Below, one piece after another: positions 1 through 64,000 of a stretch of 64,000 nt of DNA (position 1 is its first letter; each line of letters starts with the position of its first letter). The notes under the pieces were generated by a model, which saw nothing but the letters and a program-made list of their open reading frames with translations, made no database searches and was not told where the DNA came from. Both the position numbers and the translations under genes were made by a program. The DNA is from Flavihumibacter soli (lineage in GTDB: Bacteria; Bacteroidota; Bacteroidia; Sphingobacteriales; Sphingobacteriaceae), in NCBI RefSeq assembly GCF_010692725.1, contig NZ_JAAFZB010000093.1:248001-312000 (forward strand), given 5' to 3'.

Positions 1-899
1 ATCCTGATGGAGACAAGTTACGGTACAGCATAGATCCCAGAGGACCCTTACCTCCTAACTTATCCATTGATCCAATTAGCGGGCTTATTAGCGGTTTATT
101 GGTAAGAGGGATCGACGATGGCTCTTCGACGAATTATGATGTGTTAATAAAAGTCACCGATCCGGGAAACCTGTCGGCATTCGGTGTAATTGGGATTTTC
201 TCAATTGACTGTGGTGTTCGGATTTCGAGCTTTACTCTCGTCGATGCTGCCAGTAACAAAGACATTCGCATATTGGAGGATGGGGAAGTATTGAATATGT
301 CGAAACTGCCGCCTCATTTAAGCATTCGTTCTGACCTCTATTTTCCATATGACGGGTATCCTAAACAATCAGTTGTATTTGATTTTAATAGCCGGAAAAA
401 CTTTCGGACCGAAAATGAATTTCCCTATTCTTTAGGGGGTGATGATCATGGTGATTATAAGGCGGTGACTTTTCCAGAAGGGAGTAATACCATTGCAGCA
501 ACAATTTTTAATGAGCCGGACGTTAGTCATGACGATATTTCTCTGACAATCAACTTCCGGGTGCTGGGAGCAACTTTAGCATCATTATCTTCCGGGATAT
601 CCATGAGCACTTCCACACCAAAGTTGGAACTAAACCTTAAAAAATCAATGGTTCAGATCTATCCGAATCCATTCAGCTCAAAGCTTTTATTGAAGGTGTT
701 TAGTTCCCGAAGGGAGGCTGGCAGCGCTGAGTTGTATAATACCTCCGGGCAGTTGGTGCGTAGCCAGGTAATATATTTTAATGAAGGCGACCAACAGGTG
801 GAAATCAATGCGATGGATTTGCCCTCTGGAGTGTATTCATTGCATTTAATAACTAACGGTAAATTGATAGGTAAACCGTTAAAGGTGATCCGATTATAA
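1..899 (+). CDS. C-terminal part of a secreted protein with putative Ig/cadherin-like repeat and T9SS sorting domain (5' end outside window)
   Basis: The reading frame is open from base 3, so the true start lies upstream; the TTG at 99 is only an internal codon. The first visible residues (DGDKLRYSI, then PPNLSIDPISGLISG) match the usual pattern of cadherin-like or putative-Ig repeats, which fold as beta sandwiches in large surface proteins. The last 80 or so residues have the type A sorting-domain pattern: YPNPF near the start, a middle ELYNTSGQLV and LPSGVYSLHL before a basic end. In Bacteroidota this domain directs export through the type IX secretion system and is cleaved at the surface. 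The function of the missing N-terminal part cannot be judged. Only 11 bases separate it from the next gene, so the two may be co-transcribed. Confidence 0.85.
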   Translation, partial: PDGDKLRYSIDPRGPLPPNLSIDPISGLISGLLVRGIDDGSSTNYDVLIKVTDPGNLSAFGVIGIFSIDCGVRISSFTLVDAASNKDIRILEDGEVLNMSKLPPHLSIRSDLYFPYDGYPKQSVVFDFNSRKNFRTENEFPYSLGGDDHGDYKAVTFPEGSNTIAATIFNEPDVSHDDISLTINFRVLGATLASLSSGISMSTSTPKLELNLKKSMVQIYPNPFSSKLLLKVFSSRREAGSAELYNTSGQLVRSQVIYFNEGDQQVEINAMDLPSGVYSLHLITNGKLIGKPLKVIRL

Positions 900-910
900 T
901 TCTTTGAATA

Positions 911-1555
911 ATGAAGTGTTTTATTCTACTCTTCGTCATTACGAAGGCGATAGTAATTGGTGTACTGATCACCTTCATTTTATCCCCGCCTAATATAGTT
1001 TATGGCCAGGATGTGGGACCTTCTAAACCAGCGGGCTCATCAGCAAGCCGGGAAGCTGCAGCGTTATTTAATAATGTTCCAACACGACTGACATTTGCCG
1101 AAAAAGACCAGATAGCTAAAGACCTGGGATTTGTCCTTTCGACAGATAAGCAACAACCCTTTGCACAGGACGCTGAAAGCCTCGATTATCCTTTCGCTGC
1201 GCGCACTTTACCCACCGATATGAATCAGGATGGCAATGAAGAAATATTTGTGCTTTACGGCAATTCTTTTACTTCAGGTGCTACGGGTGCATCGGTTGTG
1301 CTGTTCGTGAAAGATGCGAAAGGGAAATACCGGATTAACCTCGGATTTCCCGGACTTCCCGGTATCATGCCCGCCTTGAATGGTGGCTATAATGACCTGC
1401 TGATAGGTGGGACGGGATTTGAATTTCCCGTGTGGAGGTGGAATGGCAGGGAGTATACTCACTATAAAACTATCAGGGATTCTGATCTGGAAAAGATAAG
1501 GATCCGGGAAGTAGAGGATTTAAGTTCTGAGTATACATCGACTCTCAGAAAATGA
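911..1555 (+). CDS. exported protein of unknown function with an EF-hand-like calcium loop
   Basis: A 214-residue protein starting with a hydrophobic stretch (about residues 3-32) that should act as a signal peptide or anchor. Residues 103-111 (DMNQDGNEE) have the acidic spacing of a calcium-binding loop as found in EF-hand or FG-GAP type repeats. The region after it (GFPGLPG, GGTGFEFPVWRWNG) is beta-rich and glycine-rich, typical of one beta-propeller blade. No enzyme motif is visible. It follows the T9SS substrate gene by 11 bases, so it may belong to the same transcript. The family was not recognised; a periplasmic or surface location is inferred from the N-terminus only. Confidence 0.7.
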   Translation: MKCFILLFVITKAIVIGVLITFILSPPNIVYGQDVGPSKPAGSSASREAAALFNNVPTRLTFAEKDQIAKDLGFVLSTDKQQPFAQDAESLDYPFAARTLPTDMNQDGNEEIFVLYGNSFTSGATGASVVLFVKDAKGKYRINLGFPGLPGIMPALNGGYNDLLIGGTGFEFPVWRWNGREYTHYKTIRDSDLEKIRIREVEDLSSEYTSTLRK

Positions 1556-1621
1556 TCTTAGCTGAGGATGATTAGGCTGGCTCAGAACACAAAGAGTACT
1601 TTTATTAAGGTCATGTTCGAC

Positions 1622-1647
1622 TCAAGTCCATTAATTAATGGACTTGA
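1622..1647. terminator. 26-bp perfect palindrome between convergent genes
   Basis: TCAAGTCCATTAA and its exact reverse complement abut, giving a 26-bp perfect inverted repeat. It lies between a plus-strand gene ending at 1555 and a minus-strand gene ending at 1713, where a bidirectional transcription stop is expected. Neither side carries a clear T-run, so it is not a textbook intrinsic terminator; a protein-binding palindrome is the alternative. Confidence 0.45.
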
Positions 1648-1712
1648 CCTTTGCATGGGTATAACAAGCCCTGTATCAACTGCTTCTTTAATCCGGGAAA
1701 ATTATTAGCGCC

Positions 1713-2267
1713 TTAAAGGCCAGTAAAGATTCTGATTGCTGTTACAAAGCGACCTTCATAGTAACTATTCAAAGGTGTTATGGTCACTCCGTCGGCTTTG
1801 CCGGATGTAGAATGAATAAAATTTATTGCCCGGCCGTCGTTTTCAATGATAATTCCCATATGACCAACCTGGCGCTTTGTGCTATCTGTACCTGTAAATA
1901 AGATCAGATCACCGGGTTTTGAATTTTTAAGACTCACGGGATGTTCAACATTGGTAAAATCTTTGGATGATCTTGGAACATTGATCTGGAAATGATTAAA
2001 GACAGTTGTAATAAAGCCGGAGCAATCCAAACCTTCATTGGGATCGATGGAACCGTACTTATACGGAATTCCGATCAGGCTTCTTGCGTATGACAGCACT
2101 TCCTCAGGCTGAGTCGTGCCCGTATTTATCTTGTTTGCCTGATGATCTGCAGAGTTTGATTGGCTGTGAATTGTCGAGTCAGGTTTTCCAGCATCGGCTG
2201 AAGGTTTATTGTCAACACAGGAACTGGCAATCAACCATGCGGGAAAGAATAGGCACCAAAGTTTCAT
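1713..2267 (-). CDS. NlpC/P60 (C40) cell-wall peptidase, lipoprotein
   Basis: The 184-residue product has a lipoprotein signal ending in LIASSC (lipidated Cys17) and a low-complexity linker to about residue 55. The C40 peptidase domain follows. Cys82 in DCSGF is the expected nucleophile, His136 in QVGHMG the base and His152 in FIHSTS the third residue, in the usual order and spacing. Such enzymes cut the D-Glu to diamino-acid bond in peptidoglycan stem peptides, here presumably from the inner face of the outer membrane. The gene stands alone between a convergent gene and tRNA-Cys. The substrate is inferred from the family; all catalytic residues are present. Confidence 0.88.
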   Translation of the reverse strand: MKLWCLFFPAWLIASSCVDNKPSADAGKPDSTIHSQSNSADHQANKINTGTTQPEEVLSYARSLIGIPYKYGSIDPNEGLDCSGFITTVFNHFQINVPRSSKDFTNVEHPVSLKNSKPGDLILFTGTDSTKRQVGHMGIIIENDGRAINFIHSTSGKADGVTITPLNSYYEGRFVTAIRIFTGL

Positions 2268-2340
2268 GACCGTATGCTAGTCAAAAATCCGTCCGTAATT
2301 TGCTTTCTCGCTGTGACAGGTAAGCTTTAGGAAACTGAGT

Positions 2341-2374
2341 AAAAAAATAGCGCAACGTCAACGCTGCGCTATTT
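2341..2374 (-). terminator. intrinsic terminator of tRNA-Cys
   Basis: Read on the minus strand, AAATAGCGCA and TGCGCTATTT pair around a short loop and are followed by a run of seven T. It begins five bases after the 3' end of the tRNA, so it should end the tRNA-Cys transcript. Confidence 0.85.
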
Positions 2375-2378
2375 AACG

Positions 2379-2451
2379 AGGTCGGAAGGGGGTTCGAACC
2401 AACCTGTAAAAGGTCTTGCAGACCTTCGCCTAACCACTCGGCCACCCGACC
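2379..2451 (-). tRNA. tRNA-Cys (anticodon GCA)
   Basis: The minus strand folds into a cloverleaf. The acceptor stem GGTCGGG pairs with TCCGACC (last pair G-T), the D-arm contains GTGGTTAGGC, the anticodon stem AAGGT/ACCTT encloses CTGCAAG with anticodon GCA, and the T-loop is GGTTCGAACC. The discriminator base is T, the known identity base for cysteine tRNAs. The 3' CCA is not encoded and must be added enzymatically. Promoter and terminator are both visible, so it is a single-gene unit. Confidence 0.95.
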
Positions 2452-2463
2452 CTTTGATAGTAT

Positions 2464-2494
2464 CAAACATATCAGATGTTTTTGAAATTACCAA
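2464..2494 (-). promoter_or_regulatory. promoter of tRNA-Cys
   Basis: On the minus strand TTG (2494-2492), a 20-base spacer and TATGTTTG (2471-2464) match the Bacteroidota consensus TTTG-N17-23-TAnnTTTG. The tRNA 5' end is 12 bases further on. Confidence 0.7.
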
Positions 2495-2908
2495 TTTATC
2501 GCAAAGAATAAATTAATACACCAATAAGTTTAATAGCGGCAACTTATTCGCTGATTTGTAATTTTTAGTACATCTGCTTGCTTTATCTGGTACTGCACAA
2601 TCGTACTTTCAAGGATCGTGCCGGAAGCTGTGGAAGAACCGGGACTCTGGGCATCTCCGAAGCTTTTCAGGCAGCTCAGGCTAAGGGATGGTATAGGTCA
2701 GTAGTACTCATGTTAAGGCTATTCCGCTAATTTAGCGGAATAACCCATAGCAGACCTGAACAAGACCTGGGTGGATCTCTGTCGTTACGGAACCTCTTTT
2801 TGACATCTGCTCAGGGTACTTATTCGAGTTAATCGGCAGGATGTAAAGTTATTTTAGGACGGGTCAGTGCGAAACTCTTCTGGAGATCTCATTAAACGAA
2901 CTAGATTA
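2495..2908. other. gene-free stretch with one short palindrome
   Basis: No credible coding sequence is visible on either strand. The only structure is an inverted repeat at 2721-2741: ATTCCGCTAA, one base, TTAGCGGAAT, with no T-run behind it. The stretch may be decayed sequence like the broken efflux gene next to it. Confidence 0.4.
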
Positions 2909-4119
2909 CTAAATCGGGATCTTTTTGTTAAGCCTCGCCTCGTTCCTGATAATTCTTTTGCCAACGAGCAGTGTAACAAGGCTTCCGGTTGCGCAAAATG
3001 CCATTACCCCGGTCATAGGCAGAGGTGTTTTGTTGCTTAACAGGCTCACCATTACGGAAGCTGATGCCCCTAAGGCCATTTGTAAACTACCCATCAAAGC
3101 GGAGGCGCTGCCGGCATTTCTGCTGAATGGCGCAAGAGCCAGGGCAGATGAGTTAGGGAAAGAAAACCCCTGGCAGCATAGAAATATAAAGATCAGAAAT
3201 ATAGTCGAAGTGAGGCCTGTAAAGCCATAATATGCTCCCGCAAACAAAAGTAATCCGGTAAGAGACTGACAGATTAAGGCACCCACGATGATTTGCCTGC
3301 TCTCGAATCTTCGCAAGAGTATTGTATTTAACTGACTTGCCCCGATAATACCCACGGCAATGAAAGCAAAGATCCACCCGTATTCTTGTTCAGAAACTTT
3401 ATAGATCTCCATATATACATACGGAGAACCAGCAATGTAGGCATACAGGCCGGAAGCTGCTATTGCTCCTGTAAATGTGTAGGTATAGAACTGGGGATTC
3501 TTCAGTACGGTGTAAAAGCTCCTGAGAATGGGTTTCGGTTTAAGGGATATGGTTGGATCAGGCTTTTTGCTTTCAGGCAGTGTATAATGAACGGCGATTA
3601 GGATCAGTCCCGACATGACAGCTAATATGGCAAATACATAATGCCAGCCTAAGTGTGCAGTAACGTATCCCCCAATTGTAGGAGCGGGGAGACTCCAATC
3701 ACAAGCATGAGCAACGAAAACACTTTGGCGATTTCTGAAACCGGGAATAAGTCACGTATCATTGCCCTGGAGGCTACCATTCCTACGCAACCACCCAGTG
3801 CCTGCAAAAAGCGATAAAGAATCAGAGATTCTGCGGAATGAGCGAAGGCACAACCAATGGAGGCTAAAAGATATAAGGTGAGTCCGAAGTATAATGGCTT
3901 TTTCCTTCCGTATCGGTCCAACAAAGGACCATAGAGTAATTGTCCGACTGATATGCCAACAAAAAAACTCGATAGGGAAAGCTGGACATTCGCAACTGTC
4001 GTGTTTAGATCTCTCGCTATCGCGGGAAATCCCGGCAGGTACATGTCAATTGAAAAAGGGCTGATAGCAGAGAGGGTACCCAGTACAAGGATCGTTAAAT
4101 AGTATTTCCTGTTGGTCAT
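2909..4119 (-). pseudogene. frameshifted Bcr/CflA-family MFS drug efflux transporter
   Basis: Two adjacent minus-strand frames together make one MFS transporter of about 400 residues. The upstream part (start ATG at 4119, MTNRKYYLTI) carries helices 1 to about 5 with the Bcr/CflA signatures FSIDMYLPGFP and LYGPLLDRYGRKKP. The downstream part resumes with APTIGGYVTAHLGWHYVF, joins the 235-residue frame and ends at 2909 with helices up to 12. The frame is lost at 3680-3690: relatives read GVSPLLAPTIGG, and the sequence here lacks 7 bases, consistent with loss of one of two GCTCCT copies. Unless this is an assembly error, no full pump is made. Substrates in the family include bicyclomycin, chloramphenicol and sulfonamides. 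No neighbour suggests a specific drug. Confidence 0.85.
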
Positions 4120-4219
4120 GATTCGATTTTTCAAAAATAGGTTATTAAGTCAGAATTATTCCGGGAGTCGGGTCACGCCAAATTCATCAAATTGAATCTG
4201 CCTGCAATCTCAAAATTAT

Positions 4220-4227
4220 TATCTTTG
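4220..4227 (+). promoter_or_regulatory. -7 box of guaA promoter
   Basis: TATCTTTG fits TAnnTTTG exactly and ends only 3 bases before the guaA ATG. With a start site a few bases after the box the mRNA would be essentially leaderless. A TTG at 4192-4194 is a possible -33 element but the 25-base spacer is slightly long. Confidence 0.55.
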
Positions 4228-4230
4228 CCC

Positions 4231-5760
4231 ATGCCAGAAAAAATCATCATTCTTGACTTTGGGTCACAATACACGCAATTAATAGCCCGACGGGTACGTG
4301 AACTAAACGTTTATTGCGAAATACATCCCTTCCATCATCTTCCTGAATTTGACAATACCGTAAAGGGAGTGATCCTTTCCGGAAGCCCTTACTCGGTACG
4401 CCAGGACGATGCTCCGCAGATTGATTTTGTTATGCTGCAGGAGCGATTCCCTATTTTAGCGGTGTGTTATGGGGCTCAGTATATCGCCCAGAAGTCAGGA
4501 GGAGAAGTAAAAGCCTCCTCAACGCGTGAATATGGCCGGGCAAACCTTGGTTTTATTGATAGTGAGAATCCTTTGATGAAGAAGATATCCTCCGATTCCC
4601 AGGTATGGATGTCTCACGCGGATACGATTGCATCGGTTCCGGATAGTTTCCAGATCATTGCCAGTACGGAAAATGTACATGTAGCTGCGTACCAGGTAAA
4701 GAACACCAATGTTTATGGCATACAGTTCCATCCGGAAGTTACGCACAGTATAGATGGAAAGCAGTTGTTGGAGAATTTCCTTGTCGATATTTGCGCTTGC
4801 TCACAAGACTGGACTCCGGATGCTTTTATCGAAACAACTATAAACGGTCTGAAAGAACAGTTGCAGAATGATAAAGTAGTTCTGGGCCTGTCAGGCGGTG
4901 TTGATTCATCAGTCGCTGCTATATTGCTGCATAAAGCTATAGGAAAAAACCTCCACTGCATATTTGTCGATAACGGACTATTGAGAAAAGGGGAATTCGA
5001 ACAGGTACTTGAGTCTTATAAGCACATGGGTTTAAACGTTCGCGGTGTTGATTCCAAGGAGCGGTTTTTAAGCCAGTTAGCAGGTATTAAAGACCCTGAG
5101 CTGAAACGGAAGGCCATTGGACGGGTGTTTATTGAGGTATTTGATGATGCGGCGCATGAAGTTCAGGATGTAAAGTGGCTGGGGCAGGGTACCATTTATC
5201 CCGATGTGATCGAATCGGTTTCTGTGAAGGGACCATCGGCCACAATAAAGTCGCACCACAATGTAGGCGGTTTACCTGACTTCATGAAGCTGAAAGTTGT
5301 TGAACCGTTGAATACACTATTTAAGGATGAAGTTCGTCGCGTAGGAAAGGCACTCGGTATTGATGCCAGTATTCTCGGCCGGCATCCTTTCCCTGGCCCT
5401 GGACTTGCTATTCGTATACTTGATGATGTAACGCCGGAAAAGGTTGCAATTCTGCAGGAAGCAGATGCTATCTATATTAATAATCTCAAGAGTTCAGGTT
5501 GGTACGATAAAGTATGGCAGGCAGGAGCTATCTTTCTTCCGGTGCAATCGGTAGGAGTAATGGGTGACGAAAGAACTTATGAACACGTTATCTGTTTACG
5601 GGCTGTGGGATCGGTTGATGGAATGACCGCTGACTGGAGCCATTTACCGTACGAGTTGCTTGGAAAAATATCCAACGAAATTATCAATAATGTAAAAGGG
5701 ATTAACAGAGTTGTATATGATATTAGTTCCAAACCACCGGCCACTATTGAATGGGAATAA
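4231..5760 (+). CDS. guaA: GMP synthase (glutamine-hydrolysing)
   Basis: Converts XMP, ATP and glutamine to GMP in the cytoplasm, the last step of guanine nucleotide synthesis. The 509-residue length is normal. Order of domains: class I glutamine amidotransferase with nucleophile Cys79 (LAVCYGAQ) and His167/Glu169 (QFHPEV); ATP pyrophosphatase domain with the PP-loop SGGVDSS at 221-227; C-terminal dimerisation domain ending KPPATIEWE, the standard GuaA end. The ATG at 4231 was chosen over the TTG at 4192 because family members begin at this methionine and because a TAnnTTTG promoter box lies between the two. The next gene starts inside its last codons. Confidence 0.98.
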
Positions 5761-6955
5761 GATTCTGCTGGTTCTTATTTTAGCTGTACTTGCATCCTGC
5801 GCTAAACGAACAAGGCCGGTTGTCAGCTTACCTCCGAAAGAAACAGAGAAAAAGGAAGTACCGGTAAAAAAAGAGGAGGCAAAAGCCGTTGTTACTCATT
5901 CGATAGCATTAATCCTCCCGTTCCATCTGGACCAGATCAATCCGCGTAATGCGGATCTGAAGACGGTCCGGAAAGCAGATCTTGCGATTGACTTTTATCA
6001 GGGCTTCAAGCTGGCGCTGGATTCATTATCTGCCGAAGGAAATAATTACAAATTGCAAGTCTTTGATTCGCAGGACAATGAACTCCAGGTTGTTAACCTG
6101 GCCAGGGCACGTTCGGTTTTGAACAACGATCTGATCATTGGGCCTATCTTTCCGGAATCAATAAAAACGTTCGGTGAATTTGCCGAGCTTAATAATCAGC
6201 TGCAGGTGTCGCCGCTTGCAGCAACAGATCCTGAGCAGTTCAGCAATCCAAAACTCGTTAGTCTGACGAATAATATAGAACAACACGGCTGGAAAATTGC
6301 TGACTTCATCAACCGAAACTACAAGCCTGCTAGCGTAAATGTATTGCTGATTAATACCCGCAGGAACGATGAGGAAAAGTTCGCAGGCCCGATAAGGATG
6401 TTTCTTAAAAAAATGTCGAATAACGGTTTTACTATTAACGAAAGACCGAATTCCATTGGGCTGGAGGATAATCTTTCTGTCAGTAAAACAAATCTGGTAA
6501 TAATTGCCTCGTCAAATCGTGATTTTGTTCTGCCGACTATTGACCGCCTTTATAAGGTGAGCCAGGGCGGAACAAAAATAGAGGTGTTCGGCCATCCGAA
6601 CTGGGCCAAAGTACAGTTTTTGAATGCTGAGAAAATGCAATGGCTTAATACAAGGATATCTTCTTCCTATTTTATAGACTATAAATCTGCATCGGTTAAG
6701 AAGTTCATTGCACGATATTCAGCTGCGTATGGTGTTGAGCCGACCGACTACGCTTTTAAGGCCTTTGATACCGGTTATTACTTCGGCAAGCTGCTTTCCC
6801 GCTATGGCGATAAGTACCCCTTACATCTTACTGACGAGGAATTTTCCGGACTTCATAATCATTTACGATTTGTCAAAGATGAAAAGTCGGGTTATTTAAA
6901 TACGGAACTAATGATACTAAAATATCAGGGATTTGAATTGCAGGTTGAGAAATGA
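5717..6955 (+). CDS. periplasmic-binding-protein-like (type 1) lipoprotein
   Basis: The protein has a lipoprotein signal ([11 protein letters not shown]) and a charged Lys/Glu linker. It then has a long domain beginning [12 protein letters not shown] and containing [12 protein letters not shown] and [11 protein letters not shown], the pattern of ABC amino-acid-type binding proteins and LpoA-like proteins. No permease or ATPase is nearby, so it is unlikely to feed a transporter encoded here; a sensory or envelope role is possible. The start is uncertain: ATG at 5717 lies inside guaA, and TTG at 5747 would give a more typical lipoprotein leader ([11 protein letters not shown]). Either way it overlaps guaA, and its stop overlaps the next start as ATGA, so guaA, this gene and the methyltransferase probably form an operon. 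Confidence 0.8.
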
Positions 6956-8136
6956 GGGCGGAACAACAACTGAGAACCTTTCTAAAGATTCTCGGGGAGT
7001 ATCCGGCTGATACACCCCTAACAAAGTTCCTTCCGGGTTTTTTCAAGAAAAATAAACAAATGGGCTCGACGGACCGGAGAATGGCAGCTCGGTTGCTTTA
7101 TAACTATTTCCGTTTAGGCCAGGCTGCGAAAGATCAGTCGGTTGAAAAAAGGCTATTCATGGCTGAGTTCCTATGTAATAGTGGGCCTGATAATTTTTTA
7201 CAGCATTTCGACCCGGACTTGAATGAAAAAACAAGCCTTCCTCTAACAGAAAAGCTGGCTTTTCTTTCAACGGAGTATGGACTGATATTGCAGGACGTGT
7301 TCCCTTTCCATGCCCATCTTTCGGTCGGAATAGATAGTACGGATTTTTTAGACTCATTTTTTGTTCAGCCGGACCTTTACATACGAATCCATTCTGGTAA
7401 GGAAAAACTGGTAAAGTCTACTCTGACTGCTGCGGGGGTGACTTTTGAAGAATTGAGTGTCAATACGATCTCAATGCCTAACGGCACTAAACTTGACCAG
7501 ATATTTGCAGACTATACCCAAGCTTCGCCTGCAGCAGGCTTTCCGTTCGAAATACAGGATCTATCTTCACAACAAACTCTGACGTATTATCGCCCCCAGC
7601 GTTACGAGCACTGGTGGGATGCCTGTGCTGCTTCAGGGGGTAAATCGCTATTGCTCTTTAGTGAGGAACCGGATATAAAACTGGTGGTTTCAGATATTCG
7701 GGAAAGTGTGCTCAATAATCTGGATGAACGGTTTATCGGTGCCGGATTACGTACATACCAAAAGAAGCTGGTCGACCTTACTCAGAATCCTGATCCGGTT
7801 TTACATAATTATAATTTCGATGGGATCATTCTTGATGCTCCGTGCACAGGCTCAGGAACCTGGGGCCGGACTCCGGAAATGATCAGTCAGTTTGAAGAAT
7901 TTAAGATACAAGGCTTCCAGAATCTTCAAAAGACCATTGCAGCCAACGTCGTCAAATATCTAAAGCCGGGAAAACCACTGATTTATATCACCTGCAGCGT
8001 GTTTAAAGAAGAGAATGAGGATGTCGTTACTCATATGGTCAATAACCTTGGCCTGACGCTTGAAGCCAGTCAGATTTTGAAAGGCTATCAAAATAAGGCG
8101 GATACAATGTTTGTGGCGCGCCTGATAAAAGGATGA
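6952..8136 (+). CDS. RsmB/NOP-family RNA (cytosine-5) methyltransferase
   Basis: A 394-residue class I SAM-dependent RNA methyltransferase. The N-terminal third resembles the helical RNA-binding region of Bacteroidota RsmB-like proteins (STDRRMAARLLYNYF). The catalytic domain has DLSSQQT, the SAM-binding region around WDACAASGGKS, motif IV DAPCTGSGTWGR (Cys298) and motif VI YITCSVFKEEN (Cys348, the expected nucleophile). Both cysteines of the m5C mechanism are present. The family modifies 16S rRNA or tRNA; which cytosine is the target cannot be told. It overlaps the upstream lipoprotein gene by 4 bases, implying translational coupling, and its stop codon abuts that of the convergent marC-like gene. 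Confidence 0.9.
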   Translation: MRAEQQLRTFLKILGEYPADTPLTKFLPGFFKKNKQMGSTDRRMAARLLYNYFRLGQAAKDQSVEKRLFMAEFLCNSGPDNFLQHFDPDLNEKTSLPLTEKLAFLSTEYGLILQDVFPFHAHLSVGIDSTDFLDSFFVQPDLYIRIHSGKEKLVKSTLTAAGVTFEELSVNTISMPNGTKLDQIFADYTQASPAAGFPFEIQDLSSQQTLTYYRPQRYEHWWDACAASGGKSLLLFSEEPDIKLVVSDIRESVLNNLDERFIGAGLRTYQKKLVDLTQNPDPVLHNYNFDGIILDAPCTGSGTWGRTPEMISQFEEFKIQGFQNLQKTIAANVVKYLKPGKPLIYITCSVFKEENEDVVTHMVNNLGLTLEASQILKGYQNKADTMFVARLIKG

Positions 8137-8718
8137 CTATAGCCCGGTGTTATTCCGGAAAAGCTTAATTGCAATAGCAAGAAGAATTATACCAAACGCT
8201 TTTCTGAGAATATGGAGTCCTGTTTTTCCAAATAGCTTTTCAAGCCTGGCAGTGTTTTTCAGGACGATATAGACAAAGACCATATTTAATACAATGCCCA
8301 CGATAATGTTTTGGGTTGCATACTCTGACTTAAGAGACAGGAGAGTAGTCAGGGTTCCTGAACCAGCGATCAGAGGGAACGCCAGAGGGACTATAGAAAC
8401 ACTCTCAGGGACTTCCTCCTTAAAGAAGTCGAAGCCGAGGACCATTTCCATAGCGATGATAAATATCACGATAGAACCCGCGATAGCGAATGAGGAGATG
8501 TCCAGCCCGATAATCTGCAGCATTGCTTCCCCGGCAAACAGGAAAATGATCATAATGACCAGTGAAACCGCCGACGCTTTTTCTGATTGAATATGACCGG
8601 CTTTATTGCGGAGGGATATAACGACCGGTATTGAACCTAATATATCGATGATCGCAAACAGGATCATGGTGACGGAAAGTATCTGGTTGAAATTGAAGTA
8701 ATAGTTATCCATGGTCAT
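8137..8718 (-). CDS. MarC-family integral membrane protein
   Basis: A 193-residue protein with about six hydrophobic helices and the MarC pattern: an N-terminal ILFAIIDILGSIPV segment, ending of the first half with GSIVIFIIAMEM, and VPLAFPLIAGSGTLTTLL at the start of the second half. MarC proteins are inner-membrane proteins of unsettled function; the old link to multiple antibiotic resistance was later withdrawn. The start could be either of the methionines two codons apart (8718 or 8712). The gene is a single minus-strand unit facing the rRNA methyltransferase, with directly abutting stop codons. Substrate unknown. Confidence 0.9.
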   Translation of the reverse strand: MTMDNYYFNFNQILSVTMILFAIIDILGSIPVVISLRNKAGHIQSEKASAVSLVIMIIFLFAGEAMLQIIGLDISSFAIAGSIVIFIIAMEMVLGFDFFKEEVPESVSIVPLAFPLIAGSGTLTTLLSLKSEYATQNIIVGIVLNMVFVYIVLKNTARLEKLFGKTGLHILRKAFGIILLAIAIKLFRNNTGL

Positions 8719-8916
8719 GCGGTGCTAAATGTTGCTTCTATAATTTAACGGATACTGGCAAAGTAATAAAGATAAAGACTGCCATCACAATAAAAATAGA
8801 ATTTGAGAATAGAATCTTGTACCACCCTGATTTTAAATTAAAACAGACTGACCTGCTGTTTGTAATTGCTATAAAGCGAATTGGTACTATTACTTTAACA
8901 GTTAAGATCTAAAACC

Positions 8917-9525
8917 ATGGCAAAAGCTTTAATGCAAAAGGAAAACAGCCAGGTACACAAGGAGGTACTTTCGGCTAATGAACAATATGTATCATCGTTT
9001 GGCGAGAAGGGCAAGCTTACATTACCACCGGCCCGGAAATTCGCCATACTTACTTGTATGGATGCCCGACTGGATCCGGCGAAGTTTGCCGGCCTTGCGG
9101 AAGGTGACGCACACGTAATACGAAATGCCGGCGGGCGGGCGAGCGACGATGCTATCCGTTCCCTCGTGATCTCCCATAAACTATTGGGTACAGAAGAATG
9201 GTTTGTCATCCATCATACTGATTGCGGCATGGAACTTTTTACGGACGAAATCATGCACGACCTTTTATCTAAGAGCTTGAAGACCGCAACTGTAGATGAA
9301 AAGGGCTGGCGGAATCTGGAAGAGGACGGAGGCTCGGTGGAGGCAAAATTCACTAAATTTTTAACTTTTACAAATCTGACTGATAGTGTAATAGAAGATG
9401 TTTCGCGCATTAAAGGTCATCCTTTAGTTCCAAAATACATTCCGGTATATGGCTACATCTATGATGTGAAGAGTGGAAAATTGATTGAAGTTCCCGAAGC
9501 GACCAAAGCGGGCAAAGCATCTTAA
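8917..9525 (+). CDS. beta-class carbonic anhydrase
   Basis: Interconverts CO2 and bicarbonate in the cytoplasm. The 202-residue protein has the expected zinc ligands Cys47 (LTCMDAR), His100 and Cys103 (HHTDCGM), and the Asp49/Arg51 pair that gates the active site. [17 protein letters not shown] is the typical substrate-pocket segment. An insertion between the zinc site and KGHPLVP, with an acidic stretch, is common in the small-bacterial subgroup. No signal peptide is seen. It has its own upstream region of about 200 bases, so it is probably transcribed alone. It could supply bicarbonate for carboxylases or balance pH; nothing in the neighbourhood decides this. Confidence 0.93.
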
Positions 9526-9623
9526 TTATTAACGGGAAGGGCAAGGACATGCCAGGCAGTCGGCAGATCTTTCCTTTGTCCAGATACGCTCTTGGTCTTG
9601 AGAAAATCATAACACCGTTTCAC

Positions 9624-9660
9624 AAAAAAAGGGTTCAGGGAAATTAATCCCGGAACCCTT
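9624..9660 (-). terminator. intrinsic terminator of the APC permease gene
   Basis: On the minus strand AAGGGTTC-C-GGGA and TCCC-T-GAACCCTT pair around TTAATT, followed by seven T. It lies 20 bases after the permease stop codon. Confidence 0.88.
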
Positions 9661-9679
9661 AAAATTAGTATAGAAGAGA

Positions 9680-11155
9680 CTATTCTTTGTCTTTGGTGAT
9701 GATCTTTCCATCACGAATTTCCCTTATCTTACTATGTTTTTTACCGTAGGAGAAGTATAAAGCTACACCTATTGCCATCCAGATAAACAATCGGATCCAG
9801 CTTTCCGTAGGAAGCGAATACATCAGGTAAAAACATACAAGGATTCCCATTACCGGAACAAAAGGTACCCATGGAGTTCTGAAAGGACGAACGGCCTCAG
9901 GTAAGGATTTTCTTAATACCATTACACCGATACAAACCAGTACAAACGCAAACAAAGTACCGATACTTACCATATGCCCCAGATCTGAAACCGGTACAAA
10001 ACCTGCGAATAAGCTTACAAACACCAGGAAAAACAGGTTTGTCTTCCATGGAGTGTGGAATTTAGGATGGACGCTTGCGAAAAACTTAGGAAGCAAGCCA
10101 TCTTTTGCCATGGTATAAAATACTCGGGACTGGCCCATTAACATCACGAGGATAACCGAAGTATAACCGGCCAGGATGGCAATGATAAGGGCATCCTGAA
10201 GAAACGCATAGCCGGTTACGGCAAAAGCTGTCGCAGCTGGTTTGGCATCGCCCGCAAAATCCTTATAATTAACAAGTCCGGTCATTACGTGAGCGAACAA
10301 TACATATAAAATTGTACAAACGATCAATGATCCTAAAATCCCGATAGGCATTCCTTTCTGAGGATTCTTAGCTTCCTGGGCAGCTGTTGATACAGCATCG
10401 AAACCAATAAAAGCAAAGAAAACTACCGCGGCGCCAGTTGAAATACCGGTCCAGCCGAAGTTCTCAAACTTACCTGTGTTTTCAGGAATATAAGGAGTAT
10501 AGTTATCAGGATTGATATGGCTCCATCCTAATGCGATGAAAATTAATACAACTGAAACCTTCAGAATTACCAGGAAGTTATTCATGGTGGCCGATTCTTT
10601 GGTACCCCTGATTAATACCAACGATAACAAGACCACAATGAAAATGGCAGGCAGGTTAATGATACCACCGGTAATTTCGGTTCCGTCTCCTAAACGCAAG
10701 GTTTCCCATGGTGATACTATCAGTGAATGGGGGAGCTCGATACCGTATTTATGAAGCAGTTCCAACAGATACCTGGACCAGCTAACAGAAACAGTTGCAG
10801 CGCCGAGGGCATACTCAAGTACCAGGTCCCAGCCAATAATCCAGGCCATAAATTCGCCCATAGTAGCATAGGAATAAGTGTAAGCACTACCGGCAACCGG
10901 TATCATGGATGCAAACTCAGCATAGCATAAACCGGCAAAAGCACAGGCAAATGCGGCAAGGGCAAAAGAAATAGTAATAGCTGGTCCAGCATTTTCTGCT
11001 GCGGCAATTCCGGTTAGAGAAAATAAACCAGCACCGATGATTGCGCCAATACCGAGGGACACAAGGTTAAAACTAGTTAAGGTACGCTTTAAAGTACCTA
11101 CACCGGTTTGGTTTGATTCAAACAGGAGTTGTTCAATGGATTTTCTATGAAACAT
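9680..11155 (-). CDS. APC-superfamily amino acid permease (cationic amino acid transporter type)
   Basis: A 491-residue inner-membrane protein with about 12 hydrophobic helices. It has the APC helix-1 signature LGIGAIIGAGLFSLTG, the second-helix GPAITISFALAA, and FFAFIGFDAVSTAAQEAKNP in the middle, which is typical of the CAT/YfnA branch. These carriers take up amino acids with a cation; the branch name suggests basic amino acids, but substrate cannot be read from sequence. The C-terminus is a charged cytoplasmic tail. It has its own terminator and sits beside, but separate from, hppA. Confidence 0.9.
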   Translation of the reverse strand: MFHRKSIEQLLFESNQTGVGTLKRTLTSFNLVSLGIGAIIGAGLFSLTGIAAAENAGPAITISFALAAFACAFAGLCYAEFASMIPVAGSAYTYSYATMGEFMAWIIGWDLVLEYALGAATVSVSWSRYLLELLHKYGIELPHSLIVSPWETLRLGDGTEITGGIINLPAIFIVVLLSLVLIRGTKESATMNNFLVILKVSVVLIFIALGWSHINPDNYTPYIPENTGKFENFGWTGISTGAAVVFFAFIGFDAVSTAAQEAKNPQKGMPIGILGSLIVCTILYVLFAHVMTGLVNYKDFAGDAKPAATAFAVTGYAFLQDALIIAILAGYTSVILVMLMGQSRVFYTMAKDGLLPKFFASVHPKFHTPWKTNLFFLVFVSLFAGFVPVSDLGHMVSIGTLFAFVLVCIGVMVLRKSLPEAVRPFRTPWVPFVPVMGILVCFYLMYSLPTESWIRLFIWMAIGVALYFSYGKKHSKIREIRDGKIITKDKE

Positions 11156-11234
11156 GATTTGTGTTTGGTTAATGTATTTCTATGTGAGTTTAGATTTAGT
11201 GCAGCGCCAAACCTAATTAATTTATTTTAATAAT

Positions 11235-11268
11235 GAAAAAGGGATTCCTTAATAGAAATCCCCTTTTA
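11235..11268 (-). terminator. intrinsic terminator of hppA
   Basis: Minus strand AAAAGGGGATT pairs with AATCCCTTTTT around about ten bases, with one bulged G; the T-run is the descending arm. It lies about 25 bases downstream of the hppA stop. Confidence 0.7.
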
Positions 11269-11292
11269 GTAACAATTTTATATGGCTTCAAC

Positions 11293-13572
11293 TTAACGGT
11301 TTAGCGTATCGGTAGTGTTAATCAGAGTGTCCGTGACGGTGTTTCCCAAAGAATCTGTTTTAGTCACCACTTTTATTTCTTTACGTACTTCACTAACCTG
11401 ATTGCCATGCGATACTCCTTCGGCAATATGCGGTGCAATAATCAATGACACAATTGACATTAATTTGATCAGGATGTTCATAGAAGGGCCGGAAGTATCT
11501 TTGAACGGATCACCCACAGTATCTCCGGTCACTGAAGCTTTATGCGGCTCTGATTTTTTATAGAACATCTCGCCATTGATCATAACCCCTTTTTCAAATG
11601 ATTTTTTGGCATTATCCCAAGCACCACCGGCGTTCGACTGGAAGATGCCCATCAACACCCCTGAAACAGTCACACCGGCTAATAATCCTCCTAATACTTC
11701 CGCACCGAAAGAAAAGCCTATAATAATTGGAACTATCAGCGCAATAGCACCCGGAAGCATCATTTCGCGGATAGAAGCCTTGGTTGATATAGCCACACAT
11801 TTCTCGTACTCCGGTTTCGCTTTGTATTCCATAATTCCCGGAATTTCACGAAACTGGCGACGTACTTCCTGTACCATATCCATGGCAGCACGACCAACGG
11901 CAGAAATACACAAGGCGGAAAATATGAAGGGGATCATTCCGCCTACAAATAAACCAGCCAGGACATCAGCTTTGTAAATATCGATATGTTCAATGCCTGC
12001 AACTCCTACAAAAGCAGCAAATAATGCAAGTGAGGTCAAAGCTGCGGACGCTATAGCAAACCCTTTACCAGTCGCTGCGGTAGTGTTACCAACAGCATCC
12101 AGGTTATCTGTACGATGACGAACTTCTTCAGGAAGCTGGCTCATTTCAGCGATACCACCTGCGTTATCCGCGATAGGTCCGAATGCATCAATGGATAGTT
12201 GCATAGCCGTGGTTGCCATCATTCCGGCAGCGGCAATAGCTACTCCGTAAAATCCGGCGAAGTAAAATGAACCATATATTCCGGCTGCCAGAACAAGGAT
12301 CGGCATGACCGTTGATTTCATTCCGACTGCCAGACCACCGATGATATTAGTAGCATGCCCAGTTGAAGACTGTTTTATAATGGACTGAACTGGCGCTCTG
12401 CCCATGGCGGTATAATACTCAGTGATTAAACTCATCAGAGTTCCAACGATCAAACCTACGATAATGGAATAGAACACATCCATTTTGTTAAACAGATGGG
12501 AACCTGCTTTCATTGAACCATCGGCCGCAAGGTCACGCATCATGTGCAGATCACCGTCGGGTAATAACCAGATAACGGCAAAATATGATGCAATAGCAGT
12601 TAGTATGATCGACATCCAGTTTCCTATGTTCAAAGCATTTTGAACGCTGTCAGTTTCTTTTTTGATGCGAACAAAATAAGTAGACACGATTGATAATAAT
12701 AGTCCCAAACCTGCAATAAACATTGGCAGGAGGATAGGAGCAATACCGCCAAAGTTGTCGTTGGATACAATCTCACGTCCTAATATCATGGTAGCTAATA
12801 TGGTTGCCACGTACGAACCGAATAAATCGGCACCCATACCTGCCACATCCCCTACGTTATCTCCTACATTGTCAGCGATAGTAGCGGGGTTGCGAACGTC
12901 ATCCTCCGGGATCCCGGCTTCTACTTTACCAACAAGGTCAGCGCCCACATCGGCTGCTTTGGTGTATATACCACCACCCACACGGGCAAACAGAGCGATA
13001 GACTCAGAACCTAAAGAAAATCCTGCGAGAACCTCGAGGGCTTTAGTCATTTCTTCAGCATTCACACCTGCACCAGTTACATTAACTACATAAACCTGGT
13101 AGAATACGATGAATAAAGATCCAAGGCCTAAAACAGCAAGACCGGCAACACCAATACCCATTACACTTCCTGCTGTGAACGACACCTGTAAGGCTTTGGC
13201 TAGGCTGGAACGTGCAGCCTGGGTGGTGCGAACGTTCGCTTTGGTTGCTATGCGCATTCCGATATACCCGGCGAATGCAGATGTAAAGGCTCCGATCACA
13301 AAAGAAATAGCAATTACCCAGCTCGAGGTTTCAACCAGTGTGCCGGAATAGGCAAGTAAAATAGCGGCTATGGCGGCAAAATATGAAAGGACTTTCCATT
13401 CGGCTTTTAAGAATGCCATGGCACCGTCTGCGATATACCCTGATAATACCTGCATATTTTCGTCACCAGCGTCTTGCTTAACTACCCATGCAGACTTTAT
13501 TAGCATCACCGCGATGCCGATTAGTCCCATTAAGGGGATACAATAGATTAAATTGTCATGTAAAAATTCCAT
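11293..13572 (-). CDS. hppA: membrane-bound ion-pumping pyrophosphatase, K+-dependent type
   Basis: Hydrolyses cytoplasmic pyrophosphate and pumps Na+ and/or H+ out through about 16 membrane helices. The 759-residue protein carries the pyrophosphate-binding signatures [20 protein letters not shown] (about 199-218) and [12 protein letters not shown] (234-245). In [10 protein letters not shown] the fifth residue is Ala499 and the eighth is Gly502, where K+-independent H+-pumps have Lys and Thr; this marks the K+-dependent class, many of which pump Na+. The C-terminus has an unusual hydrophilic tail of some 35 residues ([14 protein letters not shown] and onward). A strong promoter lies 70 bases upstream and the terminator is clear, so it is a single-gene unit. 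Ion choice is inferred, not shown. Confidence 0.96.
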
Positions 13573-13644
13573 AAAAACGGTTAGGGGTTTAAGTTTGTGT
13601 AGTTTGGTTAGTCAGTTATTGTAAGTGTTGAAAGCGTAACTTAC

Positions 13645-13675
13645 CAAAAATAGCAGGCTTAACTTACGAAACAAA
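13645..13675 (-). promoter_or_regulatory. promoter of hppA
   Basis: Minus strand TTTG (13675-13672), 19 bases, then TATTTTTG (13652-13645), a full match to TTTG-N17-23-TAnnTTTG. It predicts a 5' leader of about 65 bases. Confidence 0.75.
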
Positions 13676-13794
13676 TTAATTATATCGATTTAATCGATTT
13701 TAGACCATTAAGAATAAAAGCGCCTTATTCGGGTACTTAATTTTTTAATGCCGGTTTTTTAAATATTTTCGTGACCAAACCTTACCAAAACCAA

Positions 13795-13848
13795 ATGACA
13801 CAAACCCTTGAACAAACAAGAGTGACACAAACTCTTGAGCAAACCGGA
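13795..13848 (+). repeat. 27-bp tandem duplication at the permease N-terminus
   Basis: Units 13795-13821 and 13822-13848 agree at 22 of 27 bases and encode MTQTLEQTR and VTQTLEQTG. Each copy supplies its own possible start codon (ATG, GTG), and a further ATG follows directly. Confidence 0.85.
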
Positions 13849-15297
13849 ATGAAGCGTGAGCTGGGCCTACTCGATTCGACTATGATCGTGGCAGGATCAA
13901 TGATCGGATCCGGAATTTTTATTGTTACAGCAGACATCGCACGCGCCGTTGGCTCTCCGGGCTACATTCTGCTTATATGGATGATAACCGGTCTTATTAC
14001 CCTGATCGCCGCTCTAAGCTATGGAGAACTGGCCGGAATGATGCCTAAAGCTGGCGGTCAGTATATTTATCTTCGCGAAGCGTATAATCCGCTGGTGGGT
14101 TTCCTGTTCGGATGGACAGTCTTTATGGTGATTCAAACCGGGGTAATTGCAGCGGTCGCCATAGCATTCGCCAAATTTACCGGTGTGCTGCTCCCGGAGT
14201 ATATATCAGATAGCATTGTACTTTTAGACCTGGGATTGTTTAAATTTTCGACACAGCAATTGCTTGCCATACTACTGATAGTATTTCTTACGTATATCAA
14301 TCTTCAGGGAGTAAAAAATGCAAAGATCATCCAAACCAGCTTTACCCTAGCAAAGATCGTGGCCCTGCTGGGACTAATTGTGCTTGGGATATATTTTGGC
14401 TTGAACGGAGATGCCATGGCCGCTAATATGACCAACTTCTGGAAGCCATTCAAGACTATTCCGAACGCTGATGGAACGGTAAGCATTGAGGCTCTGGGCG
14501 GTATTTTACTTTGGGGAACGGTAGGAGCTGCCATGGTTGGCTCTCTTTTCAGCAGTGACGCCTGGAATACCATTACTTACACGGCGGGCGAAGTAAAGGA
14601 TCCCCAGCGGAACATACCTTTAAGCTTATTTTTCGGCACACTCATCGTCACTGTTTTGTATGTACTGGCCAATGTTGCCTATTTGATGCTACTGCCTGTG
14701 ATGGGCACACCAGGTGGCGAAGACGTCATCAGTCGTGGAATTATGTTTGCAACAGATGACAGGGTGGGTACAGCAGCGATTGCAACGATCTTCGGAAGTG
14801 CAGCCGTAATTATTATGGCAATACTGATCATGATATCAACTTTTGGCTGCAACAACGGGCTAATACTTTCGGGTGCACGACTGTATTATGCGATGGCGAA
14901 AGATGGAGTATTTTTTCAGAAAGCCGGAACCTTAAACAAAAATGATGTACCGGGATTCGCCCTCATTATCCAGGGAATCTGGGCTTCTCTGCTCTGTCTC
15001 TCCGGGACATACGGTGATCTGCTGGATTACTGTACTTTCTCATCCCTTTTATTTTATGTAATTACAATCGGCGGACTCTTCATTTTAAGGAGGACACGGC
15101 CCGATGCTGACCGTCCCTATAAGGCAGTGGGCTATCCGGTATTGCCGGCCTTATATATACTTCTGGCAGGTGCCATATGCGTTGTATTGCTGGTTTATAA
15201 ACCGACAACCTGTGGTCGTGGATTGATTATCGTGTTACTTGGTGTGCCGGTATATTACTTATGGAAAAGGTTTGGGAACAAAGAAGTTCAGGACTAA
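13795..15297 (+). CDS. APC-superfamily amino acid permease (LAT-like)
   Basis: A 500-residue permease with 12 helices. Helix 1 reads VAGSMIGSGIFIVTADIA, the loop after helix 2 has GELAGMMPKAGGQYIYLREA, and the middle has SSDAWNTITYTAGEVKDP and FGCNNGLILSGARLYYAMAKDG, the pattern of the L-type (SLC7-like) branch that exchanges neutral amino acids. Three in-frame starts are 27 bases apart (ATG 13795, GTG 13822, ATG 13849), produced by a short tandem duplication; GTG 13771 is further upstream. ATG 13795 was chosen because a near-consensus -7 box (TATTTTCG, 13764-13771) would place the transcript start after 13771. Substrate cannot be read from sequence. A strong terminator follows. Confidence 0.88.
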   Translation: MTQTLEQTRVTQTLEQTGMKRELGLLDSTMIVAGSMIGSGIFIVTADIARAVGSPGYILLIWMITGLITLIAALSYGELAGMMPKAGGQYIYLREAYNPLVGFLFGWTVFMVIQTGVIAAVAIAFAKFTGVLLPEYISDSIVLLDLGLFKFSTQQLLAILLIVFLTYINLQGVKNAKIIQTSFTLAKIVALLGLIVLGIYFGLNGDAMAANMTNFWKPFKTIPNADGTVSIEALGGILLWGTVGAAMVGSLFSSDAWNTITYTAGEVKDPQRNIPLSLFFGTLIVTVLYVLANVAYLMLLPVMGTPGGEDVISRGIMFATDDRVGTAAIATIFGSAAVIIMAILIMISTFGCNNGLILSGARLYYAMAKDGVFFQKAGTLNKNDVPGFALIIQGIWASLLCLSGTYGDLLDYCTFSSLLFYVITIGGLFILRRTRPDADRPYKAVGYPVLPALYILLAGAICVVLLVYKPTTCGRGLIIVLLGVPVYYLWKRFGNKEVQD

Positions 15298-15310
15298 TAC
15301 ATCAAACTGT

Positions 15311-15347
15311 AAAAAGCATCTGCCGTCCTTATGGCAGATGCTTTTTT
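15311..15347. terminator. bidirectional intrinsic terminator
   Basis: AAAAAGCATCTGCC and GGCAGATGCTTTTTT form a 13-base-pair stem around GTCCTTAT. A-run and T-run flank it on both sides, so it can serve the plus-strand permease and the minus-strand GAF gene that ends at 15361. Confidence 0.92.
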
Positions 15348-15360
15348 GCAGGTAAATTTC

Positions 15361-17739
15361 TCAAACTAAATTAACCTCTACCCGAAGACCCCTCAATCCG
15401 GACACGCCCTGTAGTTCTTCCAGCTCGAGGTTTTCGATGCCAGGCTTCAAAAGCCCTTTGTTTTGAAGGAAATGAATATATTCTTCGTATTCTAGGGCTT
15501 CTTTTTGATTGCTATATACCAAAGCAATTTTTCCTGGCTGAGTGAGCCGTTCGCCAGTGTTTTTTATACAGGCTTTATCAATTCTTTTCTTTATCACCTC
15601 ATAGCGAATGTTATATGAGCCTTCCACATCAAATCGTCTTTCGTCTCTGCGGAAATTAATCGTAATAGGCTTGTGGTAAATTAAAATCAGCTGAGTTGTT
15701 TCCAGCGGTACATCAAATGAAGGTAAAAGCTGGTTGGTGATACGGGCAATTTCGGCCATCGACTGCAATTGCCACAGGCGGATGTTTTTTAGATACAGCA
15801 AATCAAATGGCCGTTCAGGAGCCATAGTCTGCCCGATGTAAATATTGTATTCCACTCCATCTGTCCTGTATTTTTCGAAGTAATGGGGGTAAGATATCTG
15901 CAGTTTCCTATCCTGCTCTTCCAGGTATTGACTTATTGCCTCATTGATAGAGGTAAGTGTTTGCTCGAACTCATTCCTGAATTTATAAAGTGGACCCTTA
16001 TCGTTTTGGGATATTAGGAAGTATTTGTCTACTATATCCTGTATCAGTGAATTGCTTTTTTGCAGATGTAAGAATACCGGTTCCACCTCATTCAAAAGGA
16101 ACTCACTAAGATATAGTTCGTCTTCGGCTCGTAATCCTTTTTCGATCGACTCCTGAAATTTCTGGTTTTTAAATTTCAACTCTTCCAGCAGGGTAAGCTG
16201 CACATGCGAATCCAGTTCATCTAATGTGGTATCAATTAGAAGTAAATGTTCTCTCAGGTCCCTCTGGATAGCGCAACTACGCTCAACTGAAGAATTTCGA
16301 ACGTCTATGGCACCATAAAGAGGATATAAGTTATCGAAATTGATTTTTTCATCTTCAGCGTTAATCTCCTCAGCCTGAAGTTGAGCCCAGGCTGCTTCTG
16401 AAAATTTCCATTCTACGGAAGGTTGTAGCGCCGTAAATTTCTCTTTTACGAGTCTTTCAATCCTTGTATTGAAAGCATCCCTGCTCTTGAGCATAGCAAG
16501 GGATAGAAGTGGCATGGCTGGTTCCAGGCGCGCCAGTACCTCGTGGGTCAAAAGGTTAGGTGTAGTGGATCCTAGTTCAAGCATTCCAAGTATACCATCG
16601 TTGTTCTGCATTGGATAGTATATATAGCTTCTGATCCCTTCCCGGTATAGGGGCGCCAGAAATGTAGCAAATCCAAGTAAGGTTTCATCCAGGTTTGTTA
16701 TGGGCATTGGTTCGGGCTTCTGCTTCTGGAAATCTATGAACTCGCGGAACTCCCTTATACTCTGTTCATCATTGGCTTTCCAATGTTTACCCAGCAGACT
16801 TTGCCTGGTGCAATCTTCATTCAGTAGAAAGTTGTCATTGATCTTTACAAATGGCATTAAGCCGATCTGGACATCATTCAATCCTATCAATGACCGTGTT
16901 GTCCTCTTCAGGTCGGTAAAGTTGTCGCTGCCGACGTTGGAAGGCATTAACAATATTTTCTTGAGTTGATCGAGGGATTCTGAAGTGGTCACATCTTCAG
17001 CCACCCAAACGGCGAATCCCCGTGCTTCGAATAATTCCAGTGGCATTTTCTTTAACTGCTGCTCCAGATCAAGTATTCGAAAAGTGTTAAGGCAAACAGC
17101 GCAGTCCTGGATAGGGGGGAGCTCGCCTTTAAGCTCCAGGTCGATAAACCGCCGGTCATATCGTATCCGGAAATATCTCATCATCCCGGTCTTTGAATCT
17201 TTCACCGGGAAGATCATTTCAGGATTCTCATTCAGCTTAATCCCGTAATATTTCTCAAGTACATGATCGTAGATCATGGCACATTGAACCTGGGTTAACT
17301 GTTCTTCAGAAAGCTCATAGGGTAATTCTAAATACTTTTCGTTGTCGTCTATAAAGAGATCACGAAATGAGTCGGAATATGAAAAAATAGTAAACTTGTA
17401 GGGTGCTGAAAGGGTAAAATTATTTTCTTTTTCACTGCTTACAACCGGAAATATGGCGGTAGACAGGAACTCCATAAGATCTTCATGATCATTTAGCTGA
17501 TCACTATCGTCAAATCGTTGCAGGAGTGCCGGCTGATCCTCAAATTTTTTGATCAGATATTTATAAAAGTTTGCCCGAGTACCTGACGTGGTAGCAAGCT
17601 TTTCTTTTAAAAAGTTGACGAACGGTAGAAAGGATATATAGCTATCGATCGAAGGGAGTCTGTTGGTGATGTCGGTCTTAGGGGAAAGTATTTTAATCCC
17701 CTTACGAGTGGTGGATTCAGGAATAATTTCGTGTATCAT
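15361..17739 (-). CDS. large GAF-domain protein of unknown function
   Basis: A 792-residue soluble protein with no signal peptide or membrane helix. The middle (about 220-400) has the features of a GAF-type sensor fold, including REGIRSYIYYPMQNNDGI followed by LGMLELGS. Flanking it are long, charged, probably helical regions and a final beta-rich part. No histidine kinase, cyclase, phosphodiesterase or DNA-binding motif is visible, so the output is unknown. Cys residues CAVC at about 230 could bind a ligand. Homologous full-length GAF proteins occur in other Sphingobacteriales, as far as I recall. It is a single gene with a terminator behind it and a divergent region of unclear coding ahead of it. 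Confidence 0.7.
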   Translation of the reverse strand: MIHEIIPESTTRKGIKILSPKTDITNRLPSIDSYISFLPFVNFLKEKLATTSGTRANFYKYLIKKFEDQPALLQRFDDSDQLNDHEDLMEFLSTAIFPVVSSEKENNFTLSAPYKFTIFSYSDSFRDLFIDDNEKYLELPYELSEEQLTQVQCAMIYDHVLEKYYGIKLNENPEMIFPVKDSKTGMMRYFRIRYDRRFIDLELKGELPPIQDCAVCLNTFRILDLEQQLKKMPLELFEARGFAVWVAEDVTTSESLDQLKKILLMPSNVGSDNFTDLKRTTRSLIGLNDVQIGLMPFVKINDNFLLNEDCTRQSLLGKHWKANDEQSIREFREFIDFQKQKPEPMPITNLDETLLGFATFLAPLYREGIRSYIYYPMQNNDGILGMLELGSTTPNLLTHEVLARLEPAMPLLSLAMLKSRDAFNTRIERLVKEKFTALQPSVEWKFSEAAWAQLQAEEINAEDEKINFDNLYPLYGAIDVRNSSVERSCAIQRDLREHLLLIDTTLDELDSHVQLTLLEELKFKNQKFQESIEKGLRAEDELYLSEFLLNEVEPVFLHLQKSNSLIQDIVDKYFLISQNDKGPLYKFRNEFEQTLTSINEAISQYLEEQDRKLQISYPHYFEKYRTDGVEYNIYIGQTMAPERPFDLLYLKNIRLWQLQSMAEIARITNQLLPSFDVPLETTQLILIYHKPITINFRRDERRFDVEGSYNIRYEVIKKRIDKACIKNTGERLTQPGKIALVYSNQKEALEYEEYIHFLQNKGLLKPGIENLELEELQGVSGLRGLRVEVNLV

Positions 17740-17771
17740 AACTGTTGGACTATTTAGTCAATGTTCTGATA

Positions 17772-18103
17772 ATGAGAATAAATGTACATAAAACAACCGC
17801 AAATAGGAAGAAAAACAATGCCTGCATACCGGCTGAAACCTGGTGTGTCCAATTCAATTTCGATGACTCACGAATTGGTTTCATAGGTGAGGGAACGGAG
17901 CTCGAAAGGTTATGGACCGCAACACGATCAAAGTATAATCAGAAAGATTTGCCAGTAGAATGCTTGTAGATTTTTCGAAGCATGCTACCAGAAAACTACT
18001 GGAAAGCTACAAGGAAACCCCTATTAAACCAGAGCCTGATCCAGCTGAAAACGATCAGTCGGGTTATCCGACGATGTACTCGGCCATATTTCTATATTTG
18101 AAA
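17772..18103 (+). pseudogene. possible frameshifted small gene, unrecognised
   Basis: Two short plus-strand frames overlap by ten bases: 17772-17969 (MRINVHKTTANRK, ending QKDLPVECL) and 17960 onward (MLVDFSKHATRKLLESYKE). Joining them by a single frame change near 17957 gives a continuous, ordinary-looking soluble sequence of about 110 residues. Neither half was recognised. Base and residue composition look coding, but no promoter or domain supports them, and the second frame runs into the start of the lipoprotein at 18104. This may be a decayed gene or chance open frames. Confidence 0.3.
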
Positions 18104-18499
18104 ATGAGAATCCTGATCGCAATCTGTTTATGTTCGCTGGTAATTATTGCTTGCTCCATTTCCGTCGAGAAGGAGATGCTGACCGGAACCTGGGATTATA
18201 TAAAGATCGAAAATCTTAGCAGTTCAGCCCAGGATAGTACATCCGTAGCGGAATTAAAAGCAGCTGAGCCTTATATCCGGTTCTCCGAACAAAATAAACT
18301 GCAGATATTTTGGGCCGGCAAATTGCTGTCAACAGGGATATATCATATCGACGGTGCTATGATTCGATACAAAGAAGATTTGCCCGACGGGGTAACAAGA
18401 GAATTTCCTTTTCTGGTGAAGAAGCTTTCGGAGAATGAACTCATCTTTGAAACCATGAGCAGGGAAGGTACGAGAGTGACAGCAGTCCGGAGAAACTGA
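18104..18499 (+). CDS. small lipoprotein of unknown function
   Basis: The frame is open from 17960, but the ATG at 18104 gives a clean lipoprotein leader, MRILIAICLCSLVIIAC, with lipidated Cys at residue 17. The roughly 115-residue mature part reads like a lipocalin-like or META-like beta barrel (LTGTWDYIKIE, then YIRFSEQNKLQIFWAGK and TGIYHIDGAMIRY). This is the composition of many Bacteroidota DUF lipoproteins in which an opening GTW motif starts the barrel. TATATTTG at 18093-18100 is a perfect -7 box but only 3 bases from the ATG. Function unknown; outer membrane periplasmic face is the likely site. Confidence 0.7.
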   Translation: MRILIAICLCSLVIIACSISVEKEMLTGTWDYIKIENLSSSAQDSTSVAELKAAEPYIRFSEQNKLQIFWAGKLLSTGIYHIDGAMIRYKEDLPDGVTREFPFLVKKLSENELIFETMSREGTRVTAVRRN

Positions 18500-18527
18500 G
18501 GGCCGCACAACCTGAAGACATAGTTAC

Positions 18528-19853
18528 CTAAATAACTTCTGCCACGACAAAAGTACTTCCCCCGACAAATACCAGGTCATTGTTTCCTGCATTCTTTTTG
18601 GCCGCCTGTAAAGCCTTCTTGACTGAGCCGTAAACATCACCATTTAATCCTAAAGCCCTGGCCTCTTCAGCTAATTCTGCTGCTGCCCTTGCGCGTGGAA
18701 TTTGAGGCTCACAGAAGTAGTATATCGCATCCCGGGGCAGTAAATGAAGAATTTTGGTGATATCTTTATCTTTAACCATTCCGATCACCACATGAAGAGT
18801 ATGATATTCAGAAGCTGCTATGTTCCTTATGACTTCCCGAATGCCGTCTTCATTGTGCCCGGTGTCACAAATCACCAAGGGCTCCGTGCTTATTGTCTGC
18901 CAGCGACCCATTAATCCGGTAAGCGGACCAACCTGTTTTAAAGCATTTTTTAGATGCTCCTGAGTGATCAGAAACCCCTTGTTTCTCAGTTGATCGACCG
19001 CAGATAAGACTGTAGCCAGATTTTTTAGCTGGTATATTCCGGTTAAGTCCAGATCAACATTTAAGGGGGAATCAATCGTGATCACATTTGTCTGGGCGGC
19101 TGAGGGCCGTCGACTAGCGCTTATCGTCAACTTTCCGTGGTTATGTTGCGCATCAGCCCTGGTATCCTCCACTTCCCATTCATCAGAAGCAAAAGTGATT
19201 GGAGAATTATTGTCTGTCGCCGCATTTAAAAATACCAGTTCACTTTCCTGCTGCTTTTCACCTATAACTACCGGCACGCCGGGTTTAATTATGCCGGCTT
19301 TCTCTGAAGCAATCTCTTTTATCGTCTTTCCGAGAATATCTACATGATCCAGCCCGATATTGGTTATTACCGAAAGTACCGGCTCGATGATATTAGTTGA
19401 ATCCAGCCTGCCACCCAAGCCCACTTCAATAACCGCAACATCCACCTGATGCTGAGCAAAATGGTCAAAGGCCATCCCAACAGTAGTTTCAAAAAATGAG
19501 GGGCTGATCTGTTCAATCTGATCCCGGTGTTGATCTATAAAACGGGTTACAGAGCTTTCGGAAATCATCTGCCCATTGATCCGGATCCGTTCACGAAAAT
19601 CCCGCAGGTGTGGAGATGTATATAAACCGGTCTTGTACCCTGCGGTTTGTAGTATAGCTGCAAGCATATGTGAGGTGGAACCCTTACCGTTTGTACCACC
19701 GACATGAATTGAAGTGAATTTGGTTTGGGGGTTACCTAATAGCTGACAAAATTTGATAATATTTTTTAATCCTGGCTTGATAGCAGCCTGGCCCTGGGCA
19801 CTGAACATCGGCAGCCGGGCGTACAGGTATTCAATGGTTTCCTGGTAATTCAT
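18528..19853 (-). CDS. folC: bifunctional folylpolyglutamate / dihydrofolate synthase
   Basis: Adds glutamate to dihydropteroate and to reduced folates in the cytoplasm. The 441-residue protein has the P-loop GGTNGKGST (52-60), the Mur-ligase family segment TNIGLDHVDILGKTIKEIA, the carbamylated-lysine region SEKAGIIKPGVPVVIG and C-terminal VICDTGHNEDGI. All are normal for FolC. It is the last gene of the long minus-strand cluster that begins at 27755, separated by 70 bases from the TonB-like gene. Functionally it does not belong with that envelope cluster but may be read from the same transcript. Confidence 0.95.
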   Translation of the reverse strand: MNYQETIEYLYARLPMFSAQGQAAIKPGLKNIIKFCQLLGNPQTKFTSIHVGGTNGKGSTSHMLAAILQTAGYKTGLYTSPHLRDFRERIRINGQMISESSVTRFIDQHRDQIEQISPSFFETTVGMAFDHFAQHQVDVAVIEVGLGGRLDSTNIIEPVLSVITNIGLDHVDILGKTIKEIASEKAGIIKPGVPVVIGEKQQESELVFLNAATDNNSPITFASDEWEVEDTRADAQHNHGKLTISASRRPSAAQTNVITIDSPLNVDLDLTGIYQLKNLATVLSAVDQLRNKGFLITQEHLKNALKQVGPLTGLMGRWQTISTEPLVICDTGHNEDGIREVIRNIAASEYHTLHVVIGMVKDKDITKILHLLPRDAIYYFCEPQIPRARAAAELAEEARALGLNGDVYGSVKKALQAAKKNAGNNDLVFVGGSTFVVAEVI

Positions 19854-19923
19854 CTTTGAATGACGAATTTAGAGAATTTCAGTCGTAGAATGTCGGTAGA
19901 GGAACGATAGACGATATGAAGGA

Positions 19924-20748
19924 CTATTTAACTTTAAAGTTGAACATGACAACTCCTATCTGAACATCGGGCGCAGACTCCAGTCGGTTAAGCTTGGCAC
20001 CTAAAACGGCGGCTTCACATTTGCGCCATAGTGAGAGGTCCGATAGGGTAGTACCGCGGGCTCCGGCACGTGCAAATATTACTTCTCCGGTTTTGTCTAC
20101 TCGTATTTCCACAGCTATCTTTCCGGAGCTTTGCCCGTTATCACTTATCTGGGGAGTACTCAAGAATCTGCGATTAGCGAGGGTGAGGCTAACGCCGCCA
20201 TTTCCCGAACCACCTTCGCCATAATTAGGGGAGAGTGGGTCTCCATCTTTATCACCCTGGTTTCCGGGCTGATCGCCAGTTCCGTCACCTTTCCCTGTAT
20301 CATCATTCTTCTTTCCCTTGTAAAGGGCATTCTGATTAACAGAGGGTTTGTTCTCTTTAGCCGGCAAACTTACCGATGGGTTGCTGCTGGTACTTTTTTC
20401 CTTGCTCACGATCTCCGGTGCGTCCTCAGCATCTTGTGTCACTATTGATTTATCTGTGACTTCTGATGAGGGTGTATTCGCAGGCGTCGGCTCGGTAATT
20501 ACCTTATCGGGAGGAGTATTATTGGCATCAGGTGCGGCCGATGGCTCGTCGACACTCATATAATCATCACCCATGCCGATCACTGAGGTTCCGTAATTTA
20601 CAATGATACCGCCGGTACCTACTTCTTCTGGTGGCATAGCACGGCTGGCTATGATGAAAAAACTAAGCGCCAGCAAGCCAGCCATAATAGCGGTTGAAAT
20701 GGCGAAAGCTTTGGGATAATAATTTTCCTCTTGTTTGCCGTAGTCCAT
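19924..20748 (-). CDS. TonB/TolA-like energy transducer protein
   Basis: A 274-residue protein with a short cytoplasmic N-terminus, one membrane helix (about 12-33, AFAISTAIMAGLLALSFFII) and a long Pro/Glu/Gly-rich periplasmic stretch containing a lysine- and glycine-rich spacer. A C-terminal domain from about residue 195 (RRFLSTPQISDNGQSSGKIA) reads GKIAVEIRVDKTGEVIFARA, the TonB C-terminal pattern. It should carry proton-motive energy from the ExbB/ExbD motor to an outer-membrane partner. Its start codon overlaps the exbD stop by one base (TAATG), so the two are translationally coupled. The natural partner candidate is the barrel protein encoded upstream in the same operon. TonB versus TolA role is undecided. 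Confidence 0.85.
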   Translation of the reverse strand: MDYGKQEENYYPKAFAISTAIMAGLLALSFFIIASRAMPPEEVGTGGIIVNYGTSVIGMGDDYMSVDEPSAAPDANNTPPDKVITEPTPANTPSSEVTDKSIVTQDAEDAPEIVSKEKSTSSNPSVSLPAKENKPSVNQNALYKGKKNDDTGKGDGTGDQPGNQGDKDGDPLSPNYGEGGSGNGGVSLTLANRRFLSTPQISDNGQSSGKIAVEIRVDKTGEVIFARAGARGTTLSDLSLWRKCEAAVLGAKLNRLESAPDVQIGVVMFNFKVK

Positions 20749-21149
20749 TATTTTTTCGTTTCAGTAGCTAAAACAAGTTTTATCTTCAGTTTGTTAGCGA
20801 TGTCCGTCACATCAACGACATTTTCTATGGCGATAGTACGGTCAGCATACAGAATAATCGTCAGATCGGGTGAAGCTTTCTGATATGTTTCTATTCGCTG
20901 AAAAAGCTGTTCGTAAGGGATTTTCTCCTTCTCAACAAAGTATTCCAGGTCTTTCGTGATAGAAACGTTAATGGTTTTTTGAGGCATCGCCTGTCCGGAA
21001 CTTGAACGCGGCAAAAATAGTTTAACCACATTCGGATTCACTACTGCGGAGGCCAGTAAAAAGAACAGGAGTAAAAAGAACATAATATCGTTCAACGCCG
21101 ATGTATGCACCTCTACTGCCGGTCTTCTGCTTCTTTTTCTAAAATTCAT
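20748..21149 (-). CDS. ExbD/TolR-family motor protein
   Basis: A 133-residue protein with a basic N-terminus (MNFRKRSRRP), one membrane helix starting LNDIMFFLLLFFLL and a periplasmic domain of about 85 residues with INVSITKD and ILYADRTI. Asp21 at the start of the helix is the proton-carrying residue of the ExbD/TolR/MotB family. With the neighbouring ExbB/TolQ protein it should form the proton-driven motor of the cluster. It lies 14 bases after exbB and overlaps the TonB-like gene by one base. Confidence 0.93.
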   Translation of the reverse strand: MNFRKRSRRPAVEVHTSALNDIMFFLLLFFLLASAVVNPNVVKLFLPRSSSGQAMPQKTINVSITKDLEYFVEKEKIPYEQLFQRIETYQKASPDLTIILYADRTIAIENVVDVTDIANKLKIKLVLATETKK

Positions 21150-21163
21150 CTGAGTAGCTTAAA

Positions 21164-21868
21164 TTATTTACCCGGCTCTTCCAGCAGATCTATAAACTCA
21201 ATTGCATCGGTTTCCATTCTTAATATAATTCGGTCAACCATTATATTCAGGATGTGATATAGTACGTAGGCAATGATACCGATTATCAGTCCCGCTGCGG
21301 ATGTTATCATCTTGGTGTAAAGGCCTCCTGAAATAGTTCCGATCTCGATAATACCTTTTATTGAAACGTCATGAAATATAGTAATTACCCCAATGATCGT
21401 ACCGACGAACCCGAGCATAGGAGCAATCCCAGCGATGATTCCAAGAATACTTATATTTTTTTCAAGCTTTGAAACTTCCAGTTTTCCCACATTCTCGATA
21501 GCTCCTTCAATATCTTTGATGGGTCTTCCAATACGTAAGAGCCCTTTCTGCAGCATTCTCCCCAGCGGTGTATTGCTGTTGCGGCAGATGGCAATAGCTG
21601 AATCCAGCTTGCCTGATATAACGCTTTGTTTCACCTGGACCATCAGGTTTGATTCATCCGATGATGCTTTGCGAATAGTTAGGTATCGCTCGACGAAAAT
21701 CACCAATCCAATAAATGCAAGTAAAGCGAGAGGGATCATCACCCAACCCCCTTTAAATAAAAGATCAATGAATCGTAGTTCTTCCGCCTGAGGTGCCACC
21801 ACATTAATCGCGGCGGCTGCGCTGTCTGTAATCGGTTTTAAAGTGTCTGCTTGTAATAGGAACATCAT
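21164..21868 (-). CDS. MotA/TolQ/ExbB proton channel family protein
   Basis: A 234-residue inner-membrane protein with three helices (about 40-60, 140-165, 185-210). The motif GIAPMLGFVGTIIGVI between helix 2 and the following loop is the family signature that lines the proton path with the ExbD aspartate. A short extra N-terminal segment (LQADTLKPITDSAAA) precedes helix 1. Only one base separates it from the HU-like/SPOR gene before it and 14 bases from exbD, so it is embedded in a tight operon. TolQ and ExbB cannot be distinguished by motif; the SPOR and TPR neighbours favour a Tol-like envelope role. Confidence 0.95.
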   Translation of the reverse strand: MMFLLQADTLKPITDSAAAAINVVAPQAEELRFIDLLFKGGWVMIPLALLAFIGLVIFVERYLTIRKASSDESNLMVQVKQSVISGKLDSAIAICRNSNTPLGRMLQKGLLRIGRPIKDIEGAIENVGKLEVSKLEKNISILGIIAGIAPMLGFVGTIIGVITIFHDVSIKGIIEIGTISGGLYTKMITSAAGLIIGIIAYVLYHILNIMVDRIILRMETDAIEFIDLLEEPGK

Positions 21869-21869
21869 T

Positions 21870-22937
21870 TTAATTGGTTTTCTTCGTTTTTACCCGGGCT
21901 ATCCAGGCGTCTTTATTTAAGTCTTTTTGTATTCGGATCAGTCCTGTTTTTGCGGAAGCTTCATCATTGAATGTTCCCAAGCTAATCTTAAGTTTAGAGC
22001 CGGGCATATCCTCCACTATTTTGGCATATACACCTTTTGTTTTCAACTGTTTAATATAGGTTTCCGCTTCGCTTCGACGAGCAAAGGCAGCCCCAATTAT
22101 CTCAAAGGTTACCGATTCTGTCTCCTTCGGGGTAGTGGAAATCTCCGTGCTTACTTCAAGCGTGTCGCGAGGCTTTTCAACTTCAAATCCCTGCTTAGCC
22201 AGTTCCTGGTAGATGGTGTCCGCTTCTGCCAGCGAATCCGCTAAAGTCTTATTAATCGGCGGCTGCTCAGGTTTTTTAGCCGGAATTTTGTGTTCAGGCA
22301 CATTCGTCTTTTGCTTGAACATTTCAAATATTTGGGGATAAAGCAGGTATGCGACAATTCCAATAAGTATAAGGCCCGCTGCGGTAAGAATCATCTTACT
22401 GATAGAACTTACTTTACCGTCCTCTTGCGTTTCTGTTTGTGTCTCCTCAAAAGAAGGGGTTTCGACGCTTATTAACTCTTCCGGCGTATCTTCTTCCGGT
22501 TGCGTTGCGACGGCCACAGCGCCTGGCACCGCAGGCACCTTGATGTCTTGTACAGGGAAAAGACCAAAATATTCACCGTTTGAATCATTTTGGACTCCTG
22601 TAAACTGGTAACCTTCCTTAAGCTTCTTTAATCTGCCCAGCGACTCTATATCGGTTTGTCCGTAAACATCGAGCAGGGATTTCACCTGGGCGACGAATTT
22701 TTCAATAAAATAACTGGCAGTATTTATCGAAATATTTTTCTGCTTACTGATATACTCAGTGAGAATAGTATCATCTTCGGATTCTCTGAAGGATAGGCCA
22801 TGTGAAGGCGGTAAATACTCAGCTTTCTCAGGATCAAAAAAACTACGTTTATATTCTTTGTAAAACGTTCCCAAGGATGGGACATTTACCTCGTCATGCA
22901 GTCGTAGTAAATCCGCGATATAAGGGGCAATGTCCAT
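21870..22937 (-). CDS. HU-like (CCDC81-type) domain, membrane helix and SPOR domain protein
   Basis: A 355-residue protein with three parts. Residues 1-118 look like two tandem HU-fold (CCDC81-type) domains: IADLLRLHDEVNVPSLGTF in the first, QVKSLLDVYGQTDIESLG in the second. Residues 182-201 form one membrane helix. After a Pro/Glu-rich linker, residues about 276-350 form a SPOR domain (SVTFEIIGAAFARRSEAE, then VYAKIVEDMPGSKLKISLG and NDEASAKTGL), which in other proteins binds glycan strands bared at the division septum. The topology puts the HU-like part in the cytoplasm and SPOR in the periplasm. It sits one base before exbB, so it probably works with the motor. Domain names are from recognised patterns; the role is inference. 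Confidence 0.85.
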   Translation of the reverse strand: MDIAPYIADLLRLHDEVNVPSLGTFYKEYKRSFFDPEKAEYLPPSHGLSFRESEDDTILTEYISKQKNISINTASYFIEKFVAQVKSLLDVYGQTDIESLGRLKKLKEGYQFTGVQNDSNGEYFGLFPVQDIKVPAVPGAVAVATQPEEDTPEELISVETPSFEETQTETQEDGKVSSISKMILTAAGLILIGIVAYLLYPQIFEMFKQKTNVPEHKIPAKKPEQPPINKTLADSLAEADTIYQELAKQGFEVEKPRDTLEVSTEISTTPKETESVTFEIIGAAFARRSEAETYIKQLKTKGVYAKIVEDMPGSKLKISLGTFNDEASAKTGLIRIQKDLNKDAWIARVKTKKTN

Positions 22938-22979
22938 TCGGGTAAAGATAATTTATAATTCGAAAATCGGGCAATCAAA

Positions 22980-24665
22980 TCAGAAGGAGTAGTTGAATCC
23001 GCCTAATGCATTAAATCCTAACTTCTGATAGTAAAGGTACTGCTGATATGATTTTCCAAAAATATTGTTAGCCCGTAAATACACACCCAGTTTGTTATTG
23101 ATCCTGTATTTTGCCCCGGCGCTCAGATCCGCATAACTCTTTATCACTTCATAGTTTTCAACAGGCAATGGATTGAAGGTGACTGTCTTTGCGTTGCTCT
23201 CACCGTTCAAAAATATTTCAGCGTCAAGGCTAAGCTTTTCATTCACCCTTCCTCTTAGATTGGAACTCAATCGAATGGCTGGTTTAAACCACGCTTCTTT
23301 TTCCGTGGCCATTTTGTAGCTGGCAGCCTCTGCTTTTCCGCTTATGTCAATAGCGCTTGAAACCTTAAAGCTCATTTCACCTTCAAAACCCAGAATACTG
23401 CTGACTCCATCATCATAAATAACGTTGAACCGACTTACATTATAAGGGTCGTTAACGAACAAGGGCAGGTCTTCAATTCTCTTATAATAAGCCATTGCCT
23501 TAAATCCAACACCTGCACCTGCATTACCTTTAACACCTCCGAAGAGGTTCATTTTCTCAATTGCATTCTTAACCAGGTAATCCTTCCCAAGGTATGGGTT
23601 TTCAACACTTAAATCCCGGATGCTCGTTTTCAGAACGTCACCATTTAACCCGGCAAACAGGACAGCATATTCAGCTGCGATCGGAAATTCTGCGGATACT
23701 GCCGGCAATAAGTTAAACCGGCTTTCTGCCCCAAATTCATGAACCAGGTTTAAGCCCAGGTTCAGAAAGAAACCGTTCCCCTGATATTTAATGTAAGGAT
23801 TAGCTCTCAAAAGGTTGTTGCTGATATCATATAGGGAATCCTTTACGCCGGTATAATCAGCGGACGCACCGATGCCAATATGAAAATTCCCAAGCGGCCG
23901 GTTAACATAACCGCTTAAAGTAAAGGAGTTTTCCCGTGCCTGAGCGTTATTGCCAAATAAATACCCATTTGCCTTAACGGCGTAATTGGCTATATCGGGG
24001 TCCTGTGAATAATTGCTCAGCATCTCACCTTCGGCTTCTATGAGATTGAAACGTTGTTTTAAAGGATCTGCCGTAGGAGCGGGGAATTCGGGATTGAAAC
24101 CGTAAAAGAAAGTAGATCGGCGGTTATAACCAATCTTTCCGGCATATGTTTTATCGGTGCCAATACTGCGACCAAATCCGGAGATCTCCTGCTCTGAAAA
24201 CTGCTGCTTATTGATGCTTCCCTGCTGCGATAAATGCTTGATGAACATCCCGGCCTGCAAGGCTTCATCCTTACCCGTATTAATATAAACCTCACCCAGA
24301 CCTGTATTTAAATTTCCGACTCCAATCTTAACAAGGTTGTTGGATAAGGTAATCTCGCGTTCAGCTGCTAGTTGCTGGGCCTGCAACTCTTTGATATTCG
24401 AATTCAGTTCGAGCTTCTTATCGATTACTGTATACGTTAAAACTGGTTTGAACGGTTTGTTATCGTTCAAATCAGGACTGCGTCTAATCTTTACCGCTTC
24501 TGCAAGAATCGGCTTATAAGGACGGACCACTTCAATTTCTTCTGCTATGCTCGCTTTCTCAGGTTCCTTCTTAGGCTGTTCTTTTACCTGGGCCAGTGCT
24601 GAAACCGAAAAAGATATCAGGCATGCAGTAAAGGAGTATTTTATATAAGACTGGTGTAACTTCAT
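22980..24665 (-). CDS. outer-membrane beta-barrel protein of the ExbBD/SPOR cluster
   Basis: A 561-residue protein with a signal peptide (cut after SALA) and a conserved N-terminal segment EEIEVVRPYKPILAEAVKI that could contact a TonB-like partner. The rest is a long series of alternating amphipathic strands ending in aromatic Phe (FNYSF), typical of an outer-membrane barrel with 16 to 20 strands. No plug domain of a classical TonB-dependent receptor is visible; the length is too short for plug plus 22 strands. It lies 60 bases after the TPR gene and 42 before the HU-like/SPOR gene. Role as energised outer-membrane end of the machine is inferred. Confidence 0.75.
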   Translation of the reverse strand: MKLHQSYIKYSFTACLISFSVSALAQVKEQPKKEPEKASIAEEIEVVRPYKPILAEAVKIRRSPDLNDNKPFKPVLTYTVIDKKLELNSNIKELQAQQLAAEREITLSNNLVKIGVGNLNTGLGEVYINTGKDEALQAGMFIKHLSQQGSINKQQFSEQEISGFGRSIGTDKTYAGKIGYNRRSTFFYGFNPEFPAPTADPLKQRFNLIEAEGEMLSNYSQDPDIANYAVKANGYLFGNNAQARENSFTLSGYVNRPLGNFHIGIGASADYTGVKDSLYDISNNLLRANPYIKYQGNGFFLNLGLNLVHEFGAESRFNLLPAVSAEFPIAAEYAVLFAGLNGDVLKTSIRDLSVENPYLGKDYLVKNAIEKMNLFGGVKGNAGAGVGFKAMAYYKRIEDLPLFVNDPYNVSRFNVIYDDGVSSILGFEGEMSFKVSSAIDISGKAEAASYKMATEKEAWFKPAIRLSSNLRGRVNEKLSLDAEIFLNGESNAKTVTFNPLPVENYEVIKSYADLSAGAKYRINNKLGVYLRANNIFGKSYQQYLYYQKLGFNALGGFNYSF

Positions 24666-24725
24666 TATCTAAGCATTTTATATGGGAATCACCGGCACCC
24701 TAAGGGGATACCGCATGACCTAATT

Positions 24726-27700
24726 TTAATTCTTGGTGTTCAACTTTGACAGCTTTTCCCTGGCAACAGGGAGTATGTCCTCCTCTTTCCCTTCGTAATT
24801 CTCGATGATGCTCTGAAGAGTGCTTTTAGCCTGAAAGTTATCATTCATGGCAGTGTAGTTATCTGCGATCAGGATAAATGTTTTCGCTACCCAGTAATCA
24901 TGCGATGGCATTTTATTCGTAAGTTCAAACGCAGTCTTCAGCGAAGTTTTATAATCGGCCTTCAGGTATTGCAGATGAGCCACATTATACTTTGCTTCCG
25001 CACCAGCCACCGACTTGGTTTTTTCTCCCACACCGGTGAACTCCTTAAGGGCAGCTGTTGTGTCACCTTTAGCAAGATTTGCTTTTCCCGCGTATAGTGC
25101 TGCACGCAGTTTGTCCTCTTCAGATGCTGACGCTGATTCCTTAATGAGAGATACATATTTTAAAGTCTCATCAGGCATGTCGATATGCGAATATGCCTCC
25201 ATCAGGTTATTAACTGCAAAGCCATAATTCGCTTTATATTCTGAAGTTATTTCCAGTTTTTTAAGGTGAACGATTGCCTCGTTATATTTTTTCTGCTTCA
25301 GGTAGATGTTTGAGATGCTGATCAATGCCCGTTCTGTAAACTCGCTTGTCCAGTCATTCAGAATAAATTCATAGTCAGGTATAGCCTCATCCGGACGCCC
25401 AAGTTTTACCAGGCTTTCTGCCCGTATAAACTTAGCATGCTTTTCATGGATCGCCTTTGGAAATTTATCGAAGTAGGCATGTACTGCCTCGAAAGTTCCT
25501 GTATAATCACCTTTCAAAAACCGGTTGTTTGCTGCCTGAAAGGTCAGGTTATCCTGCTCGGATGTACTCAGGTTTCCAATGCTTGTCGTGTTGGCATAGG
25601 CGAGGAAGCCATCCGCATCAGATTTATCAAGATAGATGTTTTTGATAGATTCAAGGGCCTGTTTTGCCTCATCAGTGGTTGAATACTCATTTACCACACG
25701 CTTGAACGTTTCCAGGGCCGCATCATCCTGGTCCTGATTGTACTGGACCAAGCCTATTGTAACCAGGGCACGGGGAACATAACTACTACGTGGATATTTT
25801 TGAATAAGTGCCGTCAGGTCGGCCTTAGATTTATCAAAGTCACCTTTCACAAAGTATGTATATGCTATTTCGAACCCGGCATCATCAGCATAATTTGAAT
25901 TGGGATACTTGGCGAGAAGCGACTGATGTGTAGCTATCTTAGCATCGTTCTGGGTTTCTAGCCCCTGTATCATACCCCTTTGGAATAGCGCGTAGTCTTC
26001 GCCCGGGGCATTGGAAGCGATGATCTTGTTATAGCTCGATAAGGCATTCCCATAACTTTTAAGTACAAAGTATGAATCTGCAAGCCGTACCGTCGCATCA
26101 TTCAACGTATTACGATCACGCTCATTACTTTGGATAAACCGTGTGAAATAGGTAGCAGCCTTCCCGTAATTTTCATGTTCAAAGGCAGCATAAGCTAAGG
26201 CATAGTTCGCAAAGTTATATACCTCTGTTTTGCGGGCTGCCGGCATCGCCAGGAACTTTTCAAAGTTATCTACAGACTCCCCAAACTTTCTTACCTCAAA
26301 CATAGCCTCCGCCAGCCAATAAGTGGATAAAGCTTCAATATCTTCATCCACTGCGTTGTTATTCGACCGCATGAACACTGATATCGCGTTCTGAAAAGCG
26401 CGCTCATTATAGAATTCAAGGCCGCGGTAATAAGTTACTTTCTGGTATGCGGCCTTGGCATTTTGATTTTTGTTCGGAATGCTCTCAAGGATATCAATAG
26501 CGTCTTTATAGTTCTTTGTCGTTAGTAAGATCTCTCCTAACAAAGTCTTAGCCTCGTCCGTGCGCTTGGACTTAGGATATGTTTTTAAGAACTCCTGAGC
26601 CGCATCTAAGGCCACCTGATGAAATTCAAGTTCGTATGACAGCTTGGCGTAGTTAAACAAGCCTTCTTCCTGTAGTGCCTTGTCAAAGTTTAAACGGGAA
26701 GCCTTGAAAAAGGCGCTTCTGGCAGATTGCTTGTTTCCTGTCTTTAAAAAGGATTCCCCCAGGGCGATCATCCCGCTCTGAAAATACTGATCGGGCGTAT
26801 CGAGTTTTTCCAGTTCCTTTACCGCCTTCTGATAGTCCTTTAGCTTATAATACGTATAACCGATCTGGTAACTATCCTGGTTATTCTGAGTTTTTCCCTT
26901 ATCATTTGCCTGGAAGCGCTGGTAATACTCTCCAGCATTTTTGTAATCCGACTTCGCGAAATAGGAAGCACCGATTATGCGCAGCATTTCGGTTTGGTAT
27001 TGCTGATCAATAGTTTTAAGCGCCGGGATAGTATACTTTAAGACATCGTCATACCGCTTGTCGAGAAAATAGAGCGCGGAAATGTAATACGGATAGGAAT
27101 TCTGATAGGTAGTGGAACCTTTAAGTCGTTCAAACTCGCGCAATGCTGTCTTATAATCTGCACTTAGATAATTGATGTACGCGTAATAGTAAATCGACGG
27201 CTCCTTATACTCCGTGCTCTCATCTTTAAGTTTCCCAAATAAAGGCTCTGCACTCGTATAGTTTTTCGTTTCGAAAAAAGAGTACCCTAATTTGAAACGA
27301 TATTCTGCACTTTCCTTAGCAGTTAAAGAGTTCTGGTCGATCTTTTTAAACCATTCGATGGCTTTAGGATAATTTCTTTGTGCAAAATAAGATCGTCCCA
27401 CCTGGTAGTAAGCAATACGTGTGTTTGCATTCACCGGATGTCGTGCGATGAATTTCAAGAACAGGCTTTCGGCATCCTGATTACCTAATTCGAGCGCACA
27501 AAGCGCCTGGTAATACTCAGAATTCTCTTTCAGAAGACTTATCTCCTTATCGTTCAGGGGCTTTCCCTCCGGCAGGATATTCCAGCTTTTCACGCGGCTG
27601 AACTGTTCGGACGCTGCTGCATACTTCCCATGGTCCAGTAGCTCTAATCCAGTTTTATAGGATTGATTAAGCGTGTACCAGGCTGTTTGCTGAGAGTAAG

Positions 27701-27755
27701 AGTTGCTGAAAAGAAATGACAGGAAAAATGTGAGGCAGATATATCGATTTAACAT
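24726..27755 (-). CDS. large exported TPR protein
   Basis: A 1009-residue protein with a signal peptide (cleavage near SNSYSQ) and almost nothing but tetratricopeptide-type helix pairs, with the recurring pattern Y..GxxxFxxxxYxxAxxxF, for example YFAQRNYPKAIEWFKKI and YFAKSDYKNAGEYYQRF. Such arrays bind protein partners and occur in periplasmic proteins like CpoB and BamD. It is the first gene of the cluster with barrel, HU-like/SPOR and ExbBD-TonB proteins, and has its own -7 box at 27778-27785. A periplasmic scaffold for the complex is the simplest idea. No enzyme domain is visible. Confidence 0.85.
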   Translation of the reverse strand: MLNRYICLTFFLSFLFSNSYSQQTAWYTLNQSYKTGLELLDHGKYAAASEQFSRVKSWNILPEGKPLNDKEISLLKENSEYYQALCALELGNQDAESLFLKFIARHPVNANTRIAYYQVGRSYFAQRNYPKAIEWFKKIDQNSLTAKESAEYRFKLGYSFFETKNYTSAEPLFGKLKDESTEYKEPSIYYYAYINYLSADYKTALREFERLKGSTTYQNSYPYYISALYFLDKRYDDVLKYTIPALKTIDQQYQTEMLRIIGASYFAKSDYKNAGEYYQRFQANDKGKTQNNQDSYQIGYTYYKLKDYQKAVKELEKLDTPDQYFQSGMIALGESFLKTGNKQSARSAFFKASRLNFDKALQEEGLFNYAKLSYELEFHQVALDAAQEFLKTYPKSKRTDEAKTLLGEILLTTKNYKDAIDILESIPNKNQNAKAAYQKVTYYRGLEFYNERAFQNAISVFMRSNNNAVDEDIEALSTYWLAEAMFEVRKFGESVDNFEKFLAMPAARKTEVYNFANYALAYAAFEHENYGKAATYFTRFIQSNERDRNTLNDATVRLADSYFVLKSYGNALSSYNKIIASNAPGEDYALFQRGMIQGLETQNDAKIATHQSLLAKYPNSNYADDAGFEIAYTYFVKGDFDKSKADLTALIQKYPRSSYVPRALVTIGLVQYNQDQDDAALETFKRVVNEYSTTDEAKQALESIKNIYLDKSDADGFLAYANTTSIGNLSTSEQDNLTFQAANNRFLKGDYTGTFEAVHAYFDKFPKAIHEKHAKFIRAESLVKLGRPDEAIPDYEFILNDWTSEFTERALISISNIYLKQKKYNEAIVHLKKLEITSEYKANYGFAVNNLMEAYSHIDMPDETLKYVSLIKESASASEEDKLRAALYAGKANLAKGDTTAALKEFTGVGEKTKSVAGAEAKYNVAHLQYLKADYKTSLKTAFELTNKMPSHDYWVAKTFILIADNYTAMNDNFQAKSTLQSIIENYEGKEEDILPVAREKLSKLNTKN

Positions 27756-27777
27756 ATGTATTCTAAACTGGATAAGG

Positions 27778-27785
27778 CAAAATTA
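27778..27785 (-). promoter_or_regulatory. -7 box upstream of the TPR/ExbBD cluster
   Basis: TAATTTTG on the minus strand fits TAnnTTTG and lies 22 bases before the ATG of the TPR gene. It is the only strong candidate promoter found for the six-gene envelope cluster; no clear -33 element was seen. Confidence 0.45.
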
Positions 27786-27986
27786 GTTTAAAGCGTAATG
27801 CTTGGTTCACAGAAGAAATTAACAACTGTTGAAAACAGCAATCTAACGTTGTGACAGCAAAGATGGTATTAAGTTTTAGATGTTATACTTCAGATTTTAG
27901 ATATTAGTTCTCTAATTGCGCCGCTGAATTGCATTAATATGCCTCCCGGAAAGCTCCGGTTTGAAACAGGCAAATTACCTGCCAGA

Positions 27987-28922
27987 CTATCGCTGGTTCG
28001 CAAGAAGATACAGGACCGCCATCCTTACCGCAACGCCGTTTTCGACCTGGTTCAAAATAATGGATTGCGTGCTATCAGCAACGTCACTGGTGATCTCCAC
28101 ACCCCGGTTAATTGGCCCTGGATGCATTACCGTGATCTCTTTGCCAAGTGAGTCGAGAATTTGTTTGTTCAAACCATACATCATTGAATATTCTCTTAGT
28201 GAAGGGAAATACTTGATGTCCTGGCGTTCAAGCTGAATCCGAAGCATATTGGCCACATCACACCATTTTAATGCCTTCAGCAGATTATGTTCGACTTTTA
28301 CGCCCAATGCGCCGATGTATTTCGGGATCAGGGTGGTGGGCCCGCATACCATTACTTCGGCGCCCAGCTTTTGTAAACATAAAATATTTGAAAGAGCCAC
28401 TCTTGAATGCAATACATCACCAATGATTGCTACTTTCTTACCGGCCACTTCACCATATTTCTCACGTATTGAAAAAGCATCCAGCAGTGCCTGGGTCGGG
28501 TGCTCATGAGCGCCATCTCCGGCATTTACGATCTGAGCCTTAATGTGCTTGCTGAGGAAAACGCCGGCACCAGCGTATGGGTGCCGCATAACCACCATGT
28601 CGACTTTCATTGCCAAGATGTTATTCACGGTATCTATCAGTGTTTCCCCCTTGCTAACGGAGGATGACGACGCTGCGAAATTAACTATGTCGGCCGAAAG
28701 CCGCTTCTCAGCAAGCTCAAAAGAGAGCTTGGTTCGGGTGGAGTTTTCAAAGAAGATATTTGCTATAGTGATATCCCGCAGGGATGGCACCTTTTTAATG
28801 GGGCGGTTGATGACATCCTTGAAATTTCGGGCCGTATCCAGGATTAGCTCGATATCATTTACTGTCAGGTCTTTTATGCCTAATAAATGTCTGGTACTGA
28901 GTTTCTGAGCTTGATCGGGCAT
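27987..28922 (-). CDS. pyrB: aspartate carbamoyltransferase catalytic subunit
   Basis: Makes carbamoyl aspartate from carbamoyl phosphate and aspartate, the committed step of pyrimidine synthesis. The 311-residue protein has the carbamoyl phosphate site FFENSTRT (57-64), the Ser/Lys loop SSSVSKGET and HPTQALLD (141-148). It follows pyrR with a one-base overlap (TAATG), so the pair is co-translated. No regulatory chain (pyrI) is present here. Regulation by pyrR is plausible but no RNA binding loop was recognised upstream. Confidence 0.96.
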   Translation of the reverse strand: MPDQAQKLSTRHLLGIKDLTVNDIELILDTARNFKDVINRPIKKVPSLRDITIANIFFENSTRTKLSFELAEKRLSADIVNFAASSSSVSKGETLIDTVNNILAMKVDMVVMRHPYAGAGVFLSKHIKAQIVNAGDGAHEHPTQALLDAFSIREKYGEVAGKKVAIIGDVLHSRVALSNILCLQKLGAEVMVCGPTTLIPKYIGALGVKVEHNLLKALKWCDVANMLRIQLERQDIKYFPSLREYSMMYGLNKQILDSLGKEITVMHPGPINRGVEITSDVADSTQSIILNQVENGVAVRMAVLYLLANQR

Positions 28923-29458
28923 TATTCTTCGGATAATAACGTTACTTTATCTTCACCATCGGTTTCCTTCCAGCTAACTTTAACTTTTTGTGAATTAATG
29001 GTATCTACTTTTATTCCAATATAATCCGCTTCAATCGGGACATGCCGGGAATAGCGGCGGTCAACAAGCGTCAATAATTCAACTTTCGCCGGCCGGCCGA
29101 ATGCCTGCATCGCATCCATTGCTGAACGGATGGTGCGTCCGGTCCATAGCACGTCATCCATCAGGATCACCTTTTTGCCTTCAATAATAAAATCTATCTG
29201 GGTACTGCTTGGATTTAAGATACCCTCCTTAAAATCATCCCGGAAAAAAGTGATATCCAGATTGCCGGTAAGGATAGGGTTATTGGGAAAGAGTTTTTCT
29301 ATTTCGGCAACAATACGGTTAGCCAGGTAAATTCCCCGGGGTTGAATACCTAAAATAACCGAATCGGAAAAGTCGTTGTGATTTTCTATTAACTGATGAC
29401 AAAGACGCTGGATGGTTATCTGGAATTTCGGACCGTCAAGCAAGGTTAGTTTTTGCAT
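28922..29458 (-). CDS. pyrR: bifunctional pyr operon regulator / uracil phosphoribosyltransferase
   Basis: A 178-residue type I phosphoribosyltransferase with the PRPP motif VILMDDVLWTGRT (97-109) and the N-terminal ILGIQPRGIYLA of PyrR. In Gram-positive bacteria PyrR binds pyr mRNA leaders; in Bacteroidota the RNA-binding role is less certain, and the protein may act mainly as a uracil phosphoribosyltransferase. It is first in a two-gene operon with pyrB. A -7 box (TACTTTTG, 29482-29475) lies 16 bases before the ATG, too close to leave room for a long attenuator leader. Confidence 0.92.
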   Translation of the reverse strand: MQKLTLLDGPKFQITIQRLCHQLIENHNDFSDSVILGIQPRGIYLANRIVAEIEKLFPNNPILTGNLDITFFRDDFKEGILNPSSTQIDFIIEGKKVILMDDVLWTGRTIRSAMDAMQAFGRPAKVELLTLVDRRYSRHVPIEADYIGIKVDTINSQKVKVSWKETDGEDKVTLLSEE

Positions 29459-29474
29459 CTTGGTGTGATTTGAG

Positions 29475-29482
29475 CAAAAGTA
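29475..29482 (-). promoter_or_regulatory. -7 box of pyrR-pyrB
   Basis: TACTTTTG on the minus strand matches TAnnTTTG and ends 16 bases before the pyrR start, predicting a leader of only about ten bases. Confidence 0.5.
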
Positions 29483-29560
29483 GAAAAAAAAATGTATTTC
29501 CTGTTTCAGAGAAGCAATTGGCTGGCAAATTAGCTTGAAGGGGTACCGAACATTTTTGTC

Positions 29561-29700
29561 CCGCAGATTTTCGCGGAAAAGGATCGCAGATTTTCGCAGA
29601 ACATAAAACCTGTTGAATTCCAGACCAATACAGCTACGTGCAGAATCTCAAATAACGCTCTCTGGCTGATCTGCGACTCTTATCTGCGCCGATCTGCGGG
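29561..29700. repeat. intergenic cluster of CGCAGAT elements
   Basis: GCAGATTTTCGC occurs at 29563-29574 and again at 29586-29597, 23 bases apart; its core returns three times in reverse orientation (ATCTGCG at 29669, 29682 and 29692). The stretch between the pyrR promoter and the rpsA terminator holds nothing else. Similar intergenic strings are common in related genomes as I recall, so this is probably a dispersed non-coding repeat that can fold as an imperfect hairpin. Confidence 0.6.
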
Positions 29701-29760
29701 AAACTTGTTTTGCCTGCCCCATATTATCGCAGAAAATAGTATCTGGCACATAGCGGGCAC

Positions 29761-29792
29761 AAAAAAAGCCTCCCCGAAAACGGAGAGGCTTT
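29761..29792 (-). terminator. intrinsic terminator of rpsA
   Basis: Minus strand AAAGCCTCTCCG and CGGGGAGGCTTT pair around TTTT and end in seven T, 20 bases after the rpsA stop. Confidence 0.9.
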
Positions 29793-29812
29793 GAAGTATA
29801 GTTTGAAAAGAA

Positions 29813-31783
29813 TTACTCAGCTGACTCAGCAGATTCTTCAGAGTCTTTTGCTTTTTTAGCTTTATTCTCTGCGCCTTCCATTTGCTGTTTCAGTTGTGCA
29901 AGAACTCCTAAGTCACCTAATGTAGATTTCTCAACAGAGTCTTTCACCTTCTTCACAGCGCTGATAGTTGCTTTTGCATCTTTCTTCTTCTGGTTCATTT
30001 CTTCTTTACGCTCTTCAGCTTTTACCTCTTCCCAGATACGGGCGTGAGATACAACGATGCGTTTCGAATCTTTATTGAACTCGATGATCTTGAAGTCAGC
30101 GGTTTCGTCAGCTTTAACTGAAGATCCATCTTCTTTAGCCATATGCTTGGTAGGGGCGAAGCCTTCTACACCATATGGTAAAGCAACGATAGCACCTTTA
30201 TCAGTTACTTTCAATACCGTTCCCTCGTGAACTGAATCAAGAGTGAAGATAGTTTCGAAAGTTTCCCAAGGGTTTTCTTCTAATTGCTTATGACCTAAGC
30301 TTAATTTGCGGTTAGCTTCGTCAAGTTCTAAAACAACCACATCTAATTCTTCACCAACTTTAGTGAATTCATTCGGGTGATTGATCTTTTTAGACCATGA
30401 TAAATCCGAAATATGGATCAGACCATCGATTCCTTCTTCGATCTCAACAAACACACCGAAGTTAGTCATGTTCTTAACAACAGCTTTGTGCTGGCTTCCA
30501 ACAGGGTAACGTTCAGCAATATTTTTCCAAGGATCTGGAGTCAATTGTTTAATACCAAGGCTCATTTTGCGCTCGTTGCGATCTAAAGTTAAAACCTGAG
30601 CTTCAACTTCGTCACCAACTTTCAGGAATTCCTGAGGGTTGCGAAGGTTCTGAGACCATGACATTTCCGATACGTGGATCAAACCTTCTACACCTGGAGT
30701 GATCTCTAAGAAAGCACCGTAGTCAGCTACAGTAACAATCTTACCTTTCACTTTAGAACCTACTTCAAGAGCGGTATCTAATGCTTCCCAAGGATGTGGA
30801 GTTAATTGTTTTAAACCTAAAGCGATACGTTTTTTCTCGTCATCGAAATCTAAAACAACTACGTTGATCTTCTGATCTAAGTTTAATACTTCACGTGGAT
30901 GCTCTATGCGGCCCCATGAAATATCAGTAATGTGCAATAAACCGTCAACACCACCTAAATCGATGAAAACACCAAAGTCAGTGATATTTTTAACCGTTCC
31001 TTCCAATACCTGACCTTTTTCAAGTTTGGCAACGATCTCAGTTTTTTGGTTTTCTAAATCGTCTTCGATCAGCACTTTGTGCGATACTACCACGTTTTTA
31101 AACTCGTGGTTGATCTTAACAACTTTGAATTCCATTGTCTTGCCTACGTAAATATCGTAGTCACGGATCGGCTTAATATCGATCTGTGATCCTGGCAAGA
31201 AGGCTTCAACGCCCATAATATCTACAATCAGACCACCTTTAGTACGGCTCTTAACATAACCCGTAATAATTTTGTCCTGATCTAAAGCCTCATTAATGGT
31301 TTCCCATGAACGTTGCGTTTTGGCACGCTTGCGAGATAACACTAACTGTCCGTTAGCATCTTCCTGCGACTCAACAAACACGTCAACCGAATCGCCGATC
31401 TTCAGATCAGGCATATCGCGGAATTCAGATAATGACACTAAGCCGTCGGATTTGAATCCGATGTTTAATACCACATCCTTGTTGTTGATTGATACAACAA
31501 TACCAGAGATGATCTCTCCTTTGTTGATCGAGTTGAAAGTTCCGGCATACATGTCTTCGAACTTTTGACGGTCCTCATCACTGTAATTACCAAAACCTTT
31601 GTCATCCGCATCCCAGTCGAAATCGCCGGAAGGGGTAATCATCGTTTTTGATTTGATCTCTTCGATGGACATTGTATCAGCTTCTGATTCAATGTTTTCC
31701 TTTGCTTTAGTCGCAGTTTCTTCGCTGCTGAGTTCCGCTTGTTTAGCTTTTAACTCTTTTTCAGCTTCTAGTTTTTTGGCCAT
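29813..31783 (-). CDS. rpsA: 30S ribosomal protein S1
   Basis: Binds mRNA on the 30S subunit and helps initiate translation of structured messages. The 656-residue protein has an acidic N-terminal extension of about 90 residues, then six S1 RNA-binding domains, seen as repeated VKNITDFGVFIDLGGVDGLL-type segments each ending in LSLG or ALGLKQL. A Lys/Glu-rich C-terminal tail follows. The extension is typical of Bacteroidota S1. The mRNA appears to start with a stem-loop (31803-31823) directly before an AGGAG, an arrangement suited to autoregulation or stability control. Terminator and promoter are clear, so it is a single-gene unit. Confidence 0.97.
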   Translation of the reverse strand: MAKKLEAEKELKAKQAELSSEETATKAKENIESEADTMSIEEIKSKTMITPSGDFDWDADDKGFGNYSDEDRQKFEDMYAGTFNSINKGEIISGIVVSINNKDVVLNIGFKSDGLVSLSEFRDMPDLKIGDSVDVFVESQEDANGQLVLSRKRAKTQRSWETINEALDQDKIITGYVKSRTKGGLIVDIMGVEAFLPGSQIDIKPIRDYDIYVGKTMEFKVVKINHEFKNVVVSHKVLIEDDLENQKTEIVAKLEKGQVLEGTVKNITDFGVFIDLGGVDGLLHITDISWGRIEHPREVLNLDQKINVVVLDFDDEKKRIALGLKQLTPHPWEALDTALEVGSKVKGKIVTVADYGAFLEITPGVEGLIHVSEMSWSQNLRNPQEFLKVGDEVEAQVLTLDRNERKMSLGIKQLTPDPWKNIAERYPVGSQHKAVVKNMTNFGVFVEIEEGIDGLIHISDLSWSKKINHPNEFTKVGEELDVVVLELDEANRKLSLGHKQLEENPWETFETIFTLDSVHEGTVLKVTDKGAIVALPYGVEGFAPTKHMAKEDGSSVKADETADFKIIEFNKDSKRIVVSHARIWEEVKAEERKEEMNQKKKDAKATISAVKKVKDSVEKSTLGDLGVLAQLKQQMEGAENKAKKAKDSEESAESAE

Positions 31784-31795
31784 TAATTAATTTAT

Positions 31796-31823
31796 CTCCT
31801 TTGTTCCGACATTAAATCGGAAC
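31796..31823 (-). promoter_or_regulatory. rpsA leader: 5' stem-loop plus Shine-Dalgarno-like site
   Basis: Minus strand GTTCCGA and TCGGAAC (31823-31817 and 31809-31803) form a 7-bp stem with a TTTAATG loop. AGGAG (31800-31796) follows, 12 bases before the ATG. Given the promoter box at 31832-31825, the stem-loop should lie at the very 5' end of the mRNA. Confidence 0.65.
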
Positions 31824-31824
31824 G

Positions 31825-31854
31825 CAAAGGTAAAAAAATACCTTTTTAAACAAA
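31825..31854 (-). promoter_or_regulatory. promoter of rpsA
   Basis: Minus strand TTTG (31854-31851), 18 bases, TACCTTTG (31832-31825): an exact match to the Bacteroidota TTTG-N17-23-TAnnTTTG promoter. Confidence 0.82.
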
Positions 31855-31970
31855 AAGAATTTGAAAGCTTTATTTACTGATTATTAGGGTGTTCAGGAAC
31901 AACGAAAGAAATCTGAGCCTTGCAAGGCATCAGGCCTGTCTTATAGAAGGATTAGAGCATTTCATTTATG

Positions 31971-33212
31971 CTATGCAGACCGGCGCAGATAATTTGCTTT
32001 TATGATGCGTTCAATTGTCTCAACGGCTTTCTCAACGCCATTTTCCGCATTAATTTTTTTTGCAATGGTAATGCTGTTTCGGTATAGTTTTTCATCTGTC
32101 AGAAGTTGCCTGACGCCCTTATCAAACTTTTCTGCAGTAAACCTCGGTAAAGGAAGAGGTTTTACAGCAACCCCTTTTCGATGAGCGAGATCTCCCCAGA
32201 AGTACTGATCGCCAAAGGGAAAAACAGGAGGGCATATGAACATTGGTTTGCCAGCACGGAGGCATTCGGCAGTTGTCCCTAATCCGCCATGGTGTATAAT
32301 GGCTCTCATTCTAGGAAACAGCGCATCGAATGGTGCAGAATCAATGATCTTTATATTAGGGCTGTCTGATAAATTCCACTCACCCCAGCCTTTAATGATG
32401 ATAAAACGTTCATCAAATTTACTGATGCAATCTATTATCAGATCGTGTAATTCTTTTGCGACCGGCATACTGCTAAATGTAATGAGCAAGGGGGGCTTAC
32501 CACTGCTGATGAACTGGTCTAGTTCAGGATCCAGTTCGTTTTTTGTCTGCGAAAACCAGAAGCCTGTCAGGTGGTGGTTGTTTGCCCAATCTTCCGGTCT
32601 GTCTAAAAAATGCTTGCTGATACCATAGATTCCGGGAATGCCCTGGAGCTCCGGGAGATCTTCCGATAAACCATGCTGCAACCGAAACTGCTCTATGGGC
32701 TTTTTAAAAAACATGAATCGAAGCTCATTAAATTTATAACTCCACCGGTTTAGGAATGCGGGAATTTTCAATCCGCTCATGATCGGGTTCAAAAAAGCGG
32801 TTGTCTCCTCCATTGCGGGTACAACGGCCGCACGAATGGCATGACAATCAAGCTGGGTAAGAAACACATCGGCAAGGGTCTTCGTGCGATAGATCACGAG
32901 GTCACTCTCCTGTGCCATTTTGTAAAATTCATTCAGGGAAGTTTTTATAATAGGGTAGATAAACTTCTTCAGATTTCGTTTCAAATGAAACAGGTTGACT
33001 TTCATGATCTGCTGCCCCTGCTTCGAATTGATCATGAATTCCGAATCAATATTTACCGGGTGAAAATTAATATGGTGGCTTTCGACAAGGGTTCGAAAAT
33101 TTTTGGCCGTACAGAGCGTAACAGTATGGCCACGACGAGCAAGTGCCTCGCCTAATATGGCGAACGGCTGCACATCACCGCGTGTGCCAAGGGTAAATAA
33201 GGTAATTTTCAT
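31971..33212 (-). CDS. GT1-type glycosyltransferase (UGT/sterol glucosyltransferase-like)
   Basis: A 413-residue GT-B enzyme. The N-terminus MKITLFTLGTRGDVQPF plus LGEALARRGHTVTLCTA is the acceptor-domain signature of the GT1/GT28-like branch. The C-terminal sugar-nucleotide site is IIHHGGLGTTAECLRAGKP followed by PFGDQYFWGDL. The frame is open upstream but the ATG at 33212 is where the family starts. Members glycosylate hydrophobic acceptors such as sterols, macrolides or carotenoids; the acceptor here is unknown. It stands alone on the minus strand with no biosynthetic neighbours. The nucleotide sugar donor (UDP or dTDP linked) is also open. Confidence 0.88.
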   Translation of the reverse strand: MKITLFTLGTRGDVQPFAILGEALARRGHTVTLCTAKNFRTLVESHHINFHPVNIDSEFMINSKQGQQIMKVNLFHLKRNLKKFIYPIIKTSLNEFYKMAQESDLVIYRTKTLADVFLTQLDCHAIRAAVVPAMEETTAFLNPIMSGLKIPAFLNRWSYKFNELRFMFFKKPIEQFRLQHGLSEDLPELQGIPGIYGISKHFLDRPEDWANNHHLTGFWFSQTKNELDPELDQFISSGKPPLLITFSSMPVAKELHDLIIDCISKFDERFIIIKGWGEWNLSDSPNIKIIDSAPFDALFPRMRAIIHHGGLGTTAECLRAGKPMFICPPVFPFGDQYFWGDLAHRKGVAVKPLPLPRFTAEKFDKGVRQLLTDEKLYRNSITIAKKINAENGVEKAVETIERIIKANYLRRSA

Positions 33213-33380
33213 CAGCCAATTGCTTTTCAAAACCGAAAGCGATGGCACCCTATGGGTGACCAACCTCCTTCAGCCAGGTATCTTGCAGTTTAAACCCCGG
33301 GTTTCCCGAAAGGTTTAGTTGTTTTTTTAAACTGCTAAGAGAAATGGAGTTTCGCCTACATTAAAACAGGTGAATGAGAT

Positions 33381-33926
33381 TTATTTCCAACCCATACGGG
33401 AAGCCAGTGAAGTGATATGGGCAAGGTGATGATTACAATGCCAGGCATAAAGCAGGATTGCGCTGGAAAGTCTATACTCTTTGCCGGCTTCAGGGTGAAC
33501 ATAGACCTTATCCAGGTCTGTTTCGTCCAGGGATCGAAGAAGGAACACCCATTTACTATGCAAGGCCCGGATTAAGGTTAGTGGAGTTTCTACTTCCATG
33601 ATCCTGCTATCAGCAAGTTCCGCCCATCGATCTTCATGGTAAGGTTTGATTACCGGTTTATCCTCTGTGAGGGCAAGTTTAAACCGTATCAGGCTGTTCA
33701 TATGGCTGTCGGCGCAGTGATGCACAACTTGTCTTACTGTCCAGCCACCCGGGCGGTAGGGGGTATCGAGTTGCGCTTCCGAAAGCTGGCCAACCAGGCC
33801 TGTTAGTTTTTCCGGGAAAGAGGCAATATCTGCGATTGAAACGTCGATTGATTCTTTCTCAATACTCGAAGGTTCTGTAAATTTACCAATGGGGTACTGT
33901 AGCTGAAATAATTCCGGATTTTCCAT
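33381..33926 (-). CDS. YfiT/DinB-superfamily putative thiol transferase
   Basis: A 181-residue four-helix protein of the DinB/YfiT group. The opening LQYPIGKF, the GGWTVRQVVHHCADSHMN segment and the last helix AWHCNHHLAHI give the three histidines that bind the metal in this fold. The subgroup is usually annotated as bacillithiol transferase or metal-dependent hydrolase. Bacillithiol is reported for some Bacteroidota, but no bsh genes are visible here, so the cosubstrate is uncertain. It is separated by 15 bases from cmk, in the same direction, and may be co-transcribed with it. Confidence 0.82.
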   Translation of the reverse strand: MENPELFQLQYPIGKFTEPSSIEKESIDVSIADIASFPEKLTGLVGQLSEAQLDTPYRPGGWTVRQVVHHCADSHMNSLIRFKLALTEDKPVIKPYHEDRWAELADSRIMEVETPLTLIRALHSKWVFLLRSLDETDLDKVYVHPEAGKEYRLSSAILLYAWHCNHHLAHITSLASRMGWK

Positions 33927-33941
33927 CCGGTAATTTAAGCA

Positions 33942-34616
33942 TTACTGGATAAAAGGCAATATCCTTTCAAGTGCAAATTCAAGTTGCTGCTTTTCATTCA
34001 GCGTCGTATTATCCAGGACTATCGCGTCTTTGGCTCGGGTTAGGGGGCTCTCTTTACGGGTAGTATCCAGGAAGTCGCGATGAGCGAGATTGTCAAAGAT
34101 ATCCTCAAGTGATATCTCTTCACCTTTTGACTTAAGCTCTTTGAACCTCCGCTCGGCACGGATCTTCGGATCAGCGGTCATAAAAATCTTTACTTCCGCA
34201 AAGGGGAAAACGGTGGTGCCAATATCACGACCATCCATGACGATGTTTTTTGATTTTCCCATTCGCTGTTGCTGCCTGACCATCTCCTTGCGGACAGCTT
34301 TGATGGCACTCACTTCGCTAACGAGTTCGGACACGTGCATCTGCCTGATCTCTTCCGACACTTCTTCATCATTTAGTGTGATATGCGTTTGATAGTCACG
34401 GGAATGGAAATTGAGGTGGATATCTTTCAGTGCCTGTTCGATCGCGGCGCTATCGTTTAAGCTTATGTTATTCCGAATAAAAAAAAGTGTTACAGCCCGG
34501 TACATCGCACCGCTGTCAACGTAAATAAAATGTAGCTTTTTCGCCAGCGCTTTCGCCAGGGTACTTTTACCGCATGATGAGTATCCATCAATGGCAACAA
34601 CAATATTTTTACTCAT
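33942..34616 (-). CDS. cmk: cytidylate kinase
   Basis: Phosphorylates CMP and dCMP with ATP. The 224-residue protein has the P-loop GYSSCGKST (11-19), the CMP-binding VDSGAMYRAVTLF and the conserved MDGRDIGTTVFP. The long upstream frame is open, but the ATG at 34616 follows a TACCTTTG box (34631-34624) by 7 bases and gives the family N-terminus MSKNIVVAIDG. The transcript would be nearly leaderless. It is divergent from arfB with only 49 bases between the start codons, so promoters overlap. Confidence 0.95.
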   Translation of the reverse strand: MSKNIVVAIDGYSSCGKSTLAKALAKKLHFIYVDSGAMYRAVTLFFIRNNISLNDSAAIEQALKDIHLNFHSRDYQTHITLNDEEVSEEIRQMHVSELVSEVSAIKAVRKEMVRQQQRMGKSKNIVMDGRDIGTTVFPFAEVKIFMTADPKIRAERRFKELKSKGEEISLEDIFDNLAHRDFLDTTRKESPLTRAKDAIVLDNTTLNEKQQLEFALERILPFIQ

Positions 34617-34623
34617 AGGGGGA

Positions 34624-34631
34624 CAAAGGTA
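34624..34631 (-). promoter_or_regulatory. -7 box of cmk
   Basis: TACCTTTG on the minus strand fits TAnnTTTG; only 7 bases separate it from the cmk ATG. The -33 region is shared with the divergent arfB start and has no clear TTTG. Confidence 0.5.
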
Positions 34632-34665
34632 AAATTTGCTGTTATAATTGTTAATAATTTTTATT

Positions 34666-35073
34666 ATGCTGATTTCAAAACAAGATATTTTAAGGGAAGT
34701 AAGTTTTAAAACTTCCCGAAGTGGTGGCAAAGGCGGGCAGAATGTAAATAAAGTTTCCAGCAAAGTAGAACTGAATCTTGACGTTGAGCGGACGCAGCTT
34801 TTTTCGGAGGAACAGAAACAATTGCTGAAGCAGAAATTAAGGAAGCGGATAAACTCGGAAGGAATTCTGCAGGTTATTACGGAAGAGGAACGGAGTCAGT
34901 ACCTGAACAAGGAACGCAGCCTGGAAAAGCTAATCGAGCTGCTGGGCCACGCTTTACACAAACCCAAATTACGTAAAGCCACCAAACCCGGAAAGGCAGC
35001 AGTAGAAAAGCGTTTAAAAAATAAGCTTCAGAATGCTATGAAGAAGATCAATAGAAAGGGACTGGAGTTTTAA
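34666..35073 (+). CDS. arfB: ribosome rescue peptidyl-tRNA hydrolase ArfB-like
   Basis: A 135-residue protein that should free ribosomes stalled at mRNA ends by hydrolysing peptidyl-tRNA. Gly23-Gly24-Gln25 in SGGKGGQNVNK is the catalytic GGQ motif of class I release factors, followed by the VNKVSSKVEL of the domain. The C-terminus is a basic tail (RLKNKLQNAMKKINRKG) that enters the empty mRNA channel. There are no codon-recognition domains, which separates it from RF1/RF2. The ATG at 34666 was chosen over the TTG at 34648 because it matches the family length of about 135-140. Confidence 0.92.
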   Translation: MLISKQDILREVSFKTSRSGGKGGQNVNKVSSKVELNLDVERTQLFSEEQKQLLKQKLRKRINSEGILQVITEEERSQYLNKERSLEKLIELLGHALHKPKLRKATKPGKAAVEKRLKNKLQNAMKKINRKGLEF

Positions 35074-35324
35074 ACAGGTATGAGGTACGGCTGAGTTTCA
35101 TAACCCAGTAGGCAAAACATTTATGGTCTTCTATTTACGGTCATGCCGCCTACGGGGCATTGTGAATTATATTTTGATTGCTCTACCAACCTGTTGCCAA
35201 TATGGGGCAGATCGAGTAAAGTCAAAAAAAAGTTCTAGTGGAACATGCGGAAGCAGTCTGTAGCTGATCCTAGTCTGAAATCTAAGGTCTAATATCTAAG
35301 TATTAAATACACTAATACTTTAAT
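35074..35324. other. gene-free spacer
   Basis: Between arfB and the convergent lpxR-like gene no coding sequence, hairpin terminator or repeat was recognised. The right end is AT-rich. Confidence 0.5.
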
Positions 35325-36287
35325 TCAATTAAACCTGTAGTAGAAAGCCCCCGAACCGTACTGATGCGCCCTGGCACTGCTTTGAATCTCCCGTGACTTG
35401 AAAATTACAGAGATATCGGCGGTCCAGCGTTTTTTTGAGTATATAAACCCGATTTGCTGGCTGAAAATAATTGACTTCACATCGAAGGTTATCGGGCCTT
35501 TGTCTTCCCGGAAAAAGCCTCCTTCTACAGTGGCATCGTAAACTGTATAGTAAAGTGATGGTTTTGCGTAGAAAAAAAATTCTTTCTGCTCCTCAAGCTC
35601 AGTCTTGCTGTTATGAGAAAGAGTACTTGTCGTACTCGCCGAATTGAAAAACTTGTTTACTGAACCGGCCCTGAATAATAGGCCCAGACCGGCACCAGTG
35701 AAAGTATTTCCAAGCTGAGCAAAGGAGGTAAGAGTGAAATCAGTCTTTTCATTTGCCGATCGGTGAATAAAATGATTATACTCGGCCAACACATTTAATC
35801 CAAACTCGTCTTTCACCTGGCTGTCCCAGCCTTTGATCTCATAAAAGCCAACTAATTCGTGAAGGAAAACCTGTCCGTCTTCCGCCAGTGAAGAGGGGCC
35901 GATGGTGCCTGCCTGAAAACCCACCTTTAGATTGTGTTCAGAGTTGTAAAGCCAGTTTATGCTTCCTCCCGCATATAGATAACCCGCAAAAGGGCGGTCA
36001 ATGCGGTCGGTGCTAGTGATATAACCGGATATAGGATTATACATCTTTTGCCCTGCTTCGATCTCCCAGATGCGCTTGTTTACCCGGTCCTTTAAGCGAC
36101 TTTGATCCGTTGCGTGTCTAAAGGTGAAAAACAGACCATTGGTATAGTAGCGGTCCCGTCCCAGGCCAAGGTAAGCATCGTTTTCACTGCGAAAGCCGAA
36201 TTCATTTTTATAACCAGAAGTCTGCCCTTTCGCCAAACTGCCGAATAGCGTAAGCGAAAAAAAATACAAAATAAATCTATAATTCAT
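35325..36287 (-). CDS. LpxR-family outer-membrane lipid A 3'-O-deacylase-like protein
   Basis: A 320-residue outer-membrane barrel with a signal peptide ending near LAKGQ. The LpxR hallmarks are present: Asn36-Asp37 in RSENDAYLG, DRYYTNG at 45-51, DRPFAGYLY at 97-105 and the His143 segment HELVGFYEIKGW, which matches the catalytic His region of the Salmonella enzyme. LpxR removes the 3'-acyloxyacyl chain of lipid A at the cell surface. The ATG at 36287 gives the signal peptide; the frame upstream to 36311 is not needed. It lies 35 bases after a small barrel gene in the same direction. Lipid A activity is inferred from motifs. Confidence 0.82.
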   Translation of the reverse strand: MNYRFILYFFSLTLFGSLAKGQTSGYKNEFGFRSENDAYLGLGRDRYYTNGLFFTFRHATDQSRLKDRVNKRIWEIEAGQKMYNPISGYITSTDRIDRPFAGYLYAGGSINWLYNSEHNLKVGFQAGTIGPSSLAEDGQVFLHELVGFYEIKGWDSQVKDEFGLNVLAEYNHFIHRSANEKTDFTLTSFAQLGNTFTGAGLGLLFRAGSVNKFFNSASTTSTLSHNSKTELEEQKEFFFYAKPSLYYTVYDATVEGGFFREDKGPITFDVKSIIFSQQIGFIYSKKRWTADISVIFKSREIQSSARAHQYGSGAFYYRFN

Positions 36288-36346
36288 CAATCTAATGGGA
36301 TACAACACCACGGAAATTATTGAACACTCAACAATGCCCTGTAAAT

Positions 36347-36904
36347 TTAGAATGTATATCCCAGACTCAAGCCTCCAAAATAGGGCATAAAAAAGCTGCT
36401 GTCAAATATAGGTGTTATGCCTGCGCGTAAGGAAAATCCATTGCTTACCGGTTGCAGGCGATATGCGAAACTCATGGTACCGATAAGGCTGCTGGTTCTT
36501 TCAGTGCTGCCGTCATCAAAGAAAAACGAACCGTTAGCCTTGGCAGCGATTACAGTAGCTCCTAAACCAACTTCAAAAAAGTGTTTTCCGGAATTGCCCA
36601 GCAGGTAGTTGAATGAAACCGGAATTGTTGTTGCGTTTTCTCCGTCGGAACCTATATAGCCGATTCCAACGCGCCCGCCAAATCCGTCTCTACGATTTCC
36701 GAAACGGGTGTCATAATTAGCTGTGAAGAGGAGGCCCTGGCCACCAGCTTCAACAAAAACATTTTGAGCCCTGGAGACAGTTACCGGAGGAACTTTTACC
36801 TCGGTAGCCGGCTGTACGGAAGACTTGGGCGATTCCTGGGCGTTGCAGTCTATGGAAATAAGTAAACAGATGAGCGCGGAAAAAAGAGAGTAGATTTTTT
36901 TCAT
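36347..36904 (-). CDS. outer-membrane beta-barrel protein, unknown role
   Basis: A 185-residue exported protein with a signal peptide (SALICLLISIDCNAQ) and, after a short linker, about eight amphipathic strands rich in Gly and aromatics: FVEAGGQGLLFTANYDTRF, GRVGIGYIGSDG, HFFEVGLGATVIAAK. It ends in FGGLSLGYTF, the usual outer-membrane insertion signal. Similar small 8-strand OmpA/OprG-like barrels with no known activity are common in Bacteroidota. It probably shares a transcript with the LpxR-like gene behind it. Confidence 0.75.
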   Translation of the reverse strand: MKKIYSLFSALICLLISIDCNAQESPKSSVQPATEVKVPPVTVSRAQNVFVEAGGQGLLFTANYDTRFGNRRDGFGGRVGIGYIGSDGENATTIPVSFNYLLGNSGKHFFEVGLGATVIAAKANGSFFFDDGSTERTSSLIGTMSFAYRLQPVSNGFSLRAGITPIFDSSFFMPYFGGLSLGYTF

Positions 36905-37005
36905 GTACGGTTAATAATATTTAAGGATGAAGATAGAAAATACTTAAAGATTAAAAAACGTTATTCATCAGTTATACTTAGTTCAGAGATGAGGTCATTA
37001 TGGTA

Positions 37006-37030
37006 TAAAAAAAGCGTCCGAAGACGCTTT
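37006..37030 (-). terminator. intrinsic terminator of lon
   Basis: Minus strand AAAGCGTC, TTCG tetraloop, GACGCTTT and a T-run, 12 bases after the lon stop. Confidence 0.92.
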
Positions 37031-37041
37031 ATAATTAATAA

Positions 37042-39519
37042 TTAACTAAGCACCGCGGGTGCCAGTTCTTTTACGGTCAGATCAATCGGATCTTTCACTT
37101 TTTCCTTGATCAGGGCAATGTCAACTACTTCCTTCATTTCGGTAACATAATGGAACCTAAGGTCGGTTATATAATCTTCTTTTATTTCAAGGATGTCTTT
37201 CTGATTGGACCTGCAAAGAATGATGTCCTTGATATTTGCACGTTTTGCCGCCAGTATCTTTTCCTTTATTCCACCGACAGGAAGTACTTTGCCCCGTAAG
37301 GTAATTTCCCCTGTCATAGCAAGGTTAGGCTTCACTTTACGTTGAGTAAAGGCTGAGGTTAAAGCTGTCAGCATGGTGATCCCTGCGGAAGGCCCGTCCT
37401 TGGGAGTAGCACCCGCCGGTACGTGAACGTGCACGTCCCATTGGTCAAACAAGCGATGGTCAATATCAAACTTACTCGCATGTGCACGCAGGTAAGCCAT
37501 TGCGATCGAAGCTGATTCCTTCATTACATCTCCCAGGTTACCGGTCAAAGATAATTTGCCCTTACCCGGACTTAAGCTTGCTTCTATAAAGAGTATGTCG
37601 CCACCTACCTGTGTCCAGGCCAGACCCGTCACTACCCCGGCAACATCATTGCCCTCATATAGGTCCTTATCGTAAATGGGCGCACCGAGTATAGTTTCCA
37701 CATCGGCCTTGCTGATCGCCGGATTGTATTCTTCCTCCATTGCGATTTTTGTAGCTATTCCGCGCACCAGCGAACCGACCTTTTTCTCTAAGCCCCTCAC
37801 ACCTGATTCTCTCGTATACTCATCGATCACTTTCTCGAATACAGAGGGTTTGATCGTTATATCTTTGGTTTTTAAGCCATGCTGTTCCCGCTGTTTTGGC
37901 AGCAAGTGCTGTTTGGCTATTTCAATTTTTTCTTCGATTGTGTAGCCATTCACCTCAATCACTTCCATACGGTCAAGCAGGGCAGGCTGTATGCTGCTTA
38001 GAGAGTTGGCCGTGGCAATAAACATCACGCTGGAGAGGTCATAATCGACCTCGATATAATGGTCATTGAATGCATAATTCTGCTCAGGGTCCAGTACTTC
38101 CAGGAGTGCCGAAGACGGATCGCCCCGGAAATCGTTCCCGACCTTATCGATCTCGTCCAGAACAAAAACAGGATTTGAAGCTCCAGATTTTTTGACCGAC
38201 TGGATGATCCGACCGGGCATTGCGCCGATATATGTTTTCCGGTGACCTCTTATTTCAGCTTCATCCCTGATCCCGCCCAGTGCCATCCGCACATACTTGC
38301 GTCCTAATGCCTTCGCGATAGATTTGCCAAGCGAGGTTTTACCAACCCCCGGAGGACCTACGAGACATAGTATCGGAGCCTTCATATTGTGTTTCAGCTT
38401 TAAGACAGCCAGGTATTCTATAATACGCTTTTTCACTTTGTCCAGACCGTAATGATCCTTATCCAGGATCCGCTGCGCCCGTTTCAGATCAAAATTATCT
38501 TTGGTAAAATCATTCCACGGAAGATCAAGCAATAATTCCAGGTAGTTTATCTGCACAGAATAATCGGCAGCGGCCGGATTCATGCGGGCCGCTTTATCAA
38601 CTTCCTTAATAAAATGCTCGCCAACTTCCTTAGCCCATTTCTTCTTTGCTGCACGGCTGCGAAGATTTTCAATCTCCAGATCCGGCGAATTACCGCCAAG
38701 CTCTTCCTGGATAGTTTTGAGCTGCTGATTTAAAAAATAATCACGTTGCTGTTTATCGAGATCGACACGCACTTTGCTCTGGATCTGGTTTTTCAGCTCC
38801 TGCATCTGCAATTCGATGGTCAGGTGTTCCATGACCATTTTCGCGCGTTCGCGAAGATTAGCAACTTCAAGCATCTGCTGCTTGGCCGGAACATCAGCAT
38901 TCATGTTCGATGAAATGAAGTTGATCAGGAACGACGGGCTATCAATATTTTTAATCGCAATGCCGGCTTCGCTTGGAATGTTGGGCGAAAGCTGAATAAT
39001 CTGCATGGCCATCTCTTTGATAGAGGCCATGATAGCCTTAAATTCTTTATCCGCTTTCGGGCGGATCTCCTCGAATTTCTGAATTGTTGCTTTTATATAT
39101 GGATCGCTCTGAACCTCTTCGTCCAAGCGAAAACGCTGTTTTCCCTGTATGATGACCGTGGTGTTACCATCCGGCATCTGCAGCATTTTAATGATCAGGG
39201 CAACTGTTCCGACCTGGTTAAGCTGGTCAAATGAAGGATCTTCAATACCTACGTCACGCTGGGAAACAACACCGATCATTCGGTCGCCACGGTAAGCGTC
39301 TTTTATTAACTTTATTGATTTATCGCGGCCAACGGTGATTGGAATAACCACACCGGGGAACAGCACTGTATTGCGTAAAGGCAGGATTGAAAGAATTTCA
39401 GGCGTTTCTTCATTGTTCATTTCCTCCTCGTCTTCCTGGGACATCAGAGGAAAGAATTCAGTATCTTCATTTATTAAGGGGAGTGCCCTGTTAAAATCAA
39501 AAGTGTCGTAATTACTCAT
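37042..39519 (-). CDS. lon: ATP-dependent Lon protease
   Basis: Degrades misfolded and regulatory proteins in the cytoplasm as a hexamer. The 825-residue protein has the N-terminal LON substrate domain ([20 protein letters not shown]), the coiled middle, the AAA module with Walker [10 protein letters not shown] and Walker [12 protein letters not shown], and the protease domain with Ser711 in DGPSAGITM and Lys754 in [13 protein letters not shown]. The 43-residue Ser-Lys spacing is that of the E. coli enzyme. A short acidic N-terminal extension (about 30 residues) precedes the LON domain. Single gene with a clear terminator. Confidence 0.97.
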
Positions 39520-39647
39520 CTATTTTTTTAAAACGTCAAATTGACAGTGTATTTTCAGATCACCCGGTTGCCCGGGCGAGTAACAGGAGGTGCAAGCCCT
39601 GTGCCAATAAGTATTTGCGACAGCAAAGGCAGGAGTTCTTTTCTGAA

Positions 39648-40148
39648 TCAGGAACCTATTTTTACAGTCTGTATATCAGCGGTCCCGGATCTGAACACCA
39701 AAGAAGTCCGGTTCTTTCCGCTTCGGAAATTAACGATATTGGTCTGGTCGTTGAAGACTTCAAGTAAAGAGACCTGCTTTACGCGGGTTTCGTTCAGACC
39801 GCCGGGAATTTTAATTTCTAAGTATATGCTGATCATATCACGGTTAACCTCTAGCCCGACGTATTCATTTTTAAGCGCGTGGCCCTGAGCATCTTTAAGC
39901 GAAAATCTTGTGTCAAGATATTGGTAACATAATGTTGTGAAATTCTTATCGCTATTTCTTACCTGGCGATTAAACTTTTCAGATAAAGCCGTCTCGAGGT
40001 CATCTGTAAATATATTCATAATGACTTCGGCGGACTGCGTTTTCGAATTGTATTCAACCTGCGTCATAGATGTATAAAACTTATGGGCGGTCGAAACCAG
40101 GCTTAGCAGGATAAATACCGAAGACAGGACAAAAAATCGCTTTAACAT
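39648..40148 (-). CDS. DUF6702 family exported protein
   Basis: A 166-residue protein with an N-terminal signal or anchor (FFVLSSVFILLSLVSTAHK). The body HKFYTSMTQVEYNSKTQSAE, then VIMNIFTDDLE and the beta-rich end match the DUF6702 pattern, which in my recollection occurs next to M1 peptidases in Bacteroidota, as here. The ATG at 40148 was chosen since the residues before it do not add a better signal. Function unknown; the fold is probably an immunoglobulin-like beta sandwich. It lies 60 bases after the M1 peptidase gene in the same direction. Confidence 0.75.
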   Translation of the reverse strand: MLKRFFVLSSVFILLSLVSTAHKFYTSMTQVEYNSKTQSAEVIMNIFTDDLETALSEKFNRQVRNSDKNFTTLCYQYLDTRFSLKDAQGHALKNEYVGLEVNRDMISIYLEIKIPGGLNETRVKQVSLLEVFNDQTNIVNFRSGKNRTSLVFRSGTADIQTVKIGS

Positions 40149-40209
40149 ATACAAAGATAAGCTTATCTGACACATTAGTATGTCAGGAGTGTCAGAAGTG
40201 CCGATTATG

Positions 40210-42528
40210 TTAAAGGTTGCCGGATCTCTGAAGCTGCATCAGATTTGCTTCCTTCTTCTGCTGCTCCTGTTTGAAAAGCTGAAATTTTGAAGGAATTGTC
40301 TTTGCCGGAAAATAATTATTGCTTAAGTCAATATCAGCCGTTTCCTGGAAAGGATCCAGGGTGAACTGCTTTACCGGTTTCTTAGTAATGAATAGTTTCG
40401 ATACATTCTTATTGTTCTGTCTCCAGATCTCGGCAGGAATGCGCTGTATCTCTTTGGTACCATCTTCATATTCCATTTCGACGATGAGCGGCATGACCAG
40501 GCCGCCCACATTCTCAAAATCCAGGATGTAATAGTTTATGCCGGATTGCAGCGCATTCTTTTGCTTGGAATCCAGCGCATCGTAATATTTTTGATATTGT
40601 TTACGATCATGATCGGTGATCGCAAGGGCATCATATTTGGTGTAAAAATCTGCCAGTTCCGGGAAAGTTTCTATACGATATTTTGCAATAGAGGACTTAT
40701 TTCGCTGTTCTGATATGGACAAAGCCTCCTTGCTGCGTTTGCTTTTGAGTTCCGTTTTTTCAAGTTCCGGGTTTGACGAATCAATGGAATACCAGCTTAC
40801 CTTGTTCAGGGCAAGGTCAACCGGCTCGATGCCGTAGAACCAGCCGCGCCAGAACCAATCCAGATCGACAGCCGATGCGTCTTCCATTGTGCGGAAGAAA
40901 TCGGCAGGTTCGGGATGCTTAAATGCCCAGCGCTCTGCATATTGCTTGAAGGCAAAATCGAACAGTTCGCGGCCCATCACCGTTTCGCGAAGTATGTTCA
41001 GCGCCGTAGCCGGTTTGCCATAAGCGTTCGGACCCAACTGGATCACCGATTCTGAATTTGTCATGATGGCATCCAGCACTGATTTATCTGACGACATGTA
41101 CGGAACAATATCCCTCGGTTCACCTCGTCTAGAAGGATATTTTTCTTCCCATTCCTGTTCGGAAAGATACTGGCAGAAAGTATTCAAACCCTCATCCATC
41201 CAGGTCCACTGGCGTTCGTCTGAATTGATAATCATTGGGAAAAAGTTGTGACCAACTTCATGGATCACCACACCGATCAGGGCATATTTGGTCGAAGAGG
41301 AGTAGGTGCCATCGCTCTCCGGCCGCGGACCATTAAAGCAGATCATCGGGTACTCCATACCGCCAACCGGCCCGTTTATCGACCATGCTACAGGATACGG
41401 ATAGTTAACCGTATACCGTGAATAAACCTCCAGCGTGTGAGCAATGGCCTGGGTAGAGAAGTTTTCCCACAGGGGATTTCCTTCCTTCGGATACAGGGAC
41501 ATTGCCATCACATTTTTTTCACCCACCTTCACATTCATTGCATCCCAGATAAATTTCCGGGAGGATGCCCAGGCAAAATCCCGTACATTTTCGGCCTGGT
41601 AAACCCATGTTTTGGTAGACTTGGACCGGCTTTTTTCATTCGCCTCGGCCTCTTTCTGCGAGATAATGATGACCGGTTTGCTGGCAGACTTTGCCTTTTC
41701 AAGACGGTCGTTCCAGCTTTTCTTCATCACATCATCCGGGTTTTGAAGGGTGCCGGTAGCTGCTACCACATGGTCGGCTGGAACGGTGATGCTCACCCGG
41801 TAATCACCGAATTCAAGCGCAAACTCTCCAGCACCAAGAAATTGCTTGTTCTGCCAGCCCGCGGCGTCATTGTAAACGCACAGACGCGGAAAGAACTGGG
41901 CCATTTCGTACAGGTAATTCTTATCCTGTTCAAAGTATTCATAGCCGCTTCGGCCGCTATGCGTCTTCTGGTTATTAATGTTGAATGACCACTCAACTGT
42001 GAAGGCCAGCTGACCTTTGGCTTTTAAGGGCTCCGTAAGGTCGACCCGCATCATGGTTTTATTGATGGTATATTTCAGTGCTTTGCCTGAAGCATCCCTG
42101 ACAGCGGAAATTTTAAAACCACCATCAAACTCCTCCCTGTTAAAGTTTTCAAGCGCCTGGAAGTTCATCGTTTTTCCGATCGTCTTATTGGAAGCGGTCT
42201 CTGTCAGGTAGGAATCAGAACCCGGTTTAAAGATATTCTGGTCCAGTTGCAGCCATAGATAGGGAAGAACATCCGGGGAGTTATTAATATAGGTTATTTT
42301 CTCTGAGCCGCTAATGCTCTGATTATCATCGTTAAGGACGATCTTCATGTCGTAATTTACTTTTTGCTGCCAGTATTCATGACCGGGAGCCCCAGAGGCG
42401 GTACGGTAGTTGTTAGGGGTAGGGAGGGTCTCACCTAGCTGTTGAAACTGGTTCTGATTATAGCCATTCTGGCCGGAAACAATAAAAGGAAGGAGTACTG
42501 CGCTAAGAAAGAAGAAAATTCGTTTCAT
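40210..42528 (-). CDS. M1-family zinc metallopeptidase, exported
   Basis: A 772-residue periplasmic or outer-membrane-associated peptidase with a signal peptide (cut after FIVSG). The zinc site is HEVGH at 423-427 plus Glu446 (WMDEGLN), with the 18-residue gap of M1 enzymes. The exopeptidase loop, usually GAMEN, is GGMEYPMI, the form seen in Bacteroidota M1 peptidases related to leukotriene-A4 hydrolase and aminopeptidase N. N-terminal beta saddle, catalytic middle and C-terminal region are all present. It should remove N-terminal residues from peptides. Followed by the DUF6702 gene, which is often its neighbour. Confidence 0.9.
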   Translation of the reverse strand: MKRIFFFLSAVLLPFIVSGQNGYNQNQFQQLGETLPTPNNYRTASGAPGHEYWQQKVNYDMKIVLNDDNQSISGSEKITYINNSPDVLPYLWLQLDQNIFKPGSDSYLTETASNKTIGKTMNFQALENFNREEFDGGFKISAVRDASGKALKYTINKTMMRVDLTEPLKAKGQLAFTVEWSFNINNQKTHSGRSGYEYFEQDKNYLYEMAQFFPRLCVYNDAAGWQNKQFLGAGEFALEFGDYRVSITVPADHVVAATGTLQNPDDVMKKSWNDRLEKAKSASKPVIIISQKEAEANEKSRSKSTKTWVYQAENVRDFAWASSRKFIWDAMNVKVGEKNVMAMSLYPKEGNPLWENFSTQAIAHTLEVYSRYTVNYPYPVAWSINGPVGGMEYPMICFNGPRPESDGTYSSSTKYALIGVVIHEVGHNFFPMIINSDERQWTWMDEGLNTFCQYLSEQEWEEKYPSRRGEPRDIVPYMSSDKSVLDAIMTNSESVIQLGPNAYGKPATALNILRETVMGRELFDFAFKQYAERWAFKHPEPADFFRTMEDASAVDLDWFWRGWFYGIEPVDLALNKVSWYSIDSSNPELEKTELKSKRSKEALSISEQRNKSSIAKYRIETFPELADFYTKYDALAITDHDRKQYQKYYDALDSKQKNALQSGINYYILDFENVGGLVMPLIVEMEYEDGTKEIQRIPAEIWRQNNKNVSKLFITKKPVKQFTLDPFQETADIDLSNNYFPAKTIPSKFQLFKQEQQKKEANLMQLQRSGNL

Positions 42529-42628
42529 GTATAATTTTAAACGTTGTGGACGGCTAAAAGTAATACAATTAGAAATAATACTATCTTCACACCGTTAATA
42601 ATACGATATTAATTTTTGTCATTAATCT

Positions 42629-43243
42629 ATGAGATCGACCGCAGGTTTGTTATTTTTTATTCTTCTGAGTACCATCGCAATCGCCCAGAATTCCTATCAG
42701 AAAATGGGTCAGAAAGCACTTATTGACGGCGATTTCAAACTTGCTGTCACCCATCTTGAAAAGGCAATTGCCACTGATTCCAACAATGTGAATACCCTCT
42801 ATATGCTGGGCTACTCATACTATCATTCTTCCAATTATAAGAAGTCAGTCACCACCTTCAACCGTTTGATCTCATTGAAGCCATCTGAGAACAGCGCCTA
42901 TTATTACAGGGGCAAAGCCCGGAATTTTATGGCTACGGAAGATAAAACCCTATCGAACGTTGAGCGCGAAAAATTATTGCTGGCTGCCATTCGTGATTTC
43001 AGCAAGGCTATCGAGCTAAACCCGGGCGACGTAAAACTATACCAGAACCGGGCGATTGCCTACCGGGACTACGGCGTGCTGAAAGCGCAGAAGATCCCTA
43101 AGTTTTACGACAAGGCGAAAGCCACATCGGCCTTCAAGTCATGCATTAGCGATTTTCAGAAAGTTCTCGATTTCAGTCCCGGGCGTAAGGATATTACAAC
43201 CCAGCTGGAAGATGCAAGGATCTACCTGGATAATATAAAGTAA
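42629..43243 (+). CDS. exported TPR protein
   Basis: A 204-residue protein with a signal peptide (FFILLSTIAIAQ) and about five TPR motifs, for example DGDFKLAVTHLEKAIATDSN and NVNTLYMLGYSYYHSSNYKK. The last repeat carries AIELNPGDVKLYQNRAIAYR. Such proteins act as periplasmic protein-binding adaptors. It is divergent from the M1 peptidase gene with about 100 bases between, and ends with its own terminator, so it is a single-gene unit of unknown partner. Confidence 0.82.
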   Translation: MRSTAGLLFFILLSTIAIAQNSYQKMGQKALIDGDFKLAVTHLEKAIATDSNNVNTLYMLGYSYYHSSNYKKSVTTFNRLISLKPSENSAYYYRGKARNFMATEDKTLSNVEREKLLLAAIRDFSKAIELNPGDVKLYQNRAIAYRDYGVLKAQKIPKFYDKAKATSAFKSCISDFQKVLDFSPGRKDITTQLEDARIYLDNIK

Positions 43244-43263
43244 GGTAAACTACTTATCTTAAG

Positions 43264-43293
43264 AAAGACCATCCTGATAGATGGTCTTTTTTT
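43264..43293 (+). terminator. intrinsic terminator of the TPR gene
   Basis: AAAGACCATC, loop CTGATA, GATGGTCTTT and a run of T. Confidence 0.9.
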
Positions 43294-43340
43294 GTTGCAA
43301 ACCAGTAAACTTAGAGATGCTATTTATTTCACCCAGAGGA

Positions 43341-43450
43341 CGCAAAGATTAAGACGCAAAGGTCGCAAAGTTTAGTAACTGGCTTACTGATTTTAGACAA
43401 GGGTAGAGGGTTAGGCTTTGGGGGCTTCGCATGTCATATTTTGCTTTGCG
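43341..43450. repeat. intergenic CGCAAAG elements
   Basis: CGCAAAG occurs at 43341, 43355 and 43364 and once in reverse (CTTTGCG, 43444-43450), so the stretch between two convergent genes can fold on itself. The spacing (14 and 9 bases) resembles dispersed intergenic repeats I have seen in other Bacteroidota genomes. No coding sequence lies here. Confidence 0.55.
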
Positions 43451-43506
43451 TTCCCAAAAGCTTTTAAAATGCTACTGATAATTTGTTAGATGTAATTAAC
43501 AGGCAT

Positions 43507-44121
43507 CTACTTCGTCCCAAACGTATATACCAGCCCCCCTGTAAAACCAAACTGGTAGATGCTGGAATAGGAACTCACACCTGTGCCGGCACCACCTGTG
43601 CCAAAATAAAATGTTCCCCCGGCGGCCTGCACTGCAGATAATAACTGGGTCTGAATTTTAACACCTATGTTTGGGGCAGCCTGAATCTTGGTTCCCAGGC
43701 GAATGTTCCAGGCGAACTTAGTGAGATTGTTGTCATTCGATTTGTTATTAAACCAGCCAACCCCGGCGCCAAAGCCTGCATATGGCCTGATCTTATCATT
43801 ATTCACCGGGAAATAACCATTGCCGGATAACATCAGGTAATTAGCCCCCAGGTCAAAATCTTCCGGAAGATTTGCAATCCCATTAAAGCCGTCAAATTCT
43901 GTATCCTGATGTTGATAGAATAGCTCAATACCGGCCAGTTCATTTACCATAAATTCAAGATCGGCACCCCAGACGAGGCCCCCTCTAACTGTTCCGGAAC
44001 CATTTGAATAGTCGACATGATCATCGAAAACATAACCTGCAAAGGGGGTTAAGCTTATGTTCTGTGCCTGGGCTGATATCGTCAGTATGAATGCAAGCAG
44101 AAAAGTGAGTGTATTTTTCAT
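43507..44121 (-). CDS. outer-membrane beta-barrel protein
   Basis: A 204-residue exported barrel with signal peptide MKNTLTFLLAFILTISAQAQ and eight or so strands: PFAGYVFDDHVDYSNGSG, LEFMVNELAGIELFYQHQD, RPYAGFGAGVGWFN and the C-terminal QFGFTGGLVYTFGTK. RPYAGFGAG is frequent in OmpW/OmpA-like barrels. The methionine at 44121 is a better start than the one at 44130, since it begins the signal peptide. Function not recognised. It lies 30 bases after the DUF481-like gene and probably shares its transcript. Confidence 0.75.
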   Translation of the reverse strand: MKNTLTFLLAFILTISAQAQNISLTPFAGYVFDDHVDYSNGSGTVRGGLVWGADLEFMVNELAGIELFYQHQDTEFDGFNGIANLPEDFDLGANYLMLSGNGYFPVNNDKIRPYAGFGAGVGWFNNKSNDNNLTKFAWNIRLGTKIQAAPNIGVKIQTQLLSAVQAAGGTFYFGTGGAGTGVSSYSSIYQFGFTGGLVYTFGTK

Positions 44122-44151
44122 AGTCGTCATTTAAAGTTAATTCATCAAAAT

Positions 44152-45207
44152 TTATAATCCCCAGCCTACCGAAACCATAAAGACATAATCCGTTTCGTTG
44201 CCGCTAATGGCTGGCTGGTTGTCATAGTTCAGGGTGCCGCCCATCTTTATATACAAATTGAGCGGCAGATCATACCGGGTGTCCAGTGAAAGATCTGAAC
44301 GCCAGCGTCCCGATTCCGTAAAGCTGGGATAAACAAACAAACCGCTTGTCAGGCTAAAGTTTTTCCTGTCCAACAGGTTTGCTTCCAGGCCAAGGTATCC
44401 TTCCATACTGCTTCTGCTCGCGGCGTCGTTGGTAAACGATTCGTTATTATATGACAAACCTGCTCCAAGTGCTAAAATAGTTTTACTTGTATGAATGAGG
44501 TCCTTACCGGCACCCACTTTGGCCGTGGTCCTGAAATCAATGGCCTGTTCGGTATTGGAAAGAAAATTCAATGATGAATTGAAGAACCAGCCCTTTTTCA
44601 GAAAATATTTAAAAGACGGCCCCCATTCTGTGCGTTTGATTTGTTCTACATCATCCTGATCAGAACGAAGGTCGTCATAGAAAAAATTCAATTGCCACCT
44701 GTCGGCGAGGTATCCGACATCGCTTCGGACGGCAAATTGCCGCAGACTATTTGCTTTGGTAAGACTCATTCCCAGATCAATACTCGCGCTGGCCCGGCTC
44801 CAGAAATCTGACTTCACGCCGGTAAGACTCACTATTTCCTCAAAGCTTGTCTCAAGCTGTCCGCCTTCATCCGTCTCAATCCTGATCTTTGTGCCTTCCC
44901 CAGTGGACTGAAAGGAGCCGTTCACTTTTTTATCATCCCTTGTTGTGATCAGGAACCTGCTTTTAGAATATATCTCCTTTATTGCGTCCCATTTGATGCT
45001 GAAATCACTCTCGGAATAATCAGTTCCCATGATCAGTACCCCGCTCTCCAGCGACTTTATTGCCCCGACTATCGTATTCCCGTTTTTGAGAATAAGGGAA
45101 TCCTGCTGAGCCATAGCGACACCTGCGACCAGGTGACATACAAGCAGAAGAATCACTCTTTTAACTCCTGCAATCAGCCAGTTTCGACTAATTGAATTTC
45201 GATCCAT
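44152..45207 (-). CDS. DUF481-type outer-membrane protein
   Basis: A 351-residue protein with a long signal peptide ending VAMAQQ. Residues 34-130 (DSLILKNGNTIVGAIKSLES, then IKWDAIKEIYSKSRFLITT) are the beta-rich N-terminal region common in DUF481 proteins of Bacteroidota. The rest is a barrel domain of about 200 residues that begins SASIDLGMSLTKANSLRQF and ends in VSVGWGL. The E. coli relative YdiY also has no settled function. The promoter region upstream carries 11-bp tandem repeats, a possible site of regulation. Confidence 0.8.
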   Translation of the reverse strand: MDRNSISRNWLIAGVKRVILLLVCHLVAGVAMAQQDSLILKNGNTIVGAIKSLESGVLIMGTDYSESDFSIKWDAIKEIYSKSRFLITTRDDKKVNGSFQSTGEGTKIRIETDEGGQLETSFEEIVSLTGVKSDFWSRASASIDLGMSLTKANSLRQFAVRSDVGYLADRWQLNFFYDDLRSDQDDVEQIKRTEWGPSFKYFLKKGWFFNSSLNFLSNTEQAIDFRTTAKVGAGKDLIHTSKTILALGAGLSYNNESFTNDAASRSSMEGYLGLEANLLDRKNFSLTSGLFVYPSFTESGRWRSDLSLDTRYDLPLNLYIKMGGTLNYDNQPAISGNETDYVFMVSVGWGL

Positions 45208-45744
45208 GAGTGTTTGTTTTTAGGTAGTTCACGAAGTTAGAAAGATCATCGGGGCGGGTTATTACACAATACTATCAGGTTATTGCATGATGATTCCCTT
45301 AGTGAGGGAAATTCTGTGCAGCAGCCGGGTTGTTCTGGAGAGATGTCGGCTATCACCGGAGCTGTTCCCGGGCTTTGGGTATATACGAAGATTACTATGC
45401 ACTAACTGGATATTGACTATATCCGGATATCCTCATGATATAGTGAGCATATAGTGAGCATATAGTTAGCATATAGTTAACTCGGTTAGAAGGCTATAAA
45501 TTTTTGCTTGTTTTTCTTTCAAAAGGGTCGTCGGTGGGACAGTCATTTTGAGAATAGTGGAAAGATTGCCCGCCGCATAAATAAGCATTGTTGATACCGA
45601 TGATCAGTAATTGTGGGTAGCTTTTCTTTAATATTTTGGAGGCACAGGCCTTTAGGGATATATTTAGAAAATATTAGGGTGTAGATATTACTCCAATTTA
45701 TCCAGATGTCCCGCCATTTTTAGGCGTTTATATACTAATGGGAA
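45208..45744. other. long intergenic region between divergent genes
   Basis: This stretch of 537 bases holds an inverted repeat at 45294-45310 (TTCCCT, 5-base loop, AGGGAA), a 12-bp palindrome ATATCCGGATAT at 45419-45430 and the 11-bp tandem repeats described separately. No credible coding sequence was found on either strand. It separates the DUF481 gene from the accessory run on its right and may mark the left boundary of that run. Confidence 0.5.
45438..45481. repeat. four 11-bp tandem repeats
   Basis: Units ATATAGTGAGC, ATATAGTGAGC, ATATAGTTAGC and ATATAGTTAAC run without gap. The period is about one turn of B-DNA, so the same face is presented four times. They lie in the intergenic region between two divergent genes, with a palindrome ATATCCGGATAT just before them. 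Confidence 0.9.
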
Positions 45745-46446
45745 ATGATGCACATATTTATAAGCAATGCTAAAATGATTGACCACAAACTCAACAATGT
45801 CGACTCGGAGGACATCGAGGATCTGCTTCTGAAAGTCGAAAAATCATTCGACATTAAATTTGCCGATTTCGAATTAGCGAACGTTACCACCTTCGGCGAG
45901 CTTTGCGACCATATTGCTAATAAAATAGAATTAGAAAACTTTGAAGACTGTACTACTCAACAAGCATTTTATAAACTTCGACAATCAATCTCTGTCTCGT
46001 TATATTTTAATGTAAGCGAACTGACCCCTGCGACGTCAGTAACCCACATTCTACCAAGGCCGAATAGAATTGCAAAAGTCAAAAAATTGGAAGAGCATCT
46101 AGGGTTCAAGCTTAATATTTTACGACCAAAGCATTCAATTAGCGGCACATTGATTCTAAGTTTGCTTGCTTCATTAGTTGCGCTTTTCTTCCAATGGAAA
46201 GTTGGTGTCTTAGGACTTGCAATTTCAATATTTGGGCTGTGGCTTGCAGGTAAAATGGGCAAGGAGACCGACTTAACAAACTTGGGTGAAATAGTTGAAA
46301 AAATGACTCGGGAGAATTATTTAAAATCGCGAAGCAATCCGAGGACATTTAATAAGAAAGAAGTTGAGAAAGTGTTAATGGACTTGTTCAGCCTCGAGTT
46401 TGACTTTGAGAAAGTAGAATTAACACGAGACGCTAAACTCTTCTGA
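45745..46446 (+). CDS. acyl-carrier-like membrane protein of unknown function
   Basis: A 233-residue protein. Residues 20-56 read DSEDIEDLLLKVEKSF, then DIKFADFELANVTTFGELCD, which aligns without gaps to helices II-IV of acyl carrier proteins, including the DS dipeptide where phosphopantetheine is attached (Ser21). But helix I is missing, only about 19 residues precede the motif, and the third residue of the DSL motif is Glu here. Two membrane helices follow at about 134-165, and the C-terminus (FNKKEVEKVLMDLFSLEFDF) resembles the carrier-like part again. No similar protein with known role is recalled. The alternative start at 45775 would shorten it by 10 residues. First gene of the plus-strand accessory run. 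Confidence 0.6.
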   Translation: MMHIFISNAKMIDHKLNNVDSEDIEDLLLKVEKSFDIKFADFELANVTTFGELCDHIANKIELENFEDCTTQQAFYKLRQSISVSLYFNVSELTPATSVTHILPRPNRIAKVKKLEEHLGFKLNILRPKHSISGTLILSLLASLVALFFQWKVGVLGLAISIFGLWLAGKMGKETDLTNLGEIVEKMTRENYLKSRSNPRTFNKKEVEKVLMDLFSLEFDFEKVELTRDAKLF

Positions 46447-46455
46447 AGAAGCACA

Positions 46456-46490
46456 GCTTGTAACACCATGTTTAAATTATGCCCTGGTGG
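46456..46490 (+). other. spacer motif A (cassette-like)
   Basis: GCTTGTAACACCATGTTTAA follows the upstream stop codon by 10 bases. It resembles the motifs behind two other genes of this run (47116 and 49691) in position and in the core ACnATGnTTTnnnnnTATG. See the finding on cassette-like spacers. Confidence 0.35.
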
Positions 46491-46599
46491 TAGTTCTTGT
46501 TCTGTTGTGCTTTTAATTTACTTTAGTGTTCTGACGACATAGAAGTGCTATTTATTTGTGCATAACTCAAACCTGTAAACTTTATACGCAAGCGTAAGC

Positions 46600-47103
46600 A
46601 TGACCACTGAATTCACTTATCCACCGGTTTCGGGACAATTCGAAGAAAAGCCATTCGACTTGAATACTGTTTGGAAGAGTTCTGAATGGTCTTGGGTGAA
46701 GTTTTCATCTGACATGGAAGAATGGTACGGCTCATTCCGTGGAACCGCTATAAAGGTTGCAACTGCCACTCAGTTAGGACTGGCAGCAGTGTTGACATCG
46801 GACTGCTTTTATATCATAAATCCATTTGACAGGGAAGTTGCTTTCTTTGATCCGCAAACCATGATTCAACAATTGGCCAGTGATTCAAACGGGTCTAAGT
46901 TCATTGTAGCAGATTGGTACACTCTCAAATATATCGAAGCTGATCTAATCTTTAAGGAAATACCGAGCCATATTGAATGCGATAATATTGAATTCGGCAA
47001 AGTTTTAGATAACAAGCTGCAACTCAATTTTGAGGAAATACCTGATTATCAAATTAGAAATGGCCTCTTGGATTTAAAGACCTGGGACTTGCAAATAATT
47101 TGA
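46600..47103 (+). CDS. hypothetical protein
   Basis: A 167-residue soluble protein with no signal peptide or membrane helix, rich in acidic and aromatic residues (FDLNTVWKSSEWSWVKFSSD, then NPFDREVAFFDPQ). No motif or family was recognised. Its size, acidity and isolated position are shared with many immunity or accessory proteins, but there is no toxin gene beside it, so that is only a guess. The gene has its own spacer on each side and looks AT-richer than the core genes. Confidence 0.55.
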   Translation: MTTEFTYPPVSGQFEEKPFDLNTVWKSSEWSWVKFSSDMEEWYGSFRGTAIKVATATQLGLAAVLTSDCFYIINPFDREVAFFDPQTMIQQLASDSNGSKFIVADWYTLKYIEADLIFKEIPSHIECDNIEFGKVLDNKLQLNFEEIPDYQIRNGLLDLKTWDLQII

Positions 47104-47115
47104 ATAGAAATTAAC

Positions 47116-47260
47116 TGCTTATAACATGGTCGTTGCAAAAATGGCGAGTAGATGGTTTGCGAAATTTTCTACATTTAATTAAGTTTTGTGCCGGGTGACA
47201 ACGAAGACTTTCCACCCGCCGTCTTCGCGAAGCCTTAACGTTTGTGTTAATTAAGCAAAC
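47116..47260 (+). other. spacer motif B with nested inverted repeats
   Basis: GCTTATAACATGGTCGTTGC begins 13 bases after the stop at 47103. Behind it GTTTGC (47155) pairs with GCAAAC (47255), TTAATTAA occurs at 47175 and 47247, and CGGGTG/CACCCG and CGAAGAC/GTCTTCG (47202 and 47221) form overlapping hairpins. The single strand could fold end to end, as attachment sites of integron cassettes do, but the conserved integron box sequences are not clear. Confidence 0.35.
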
Positions 47261-47316
47261 CAATTCAACAAAAACAAGTTGCCCTTTTAGAAATCAAATT
47301 TTAAGCAAATCGAAAT

Positions 47317-47748
47317 ATGATTAAACAAAAAATCTTTCTCGTAGGTGTCGTCTTTATAGTTTTGATAAGCTGCAAAACAAGTCAACTTAGACAGTCAGCC
47401 ACCCCAGAGGCTGGAATGATAAAGGTATCAATACTATATCCGAATGAAAAAGGGAAAACCTTCGACATGGACTATTATGAAAAAAATCATATGCCTATGA
47501 TGGCTGGATTTTTAGGTAAAAATCTAAAATTTTATGAAATTGATAAGGGAATAGCCGGGAGGACACCAAATGATGAAATTCCGTTTGTAGCCGTTGGTTA
47601 TTTCTACTGCTCAGATTTGACCGAGTACAATAAAGCAGTGGGACAAAACATAGACGCAATTCGCAATGACATAAAGAAGTATACAAATATTCAACCGACA
47701 ATTCAAATAAGTGAAATCAAGCAGGTAAAGCACAATATTGTAAAATAG
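47317..47748 (+). CDS. EthD-domain lipoprotein
   Basis: A 143-residue lipoprotein with leader ending VVFIVLISC (Cys19). The mature part has the EthD-type pattern IKVSILYPNEKGKTFDMDYY followed by EKNHMPMM: a ferredoxin-like dimeric alpha/beta barrel with the His of NHMPM at the usual place. EthD was found beside an ether-degrading P450 system, but most relatives have no known reaction; a lipoprotein version is unusual since EthD proteins are normally cytoplasmic. It stands alone in the accessory run. Confidence 0.75.
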   Translation: MIKQKIFLVGVVFIVLISCKTSQLRQSATPEAGMIKVSILYPNEKGKTFDMDYYEKNHMPMMAGFLGKNLKFYEIDKGIAGRTPNDEIPFVAVGYFYCSDLTEYNKAVGQNIDAIRNDIKKYTNIQPTIQISEIKQVKHNIVK

Positions 47749-47901
47749 AACAATAATTTAACTCGTTTCGCATGGATCCCCGATTGGAATTGGGATGCTA
47801 AAAATACCCGGTATCAAGTCTGGAAAGCGTTGGCCGTATGCCTCTGGACCATCAGGAAAGCACCTTACATAATAAAGAGATTTTACATATAATTGAACCT
47901 G

Positions 47902-49095
47902 ATGGCTCTAAGACTATTTACCTCAATTTTAATTCTACTGAGCACTTACAGTTTCGGACAAAGCCGGAAGGAACAGCTCGAAATTGCTAACTCCGCAAGT
48001 GCGGGGCTCACAGATTTTTATGAAGAAATTTCATTTACCGACCGGGCCGGTTACTTCATTATTCCTGTAACAATAGGTTCCCGGACATACGACTATATCT
48101 TTGACACAGGAGGTTATAATACCGCAACAACTGATATCCTGACTAAAAATCAACTGCCTGGATTAATGAAGGTTTCTGTTGGTAGTTCGAATCAAATTAA
48201 GTCTGAAATAAGCCTCAGCAAAATACCGCGGCTCAATGTGGGTAATGTCCCTTTTATCGACGTAGGGGTTTTCAATTTTGACTTTGATGCAGCCCCGATC
48301 ATTAAATGCTATACGAACGGCGGACTTCTTGGTAAAGGTGTTATTAAGCAGGCGGTTTGGCAGATTGATTATCAGAACAGGATCATACGGCTGGCCGACA
48401 AGGTAGAGAAAATGCCAAATCTTGAAAATTCGATCAAGCTCAATGTTGAGCTTGATAAGGTTTTCAACCCCTTTATTCAGGTGGAAATTGATGGCCGTAA
48501 ACAAAAGTTTATGTTAGACTTTGGTTTTGGCGGATTTATTTCGCTTACGGAAAAGACAGCTGGTGAATATAAGTTTGCAAATACAATCGAAACTACCGGT
48601 GAGGGAACTTCAGGTGCAAATGGAGTAATCAAAGAGACCATGTTTCTGTCAAAGTTGCAAACAGTGAATATTGGCGGACAAAGCTTCGATAACCAGGTGG
48701 CATTTTTTTCAAAGTCAAACAACTATAATCTGATCGGTTCGGAACTGGCTAAACATTTTATTGTAACACTAAATTTTAAAGAAAGGGAGTTAATATTAAC
48801 ACCTCTAAAACAAATTCCAGCTGAACCCTTCAAATCTTTCGGAGTTGATATGAACATGAATGAAAAGGAGATCTATGTAAGCAGGATTTACAAAGGGCTG
48901 AGTGCTGAAAAAATGGGTGTGCAGCTAAACGACAAAGTAATTAGTGTTAATGGCGTGCCTGTCGGCACACTGGATTTATGTGAAAGTTTTTTTAGGATAC
49001 GTAAAGTATTAAGCGAATCTGAGAGTTCAACTCTGGAACTTGAACGGGATAGGATTAAAAGGGTTTTTGACTTGCAAAAAACTGGAATAAGATAA
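47902..49095 (+). CDS. retropepsin-like aspartic protease with C-terminal PDZ domain
   Basis: A 397-residue exported protein (signal peptide about 1-20). Two aspartic-protease-like lobes are visible. The first has Asp68-Thr-Gly (YIFDTGG). The second aligned segment reads FMLDFGFGG with Asp206-Phe-Gly, where active enzymes have DTG or DSG. Residues about 315-395 form a PDZ domain (LSAEKMGVQLNDKVISVNG). This domain order is common in Bacteroidota clan AA proteins. If Phe for Thr in the second site abolishes catalysis it would be a pseudo-enzyme, or only one lobe works as in dimers of retropepsins. ATG at 47902 was chosen over TTG 47893. Confidence 0.82.
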   Translation: MALRLFTSILILLSTYSFGQSRKEQLEIANSASAGLTDFYEEISFTDRAGYFIIPVTIGSRTYDYIFDTGGYNTATTDILTKNQLPGLMKVSVGSSNQIKSEISLSKIPRLNVGNVPFIDVGVFNFDFDAAPIIKCYTNGGLLGKGVIKQAVWQIDYQNRIIRLADKVEKMPNLENSIKLNVELDKVFNPFIQVEIDGRKQKFMLDFGFGGFISLTEKTAGEYKFANTIETTGEGTSGANGVIKETMFLSKLQTVNIGGQSFDNQVAFFSKSNNYNLIGSELAKHFIVTLNFKERELILTPLKQIPAEPFKSFGVDMNMNEKEIYVSRIYKGLSAEKMGVQLNDKVISVNGVPVGTLDLCESFFRIRKVLSESESSTLELERDRIKRVFDLQKTGIR

Positions 49096-49141
49096 TGCAT
49101 TATTGATCTACGCTTGGTGTTATCTCCACATATCTTCAATC

Positions 49142-49684
49142 ATGAAGGATACGCAGACATTTAAGAGTGTAATGACAGCCTTAGAGACAGAAAGGGCTTA
49201 TTTGCGTAAACTAACATTGGAAGACGCAGAAAGCTTTTATAACCTGAATCATGACCCCGAGGTACTCAGGTTTACGGGAGACAAGCCGTTTGCCACAGTC
49301 GAAGACGCTAAAGGCTTCCTTTCAAACTACGACCAGTATGAAAAATACGGAGTCGGACGACTCGCTGTTATTGAAAAAAATAGTAGTAAATTCATAGGTT
49401 GGTGCGGATTAAAGTATAGTCCGGACCAAGATGAATACGATTTAGGGTTCAGGTTTTTCCAGGACTATTGGAATAAAGGCTTTGCGACGGAATCAGCAAA
49501 GAAATGCCTGGAATTTGGATTCAGTGACCTGAAACTTAAAAGGATTGTAGGACGGGCTATGAAAGAAAATATGGCTTCGATAAAGGTCCTTGAAAAGCTA
49601 GGGATGGCATTTAAAGAAATCTTTGACTTTGATGGCCGTGAAGGAGTAATCTACGAATTAACAAAAAATGATTACAAAAAGTGA
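49142..49684 (+). CDS. GNAT-family N-acetyltransferase (RimJ/RimL-like)
   Basis: A 180-residue cytoplasmic enzyme of the RimJ/RimL group. ALETERAYLRKLTLEDAES opens the fold, LGFRFFQDYWNKGFATES carries the acetyl-CoA-binding strand and helix, and GRAMKENMASIKVLEKLGM is the typical end of the motif A/B region. Members acetylate the N-termini of ribosomal proteins, tRNA-like drugs or small amines; the acceptor cannot be predicted. The ATG at 49142 was chosen over 49103, which would prepend residues not found in the family. Located in the accessory run. Confidence 0.85.
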   Translation: MKDTQTFKSVMTALETERAYLRKLTLEDAESFYNLNHDPEVLRFTGDKPFATVEDAKGFLSNYDQYEKYGVGRLAVIEKNSSKFIGWCGLKYSPDQDEYDLGFRFFQDYWNKGFATESAKKCLEFGFSDLKLKRIVGRAMKENMASIKVLEKLGMAFKEIFDFDGREGVIYELTKNDYKK

Positions 49685-49690
49685 GTGCGA

Positions 49691-49735
49691 GCCGCTGACG
49701 ATGGTTTGGCAATATGAGGTCGCGGGTACTTGTAT
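49691..49735 (+). other. spacer motif C (cassette-like)
   Basis: GCCGCTGACGATGGTTTGGC lies 7 bases after the stop at 49684, and ATATGAGG follows. It aligns with motif B over about 30 bases at roughly two thirds identity by eye. An inverted pair CCAGGC/GCCTGG (49743 and 49826) spans the rest of the spacer, which ends in CTAATTAAG as spacer B does in TTAATTAAG. Confidence 0.35.
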
Positions 49736-49767
49736 TAAACGCCCAGGCAATACCATTCTGATTTTTC

Positions 49768-49798
49768 TTGCCGTGCGAATGAAAGAGGCTTACATTTG
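49768..49798 (+). promoter_or_regulatory. promoter of the DUF2807 lipoprotein gene
   Basis: TTG (49768-49770), 20 bases, TACATTTG (49791-49798): a match to TTTG-N17-23-TAnnTTTG. Leader length would be about 75 bases. Confidence 0.65.
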
Positions 49799-49876
49799 TG
49801 CATTATTATTTGTTTGGGTTGCTAAGCCTGGCTAATTAAGTTCTTGGGCAGCTTTAGACCTAAAAAATCATTGACC

Positions 49877-50527
49877 ATGAAAGGAGCGACTTTACTGATC
49901 ATCGCCTTCACAATTTTAACGGCCTGCAAGAAAGACAGGATCACCGGTGAAGGAACTGTAGTTTCGCAAAGCCGTTCGGTGAGCGGATTTACCCAAGTTC
50001 ATACCGCCGGATCGACAAACGTATATATAACCCAAGGCGACCAGTTCAGCGTAGAGGTACGAGGTTATGAAAACCTGTTGCCTTACCTGGAAACCAAGGT
50101 AGTTGACAATGAACTTCGCATCGGTTTTCGCAAAACCAGCAGTGTGCAGAATGATAATACGGAAGTGCGGATCACCATGCCAGTCTTGAATGGCCTTAGA
50201 GCCGACGGCAGCGGCCACATGATTACCCGTGGTGACTTTAGTGGCAATGCTGCATTTACTGTCGACATCTCGGGCTCCTCCAATATTGAGATTGAAAAAG
50301 GTTCGGCGGAGCATTTTACAGGGCACATATCCGGCAGCGGCAACATCAAAGCCTTCGGCCTGTCGACAGTGCAAACCGACATCACAGTTGACGGCAGCGG
50401 CAACACAGAGATCAGCGTGTCACAGAAACTGAATGCTACGCTCTCCGGCAGCGGCAATGTCTACTACAAAGGCAACCCGACTGTGAACGCCCGTATCACC
50501 GGCAGCAGTCAGGTGATTGCACAATAA
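49877..50527 (+). CDS. head-GIN (DUF2807) lipoprotein
   Basis: A 216-residue lipoprotein (leader MKGATLLIIAFTILTAC, Cys17) of the DUF2807 auto-transporter adhesin, head-GIN type. VSGFTQVHTAGSTNVYITQG is the family opening. The rest is a short right-handed parallel beta-helix marked by repeated GSGN, ISGSSNIE and VDGSGN turns, with codons GGC AGC GGC repeated at each turn. The family is widespread in Bacteroidota and Proteobacteria without a settled function; binding at the outer membrane or to a surface is assumed. It is transcribed from the promoter at 49768-49798. Confidence 0.85.
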   Translation: MKGATLLIIAFTILTACKKDRITGEGTVVSQSRSVSGFTQVHTAGSTNVYITQGDQFSVEVRGYENLLPYLETKVVDNELRIGFRKTSSVQNDNTEVRITMPVLNGLRADGSGHMITRGDFSGNAAFTVDISGSSNIEIEKGSAEHFTGHISGSGNIKAFGLSTVQTDITVDGSGNTEISVSQKLNATLSGSGNVYYKGNPTVNARITGSSQVIAQ

Positions 50528-50584
50528 AATTATTCATTAAGTAATCCAACCTTTAGACTCAGCCCATGAATGAGCCCGGGTGCT

Positions 50585-50604
50585 ACATGCCGTTTCCGGC
50601 ATGT
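50585..50604 (+). terminator. hairpin after the DUF2807 gene
   Basis: ACATGCCG, TTTC, CGGCATGT form an 8-bp stem 58 bases after the stop codon. No T-run follows, so it may be a weak or factor-assisted terminator. Confidence 0.35.
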
Positions 50605-50751
50605 TCCTGGCATTCTGAAGCAGCATAATTATTTTTTCTCGATTTCCATTCGCGTGTTAAATCGGGGAATTCTTGTAGCTTAAACCGCTTTTAAGGCAGA
50701 ACGAACGGCCTGGACCAGAAAACTGTTTAAAGGTTCACATAGTATCAGATA

Positions 50752-52581
50752 ATGCGATTAAAATACCTTCTTATTTTTTTCTTTTCACTGCTTTATAGTA
50801 GTGATCCGACATTTTGCCAGACAGTTATTAAAGCTGCTGATTTTGGAGTAAAGCCAAACAGTAATGAGAATGCCGCGCCCGGTCTCCGAAAAGCCATTGA
50901 AGTTTGTAAAGCAAGTGGAAATGCGATCCTCGTTCTACCTGGCGGTCGCATAGATGTTTGGCCGGAAGGAGCAGAGCAGCGTGAATTGTACATATCAAAT
51001 TGCACTGAAGATGACACCTTATCTAAAGTTAAGAACATTGCCTTTTCATTTGAAAATTGCAAAAATGTAACACTGGACGGTCGCAATACCCTGGTAATGC
51101 TTCACGGTAAGATGCTTTCCTTCGCCCTTCTTAATAGTGTTAATATAAGGATAAGGAATATCAGCTTCGATTACGAACGTCCAACCATGTCGGAATTAAC
51201 GATCAGATCGGTATCGGATACTGTAATTGAAACGCAAATTCATCCTGATTCCAAATACGCTATAGAAGGCCGGCGCATTAATTTTTACGGCGAGAACTGG
51301 AAGATGCAATCGTACCATGCCATTCTTTTCGATCCCGCCAGGCAAATGATGCGTTACAGTGATTTTAAGCCATTTCTTACTGCCAAAGCTGTTGAGAATA
51401 ATCCCTTAAGTGTTCGGTTTGAAGGCAATTTTACTAACACGGGCTTTCGTGCCGGTGAAGTGCTCACGGTCAGGGATCCCTATCGGGATAATTGTGGAGG
51501 CCTTATTTCCCGCAGTAAGAATATTGAGCTTGAAAATGTGAAGATGCATTATATGCACGGTCTTGGCATAGTATCTCAATTCTCTGAGAATATTTCTTTT
51601 TGGAAGGTTGTTGTGGCTCCCCGTGAAAACAGCGGCCGGATCATTTCTTCGTTTGCTGATTGTTTCCATTTTTCAGGTTGCAAGGGATTGGTGAAAATAG
51701 ACAATTGCTTAACCTCCGGTTCACACGATGACGCGGTGAATGTACATGGCACCCACTTAAAGATGACCGCGCTTGATGAAACAAAAAAGATCAGGGTTCG
51801 CTTCATGCACCACCAAACCTACGGTTTTGAAGCATTTTTTGAGGGCGATAGCATTGCCTTTATCAACCCGCAAACACTATTGCCCCTGGGTAAAGCAATC
51901 GTGAAATCGGCAAGACTCATTAACAAGCGGGAGATGGAAATAGAAGTGGCCGGAACTATGCCATCTGCTGTTCAACCAGGTCTTTCTATTGAAAATCTTT
52001 CCTGGACACCCGAAGTTGTGATTCGAAACAGTCGTTTTGAACGAACCAACACACGCGGCATGCTTATTACCACACCTAGAAAAGTATTGATTGAGAATAA
52101 TGTTTTTTATCATACCGGGATGTTTCCAATCCTGATAGCCAATGATGCCTCAAGCTGGTTCGAATCAGGGGCTGTTCGGGATGTGACTATACGAAATAAT
52201 GTATTTGAAGGCTGTGGGTATAACAGTAAGAGCGGAGCCATTAAGATAGCGCCTGAAAATCATGAATTGGTTCCGGGAAATACGGTTCATCGAAACATCC
52301 GTATCATTGGTAATACTTTTAAAATGATTAGTAATGGATTGCTGGAAGCACGAAGTGTGGATAATCTGGTGTTTTCCAAAAATAAAATTAGGAATGTCAG
52401 TTTACAAGCAGAGAACATGAAGCTTGTCGTAGATCTGACAGCTTGCAAAAACGTAGTGATCGGTAAAAATCACTTTAATAGATCTGCATCACCGGTTATA
52501 AACACAGTAAAAATGTCAAAGGCGGATTTAGAGACAAACTTAGCGGTGAACATGCTTAACAGAAAACTGATCAATGAATAA
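50752..52581 (+). CDS. GH110 alpha-1,3-galactosidase
   Basis: A 609-residue exported enzyme (signal peptide to about residue 22) with a right-handed parallel beta-helix. DFGVKPNSNENAAPGLRKAI, GGRIDVWPEGAEQRELYISN and the long central part match the GH110 pattern. The catalytic region reads ADCFHFSGCKG then HDDAVNVHGTHL: Asp303, Asp326 and Asp327 have the 23/24-residue spacing I recall for the three catalytic aspartates (321, 344, 345) of characterised GH110 enzymes. GH110 enzymes release terminal alpha-1,3-galactose, many preferring the branched blood group B trisaccharide. It overlaps the GH95 gene by 8 bases, so the two are made together. Confidence 0.82.
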   Translation: MRLKYLLIFFFSLLYSSDPTFCQTVIKAADFGVKPNSNENAAPGLRKAIEVCKASGNAILVLPGGRIDVWPEGAEQRELYISNCTEDDTLSKVKNIAFSFENCKNVTLDGRNTLVMLHGKMLSFALLNSVNIRIRNISFDYERPTMSELTIRSVSDTVIETQIHPDSKYAIEGRRINFYGENWKMQSYHAILFDPARQMMRYSDFKPFLTAKAVENNPLSVRFEGNFTNTGFRAGEVLTVRDPYRDNCGGLISRSKNIELENVKMHYMHGLGIVSQFSENISFWKVVVAPRENSGRIISSFADCFHFSGCKGLVKIDNCLTSGSHDDAVNVHGTHLKMTALDETKKIRVRFMHHQTYGFEAFFEGDSIAFINPQTLLPLGKAIVKSARLINKREMEIEVAGTMPSAVQPGLSIENLSWTPEVVIRNSRFERTNTRGMLITTPRKVLIENNVFYHTGMFPILIANDASSWFESGAVRDVTIRNNVFEGCGYNSKSGAIKIAPENHELVPGNTVHRNIRIIGNTFKMISNGLLEARSVDNLVFSKNKIRNVSLQAENMKLVVDLTACKNVVIGKNHFNRSASPVINTVKMSKADLETNLAVNMLNRKLINE

Positions 52582-54790
52582 CATTAAATATACTCTCATC
52601 ATCACTTTCGGGTTGTTTTTAACAACCTATCTTACCTATGCTGACAGCGGAAAAGGATTGAGCTTATGGTATAATCAACCTGCAAAAAAATGGGACACAG
52701 AGGCTTTGCCTATCGGAAATGGCAGGCTGGGGGCCATGTTATTTGGAGATATCAAAAGTGAACACATTCAGTTTAACGAACAAAGCCTGTGGTCGGGTGA
52801 TAATAACTGGGATGGTGAATACGAAACCGGCGATCATGGTTTCGGTGCTTACCGCAATTTTGGAGAATTTGTTGTTGATTTTAATCATGCTGAAACGGTC
52901 AGTTCCTACCAGCGTTCCTTGAATATTACTAATGGAATCCATACCACTTCATTTGAAAGCAATGGGGTAAAAATCCTTCGGGAGGCATTTGCCAGCTATC
53001 CCGACCAGGTGCTTGTATTCAGGTATAGCGCCAATAAAAGTGGCGCTTTGTCGGGTAAAATTTCCTTGTCATCTGCACAAGGAGCGGTAAGTACAGCCCA
53101 AACTAATGAGCTGGGTTTTTCAGGTGAAATGCCTAACCAATTAAAGTACGCGGCAAAGCTCAAGGTAGATCACAATGGTGGCGCTGTACGTATGGAAGGT
53201 AATACGCTTGTCTTTGAAAAATGTAGTTCTCTCATTATTTATTTAAATGCACGCACCAACTATAAACCCGATTATCATTCAAACTGGCGGGGTGCTGATC
53301 CAATGCCCCTGATTGAACAGGAGCTAAGCAAATCTAAGAAATTGTCTTACACAAAATTATTAAGCCGTCATATCAATGACATTACTGGATTAACTAAGGC
53401 TGCTGCCATTGATATAGGAAAAACAGCTGATTCTGTACTGGCTCTTGCTACTGATATCCGTTTAGAAAAATATGCTGCAGGTGGCATTGATCCGGATCTG
53501 GAAGAAACCATGTTTCAATACGGTCGTTATTTGTTGGTAAGTTCTTCTCGTCCTGGTGGATTACCGGCGAATTTGCAGGGCTTATGGAACAATAGCAACA
53601 ATCCTCCCTGGGCAAGTGATTATCATAATAATATCAATGTGCAGATGAATTACTGGGCGGCAGAATCAACTAATTTGGCGGAATGCCATATTCCACTGAT
53701 TGATTTTATTGTAGCAGCCCAGGAACCTTGTCGCATTGCCACACGCAAGGCTTTTGGAGAAAACACTCGTGGGTGGACTGCCCGAACCAGCCAAAGCATT
53801 TTTGGAGGCAATGGCTGGGAATGGAATATTCCTGCGAGCGCATGGTATGCTCAGCATGTGTTTGAGCATTGGGCTTTTACAAATGACAAAACGTACTTGG
53901 AAAAAACGGCTTACCCTGTGTTAAAAGAAATTTGTCAATACTGGGAAGATCGTCTTAAGAAATTGCCGGATGGAAATCTGGTAGTGCCTGATGGATGGTC
54001 GCCCGAGCATGGTCCGAGGGAAGATGGTGTAATGCATGACCAGCAGCTGGTTTGGGACCTCTTTCAAAATTATCTCGAAGCTGCAAAAGTGCTGGGTGTT
54101 GATGCCGAATATCAAGCAAAGGTGGCCGATATGCAAAAGCATCTTGCACCCAATAAGATCGGTAAGTGGGGCCAGCTGCAGGAATGGCAGGCAGACCGGG
54201 ATGATCCGGATGACCAGCACCGGCATACCTCGCATTTATTTGCGGTATTTCCCGGCCGGCAAATCAGTGTAGCTCAAACACCCGATTTGGCACAGGCTTC
54301 TATTATCTCACTGCGCGGTCGGAGTGGTAATTACGGCAAAAACCTGAATACGGATTTCACACCAGCTTCAACTGGCAAAGATAGCCGTCACTCGTGGACC
54401 TGGCCATGGCGTTGCGCCATGTGGGCACGACTTGGCGAAGGCGAAAAGGCCGGCATAATGCTCAGGGGATTATTAACTTACAGTACGGTATCAAACTTAT
54501 TTACCAATCATCCCCCCATTCAGTTAGATGGTAATTTCGGTATCGCAGGGGCTATGGCAGAAATGATTTTGCAAAGCCATGCCGGAGAAATACAATTGCT
54601 GCCTGCCATGCCTGAAAGCTGGGCAGCACAAGGGTCCTTTTCAGGATTGAAGGCTCGCGGTGGATTTACCGTGGATTGCAGCTGGAGCAACGGCAAAGTC
54701 ATATCCTACAAAATTAGTTCAAAGCAGCCCGTGAAAGTAAAAGTGAGGGTAAATGGGGAAGTAAAGGAGATCACCTCATCTAAGAATTAA
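52574..54790 (+). CDS. GH95 alpha-1,2-L-fucosidase
   Basis: A 738-residue exported enzyme (signal peptide to about residue 23). The beta-sandwich N-terminus begins SLWYNQPAKKWDTEALPIGN, the family signature that continues GRLGAMLFG. The (alpha/alpha)6 barrel has NINVQMNYW, the general acid Glu478 in WSPEHGP and Asp652 in QLDGNFG, as in characterised alpha-1,2-fucosidases. It hydrolyses Fuc-alpha-1,2-Gal ends by inversion. Its start lies within the last codons of the GH110 gene. Some GH95 members act on L-galactose instead, which the sequence cannot exclude. No SusC/SusD or regulator is adjacent. Confidence 0.93.
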   Translation: MNNIKYTLIITFGLFLTTYLTYADSGKGLSLWYNQPAKKWDTEALPIGNGRLGAMLFGDIKSEHIQFNEQSLWSGDNNWDGEYETGDHGFGAYRNFGEFVVDFNHAETVSSYQRSLNITNGIHTTSFESNGVKILREAFASYPDQVLVFRYSANKSGALSGKISLSSAQGAVSTAQTNELGFSGEMPNQLKYAAKLKVDHNGGAVRMEGNTLVFEKCSSLIIYLNARTNYKPDYHSNWRGADPMPLIEQELSKSKKLSYTKLLSRHINDITGLTKAAAIDIGKTADSVLALATDIRLEKYAAGGIDPDLEETMFQYGRYLLVSSSRPGGLPANLQGLWNNSNNPPWASDYHNNINVQMNYWAAESTNLAECHIPLIDFIVAAQEPCRIATRKAFGENTRGWTARTSQSIFGGNGWEWNIPASAWYAQHVFEHWAFTNDKTYLEKTAYPVLKEICQYWEDRLKKLPDGNLVVPDGWSPEHGPREDGVMHDQQLVWDLFQNYLEAAKVLGVDAEYQAKVADMQKHLAPNKIGKWGQLQEWQADRDDPDDQHRHTSHLFAVFPGRQISVAQTPDLAQASIISLRGRSGNYGKNLNTDFTPASTGKDSRHSWTWPWRCAMWARLGEGEKAGIMLRGLLTYSTVSNLFTNHPPIQLDGNFGIAGAMAEMILQSHAGEIQLLPAMPESWAAQGSFSGLKARGGFTVDCSWSNGKVISYKISSKQPVKVKVRVNGEVKEITSSKN

Positions 54791-54819
54791 GACCTTTTAG
54801 CTTTAGACTTGAGTTAGGT

Positions 54820-55266
54820 ATGCATACAGGATTTTTAAGATCCATTTTATATTATGTAATTGGACTCGGACTTGCGGGACTAAGTTATTTGACTGTTGGA
54901 CATGAGTACATTCATGCACCAGGCCTGCATCATGTAATAATTTTTCTGACTTTCATTGGCGGATTTTTATGGTTAGCAGGTGTGACTATCAGATACTTCG
55001 GTGGGCAACGGACAGAAATTTTGAAAGGAATTATTTTCGCCAATCTATTTATGAGTGTGGGCTTTGCCCTTTTCATGGTATACATTATCAATGACAGCAC
55101 TGGCGACAGTGGATTTGAAGGGAATGCCGGCAATATAAGAATTGAAAAATCTGGAGACACCACTAGCATGTATCACGATGGATCAATTATTTATATAAAA
55201 GTGAAGGACTCAGTTTTAATTAATTTGGTTGATTCAACTAAGATAGAATTGAATGAAGTAGATTGA
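54820..55266 (+). CDS. small membrane protein, unknown
   Basis: A 148-residue protein with three hydrophobic helices (about 8-28, 38-58, 68-88) and a hydrophilic C-terminal part of 55 residues rich in Asp, Ser and Ile (DSTGDSGFEGNAGNIRIEKS). No family recognised. It lies 30 bases after the GH95 gene, so read-through transcription is possible, but the content gives no link to glycan use. Probably an inner-membrane protein. Confidence 0.6.
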   Translation: MHTGFLRSILYYVIGLGLAGLSYLTVGHEYIHAPGLHHVIIFLTFIGGFLWLAGVTIRYFGGQRTEILKGIIFANLFMSVGFALFMVYIINDSTGDSGFEGNAGNIRIEKSGDTTSMYHDGSIIYIKVKDSVLINLVDSTKIELNEVD

Positions 55267-55331
55267 AAGAAACAACAAACTGCCTGTGCATATACCATAT
55301 TAAGCTTTAGCCGACAGATAGAAAGGGAAAA

Positions 55332-55715
55332 ATGAATGACAACCAGATTCGAGAGGTAGATAACTATTATTTGAGTAATCAAGAGCCAAACAAAAGTTGT
55401 CTTCTTGCACTGCGAAGCATTATTCTTAGTCAAGACACAAGTATCACGGAAACGCAGAAGTGGGGAATGCCCTGTTTCTGTTATAAGAAAAAGATGTTCT
55501 GTTTTTTATGGACTGATGCAAAAACGGATGAACCCTATATTCTTATGGTAGAAGGGAGACATCTTGTCCACCCTGAATTAGAAGCAGGGAAACGTACCAG
55601 AATGAAGGTTTTTAGAGTCAATCCGAATAATGATTTACCTGAAAAGACCATTGAAAGTATTTTGCAAAAAGCATTAGACTTATACAGGACAGGTATAGTT
55701 AAACTCAAACAATGA
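55332..55715 (+). CDS. DUF1801-like protein
   Basis: A 127-residue cytoplasmic protein of the YdhG/DUF1801 type. It has MNDNQIREVDNYYL, then LRSIILSQDTSITETQKWGM (family: helix, then WGMP), and YILMVEGRHLVHPELEAGKR near the end. The fold is a small alpha/beta domain thought to be related to the iron-chaperone frataxin group; function is unknown. A second member lies at 57656, in the same run. An isolated gene with only a 65-base gap to its left neighbour. Confidence 0.78.
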   Translation: MNDNQIREVDNYYLSNQEPNKSCLLALRSIILSQDTSITETQKWGMPCFCYKKKMFCFLWTDAKTDEPYILMVEGRHLVHPELEAGKRTRMKVFRVNPNNDLPEKTIESILQKALDLYRTGIVKLKQ

Positions 55716-55776
55716 GCAGTGTTTCTGGGTTCGCTCTGAAATTAGATTAATCGCGGGAATCTAAAATACCTGAAGA

Positions 55777-56247
55777 ATGACCATTAGAGAAGCTTCGATT
55801 GAAGATATTAAGCAAATTCAGTTCGTACGAAATTCAGTAAAGGAAAATACCTTATCTGATCCAAACCTGGTGACCGACGAGGATTGCATTGAATTTATTA
55901 CGGAAAGGGGGAAGGGCTGGGTATGTGAAATAGACCATGAAATTGTGGGATTTGCGATCGTTGATTTGAAAGATAAGAATATCTGGGCCTTGTTTTTAAG
56001 GCCTGAATTTGAAAAACAGGGGATCGGGAGGCAACTTCATGATACCATGCTTGGCTGGTATTTTCAGCAATCTAAAAGCAGTATCTGGTTAGGCACTTCC
56101 TCCATGACGAGAGCTGAAGCGTTCTACAGGAAAGCAGGCTGGAAAGAGATCGGAACACATGGGAAAGCTGAAATTAAGTTCGAGATGACCTGTGATGACT
56201 GGCAAAAGCTGAGCAAAGCTATGCGGTTTAACAAGAGCAAAAGCTGA
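55777..56247 (+). CDS. GNAT-family N-acetyltransferase
   Basis: A 156-residue cytoplasmic acetyltransferase. MTIREASIEDIKQIQFVRNS opens the fold, VGFAIVDLKDKNIWALFLRP gives beta 4-5, EKQGIGRQLHDTML is the acetyl-CoA pyrophosphate loop (pattern Q/RxxGxG/A), and AEAFYRKAGWKEIG is motif B. Acceptor unknown. It starts 60 bases after the DUF1801 gene in the same direction. Confidence 0.86.
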   Translation: MTIREASIEDIKQIQFVRNSVKENTLSDPNLVTDEDCIEFITERGKGWVCEIDHEIVGFAIVDLKDKNIWALFLRPEFEKQGIGRQLHDTMLGWYFQQSKSSIWLGTSSMTRAEAFYRKAGWKEIGTHGKAEIKFEMTCDDWQKLSKAMRFNKSKS

Positions 56248-56386
56248 TACTTTTAATTATCTTTAGTTATAGCCTGGCAATTGGGTTTTCTGGCAGCCCA
56301 GCGCCGGGGGGGCGAGGAAATTGGTCAGGTCATCAACGAACCTGAAGCTTATTGGATATCAGGAGAGCCTCAAACAGATCTTCCGT

Positions 56387-57526
56387 ATGTCAAACGTCTA
56401 TTTATTCCTGATCTCTCTTTCCTGGTTGTCGCTAAGCCTCTTCCTTGTAATTAAATCCCGGAAGGTTCATTATCTGAAAAATATTTCGCCGGTAGTAAAC
56501 CTTCCCGTTCCATCTGTTGATATCATTGTTGCGGTCAAGGACGAAGAGGCCGATGTTGAAGCAGCCCTGACCAGTGTGTACATGCAGCGATACCCTAAAT
56601 TTAAGATCATCGTTGTTAATGATCGTTCAACTGACCGCACCGCCGAGATTCTGGATCGTATGGTCCAGAATAATTCTGCCATAACTGTTATAAGCATTGA
56701 GAATCTTCCTCAGGGTTGGCTGGGGAAAAATAATGCCTTATTCCAGGGATATCTGGCTTCCTCATCAGAATGGCTGCTCTTTACTGATGCGGATGTGATC
56801 TTCGATTTAAGGGCTTTAAACAGGGCCATGAGGTATGCTCAGGCTAAGCAGCTTGATCACCTTGCAATTATTCCTGAGATTACCTCAAGATCTGGTTTGT
56901 TCCGTAGTGTGATAAACACCTTTGCCATTATGCTTGAAATGCGGCAAAGGCCCTGGGATGTATCTGATCCTACTTCAGGTGCTTCAATTGGTATCGGCGC
57001 TTTTAATCTGGTTAAACGTACCGCTTATGAAAGGGCCGGAACTCATACTGCCATCTCTATGCGCCCCGATGATGACCTGAAATTGGGTGAACGGATCAAA
57101 GCCGCCGGCTTACGACAGGACGTGCTTTATGGCGAAGGCGGGATTTCGCTAGACTGGTATCCCGGCTTGCCTCAGTTTGTGAAGGGATTGATGAAGAATA
57201 CTTTTTCGATTGCTGATTATAATCTGCTTAAAGCAATTGGAATGGGGCTGGCCTGTTTAATCGTTTTCGTCTTACCTGTTCCGATAGTCCTCTTTTCCGG
57301 AACCAAAGGCTTGCTATCAGCCCTGGTTATCCTGGTTGCACAAATTTTGCTCATGCTATTAAAGAAGGGGATACATGGCCGATGGTGGCATGCGTTGATG
57401 ATTCCCTTCGCTGGTTCCGTGATGATCTACATTATTTTACTGTCGGCTATTAAAACCATGAGGCAGGGAGGAATTTACTGGAGAGACAGTTTTTACGGGT
57501 TGAAGGAATTAAAGAAGCAACGATAG
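56387..57526 (+). CDS. family 2 glycosyltransferase with membrane helices
   Basis: A 379-residue membrane-bound GT-A enzyme. A helix at residues 5-22 anchors it. The GT2 domain starts VPSVDIIVAVKDEEADVEA, has DRSTDRTAEIL, the metal-binding TDAD in LLFTDADVIF, and RPDDDLKLGERI near the active site. Three helices follow at the C-terminus (about 295-360). This layout recalls HpnI- and CrtQ-like enzymes of hopanoid or carotenoid synthesis, but no terpenoid genes are near, so the acceptor is open. The ATG at 56387 was chosen over 56321, which would add a non-conserved tail. Confidence 0.82.
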   Translation: MSNVYLFLISLSWLSLSLFLVIKSRKVHYLKNISPVVNLPVPSVDIIVAVKDEEADVEAALTSVYMQRYPKFKIIVVNDRSTDRTAEILDRMVQNNSAITVISIENLPQGWLGKNNALFQGYLASSSEWLLFTDADVIFDLRALNRAMRYAQAKQLDHLAIIPEITSRSGLFRSVINTFAIMLEMRQRPWDVSDPTSGASIGIGAFNLVKRTAYERAGTHTAISMRPDDDLKLGERIKAAGLRQDVLYGEGGISLDWYPGLPQFVKGLMKNTFSIADYNLLKAIGMGLACLIVFVLPVPIVLFSGTKGLLSALVILVAQILLMLLKKGIHGRWWHALMIPFAGSVMIYIILLSAIKTMRQGGIYWRDSFYGLKELKKQR

Positions 57527-57655
57527 TATAACCGAAATTTAAGAGCCAGTATATCTATCAATAAGTTAATGACGATTGCCTGCAACATCACTTTCTGAGT
57601 TTCAAAAAGATTCTTATTTTGAAATCATTAATCTTCAGGATAGAACGTTAAACTT

Positions 57656-58075
57656 ATGGCAAACAATAAAACCGTAGAAACAGATGCCAGCGTAACTGAC
57701 TTTATCAATACTATTGCATCAGATACGAAACGAAATGATTGTTTCAGGCTTGTGGAAGAGTTTGAAGCAGCAACAGGGTTCACAGCAAAAATGTGGGGTC
57801 CGGCTATTATTGGATTTGGCACTTATCATTACCGGTATGAGAGCGGCCGCGAAGGCGATTCTCCTCTTGCAGGGTTTTCACCGAGAAAAGATTCAATCGT
57901 GTTATATTTCGCGTCTTCATTTCCGGGCAGGGAAGACTTTCTGAACAAGTTAGGAAAGCCTAAAACCGGGAAGGTATGTGTTTATATTAAAAAGCTTGAG
58001 GATATAGATACGGATGTATTGAAAGAAATGATCAGGGCTTCGGTTACCCAGGTCAGAAGCCAGTACCCTGATTGA
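57656..58075 (+). CDS. DUF1801 protein
   Basis: A 139-residue cytoplasmic protein with the family core ETDASVTDFINTIASDTKRN, ATGFTAKMWGPAIIGFGTYH and GFSPRKDSIVLYF. Unlike the member at 55332 it has the full DUF1801 layout. Function unknown. It follows the GT2 gene after 130 bases and precedes the VOC gene by 60. Confidence 0.85.
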   Translation: MANNKTVETDASVTDFINTIASDTKRNDCFRLVEEFEAATGFTAKMWGPAIIGFGTYHYRYESGREGDSPLAGFSPRKDSIVLYFASSFPGREDFLNKLGKPKTGKVCVYIKKLEDIDTDVLKEMIRASVTQVRSQYPD

Positions 58076-58135
58076 GGAGCATTGATAAAATCGTATTTTT
58101 GTTGATTCCTTATACCGAATACTATAAGCTTCTAA

Positions 58136-58573
58136 ATGACAGATCAAGGGTTTTCAACAGGGGGTTCGCAAGTGCTTATTTCCGTCATGCTGGCAGTGTC
58201 TGATGCGCCTGCAGCGGTTCTTTGGTATAAACGGGCTTTAGGTGCGTCGGAGTTATGGAACCTGGGTGGTGTTGCCGGTCTGGAGATCGCAGGCGGCGTG
58301 TTCTTTGTGGGTACGCCTGAGAAGAACGGCTGGGATAGTCCTGGAAAACTCGGCATTACGACTGCCAGGATCGAGGTGTTCTGCAGTGATCCGGATGCCT
58401 TTATTGATCATGCTGTACAGGCAGGTGCAAACGGAAGTCTCGACAAGATAAAAGATCACGAAGCCCCCTGGGGGATACATAGGCAGGGTGGCTTTATTGA
58501 CCCGTTTGGTCATATCTGGCTTGTGGGGGATAAGTCTCCGCTTCAGAATTACAATCAGGAGAAAACTCGATAA
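58136..58573 (+). CDS. VOC-superfamily (glyoxalase/PhnB-like) protein
   Basis: A 145-residue cytoplasmic protein with two beta-alpha-beta-beta-beta modules: MLAVSDAPAAVLWYKRALGA, and GGFIDPFGHIWLVG. The second matches the C-terminal metal-binding signature of the PhnB/VOC group, in which the Glu or His ligands occur near DPFGH. Members include dioxygenases, drug-binding proteins and isomerases; no specific role can be given. Last gene of the plus-strand run; its stop lies only 12 bases from the convergent lipoprotein gene. Confidence 0.82.
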   Translation: MTDQGFSTGGSQVLISVMLAVSDAPAAVLWYKRALGASELWNLGGVAGLEIAGGVFFVGTPEKNGWDSPGKLGITTARIEVFCSDPDAFIDHAVQAGANGSLDKIKDHEAPWGIHRQGGFIDPFGHIWLVGDKSPLQNYNQEKTR

Positions 58574-58584
58574 ATAACCATAAT

Positions 58585-59109
58585 CTACTTTTTACTGAAT
58601 AATCCTTTAAGCAGGTAATGATTGTCACCGACCACCACGACCCGCTGATCCTTGCTGATCTGGTACACAGAATCCGGAATATAGAGTAACTGCTCAGAAG
58701 AGGAGTAAAGCATATTCCTGGTCTGATTCCGGATATTTATCTTTAGTATCCTGCCTGCAGGGTCTTTGGATATTTGAATTTCCCTTGTTCTTAATGTTGT
58801 ATCGGTGGCCCTGTAGCTCACCGTATTACCTTTCGCCACTTTTTGATAACTATCCTGCCAGGCAGGTTTATTAATATCTGATTCTGCAAACAAACTGAGT
58901 TCCGTTTTCCAGTTAATGTCCCTGACTGACCGTGTTTCCGAGGATTCGTTACGGGCAACCGTCTTGTTGATTTCGGGATTAGTCCTACTCAGGCGGCGGG
59001 CTTCAGCTTCGAAGAATTCTTTAATGTCTTCGTACGACTTACCTTCCTTCGGAGGAGGTGCATCGCAGGCTGAAAGGATCAAAAGAATAAAGAGTAGTCC
59101 TGATCTCAT
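58585..59109 (-). CDS. lipoprotein of unknown function, coupled to gpmI
   Basis: A 174-residue lipoprotein with leader MRSGLLFILLILSAC (Cys15). The mature part is charged and starts with a helix (DIKEFFEAEARRLSRT), then beta-rich segments with VSYRATDTTLRTREIQIS. No known motif. Its start codon overlaps the gpmI stop by 4 bases (ATGA), so it is translationally coupled to that glycolysis gene. The pairing is conserved in related genomes as far as I recall, but no role has been shown. Confidence 0.7.
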   Translation of the reverse strand: MRSGLLFILLILSACDAPPPKEGKSYEDIKEFFEAEARRLSRTNPEINKTVARNESSETRSVRDINWKTELSLFAESDINKPAWQDSYQKVAKGNTVSYRATDTTLRTREIQISKDPAGRILKINIRNQTRNMLYSSSEQLLYIPDSVYQISKDQRVVVVGDNHYLLKGLFSKK

Positions 59110-60629
59110 TTTGATACCAGAACTTCGCCGCTCATTATTTCCGGTACAGGAATGTCCATCAATGTCAGGATAGTAGGTGCCACGTCACCAAGTTTACCGC
59201 TTTTAATATGATTAAAATCCTTATCGATCAGGATACAGGGAACCAGGTTGGTTGTATGTGCCGTGTTAGGGGATCCGTCCGGGTTGATCATAAAGTCAGC
59301 ATTGCCATGATCAGCAAGAATTATAAAAGAATAGCCGTTGGCTGTACCCACCTCAACAACCTGCTGAAGGCAGCTGTCTACTGTTTCGACGGCTTCCACC
59401 ACGGCTTCAAAAACCCCGGTATGGCCCACCATATCCGGGTTGGCGAAATTCAAACATACAAAATCAGGCCACCCGGTTTGCAGTTCCTGGCAAATCGCCT
59501 CAGTGATTTCGCGAGCGCTCATCTGTGGTTTCAGATCGTAGGTTGCTACCTTAGGTGAAGGGATCATGATCCGCTTCTCCTGTTCAAAAGCCTTTTCACG
59601 ACCTCCTGAAAAGAAGAAGGTCACATGGGGGTATTTTTCTGTCTCAGCTATCCGGATCTGTGTCTTATGATGTTTTTCGAGTACTTCACCAAGGGTATTG
59701 CTCAGGTCGTCTTTACTGAAAAGCACCCGCACATTTTTGAAGGTATCATCATAGCCGGTCATGGTGATGTAGTGCAGTGGAAGGGCTTTCATTTCCAACT
59801 CAGGGAAATCTTTCTGAGTAAGGGCAATGGTGATCTCGCGGCCGCGATCGGTGCGGAAGTTGAAACAAACGACGACATCGCCCGGCGCTATGGTAGCCAC
59901 AGGTTTCCCGGTCTCATCAACCTTCACGACAGGTAGTATAAATTCATCGGTTACATCCTGGCCATATGAGTGCTGAATGGCCTGGACGATATTGCTTGCT
60001 GGTGTTCCTTTACCGTGAACAAGCAGATCATAAGCCAGTTTAACGCGCTCCCAGCGGTTATCGCGGTCCATCGCATAATACCGGCCTATAGCGGATGCAA
60101 TGGTTCCAGCTGAGTGCTGCAGGTGTTCCTCCAGTTCGGTGATGAAGCCGATCCCTGAATTAGGGTCCGTATCACGACCATCTAAAAAAGCATGAATAAA
60201 AACGTCTTCGACGTGGCTGGCTTTGGCCGCATCGCACAATCCTTTCAAATGATTTATGTGAGAATGCACACCGCCGTCTGATACGAGACCGATAAAGTGA
60301 ACCTTGCGTTTATTTTCCCTGGCATAATTAAAAGCTTCGGTAAGCACCGGGTGAGTGTTAAATTCCTTTTCGGTTACCGCCTTATTGATCCTCCCCAGTT
60401 CCTGGTAAACAACCCTTCCTGCGCCCAGGTTCATATGGCCGACCTCAGAATTGCCCATCTGGCCTTCCGGTAAACCTACTGCTTCGCCGGAAGCCTGTAA
60501 AGTTGAATTAGGGTATTTTGCGATAAGGGAGTTGAAAAAAGGAGTATTCGCCTGGCTGATGGCATCAGAATTATCATGTTTACCATATCCCCAACCATCT
60601 AATATCAGTAATATTGCTTTCTTATTCAT
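59106..60629 (-). CDS. gpmI: 2,3-bisphosphoglycerate-independent phosphoglycerate mutase
   Basis: Interconverts 3- and 2-phosphoglycerate with two Mn2+ ions. The 507-residue protein starts MNKKAILLILDGWG, with metal ligand Asp11 and nucleophile Ser61 in GNSEVGHMN. DGRDTDPNSG, HADNG-type ADHGNADF and TAHTTNLVP follow. The ATG at 60629 was chosen over the open frame to 60668 because a TATATTTG box (60642-60635) ends 5 bases before it, giving an almost leaderless transcript, and because it is the family start. Coupled to the lipoprotein gene behind it by a 4-base overlap. Confidence 0.97.
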   Translation of the reverse strand: MNKKAILLILDGWGYGKHDNSDAISQANTPFFNSLIAKYPNSTLQASGEAVGLPEGQMGNSEVGHMNLGAGRVVYQELGRINKAVTEKEFNTHPVLTEAFNYARENKRKVHFIGLVSDGGVHSHINHLKGLCDAAKASHVEDVFIHAFLDGRDTDPNSGIGFITELEEHLQHSAGTIASAIGRYYAMDRDNRWERVKLAYDLLVHGKGTPASNIVQAIQHSYGQDVTDEFILPVVKVDETGKPVATIAPGDVVVCFNFRTDRGREITIALTQKDFPELEMKALPLHYITMTGYDDTFKNVRVLFSKDDLSNTLGEVLEKHHKTQIRIAETEKYPHVTFFFSGGREKAFEQEKRIMIPSPKVATYDLKPQMSAREITEAICQELQTGWPDFVCLNFANPDMVGHTGVFEAVVEAVETVDSCLQQVVEVGTANGYSFIILADHGNADFMINPDGSPNTAHTTNLVPCILIDKDFNHIKSGKLGDVAPTILTLMDIPVPEIMSGEVLVSK

Positions 60630-60634
60630 CGGTA

Positions 60635-60669
60635 CAAATATACAGGAGCTGGTGGAAATTGAGTACAAA
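60635..60669 (-). promoter_or_regulatory. promoter of gpmI
   Basis: Minus strand TTTG (60669-60666), 23 bases, TATATTTG (60642-60635), and the gpmI ATG 5 bases later. Matches TTTG-N17-23-TAnnTTTG and predicts a leaderless mRNA. Confidence 0.65.
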
Positions 60670-60710
60670 TATTATGGGTGGCATGCTTTTAGCGCAGGAT
60701 AGTTACATAT

Positions 60711-61112
60711 ATGAAGACTAATATCATAATTTCCGTTTTATTGTGTTTTTTGATGTTAACGGGCGCGCAGGCAAAACAGGCTGATATAGTCAACGATCTG
60801 GCCGGATTGCTGAAAACTTCTAATACCCGCGAAATTTCCCAGCATTTTGCATCGACCGTCGAGCTGATCATCCTAAATGAAGAGGATGTATATTCGAAAG
60901 TACAGGCGGAGATCATTTTAAAAGATTTCCTTAATAAACATCAACCTAAGTCAGCACGGGTAATCCACAGGCTGGATTCGAATCCGAGTTACCGCTTTGC
61001 CGTTATCGAGCTCGACACAGAAGACGGGAAATTCAGGACTACCATTTCCCTGAAGGACACAGGCGGCCGATTTCTGATCACAGAAATGCGCATTGAATTC
61101 GATAAAGAATAA
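60711..61112 (+). CDS. DUF4783 exported protein
   Basis: A 133-residue protein with a signal peptide (LLCFLMLTGAQAK, cut near residue 22). The mature domain of about 110 residues, with ADIVNDLAGLLKTSNTREIS, then VIHRLDSNPSYRFAVIEL, is the Bacteroidota-specific DUF4783, a NTF2-like fold probably in the periplasm. It usually stands next to nadC, as here, so the association is conserved; function unknown. Divergent from gpmI. Confidence 0.85.
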   Translation: MKTNIIISVLLCFLMLTGAQAKQADIVNDLAGLLKTSNTREISQHFASTVELIILNEEDVYSKVQAEIILKDFLNKHQPKSARVIHRLDSNPSYRFAVIELDTEDGKFRTTISLKDTGGRFLITEMRIEFDKE

Positions 61113-61132
61113 ATACTTTTATTAAGTATTCC

Positions 61133-61140
61133 TACTTTTG
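61133..61140 (+). promoter_or_regulatory. -7 box of nadC
   Basis: TACTTTTG matches TAnnTTTG and ends 16 bases before the nadC ATG. No clear -33 element was found. Confidence 0.5.
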
Positions 61141-61156
61141 AATTCACACATACTTT

Positions 61157-62011
61157 ATGCAGTTAGACAAAAACATAATCCTGCCTTTCATTGACCTGGC
61201 ATTAAAGGAAGATATAGGTGACGGTGACCATACGTCGCTTTCGACCATTCCGGCCGGGCAGCAAGGTGAGGCACAGTTAATCATAAAAGATGAAGGTGTC
61301 CTGGCAGGAGTTTCCGTAGCGCTCGAAATCTTCAGGGTAGTTGATCCGGAGCTGAAAATTGAGGTACTTCTTGAAGACGGTACACGTGTCAGAAATGGCG
61401 ACATTGGTATGTATGTTTCCGGCAGTGTTCATTCCATCCTGATTGCAGAAAGGCTGGTGCTGAATACAATGCAGCGCATGAGCGGCATTGCCACCACAAC
61501 CCACCATATTGTGAAGCTTCTTGCCGATACCAAAACAAAGGTACTGGATACCCGCAAAACAACTCCGGGATTGCGATATCTCGAAAAACTGGCTGTTAAG
61601 ATAGGAGGTGGAGAAAATCACCGTTTTGGCCTTTATGATATGATCCTGATCAAGGATAATCATGTTGACTATGCAGGCGGCACCGCGAAGGCTATTGAAG
61701 CCGCTAGAGATTATCTTGCAGGTAATGGCATCCGGATCCCGATAGAGATTGAAGTGCGCAACCTCTCAGAAGTAAAAGAGGTACTTCGCGTCGGTGGCGT
61801 CGATCGTATTTTACTTGACAATTTCGACTTTGAACATTTAAAGGAAGCTGTTGAGCTGATTGCCGGAAGGTATGTCACCGAAGCTTCGGGTGGAATTACT
61901 GAAGAGAACGTGGTGGAATATGCTAAATGCGGTGTCGATTATGTCTCTATGGGAGCACTTACCCACTCATTTAAAAGTCTGGACATGAGCTTAAAAGCTA
62001 TTAAAGAATAA
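61157..62011 (+). CDS. nadC: quinolinate phosphoribosyltransferase (nicotinate-nucleotide pyrophosphorylase)
   Basis: Converts quinolinate and PRPP to nicotinate mononucleotide and CO2 in de novo NAD synthesis. The 284-residue protein has the family landmarks LKEDIGDGDHTS near the N-terminus, RLVLNTMQRMSGIATTTHHI, the active-site segment TKVLDTRKTTPGLRYLEK and KIGGGENHRFGLYDMILIKD, and the C-terminal ASGGITEENVVEYAKCGVDY. Complete and normal length. It has its own -7 box, so it need not be co-transcribed with the DUF4783 gene. Confidence 0.97.
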   Translation: MQLDKNIILPFIDLALKEDIGDGDHTSLSTIPAGQQGEAQLIIKDEGVLAGVSVALEIFRVVDPELKIEVLLEDGTRVRNGDIGMYVSGSVHSILIAERLVLNTMQRMSGIATTTHHIVKLLADTKTKVLDTRKTTPGLRYLEKLAVKIGGGENHRFGLYDMILIKDNHVDYAGGTAKAIEAARDYLAGNGIRIPIEIEVRNLSEVKEVLRVGGVDRILLDNFDFEHLKEAVELIAGRYVTEASGGITEENVVEYAKCGVDYVSMGALTHSFKSLDMSLKAIKE

Positions 62012-62066
62012 TTAATCAGGTATCTGAAGCTATTCAGCTAAGGCTTTTTAGTAATATTGCACCCGG

Positions 62067-62714
62067 ATGATCTCGATTTATTCAATATCAGCATTGATTG
62101 CTGCATATCTGTTTGGCTCTATTCCAACTGCTGTCTGGATAGGTCAAGCTTTCTATGGAATAGATGTAAGGGAATACGGGAGCGGGAATGCAGGGGCTAC
62201 CAACACTTTCAGGGTGCTTGGCAAGAAAGCCGGTATCGCCGTCATGATCCTGGATATTTTAAAAGGATATACGGCTACAAATCTGGCCTATCTGATCGGT
62301 CTTTCGGTCACTGGCCCGCACAGTTCAGTTCAATTTGCTAATTACCAGTTAGCATTGGGTATCACTGCTGTTATGGGGCATTTGTTCCCGATTTTTGCGG
62401 GCTTTAGGGGTGGTAAAGGCATCGCCACATTGTTTGGAATGATATTGGCAGTACACTTCCCGGCAGCAATGCTTTGTGTTCTTGTCTTTGTTACGGTGTT
62501 ACTGATCTCCAAGTATGTTTCGCTTAGCTCCATTCTATCAGGATTTACATTTCCGCTAAGTATCATATTCGTATTCCAGTCACCAATCCGTTCGGTTGTG
62601 TTATATGGCATGTGTATTTGTGTCCTTATATTGGTTACTCACCAAAAAAACATTGAACGATTATTAAAAGGTAAGGAATCCAAAGTATTTCTGTTCAAAA
62701 AGAAGGCAGTTTAA
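62067..62714 (+). CDS. plsY: acyl-phosphate:glycerol-3-phosphate acyltransferase
   Basis: First step of phospholipid synthesis: transfers an acyl group from acyl phosphate to glycerol-3-phosphate at the inner membrane. The 215-residue protein has about seven helices and the three PlsY motifs: LFGSIPTAVWIG, REYGSGNAGATNTFRVLG, and GHLFPIFAGFRGGKGIATLFG. All catalytic and phosphate-binding residues are present. The C-terminus HQKNIERLLKGKE is the standard end. It follows nadC by 55 bases in the same direction. Confidence 0.96.
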   Translation: MISIYSISALIAAYLFGSIPTAVWIGQAFYGIDVREYGSGNAGATNTFRVLGKKAGIAVMILDILKGYTATNLAYLIGLSVTGPHSSVQFANYQLALGITAVMGHLFPIFAGFRGGKGIATLFGMILAVHFPAAMLCVLVFVTVLLISKYVSLSSILSGFTFPLSIIFVFQSPIRSVVLYGMCICVLILVTHQKNIERLLKGKESKVFLFKKKAV

Positions 62715-62756
62715 CCAACTGCTATCAGAATTAACCTTTTTAACAATATAATCGTG

Positions 62757-63566
62757 ATGATGAAAAATTTGAAATTCTTCTCAGTTATTGCCGCGTCTGC
62801 CATGCTGATATCGTCTTGTTCGACAGTACCTTTGACAGGCCGCAGTCAGCTCAGCCTTGTTGATGACCAGTCTTTGCAGCAGGAAGCCAATGGAGCGTAC
62901 AGGGCTTTTTTAAATGATCCTTCGACAAAAGTTGTAAGAAGCGGTGCTGATGCTCAGCGGGTGAAGAATGTGGGAGCTAAAATAGCAAGCGCGATCAACC
63001 GCTATATGCAGGCCAACGGATATGGAGCCAAGTACAACTATCAGTACGAGTTTAATCTTGTTGAAAGTAAAGATATAAACGCCTGGTGTATGCCAGGCGG
63101 AAAAGTAGCCGTCTTCACAGGCCTGCTGCCTGTTACCAGGGACGATACAGGCTTGGCAACCGTTATGGGACATGAGATCGCCCATGCTATTGCTCAGCAC
63201 GCCGCAGAACGGATGTCCCAGATGACCGCTGCGCAAGTTGGAGGTGAGGTCGTTGGAGCAGCTGCCGGCGGCAGATCTGAAGGTACACAACAGGTCATCG
63301 GGCAACTCTACGGTGTAGGTGGTCAGTTAGCTTTGTTGAATTATTCCCGGAAACAGGAAACGGAAGCCGACAGATTGGGATTAGTATTCATGGCCATGGC
63401 AGGTTATAATCCCGACAATGCGGTGTTATTTTGGGAACGTATGGCAAGTGCCAAACAGGGTGGTGGAGCACCCCCTGAATTTTTGAGCACTCACCCAAGC
63501 GATGCAACACGTATCGCAGAAATAAAGAGACATTTGCCTGAAGCAAGAAAGTACTATAAGAAATAG
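62757..63566 (+). CDS. M48-family metallopeptidase, lipoprotein
   Basis: A 269-residue lipoprotein (leader ending AMLISSC, Cys21) with an M48 zinc peptidase domain. The metal site is HEIAH at 139-143 with the third ligand Glu in QETEADRLG, and NAWCMPGGKVAVFTGLLPV is the family segment before it. This type, like E. coli LoiP and BepA, degrades misassembled outer-membrane proteins in the periplasm. Three tandem start codons are possible (GTG 62754, ATG 62757, ATG 62760); the second is used here. Complete domain. Confidence 0.93.
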   Translation: MMKNLKFFSVIAASAMLISSCSTVPLTGRSQLSLVDDQSLQQEANGAYRAFLNDPSTKVVRSGADAQRVKNVGAKIASAINRYMQANGYGAKYNYQYEFNLVESKDINAWCMPGGKVAVFTGLLPVTRDDTGLATVMGHEIAHAIAQHAAERMSQMTAAQVGGEVVGAAAGGRSEGTQQVIGQLYGVGGQLALLNYSRKQETEADRLGLVFMAMAGYNPDNAVLFWERMASAKQGGGAPPEFLSTHPSDATRIAEIKRHLPEARKYYKK

Positions 63567-63619
63567 TATTTGAATGGATAGGTTAGCCGTGAACCAACTG
63601 TTTATCAGAAGTATCCTGG

Positions 63620-64000
63620 TTAATCATTGTCTACACCTAATAATTGAAAGATAGCCTTAGCTTTAAGCAGGCATTCTTTATATTCTTTTTCTGCGTTGGA
63701 ATCGCCGGTAATGGCGCTTCCAACCTGGAAGGAGAGGTAGCCCGTCTTGGCATTGTACAACATCGACCGGATAATAACATTGAAGTCAAAGTCTCCTTCG
63801 GGCGAGAAGTAACCCACGGTTCCGGAATAGACTCCCCGGCGGGTTCTTTCGTATTTATCGATAAGCTTCATCGCGCTGATCTTGGGTGCCCCGGTCATAG
63901 AGCCCATTGGGAAAGTGTTTTTAATTATTTGCGCGTTATTCAGGGCTTTGTCGGCCACGCAGACCACCGTAGAGATCATCTGGTGTACCTGCCTGAAGGT
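63620..64000 (-). CDS. pabB: aminodeoxychorismate synthase component I (3' part; 5' end beyond window)
   Basis: The visible 126 residues are the C-terminal end of a chorismate-using enzyme. QVHQMISTV, then NTFPMGSMTGAPKISAMKLI, RRGVYSGTVGYFSPEGDFDF and YLSFQVGSAITGDSNAEKEY are the signature strands of the active-site barrel shared by PabB, TrpE and isochorismate synthases. PabB is favoured by the SAITGDSNAEKEYKECLLK end. It makes 4-amino-4-deoxychorismate for folate synthesis, in agreement with folC elsewhere in this window. The reading frame is open to the window edge, so the gene starts beyond 64000. Confidence 0.88.
   Translation of the reverse strand, partial: TFRQVHQMISTVVCVADKALNNAQIIKNTFPMGSMTGAPKISAMKLIDKYERTRRGVYSGTVGYFSPEGDFDFNVIIRSMLYNAKTGYLSFQVGSAITGDSNAEKEYKECLLKAKAIFQLLGVDND

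Follow-up and report, generated by a model that had tools for sequence, protein, structure and literature searches.

The window analysed here is a stretch of 64,000 nucleotides from Flavihumibacter soli, and it carries six closely packed genes on the minus strand. These genes, the features within them and a conserved neighbour are as follows.

24726..27755, minus strand: TPR protein of 1009 amino acids, with a signal peptide lacking a lipobox and a soluble periplasmic superhelix.
22980..24665, minus strand: outer-membrane barrel of 561 amino acids, a complete barrel of the TonB-dependent transporter (TBDT) type without a plug, kept in 131 of 139 class genomes.
24510..24542, minus strand: TonB-box-like segment EEIEVVRPYKP, residues 42-52 of the barrel protein, in its disordered N-terminal tail.
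21870..22937, minus strand: HU/SPOR inner-membrane protein of 355 amino acids, with two N-terminal HU-CCDC81 domains, one transmembrane (TM) helix and a C-terminal SPOR domain.
21900..22091, minus strand: SPOR domain, residues 283-346 of the HU/SPOR protein (Pfam E 9e-7).
21164..21868, minus strand: ExbB/TolQ-type proton channel subunit (Pfam MotA_ExbB, 1e-21).
20748..21149, minus strand: ExbD/TolR-type subunit (Pfam ExbD, 1.5e-23), with an invariant TM aspartate, D21.
19924..20748, minus strand: TonB/TolA-like force transducer, with a TM helix, a long linker and a TonB-type C-terminal domain.
19927..20133, minus strand: TonB-type C-terminal domain, approximately residues 206-274 of the TonB-like protein, from the model and fold matches.
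18528..19853, minus strand: folC, the conserved neighbour 3' of the TonB-like gene, outside the machine.

From the TPR gene to the TonB-like gene the intergenic gaps are 60, 42, 1 and 14 bases, followed by a 1-base overlap, exactly the layout of six minus-strand genes that a first-pass annotation of this DNA had described. The cluster is flanked by pyrB on one side and folC on the other. Although folC is probably co-transcribed with the TonB-like gene, both it and pyrB/pyrR/rpsA were rejected as members of the machine because they are housekeeping genes. A 792-residue protein encoded on the minus strand downstream of folC (window 15361-17739) has no Pfam match. A Pfam search of the window proteins found many TPRs in the TPR protein and the families HU-CCDC81_bac_1, HU-CCDC81_bac_2 and SPOR in the HU/SPOR protein, in keeping with its initial description as HU-like/SPOR. 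The same search returned no family for the barrel or the TonB-like protein, which probably explains why the set went overlooked. No description of the six-gene set was found in the literature searched (preprints and most subscription journals lay outside its scope).

The first-pass annotation had read the last three genes as a complete ExbB/ExbD/TonB-type set, and Pfam families for the first two together with fold matches for the third support this assignment. The C-terminal domain of the TonB-like protein was modelled confidently as a beta-beta-alpha-beta fold, and the top Foldseek matches of the model were the C-terminal domains of TonB, FusB and TolA (probability about 1, target TM-score 0.57-0.70, whole-model E about 0.01). 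The TM histidine of TonB and TolA is usually held to be essential. It is present in 0 of 21 members of the family and in 8 of 12 ExbB/ExbD-linked transducers outside the class, and the Bacteroidia version has therefore lost it.

The AF2 model of the barrel protein (pLDDT 74) is disordered at residues 22-107. TBDTs alone stand at the top of a PDB fold search with this model, and they dominate the list to the point that the missing of other barrel families from it is no evidence against them. Pairwise alignments with VIA-align 2 gave Z 22.3 and an rmsd of 3.0 over 422 residues for FhuA, and Z 21.8 and an rmsd of 3.5 over 399 residues for BtuB. Model residues 107-561 map to FhuA 159-714 and BtuB 134-594, an overlap that takes in the entire barrel and leaves out the plug; alignment rows that start at model residues 49-56 involve the low-confidence tail and were not read as plug. 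The sequence profile additionally matches the barrel of FepA (E 1e-5). The plug is absent: the roughly 80 disordered residues that precede the barrel are too short to form one, the protein has no Plug match in Pfam, and the structural alignments begin past the plug.

The most conserved stretch of the barrel tail is EEIEVVRPYKPVLADAVKIRR, for which some members of the same family have EEIVVTTAYKP. Barrels of other classes carry a TonB box of the ELPEVIVTGR, DLPEFVITG or ELPEVIVTG type at the same place in the tail (14 of 23, where shuffled tails predict 0.09 of 23), and the EEIEVVRPYKP/EEIVVTTAYKP form found inside the class is a divergent variant of it. Alignment and model thus agree with the earlier description of a plugless barrel with a conserved EIEVVRPYKP segment, which lies within E42-P52. 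On direct sequence evidence, we take the protein to be a TBDT barrel that has no plug and that bears a predicted TonB docking site in its free N-terminal tail. One genome (G016, L241:2826-5432) has, in addition to a normal TPR-barrel pair, an extra gene that fuses the barrel signal and TonB-box tail (SIEIVRDYRPMLADVVKIRR) in frame with the TPR protein, starting near residue 246 of the latter. This single natural fusion is a weak indication that the barrel tail and the TPR protein are physically linked.

With the TonB-ExbB-ExbD systems that serve TBDTs such as FhuA, BtuB and FepA, the cluster shares the ExbB and ExbD families, the fold of the TonB-type C-terminal domain, the TonB box and the complete barrel fold. 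It differs from them in having no plug, and hence no substrate-gated pore, in including TPR and SPOR proteins in the operon and in the missing TM histidine of the family. A TBDT barrel, a TonB box and a TonB-type C-terminal domain would suit TonB-dependent uptake of an unnamed nutrient with the TPR protein replacing the plug, as would the support that an orthologous motor in Riemerella anatipestifer gives to hemin and iron uptake (PMC4446302). We regard uptake as distinctly unlikely, given that there is no plug, no substrate-binding lipoprotein and no transport gene nearby, that a SPOR gene sits within the operon, and that the set occurs in nearly every sampled class genome and in other classes whatever the lifestyle.

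A plugless barrel of the TBDT type would be a wide pore in need of a closure, for which the TPR protein is the most plausible candidate, and the best rival explanation is therefore an energised channel for export or assembly. In such a channel the TPR protein would close and feed the wide barrel, the TonB motor would gate it, and polymer, lipid or protein would be moved outwards. The near-invariant adjacency of the TPR and barrel genes recalls the TPR/barrel pairs of exopolysaccharide exporters, and the TBDT Oar is required for protein secretion in Myxococcus (PMC6434023). However, the conserved set comes without a synthase, glycosyltransferase or substrate gene, its neighbours (folC, pyrB, topA and pdxJ) are housekeeping genes, the barrel is of the TBDT type and not of the 16/18-strand exporter type, and export leaves the SPOR protein and the linkage to the motor unexplained. 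We therefore consider an export channel unlikely.

All 20 loci fetched from the same family keep the order TPR-barrel-SPOR-ExbB-ExbD-TonB intact, which puts the gene set far beyond chance, and folC comes next in 19 of them. The SPOR gene is the fastest evolving of the six, with a mean column identity in the same-family alignments of 29% versus 47-73% for the other five. In two same-family lineages (L040:6615-7211 and L041:6468-7067) the HU/SPOR protein is reduced to about 200 residues, with the HU and TM parts and without the SPOR half.

Broad profiles detected the TPR protein, like the barrel, in 131 of the 139 class genomes sampled, and in 118 of the 129 class genomes with both, the TPR gene lies directly upstream of the barrel gene on the same strand (median of 104 bases between the matched parts). 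ExbB of the cluster type is present in 133 of the 139. In 14 class genomes, spread over six families, it follows the barrel gene on the same strand at a distance of 0.9-1.5 kb, enough to fit a single gene; in most class genomes the motor genes ExbB-ExbD-TonB are located away from the TPR-barrel pair, often still with folC after them. The linkage of folC to the TonB-like gene persists even where the motor has moved away. In family f11 (L087, L088, L166 and L167) the TPR-barrel pair is directly upstream of topA and ExbB-ExbD-TonB is directly downstream of pdxJ. In P. gingivalis the members may be PG0752/PG0753, beside topA. Two complete TPR-barrel pairs per genome were observed in G627 and G663 (f52) and in G677 (f70), at loci L242-L244.

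The barrel is also widespread in other classes of the phylum Bacteroidota. Eight families of these classes (f14, f16, f18, f21, f23, f30, f33 and f34) have the order TPR-barrel-SPOR-ExbB-ExbD-TonB, complete or with one member missing or unrecognised, and further families outside the class have TPR-barrel-SPOR-TonB without ExbB/ExbD. In the other classes almost every middle gene tested encodes a SPOR domain, L091 being an exception without SPOR, and an HU-type N-terminus is usual in f23, f16 and f34. The last gene has a TonB_C domain in Pfam wherever tested. In family f17 the first barrel profile matched the C-terminal parts of longer proteins (620-840 amino acids); as these are probably ordinary TBDTs, they were excluded from the count. 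The gene order noted in the first-pass annotation is accordingly shared well beyond the genus, by the 20 same-family loci and by many families in other classes, and the six-gene set is apparently an ancient machine kept across the phylum Bacteroidota.

A tree of 57 ExbB sequences, midpoint-rooted for drawing only, groups every barrel-linked ExbB and the relocated ExbBs of class genomes in one clade (98/96), apart from 21 second ExbBs, which are paralogs. The linked ExbBs of other classes branch first, and the linkage of motor and barrel therefore looks ancestral, its relocation in class genomes derived. This history bears on the possibility that the cluster consists of two unrelated neighbouring modules, a general TonB motor beside a TPR-barrel pair that has a role apart from it. 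Two neighbours of this kind would account for the separation of motor and TPR-barrel genes in most class genomes and for the ability of the motor to work with standard TBDTs, as it can in R. anatipestifer and in E. coli (PMC4446302). We find this very unlikely, as the linkage recurs in at least six families of the class and at least eight outside it and looks ancestral, the barrel carries a TonB box, and a second ExbB, distinct from that of the cluster, occurs in many of the genomes sampled.

The closest experimental information comes from the TonB1/TonBA system of R. anatipestifer. One R. anatipestifer primer, compared with the whole genomes of family f3, has matches in two genomes of one genus, and all tested primers published for tonBA and tonBB of this species (PMC8383284) match one of the two, G609. 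In a scan of contigs that first primer had only a chance match, in Neorhizobium. The TonB1/TonBA system of G609 corresponds to the cluster motor (ExbB E 1e-68, ExbD 2e-26, TonB 4e-13) and falls inside the motor clade of the ExbB tree. Both the orthologous ExbB-ExbD-TonB motor and a TPR-barrel pair are present in this genome; it differs from the cluster in that the two are unlinked there, and the motor has been studied only for hemin and iron uptake and for transformation (PMC4446302, PMC5109031, PMC8383284). The tonB1 gene can be deleted with a fall in growth, hemin uptake is nearly lost only when tonB2 is also gone, and in E. coli the ExbB1-ExbD1-TonB1 set energises both a hemin receptor and the uptake of iron (PMC4446302, PMC5109031). 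A tonBA mutant was not iron-starved in a streptonigrin test and its natural transformation was reduced (PMC8383284). It follows from these genetics that such a transducer can drive standard receptors, that it is not essential in R. anatipestifer and that its main job is unexplained by iron. The first-pass annotation had also offered the idea of a dedicated energised system, against which it counts that this motor is deletable, redundant with TonB2 for hemin and able to power iron and hemin receptors in E. coli.

The other proposal made in the first-pass annotation was a Bacteroidota counterpart of Tol-Pal. The cluster shares with Tol-Pal (TolQRA-TolB-Pal-CpoB) a TPR protein in the operon and a likely link to peptidoglycan, and its motor and transducer may be of the TolQ/TolR/TolA type. 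It differs in having neither the TolB propeller nor Pal, its outer-membrane partner being a barrel and its wall binder an inner-membrane SPOR protein: TolB was not found in the cluster, and Pfam identified no OmpA-domain gene among the six. The motor matches at family level only, and scores for the tolQ and tolR equivalogs are far below the cut-off. TolB_N matched in 2 of 139 class genomes, one of these matches being G289:C2:735695-735913 (L219, E 3e-6), and was not found in the genome that contains the window, in a search whose control detected E. coli TolB. The control genome of Bacteroides ihuae also gives a TolB_N match. A 2025 survey reported Bacteroidetes to be without identifiable tol-pal loci, with further systems still to be revealed (PMC12204202). 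PorE, a proposed outer membrane-wall tether from the same phylum, is likewise a candidate substitute for Tol-Pal functions; it differs in being a lipoprotein, a CpoB-TolB-Pal-like fusion associated with type IX secretion, with no motor genes described alongside (PMC12204202). The Tol-Pal analogy is functionally plausible in view of the deeply conserved trans-envelope motor set, its SPOR partner and the near absence of TolB from the class; what does not carry over is the nature of the parts, which are TonB-like (a plugless TBDT barrel and a TonB box) and lack a TolB or Pal in the cluster. In some family members the SPOR partner is cut down to its HU half.

Motility machines provide a further comparison. 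The Agl/Glt machine of Myxococcus likewise combines a TolQR-type motor, a TonB-like transducer (GltG), TPR proteins and an outer-membrane component, and differs in its barrel type, its FHA-domain transducer and its AglRQS motor with two TolR-like subunits; this gliding machinery was reported not to be conserved in Bacteroidetes (PMC3169522). Pfam detected neither an FHA domain as in GltG nor a small GltH-like barrel in the cluster. In favour of an accessory role in gliding motility or type IX secretion are the fact that the phylum is known for both and a weak match of the TPR protein to PorW/SprE (49 bits, where the cut-off is 250). With ExbB and ExbD belonging to the ordinary MotA_ExbB and ExbD families, no type IX secretion gene recognised in the inspected loci and the set present in nearly all sampled class genomes, such a role is extremely unlikely.

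The gene set, its order and deep conservation, the folds, the TonB box and the missing plug were established computationally. What we infer about contacts between the parts, the origin of force, a septal location and the role is the following. Powered by the proton gradient, ExbB-ExbD would set the TonB-like protein in motion; the C-terminal domain of the latter would span the periplasm and take hold of the barrel protein at the TonB box of its free N-terminal tail. Without a plug to extract, the pull would most likely serve a mechanical purpose: holding the outer membrane together with the wall and inner membrane, or driving the large TPR protein, which would sit at the barrel mouth or beneath it. 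In other bacteria the ligand of SPOR domains is denuded septal glycan, and the HU-TM-SPOR protein may tether the machine to peptidoglycan, probably to the denuded glycan of constriction sites.

We favour, at slightly less than an even chance, a single proton-driven trans-envelope machine for coupling of the outer membrane and wall in growth and division, a functional counterpart of Tol-Pal. This role is preferred because the set is near-universal, a wall binder is present, no substrate gene is found, TolB is nearly absent and the survey reported no tol-pal loci (PMC12204202). The recurring linked order, the TonB box and the ability of R. anatipestifer TonB1 to energise TBDTs in E. coli (PMC4446302) argue for one machine; the unlinked motor of most class genomes, the TonB TM histidine absent from all 21 members, the two lineages without the SPOR half and the divergent TonB box of the class argue against it. 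The R. anatipestifer tonB1 phenotypes, which concern hemin uptake, growth and natural transformation and not division (PMC4446302, PMC8383284), speak against a division role. A more specific version is possible although doubtful: a phylum-wide replacement of Tol-Pal, in which a TonB-type motor would pull the plugless barrel under the guidance of the SPOR protein, itself connected through its cytoplasmic HU domains to the nucleoid or the division apparatus, so as to draw the outer membrane in at constriction.

The six-gene set addresses the open question of how Bacteroidota without reported tol-pal loci keep the outer membrane attached to the wall and inner membrane while dividing, and it supplies a concrete list of genes and a testable contact, that of the TonB-like C-terminal domain with the barrel tail. 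If the proposed machine is real, TonB force on a barrel without a plug would be a use of this force other than import, and it could matter for the envelope of gut and soil Bacteroidota.
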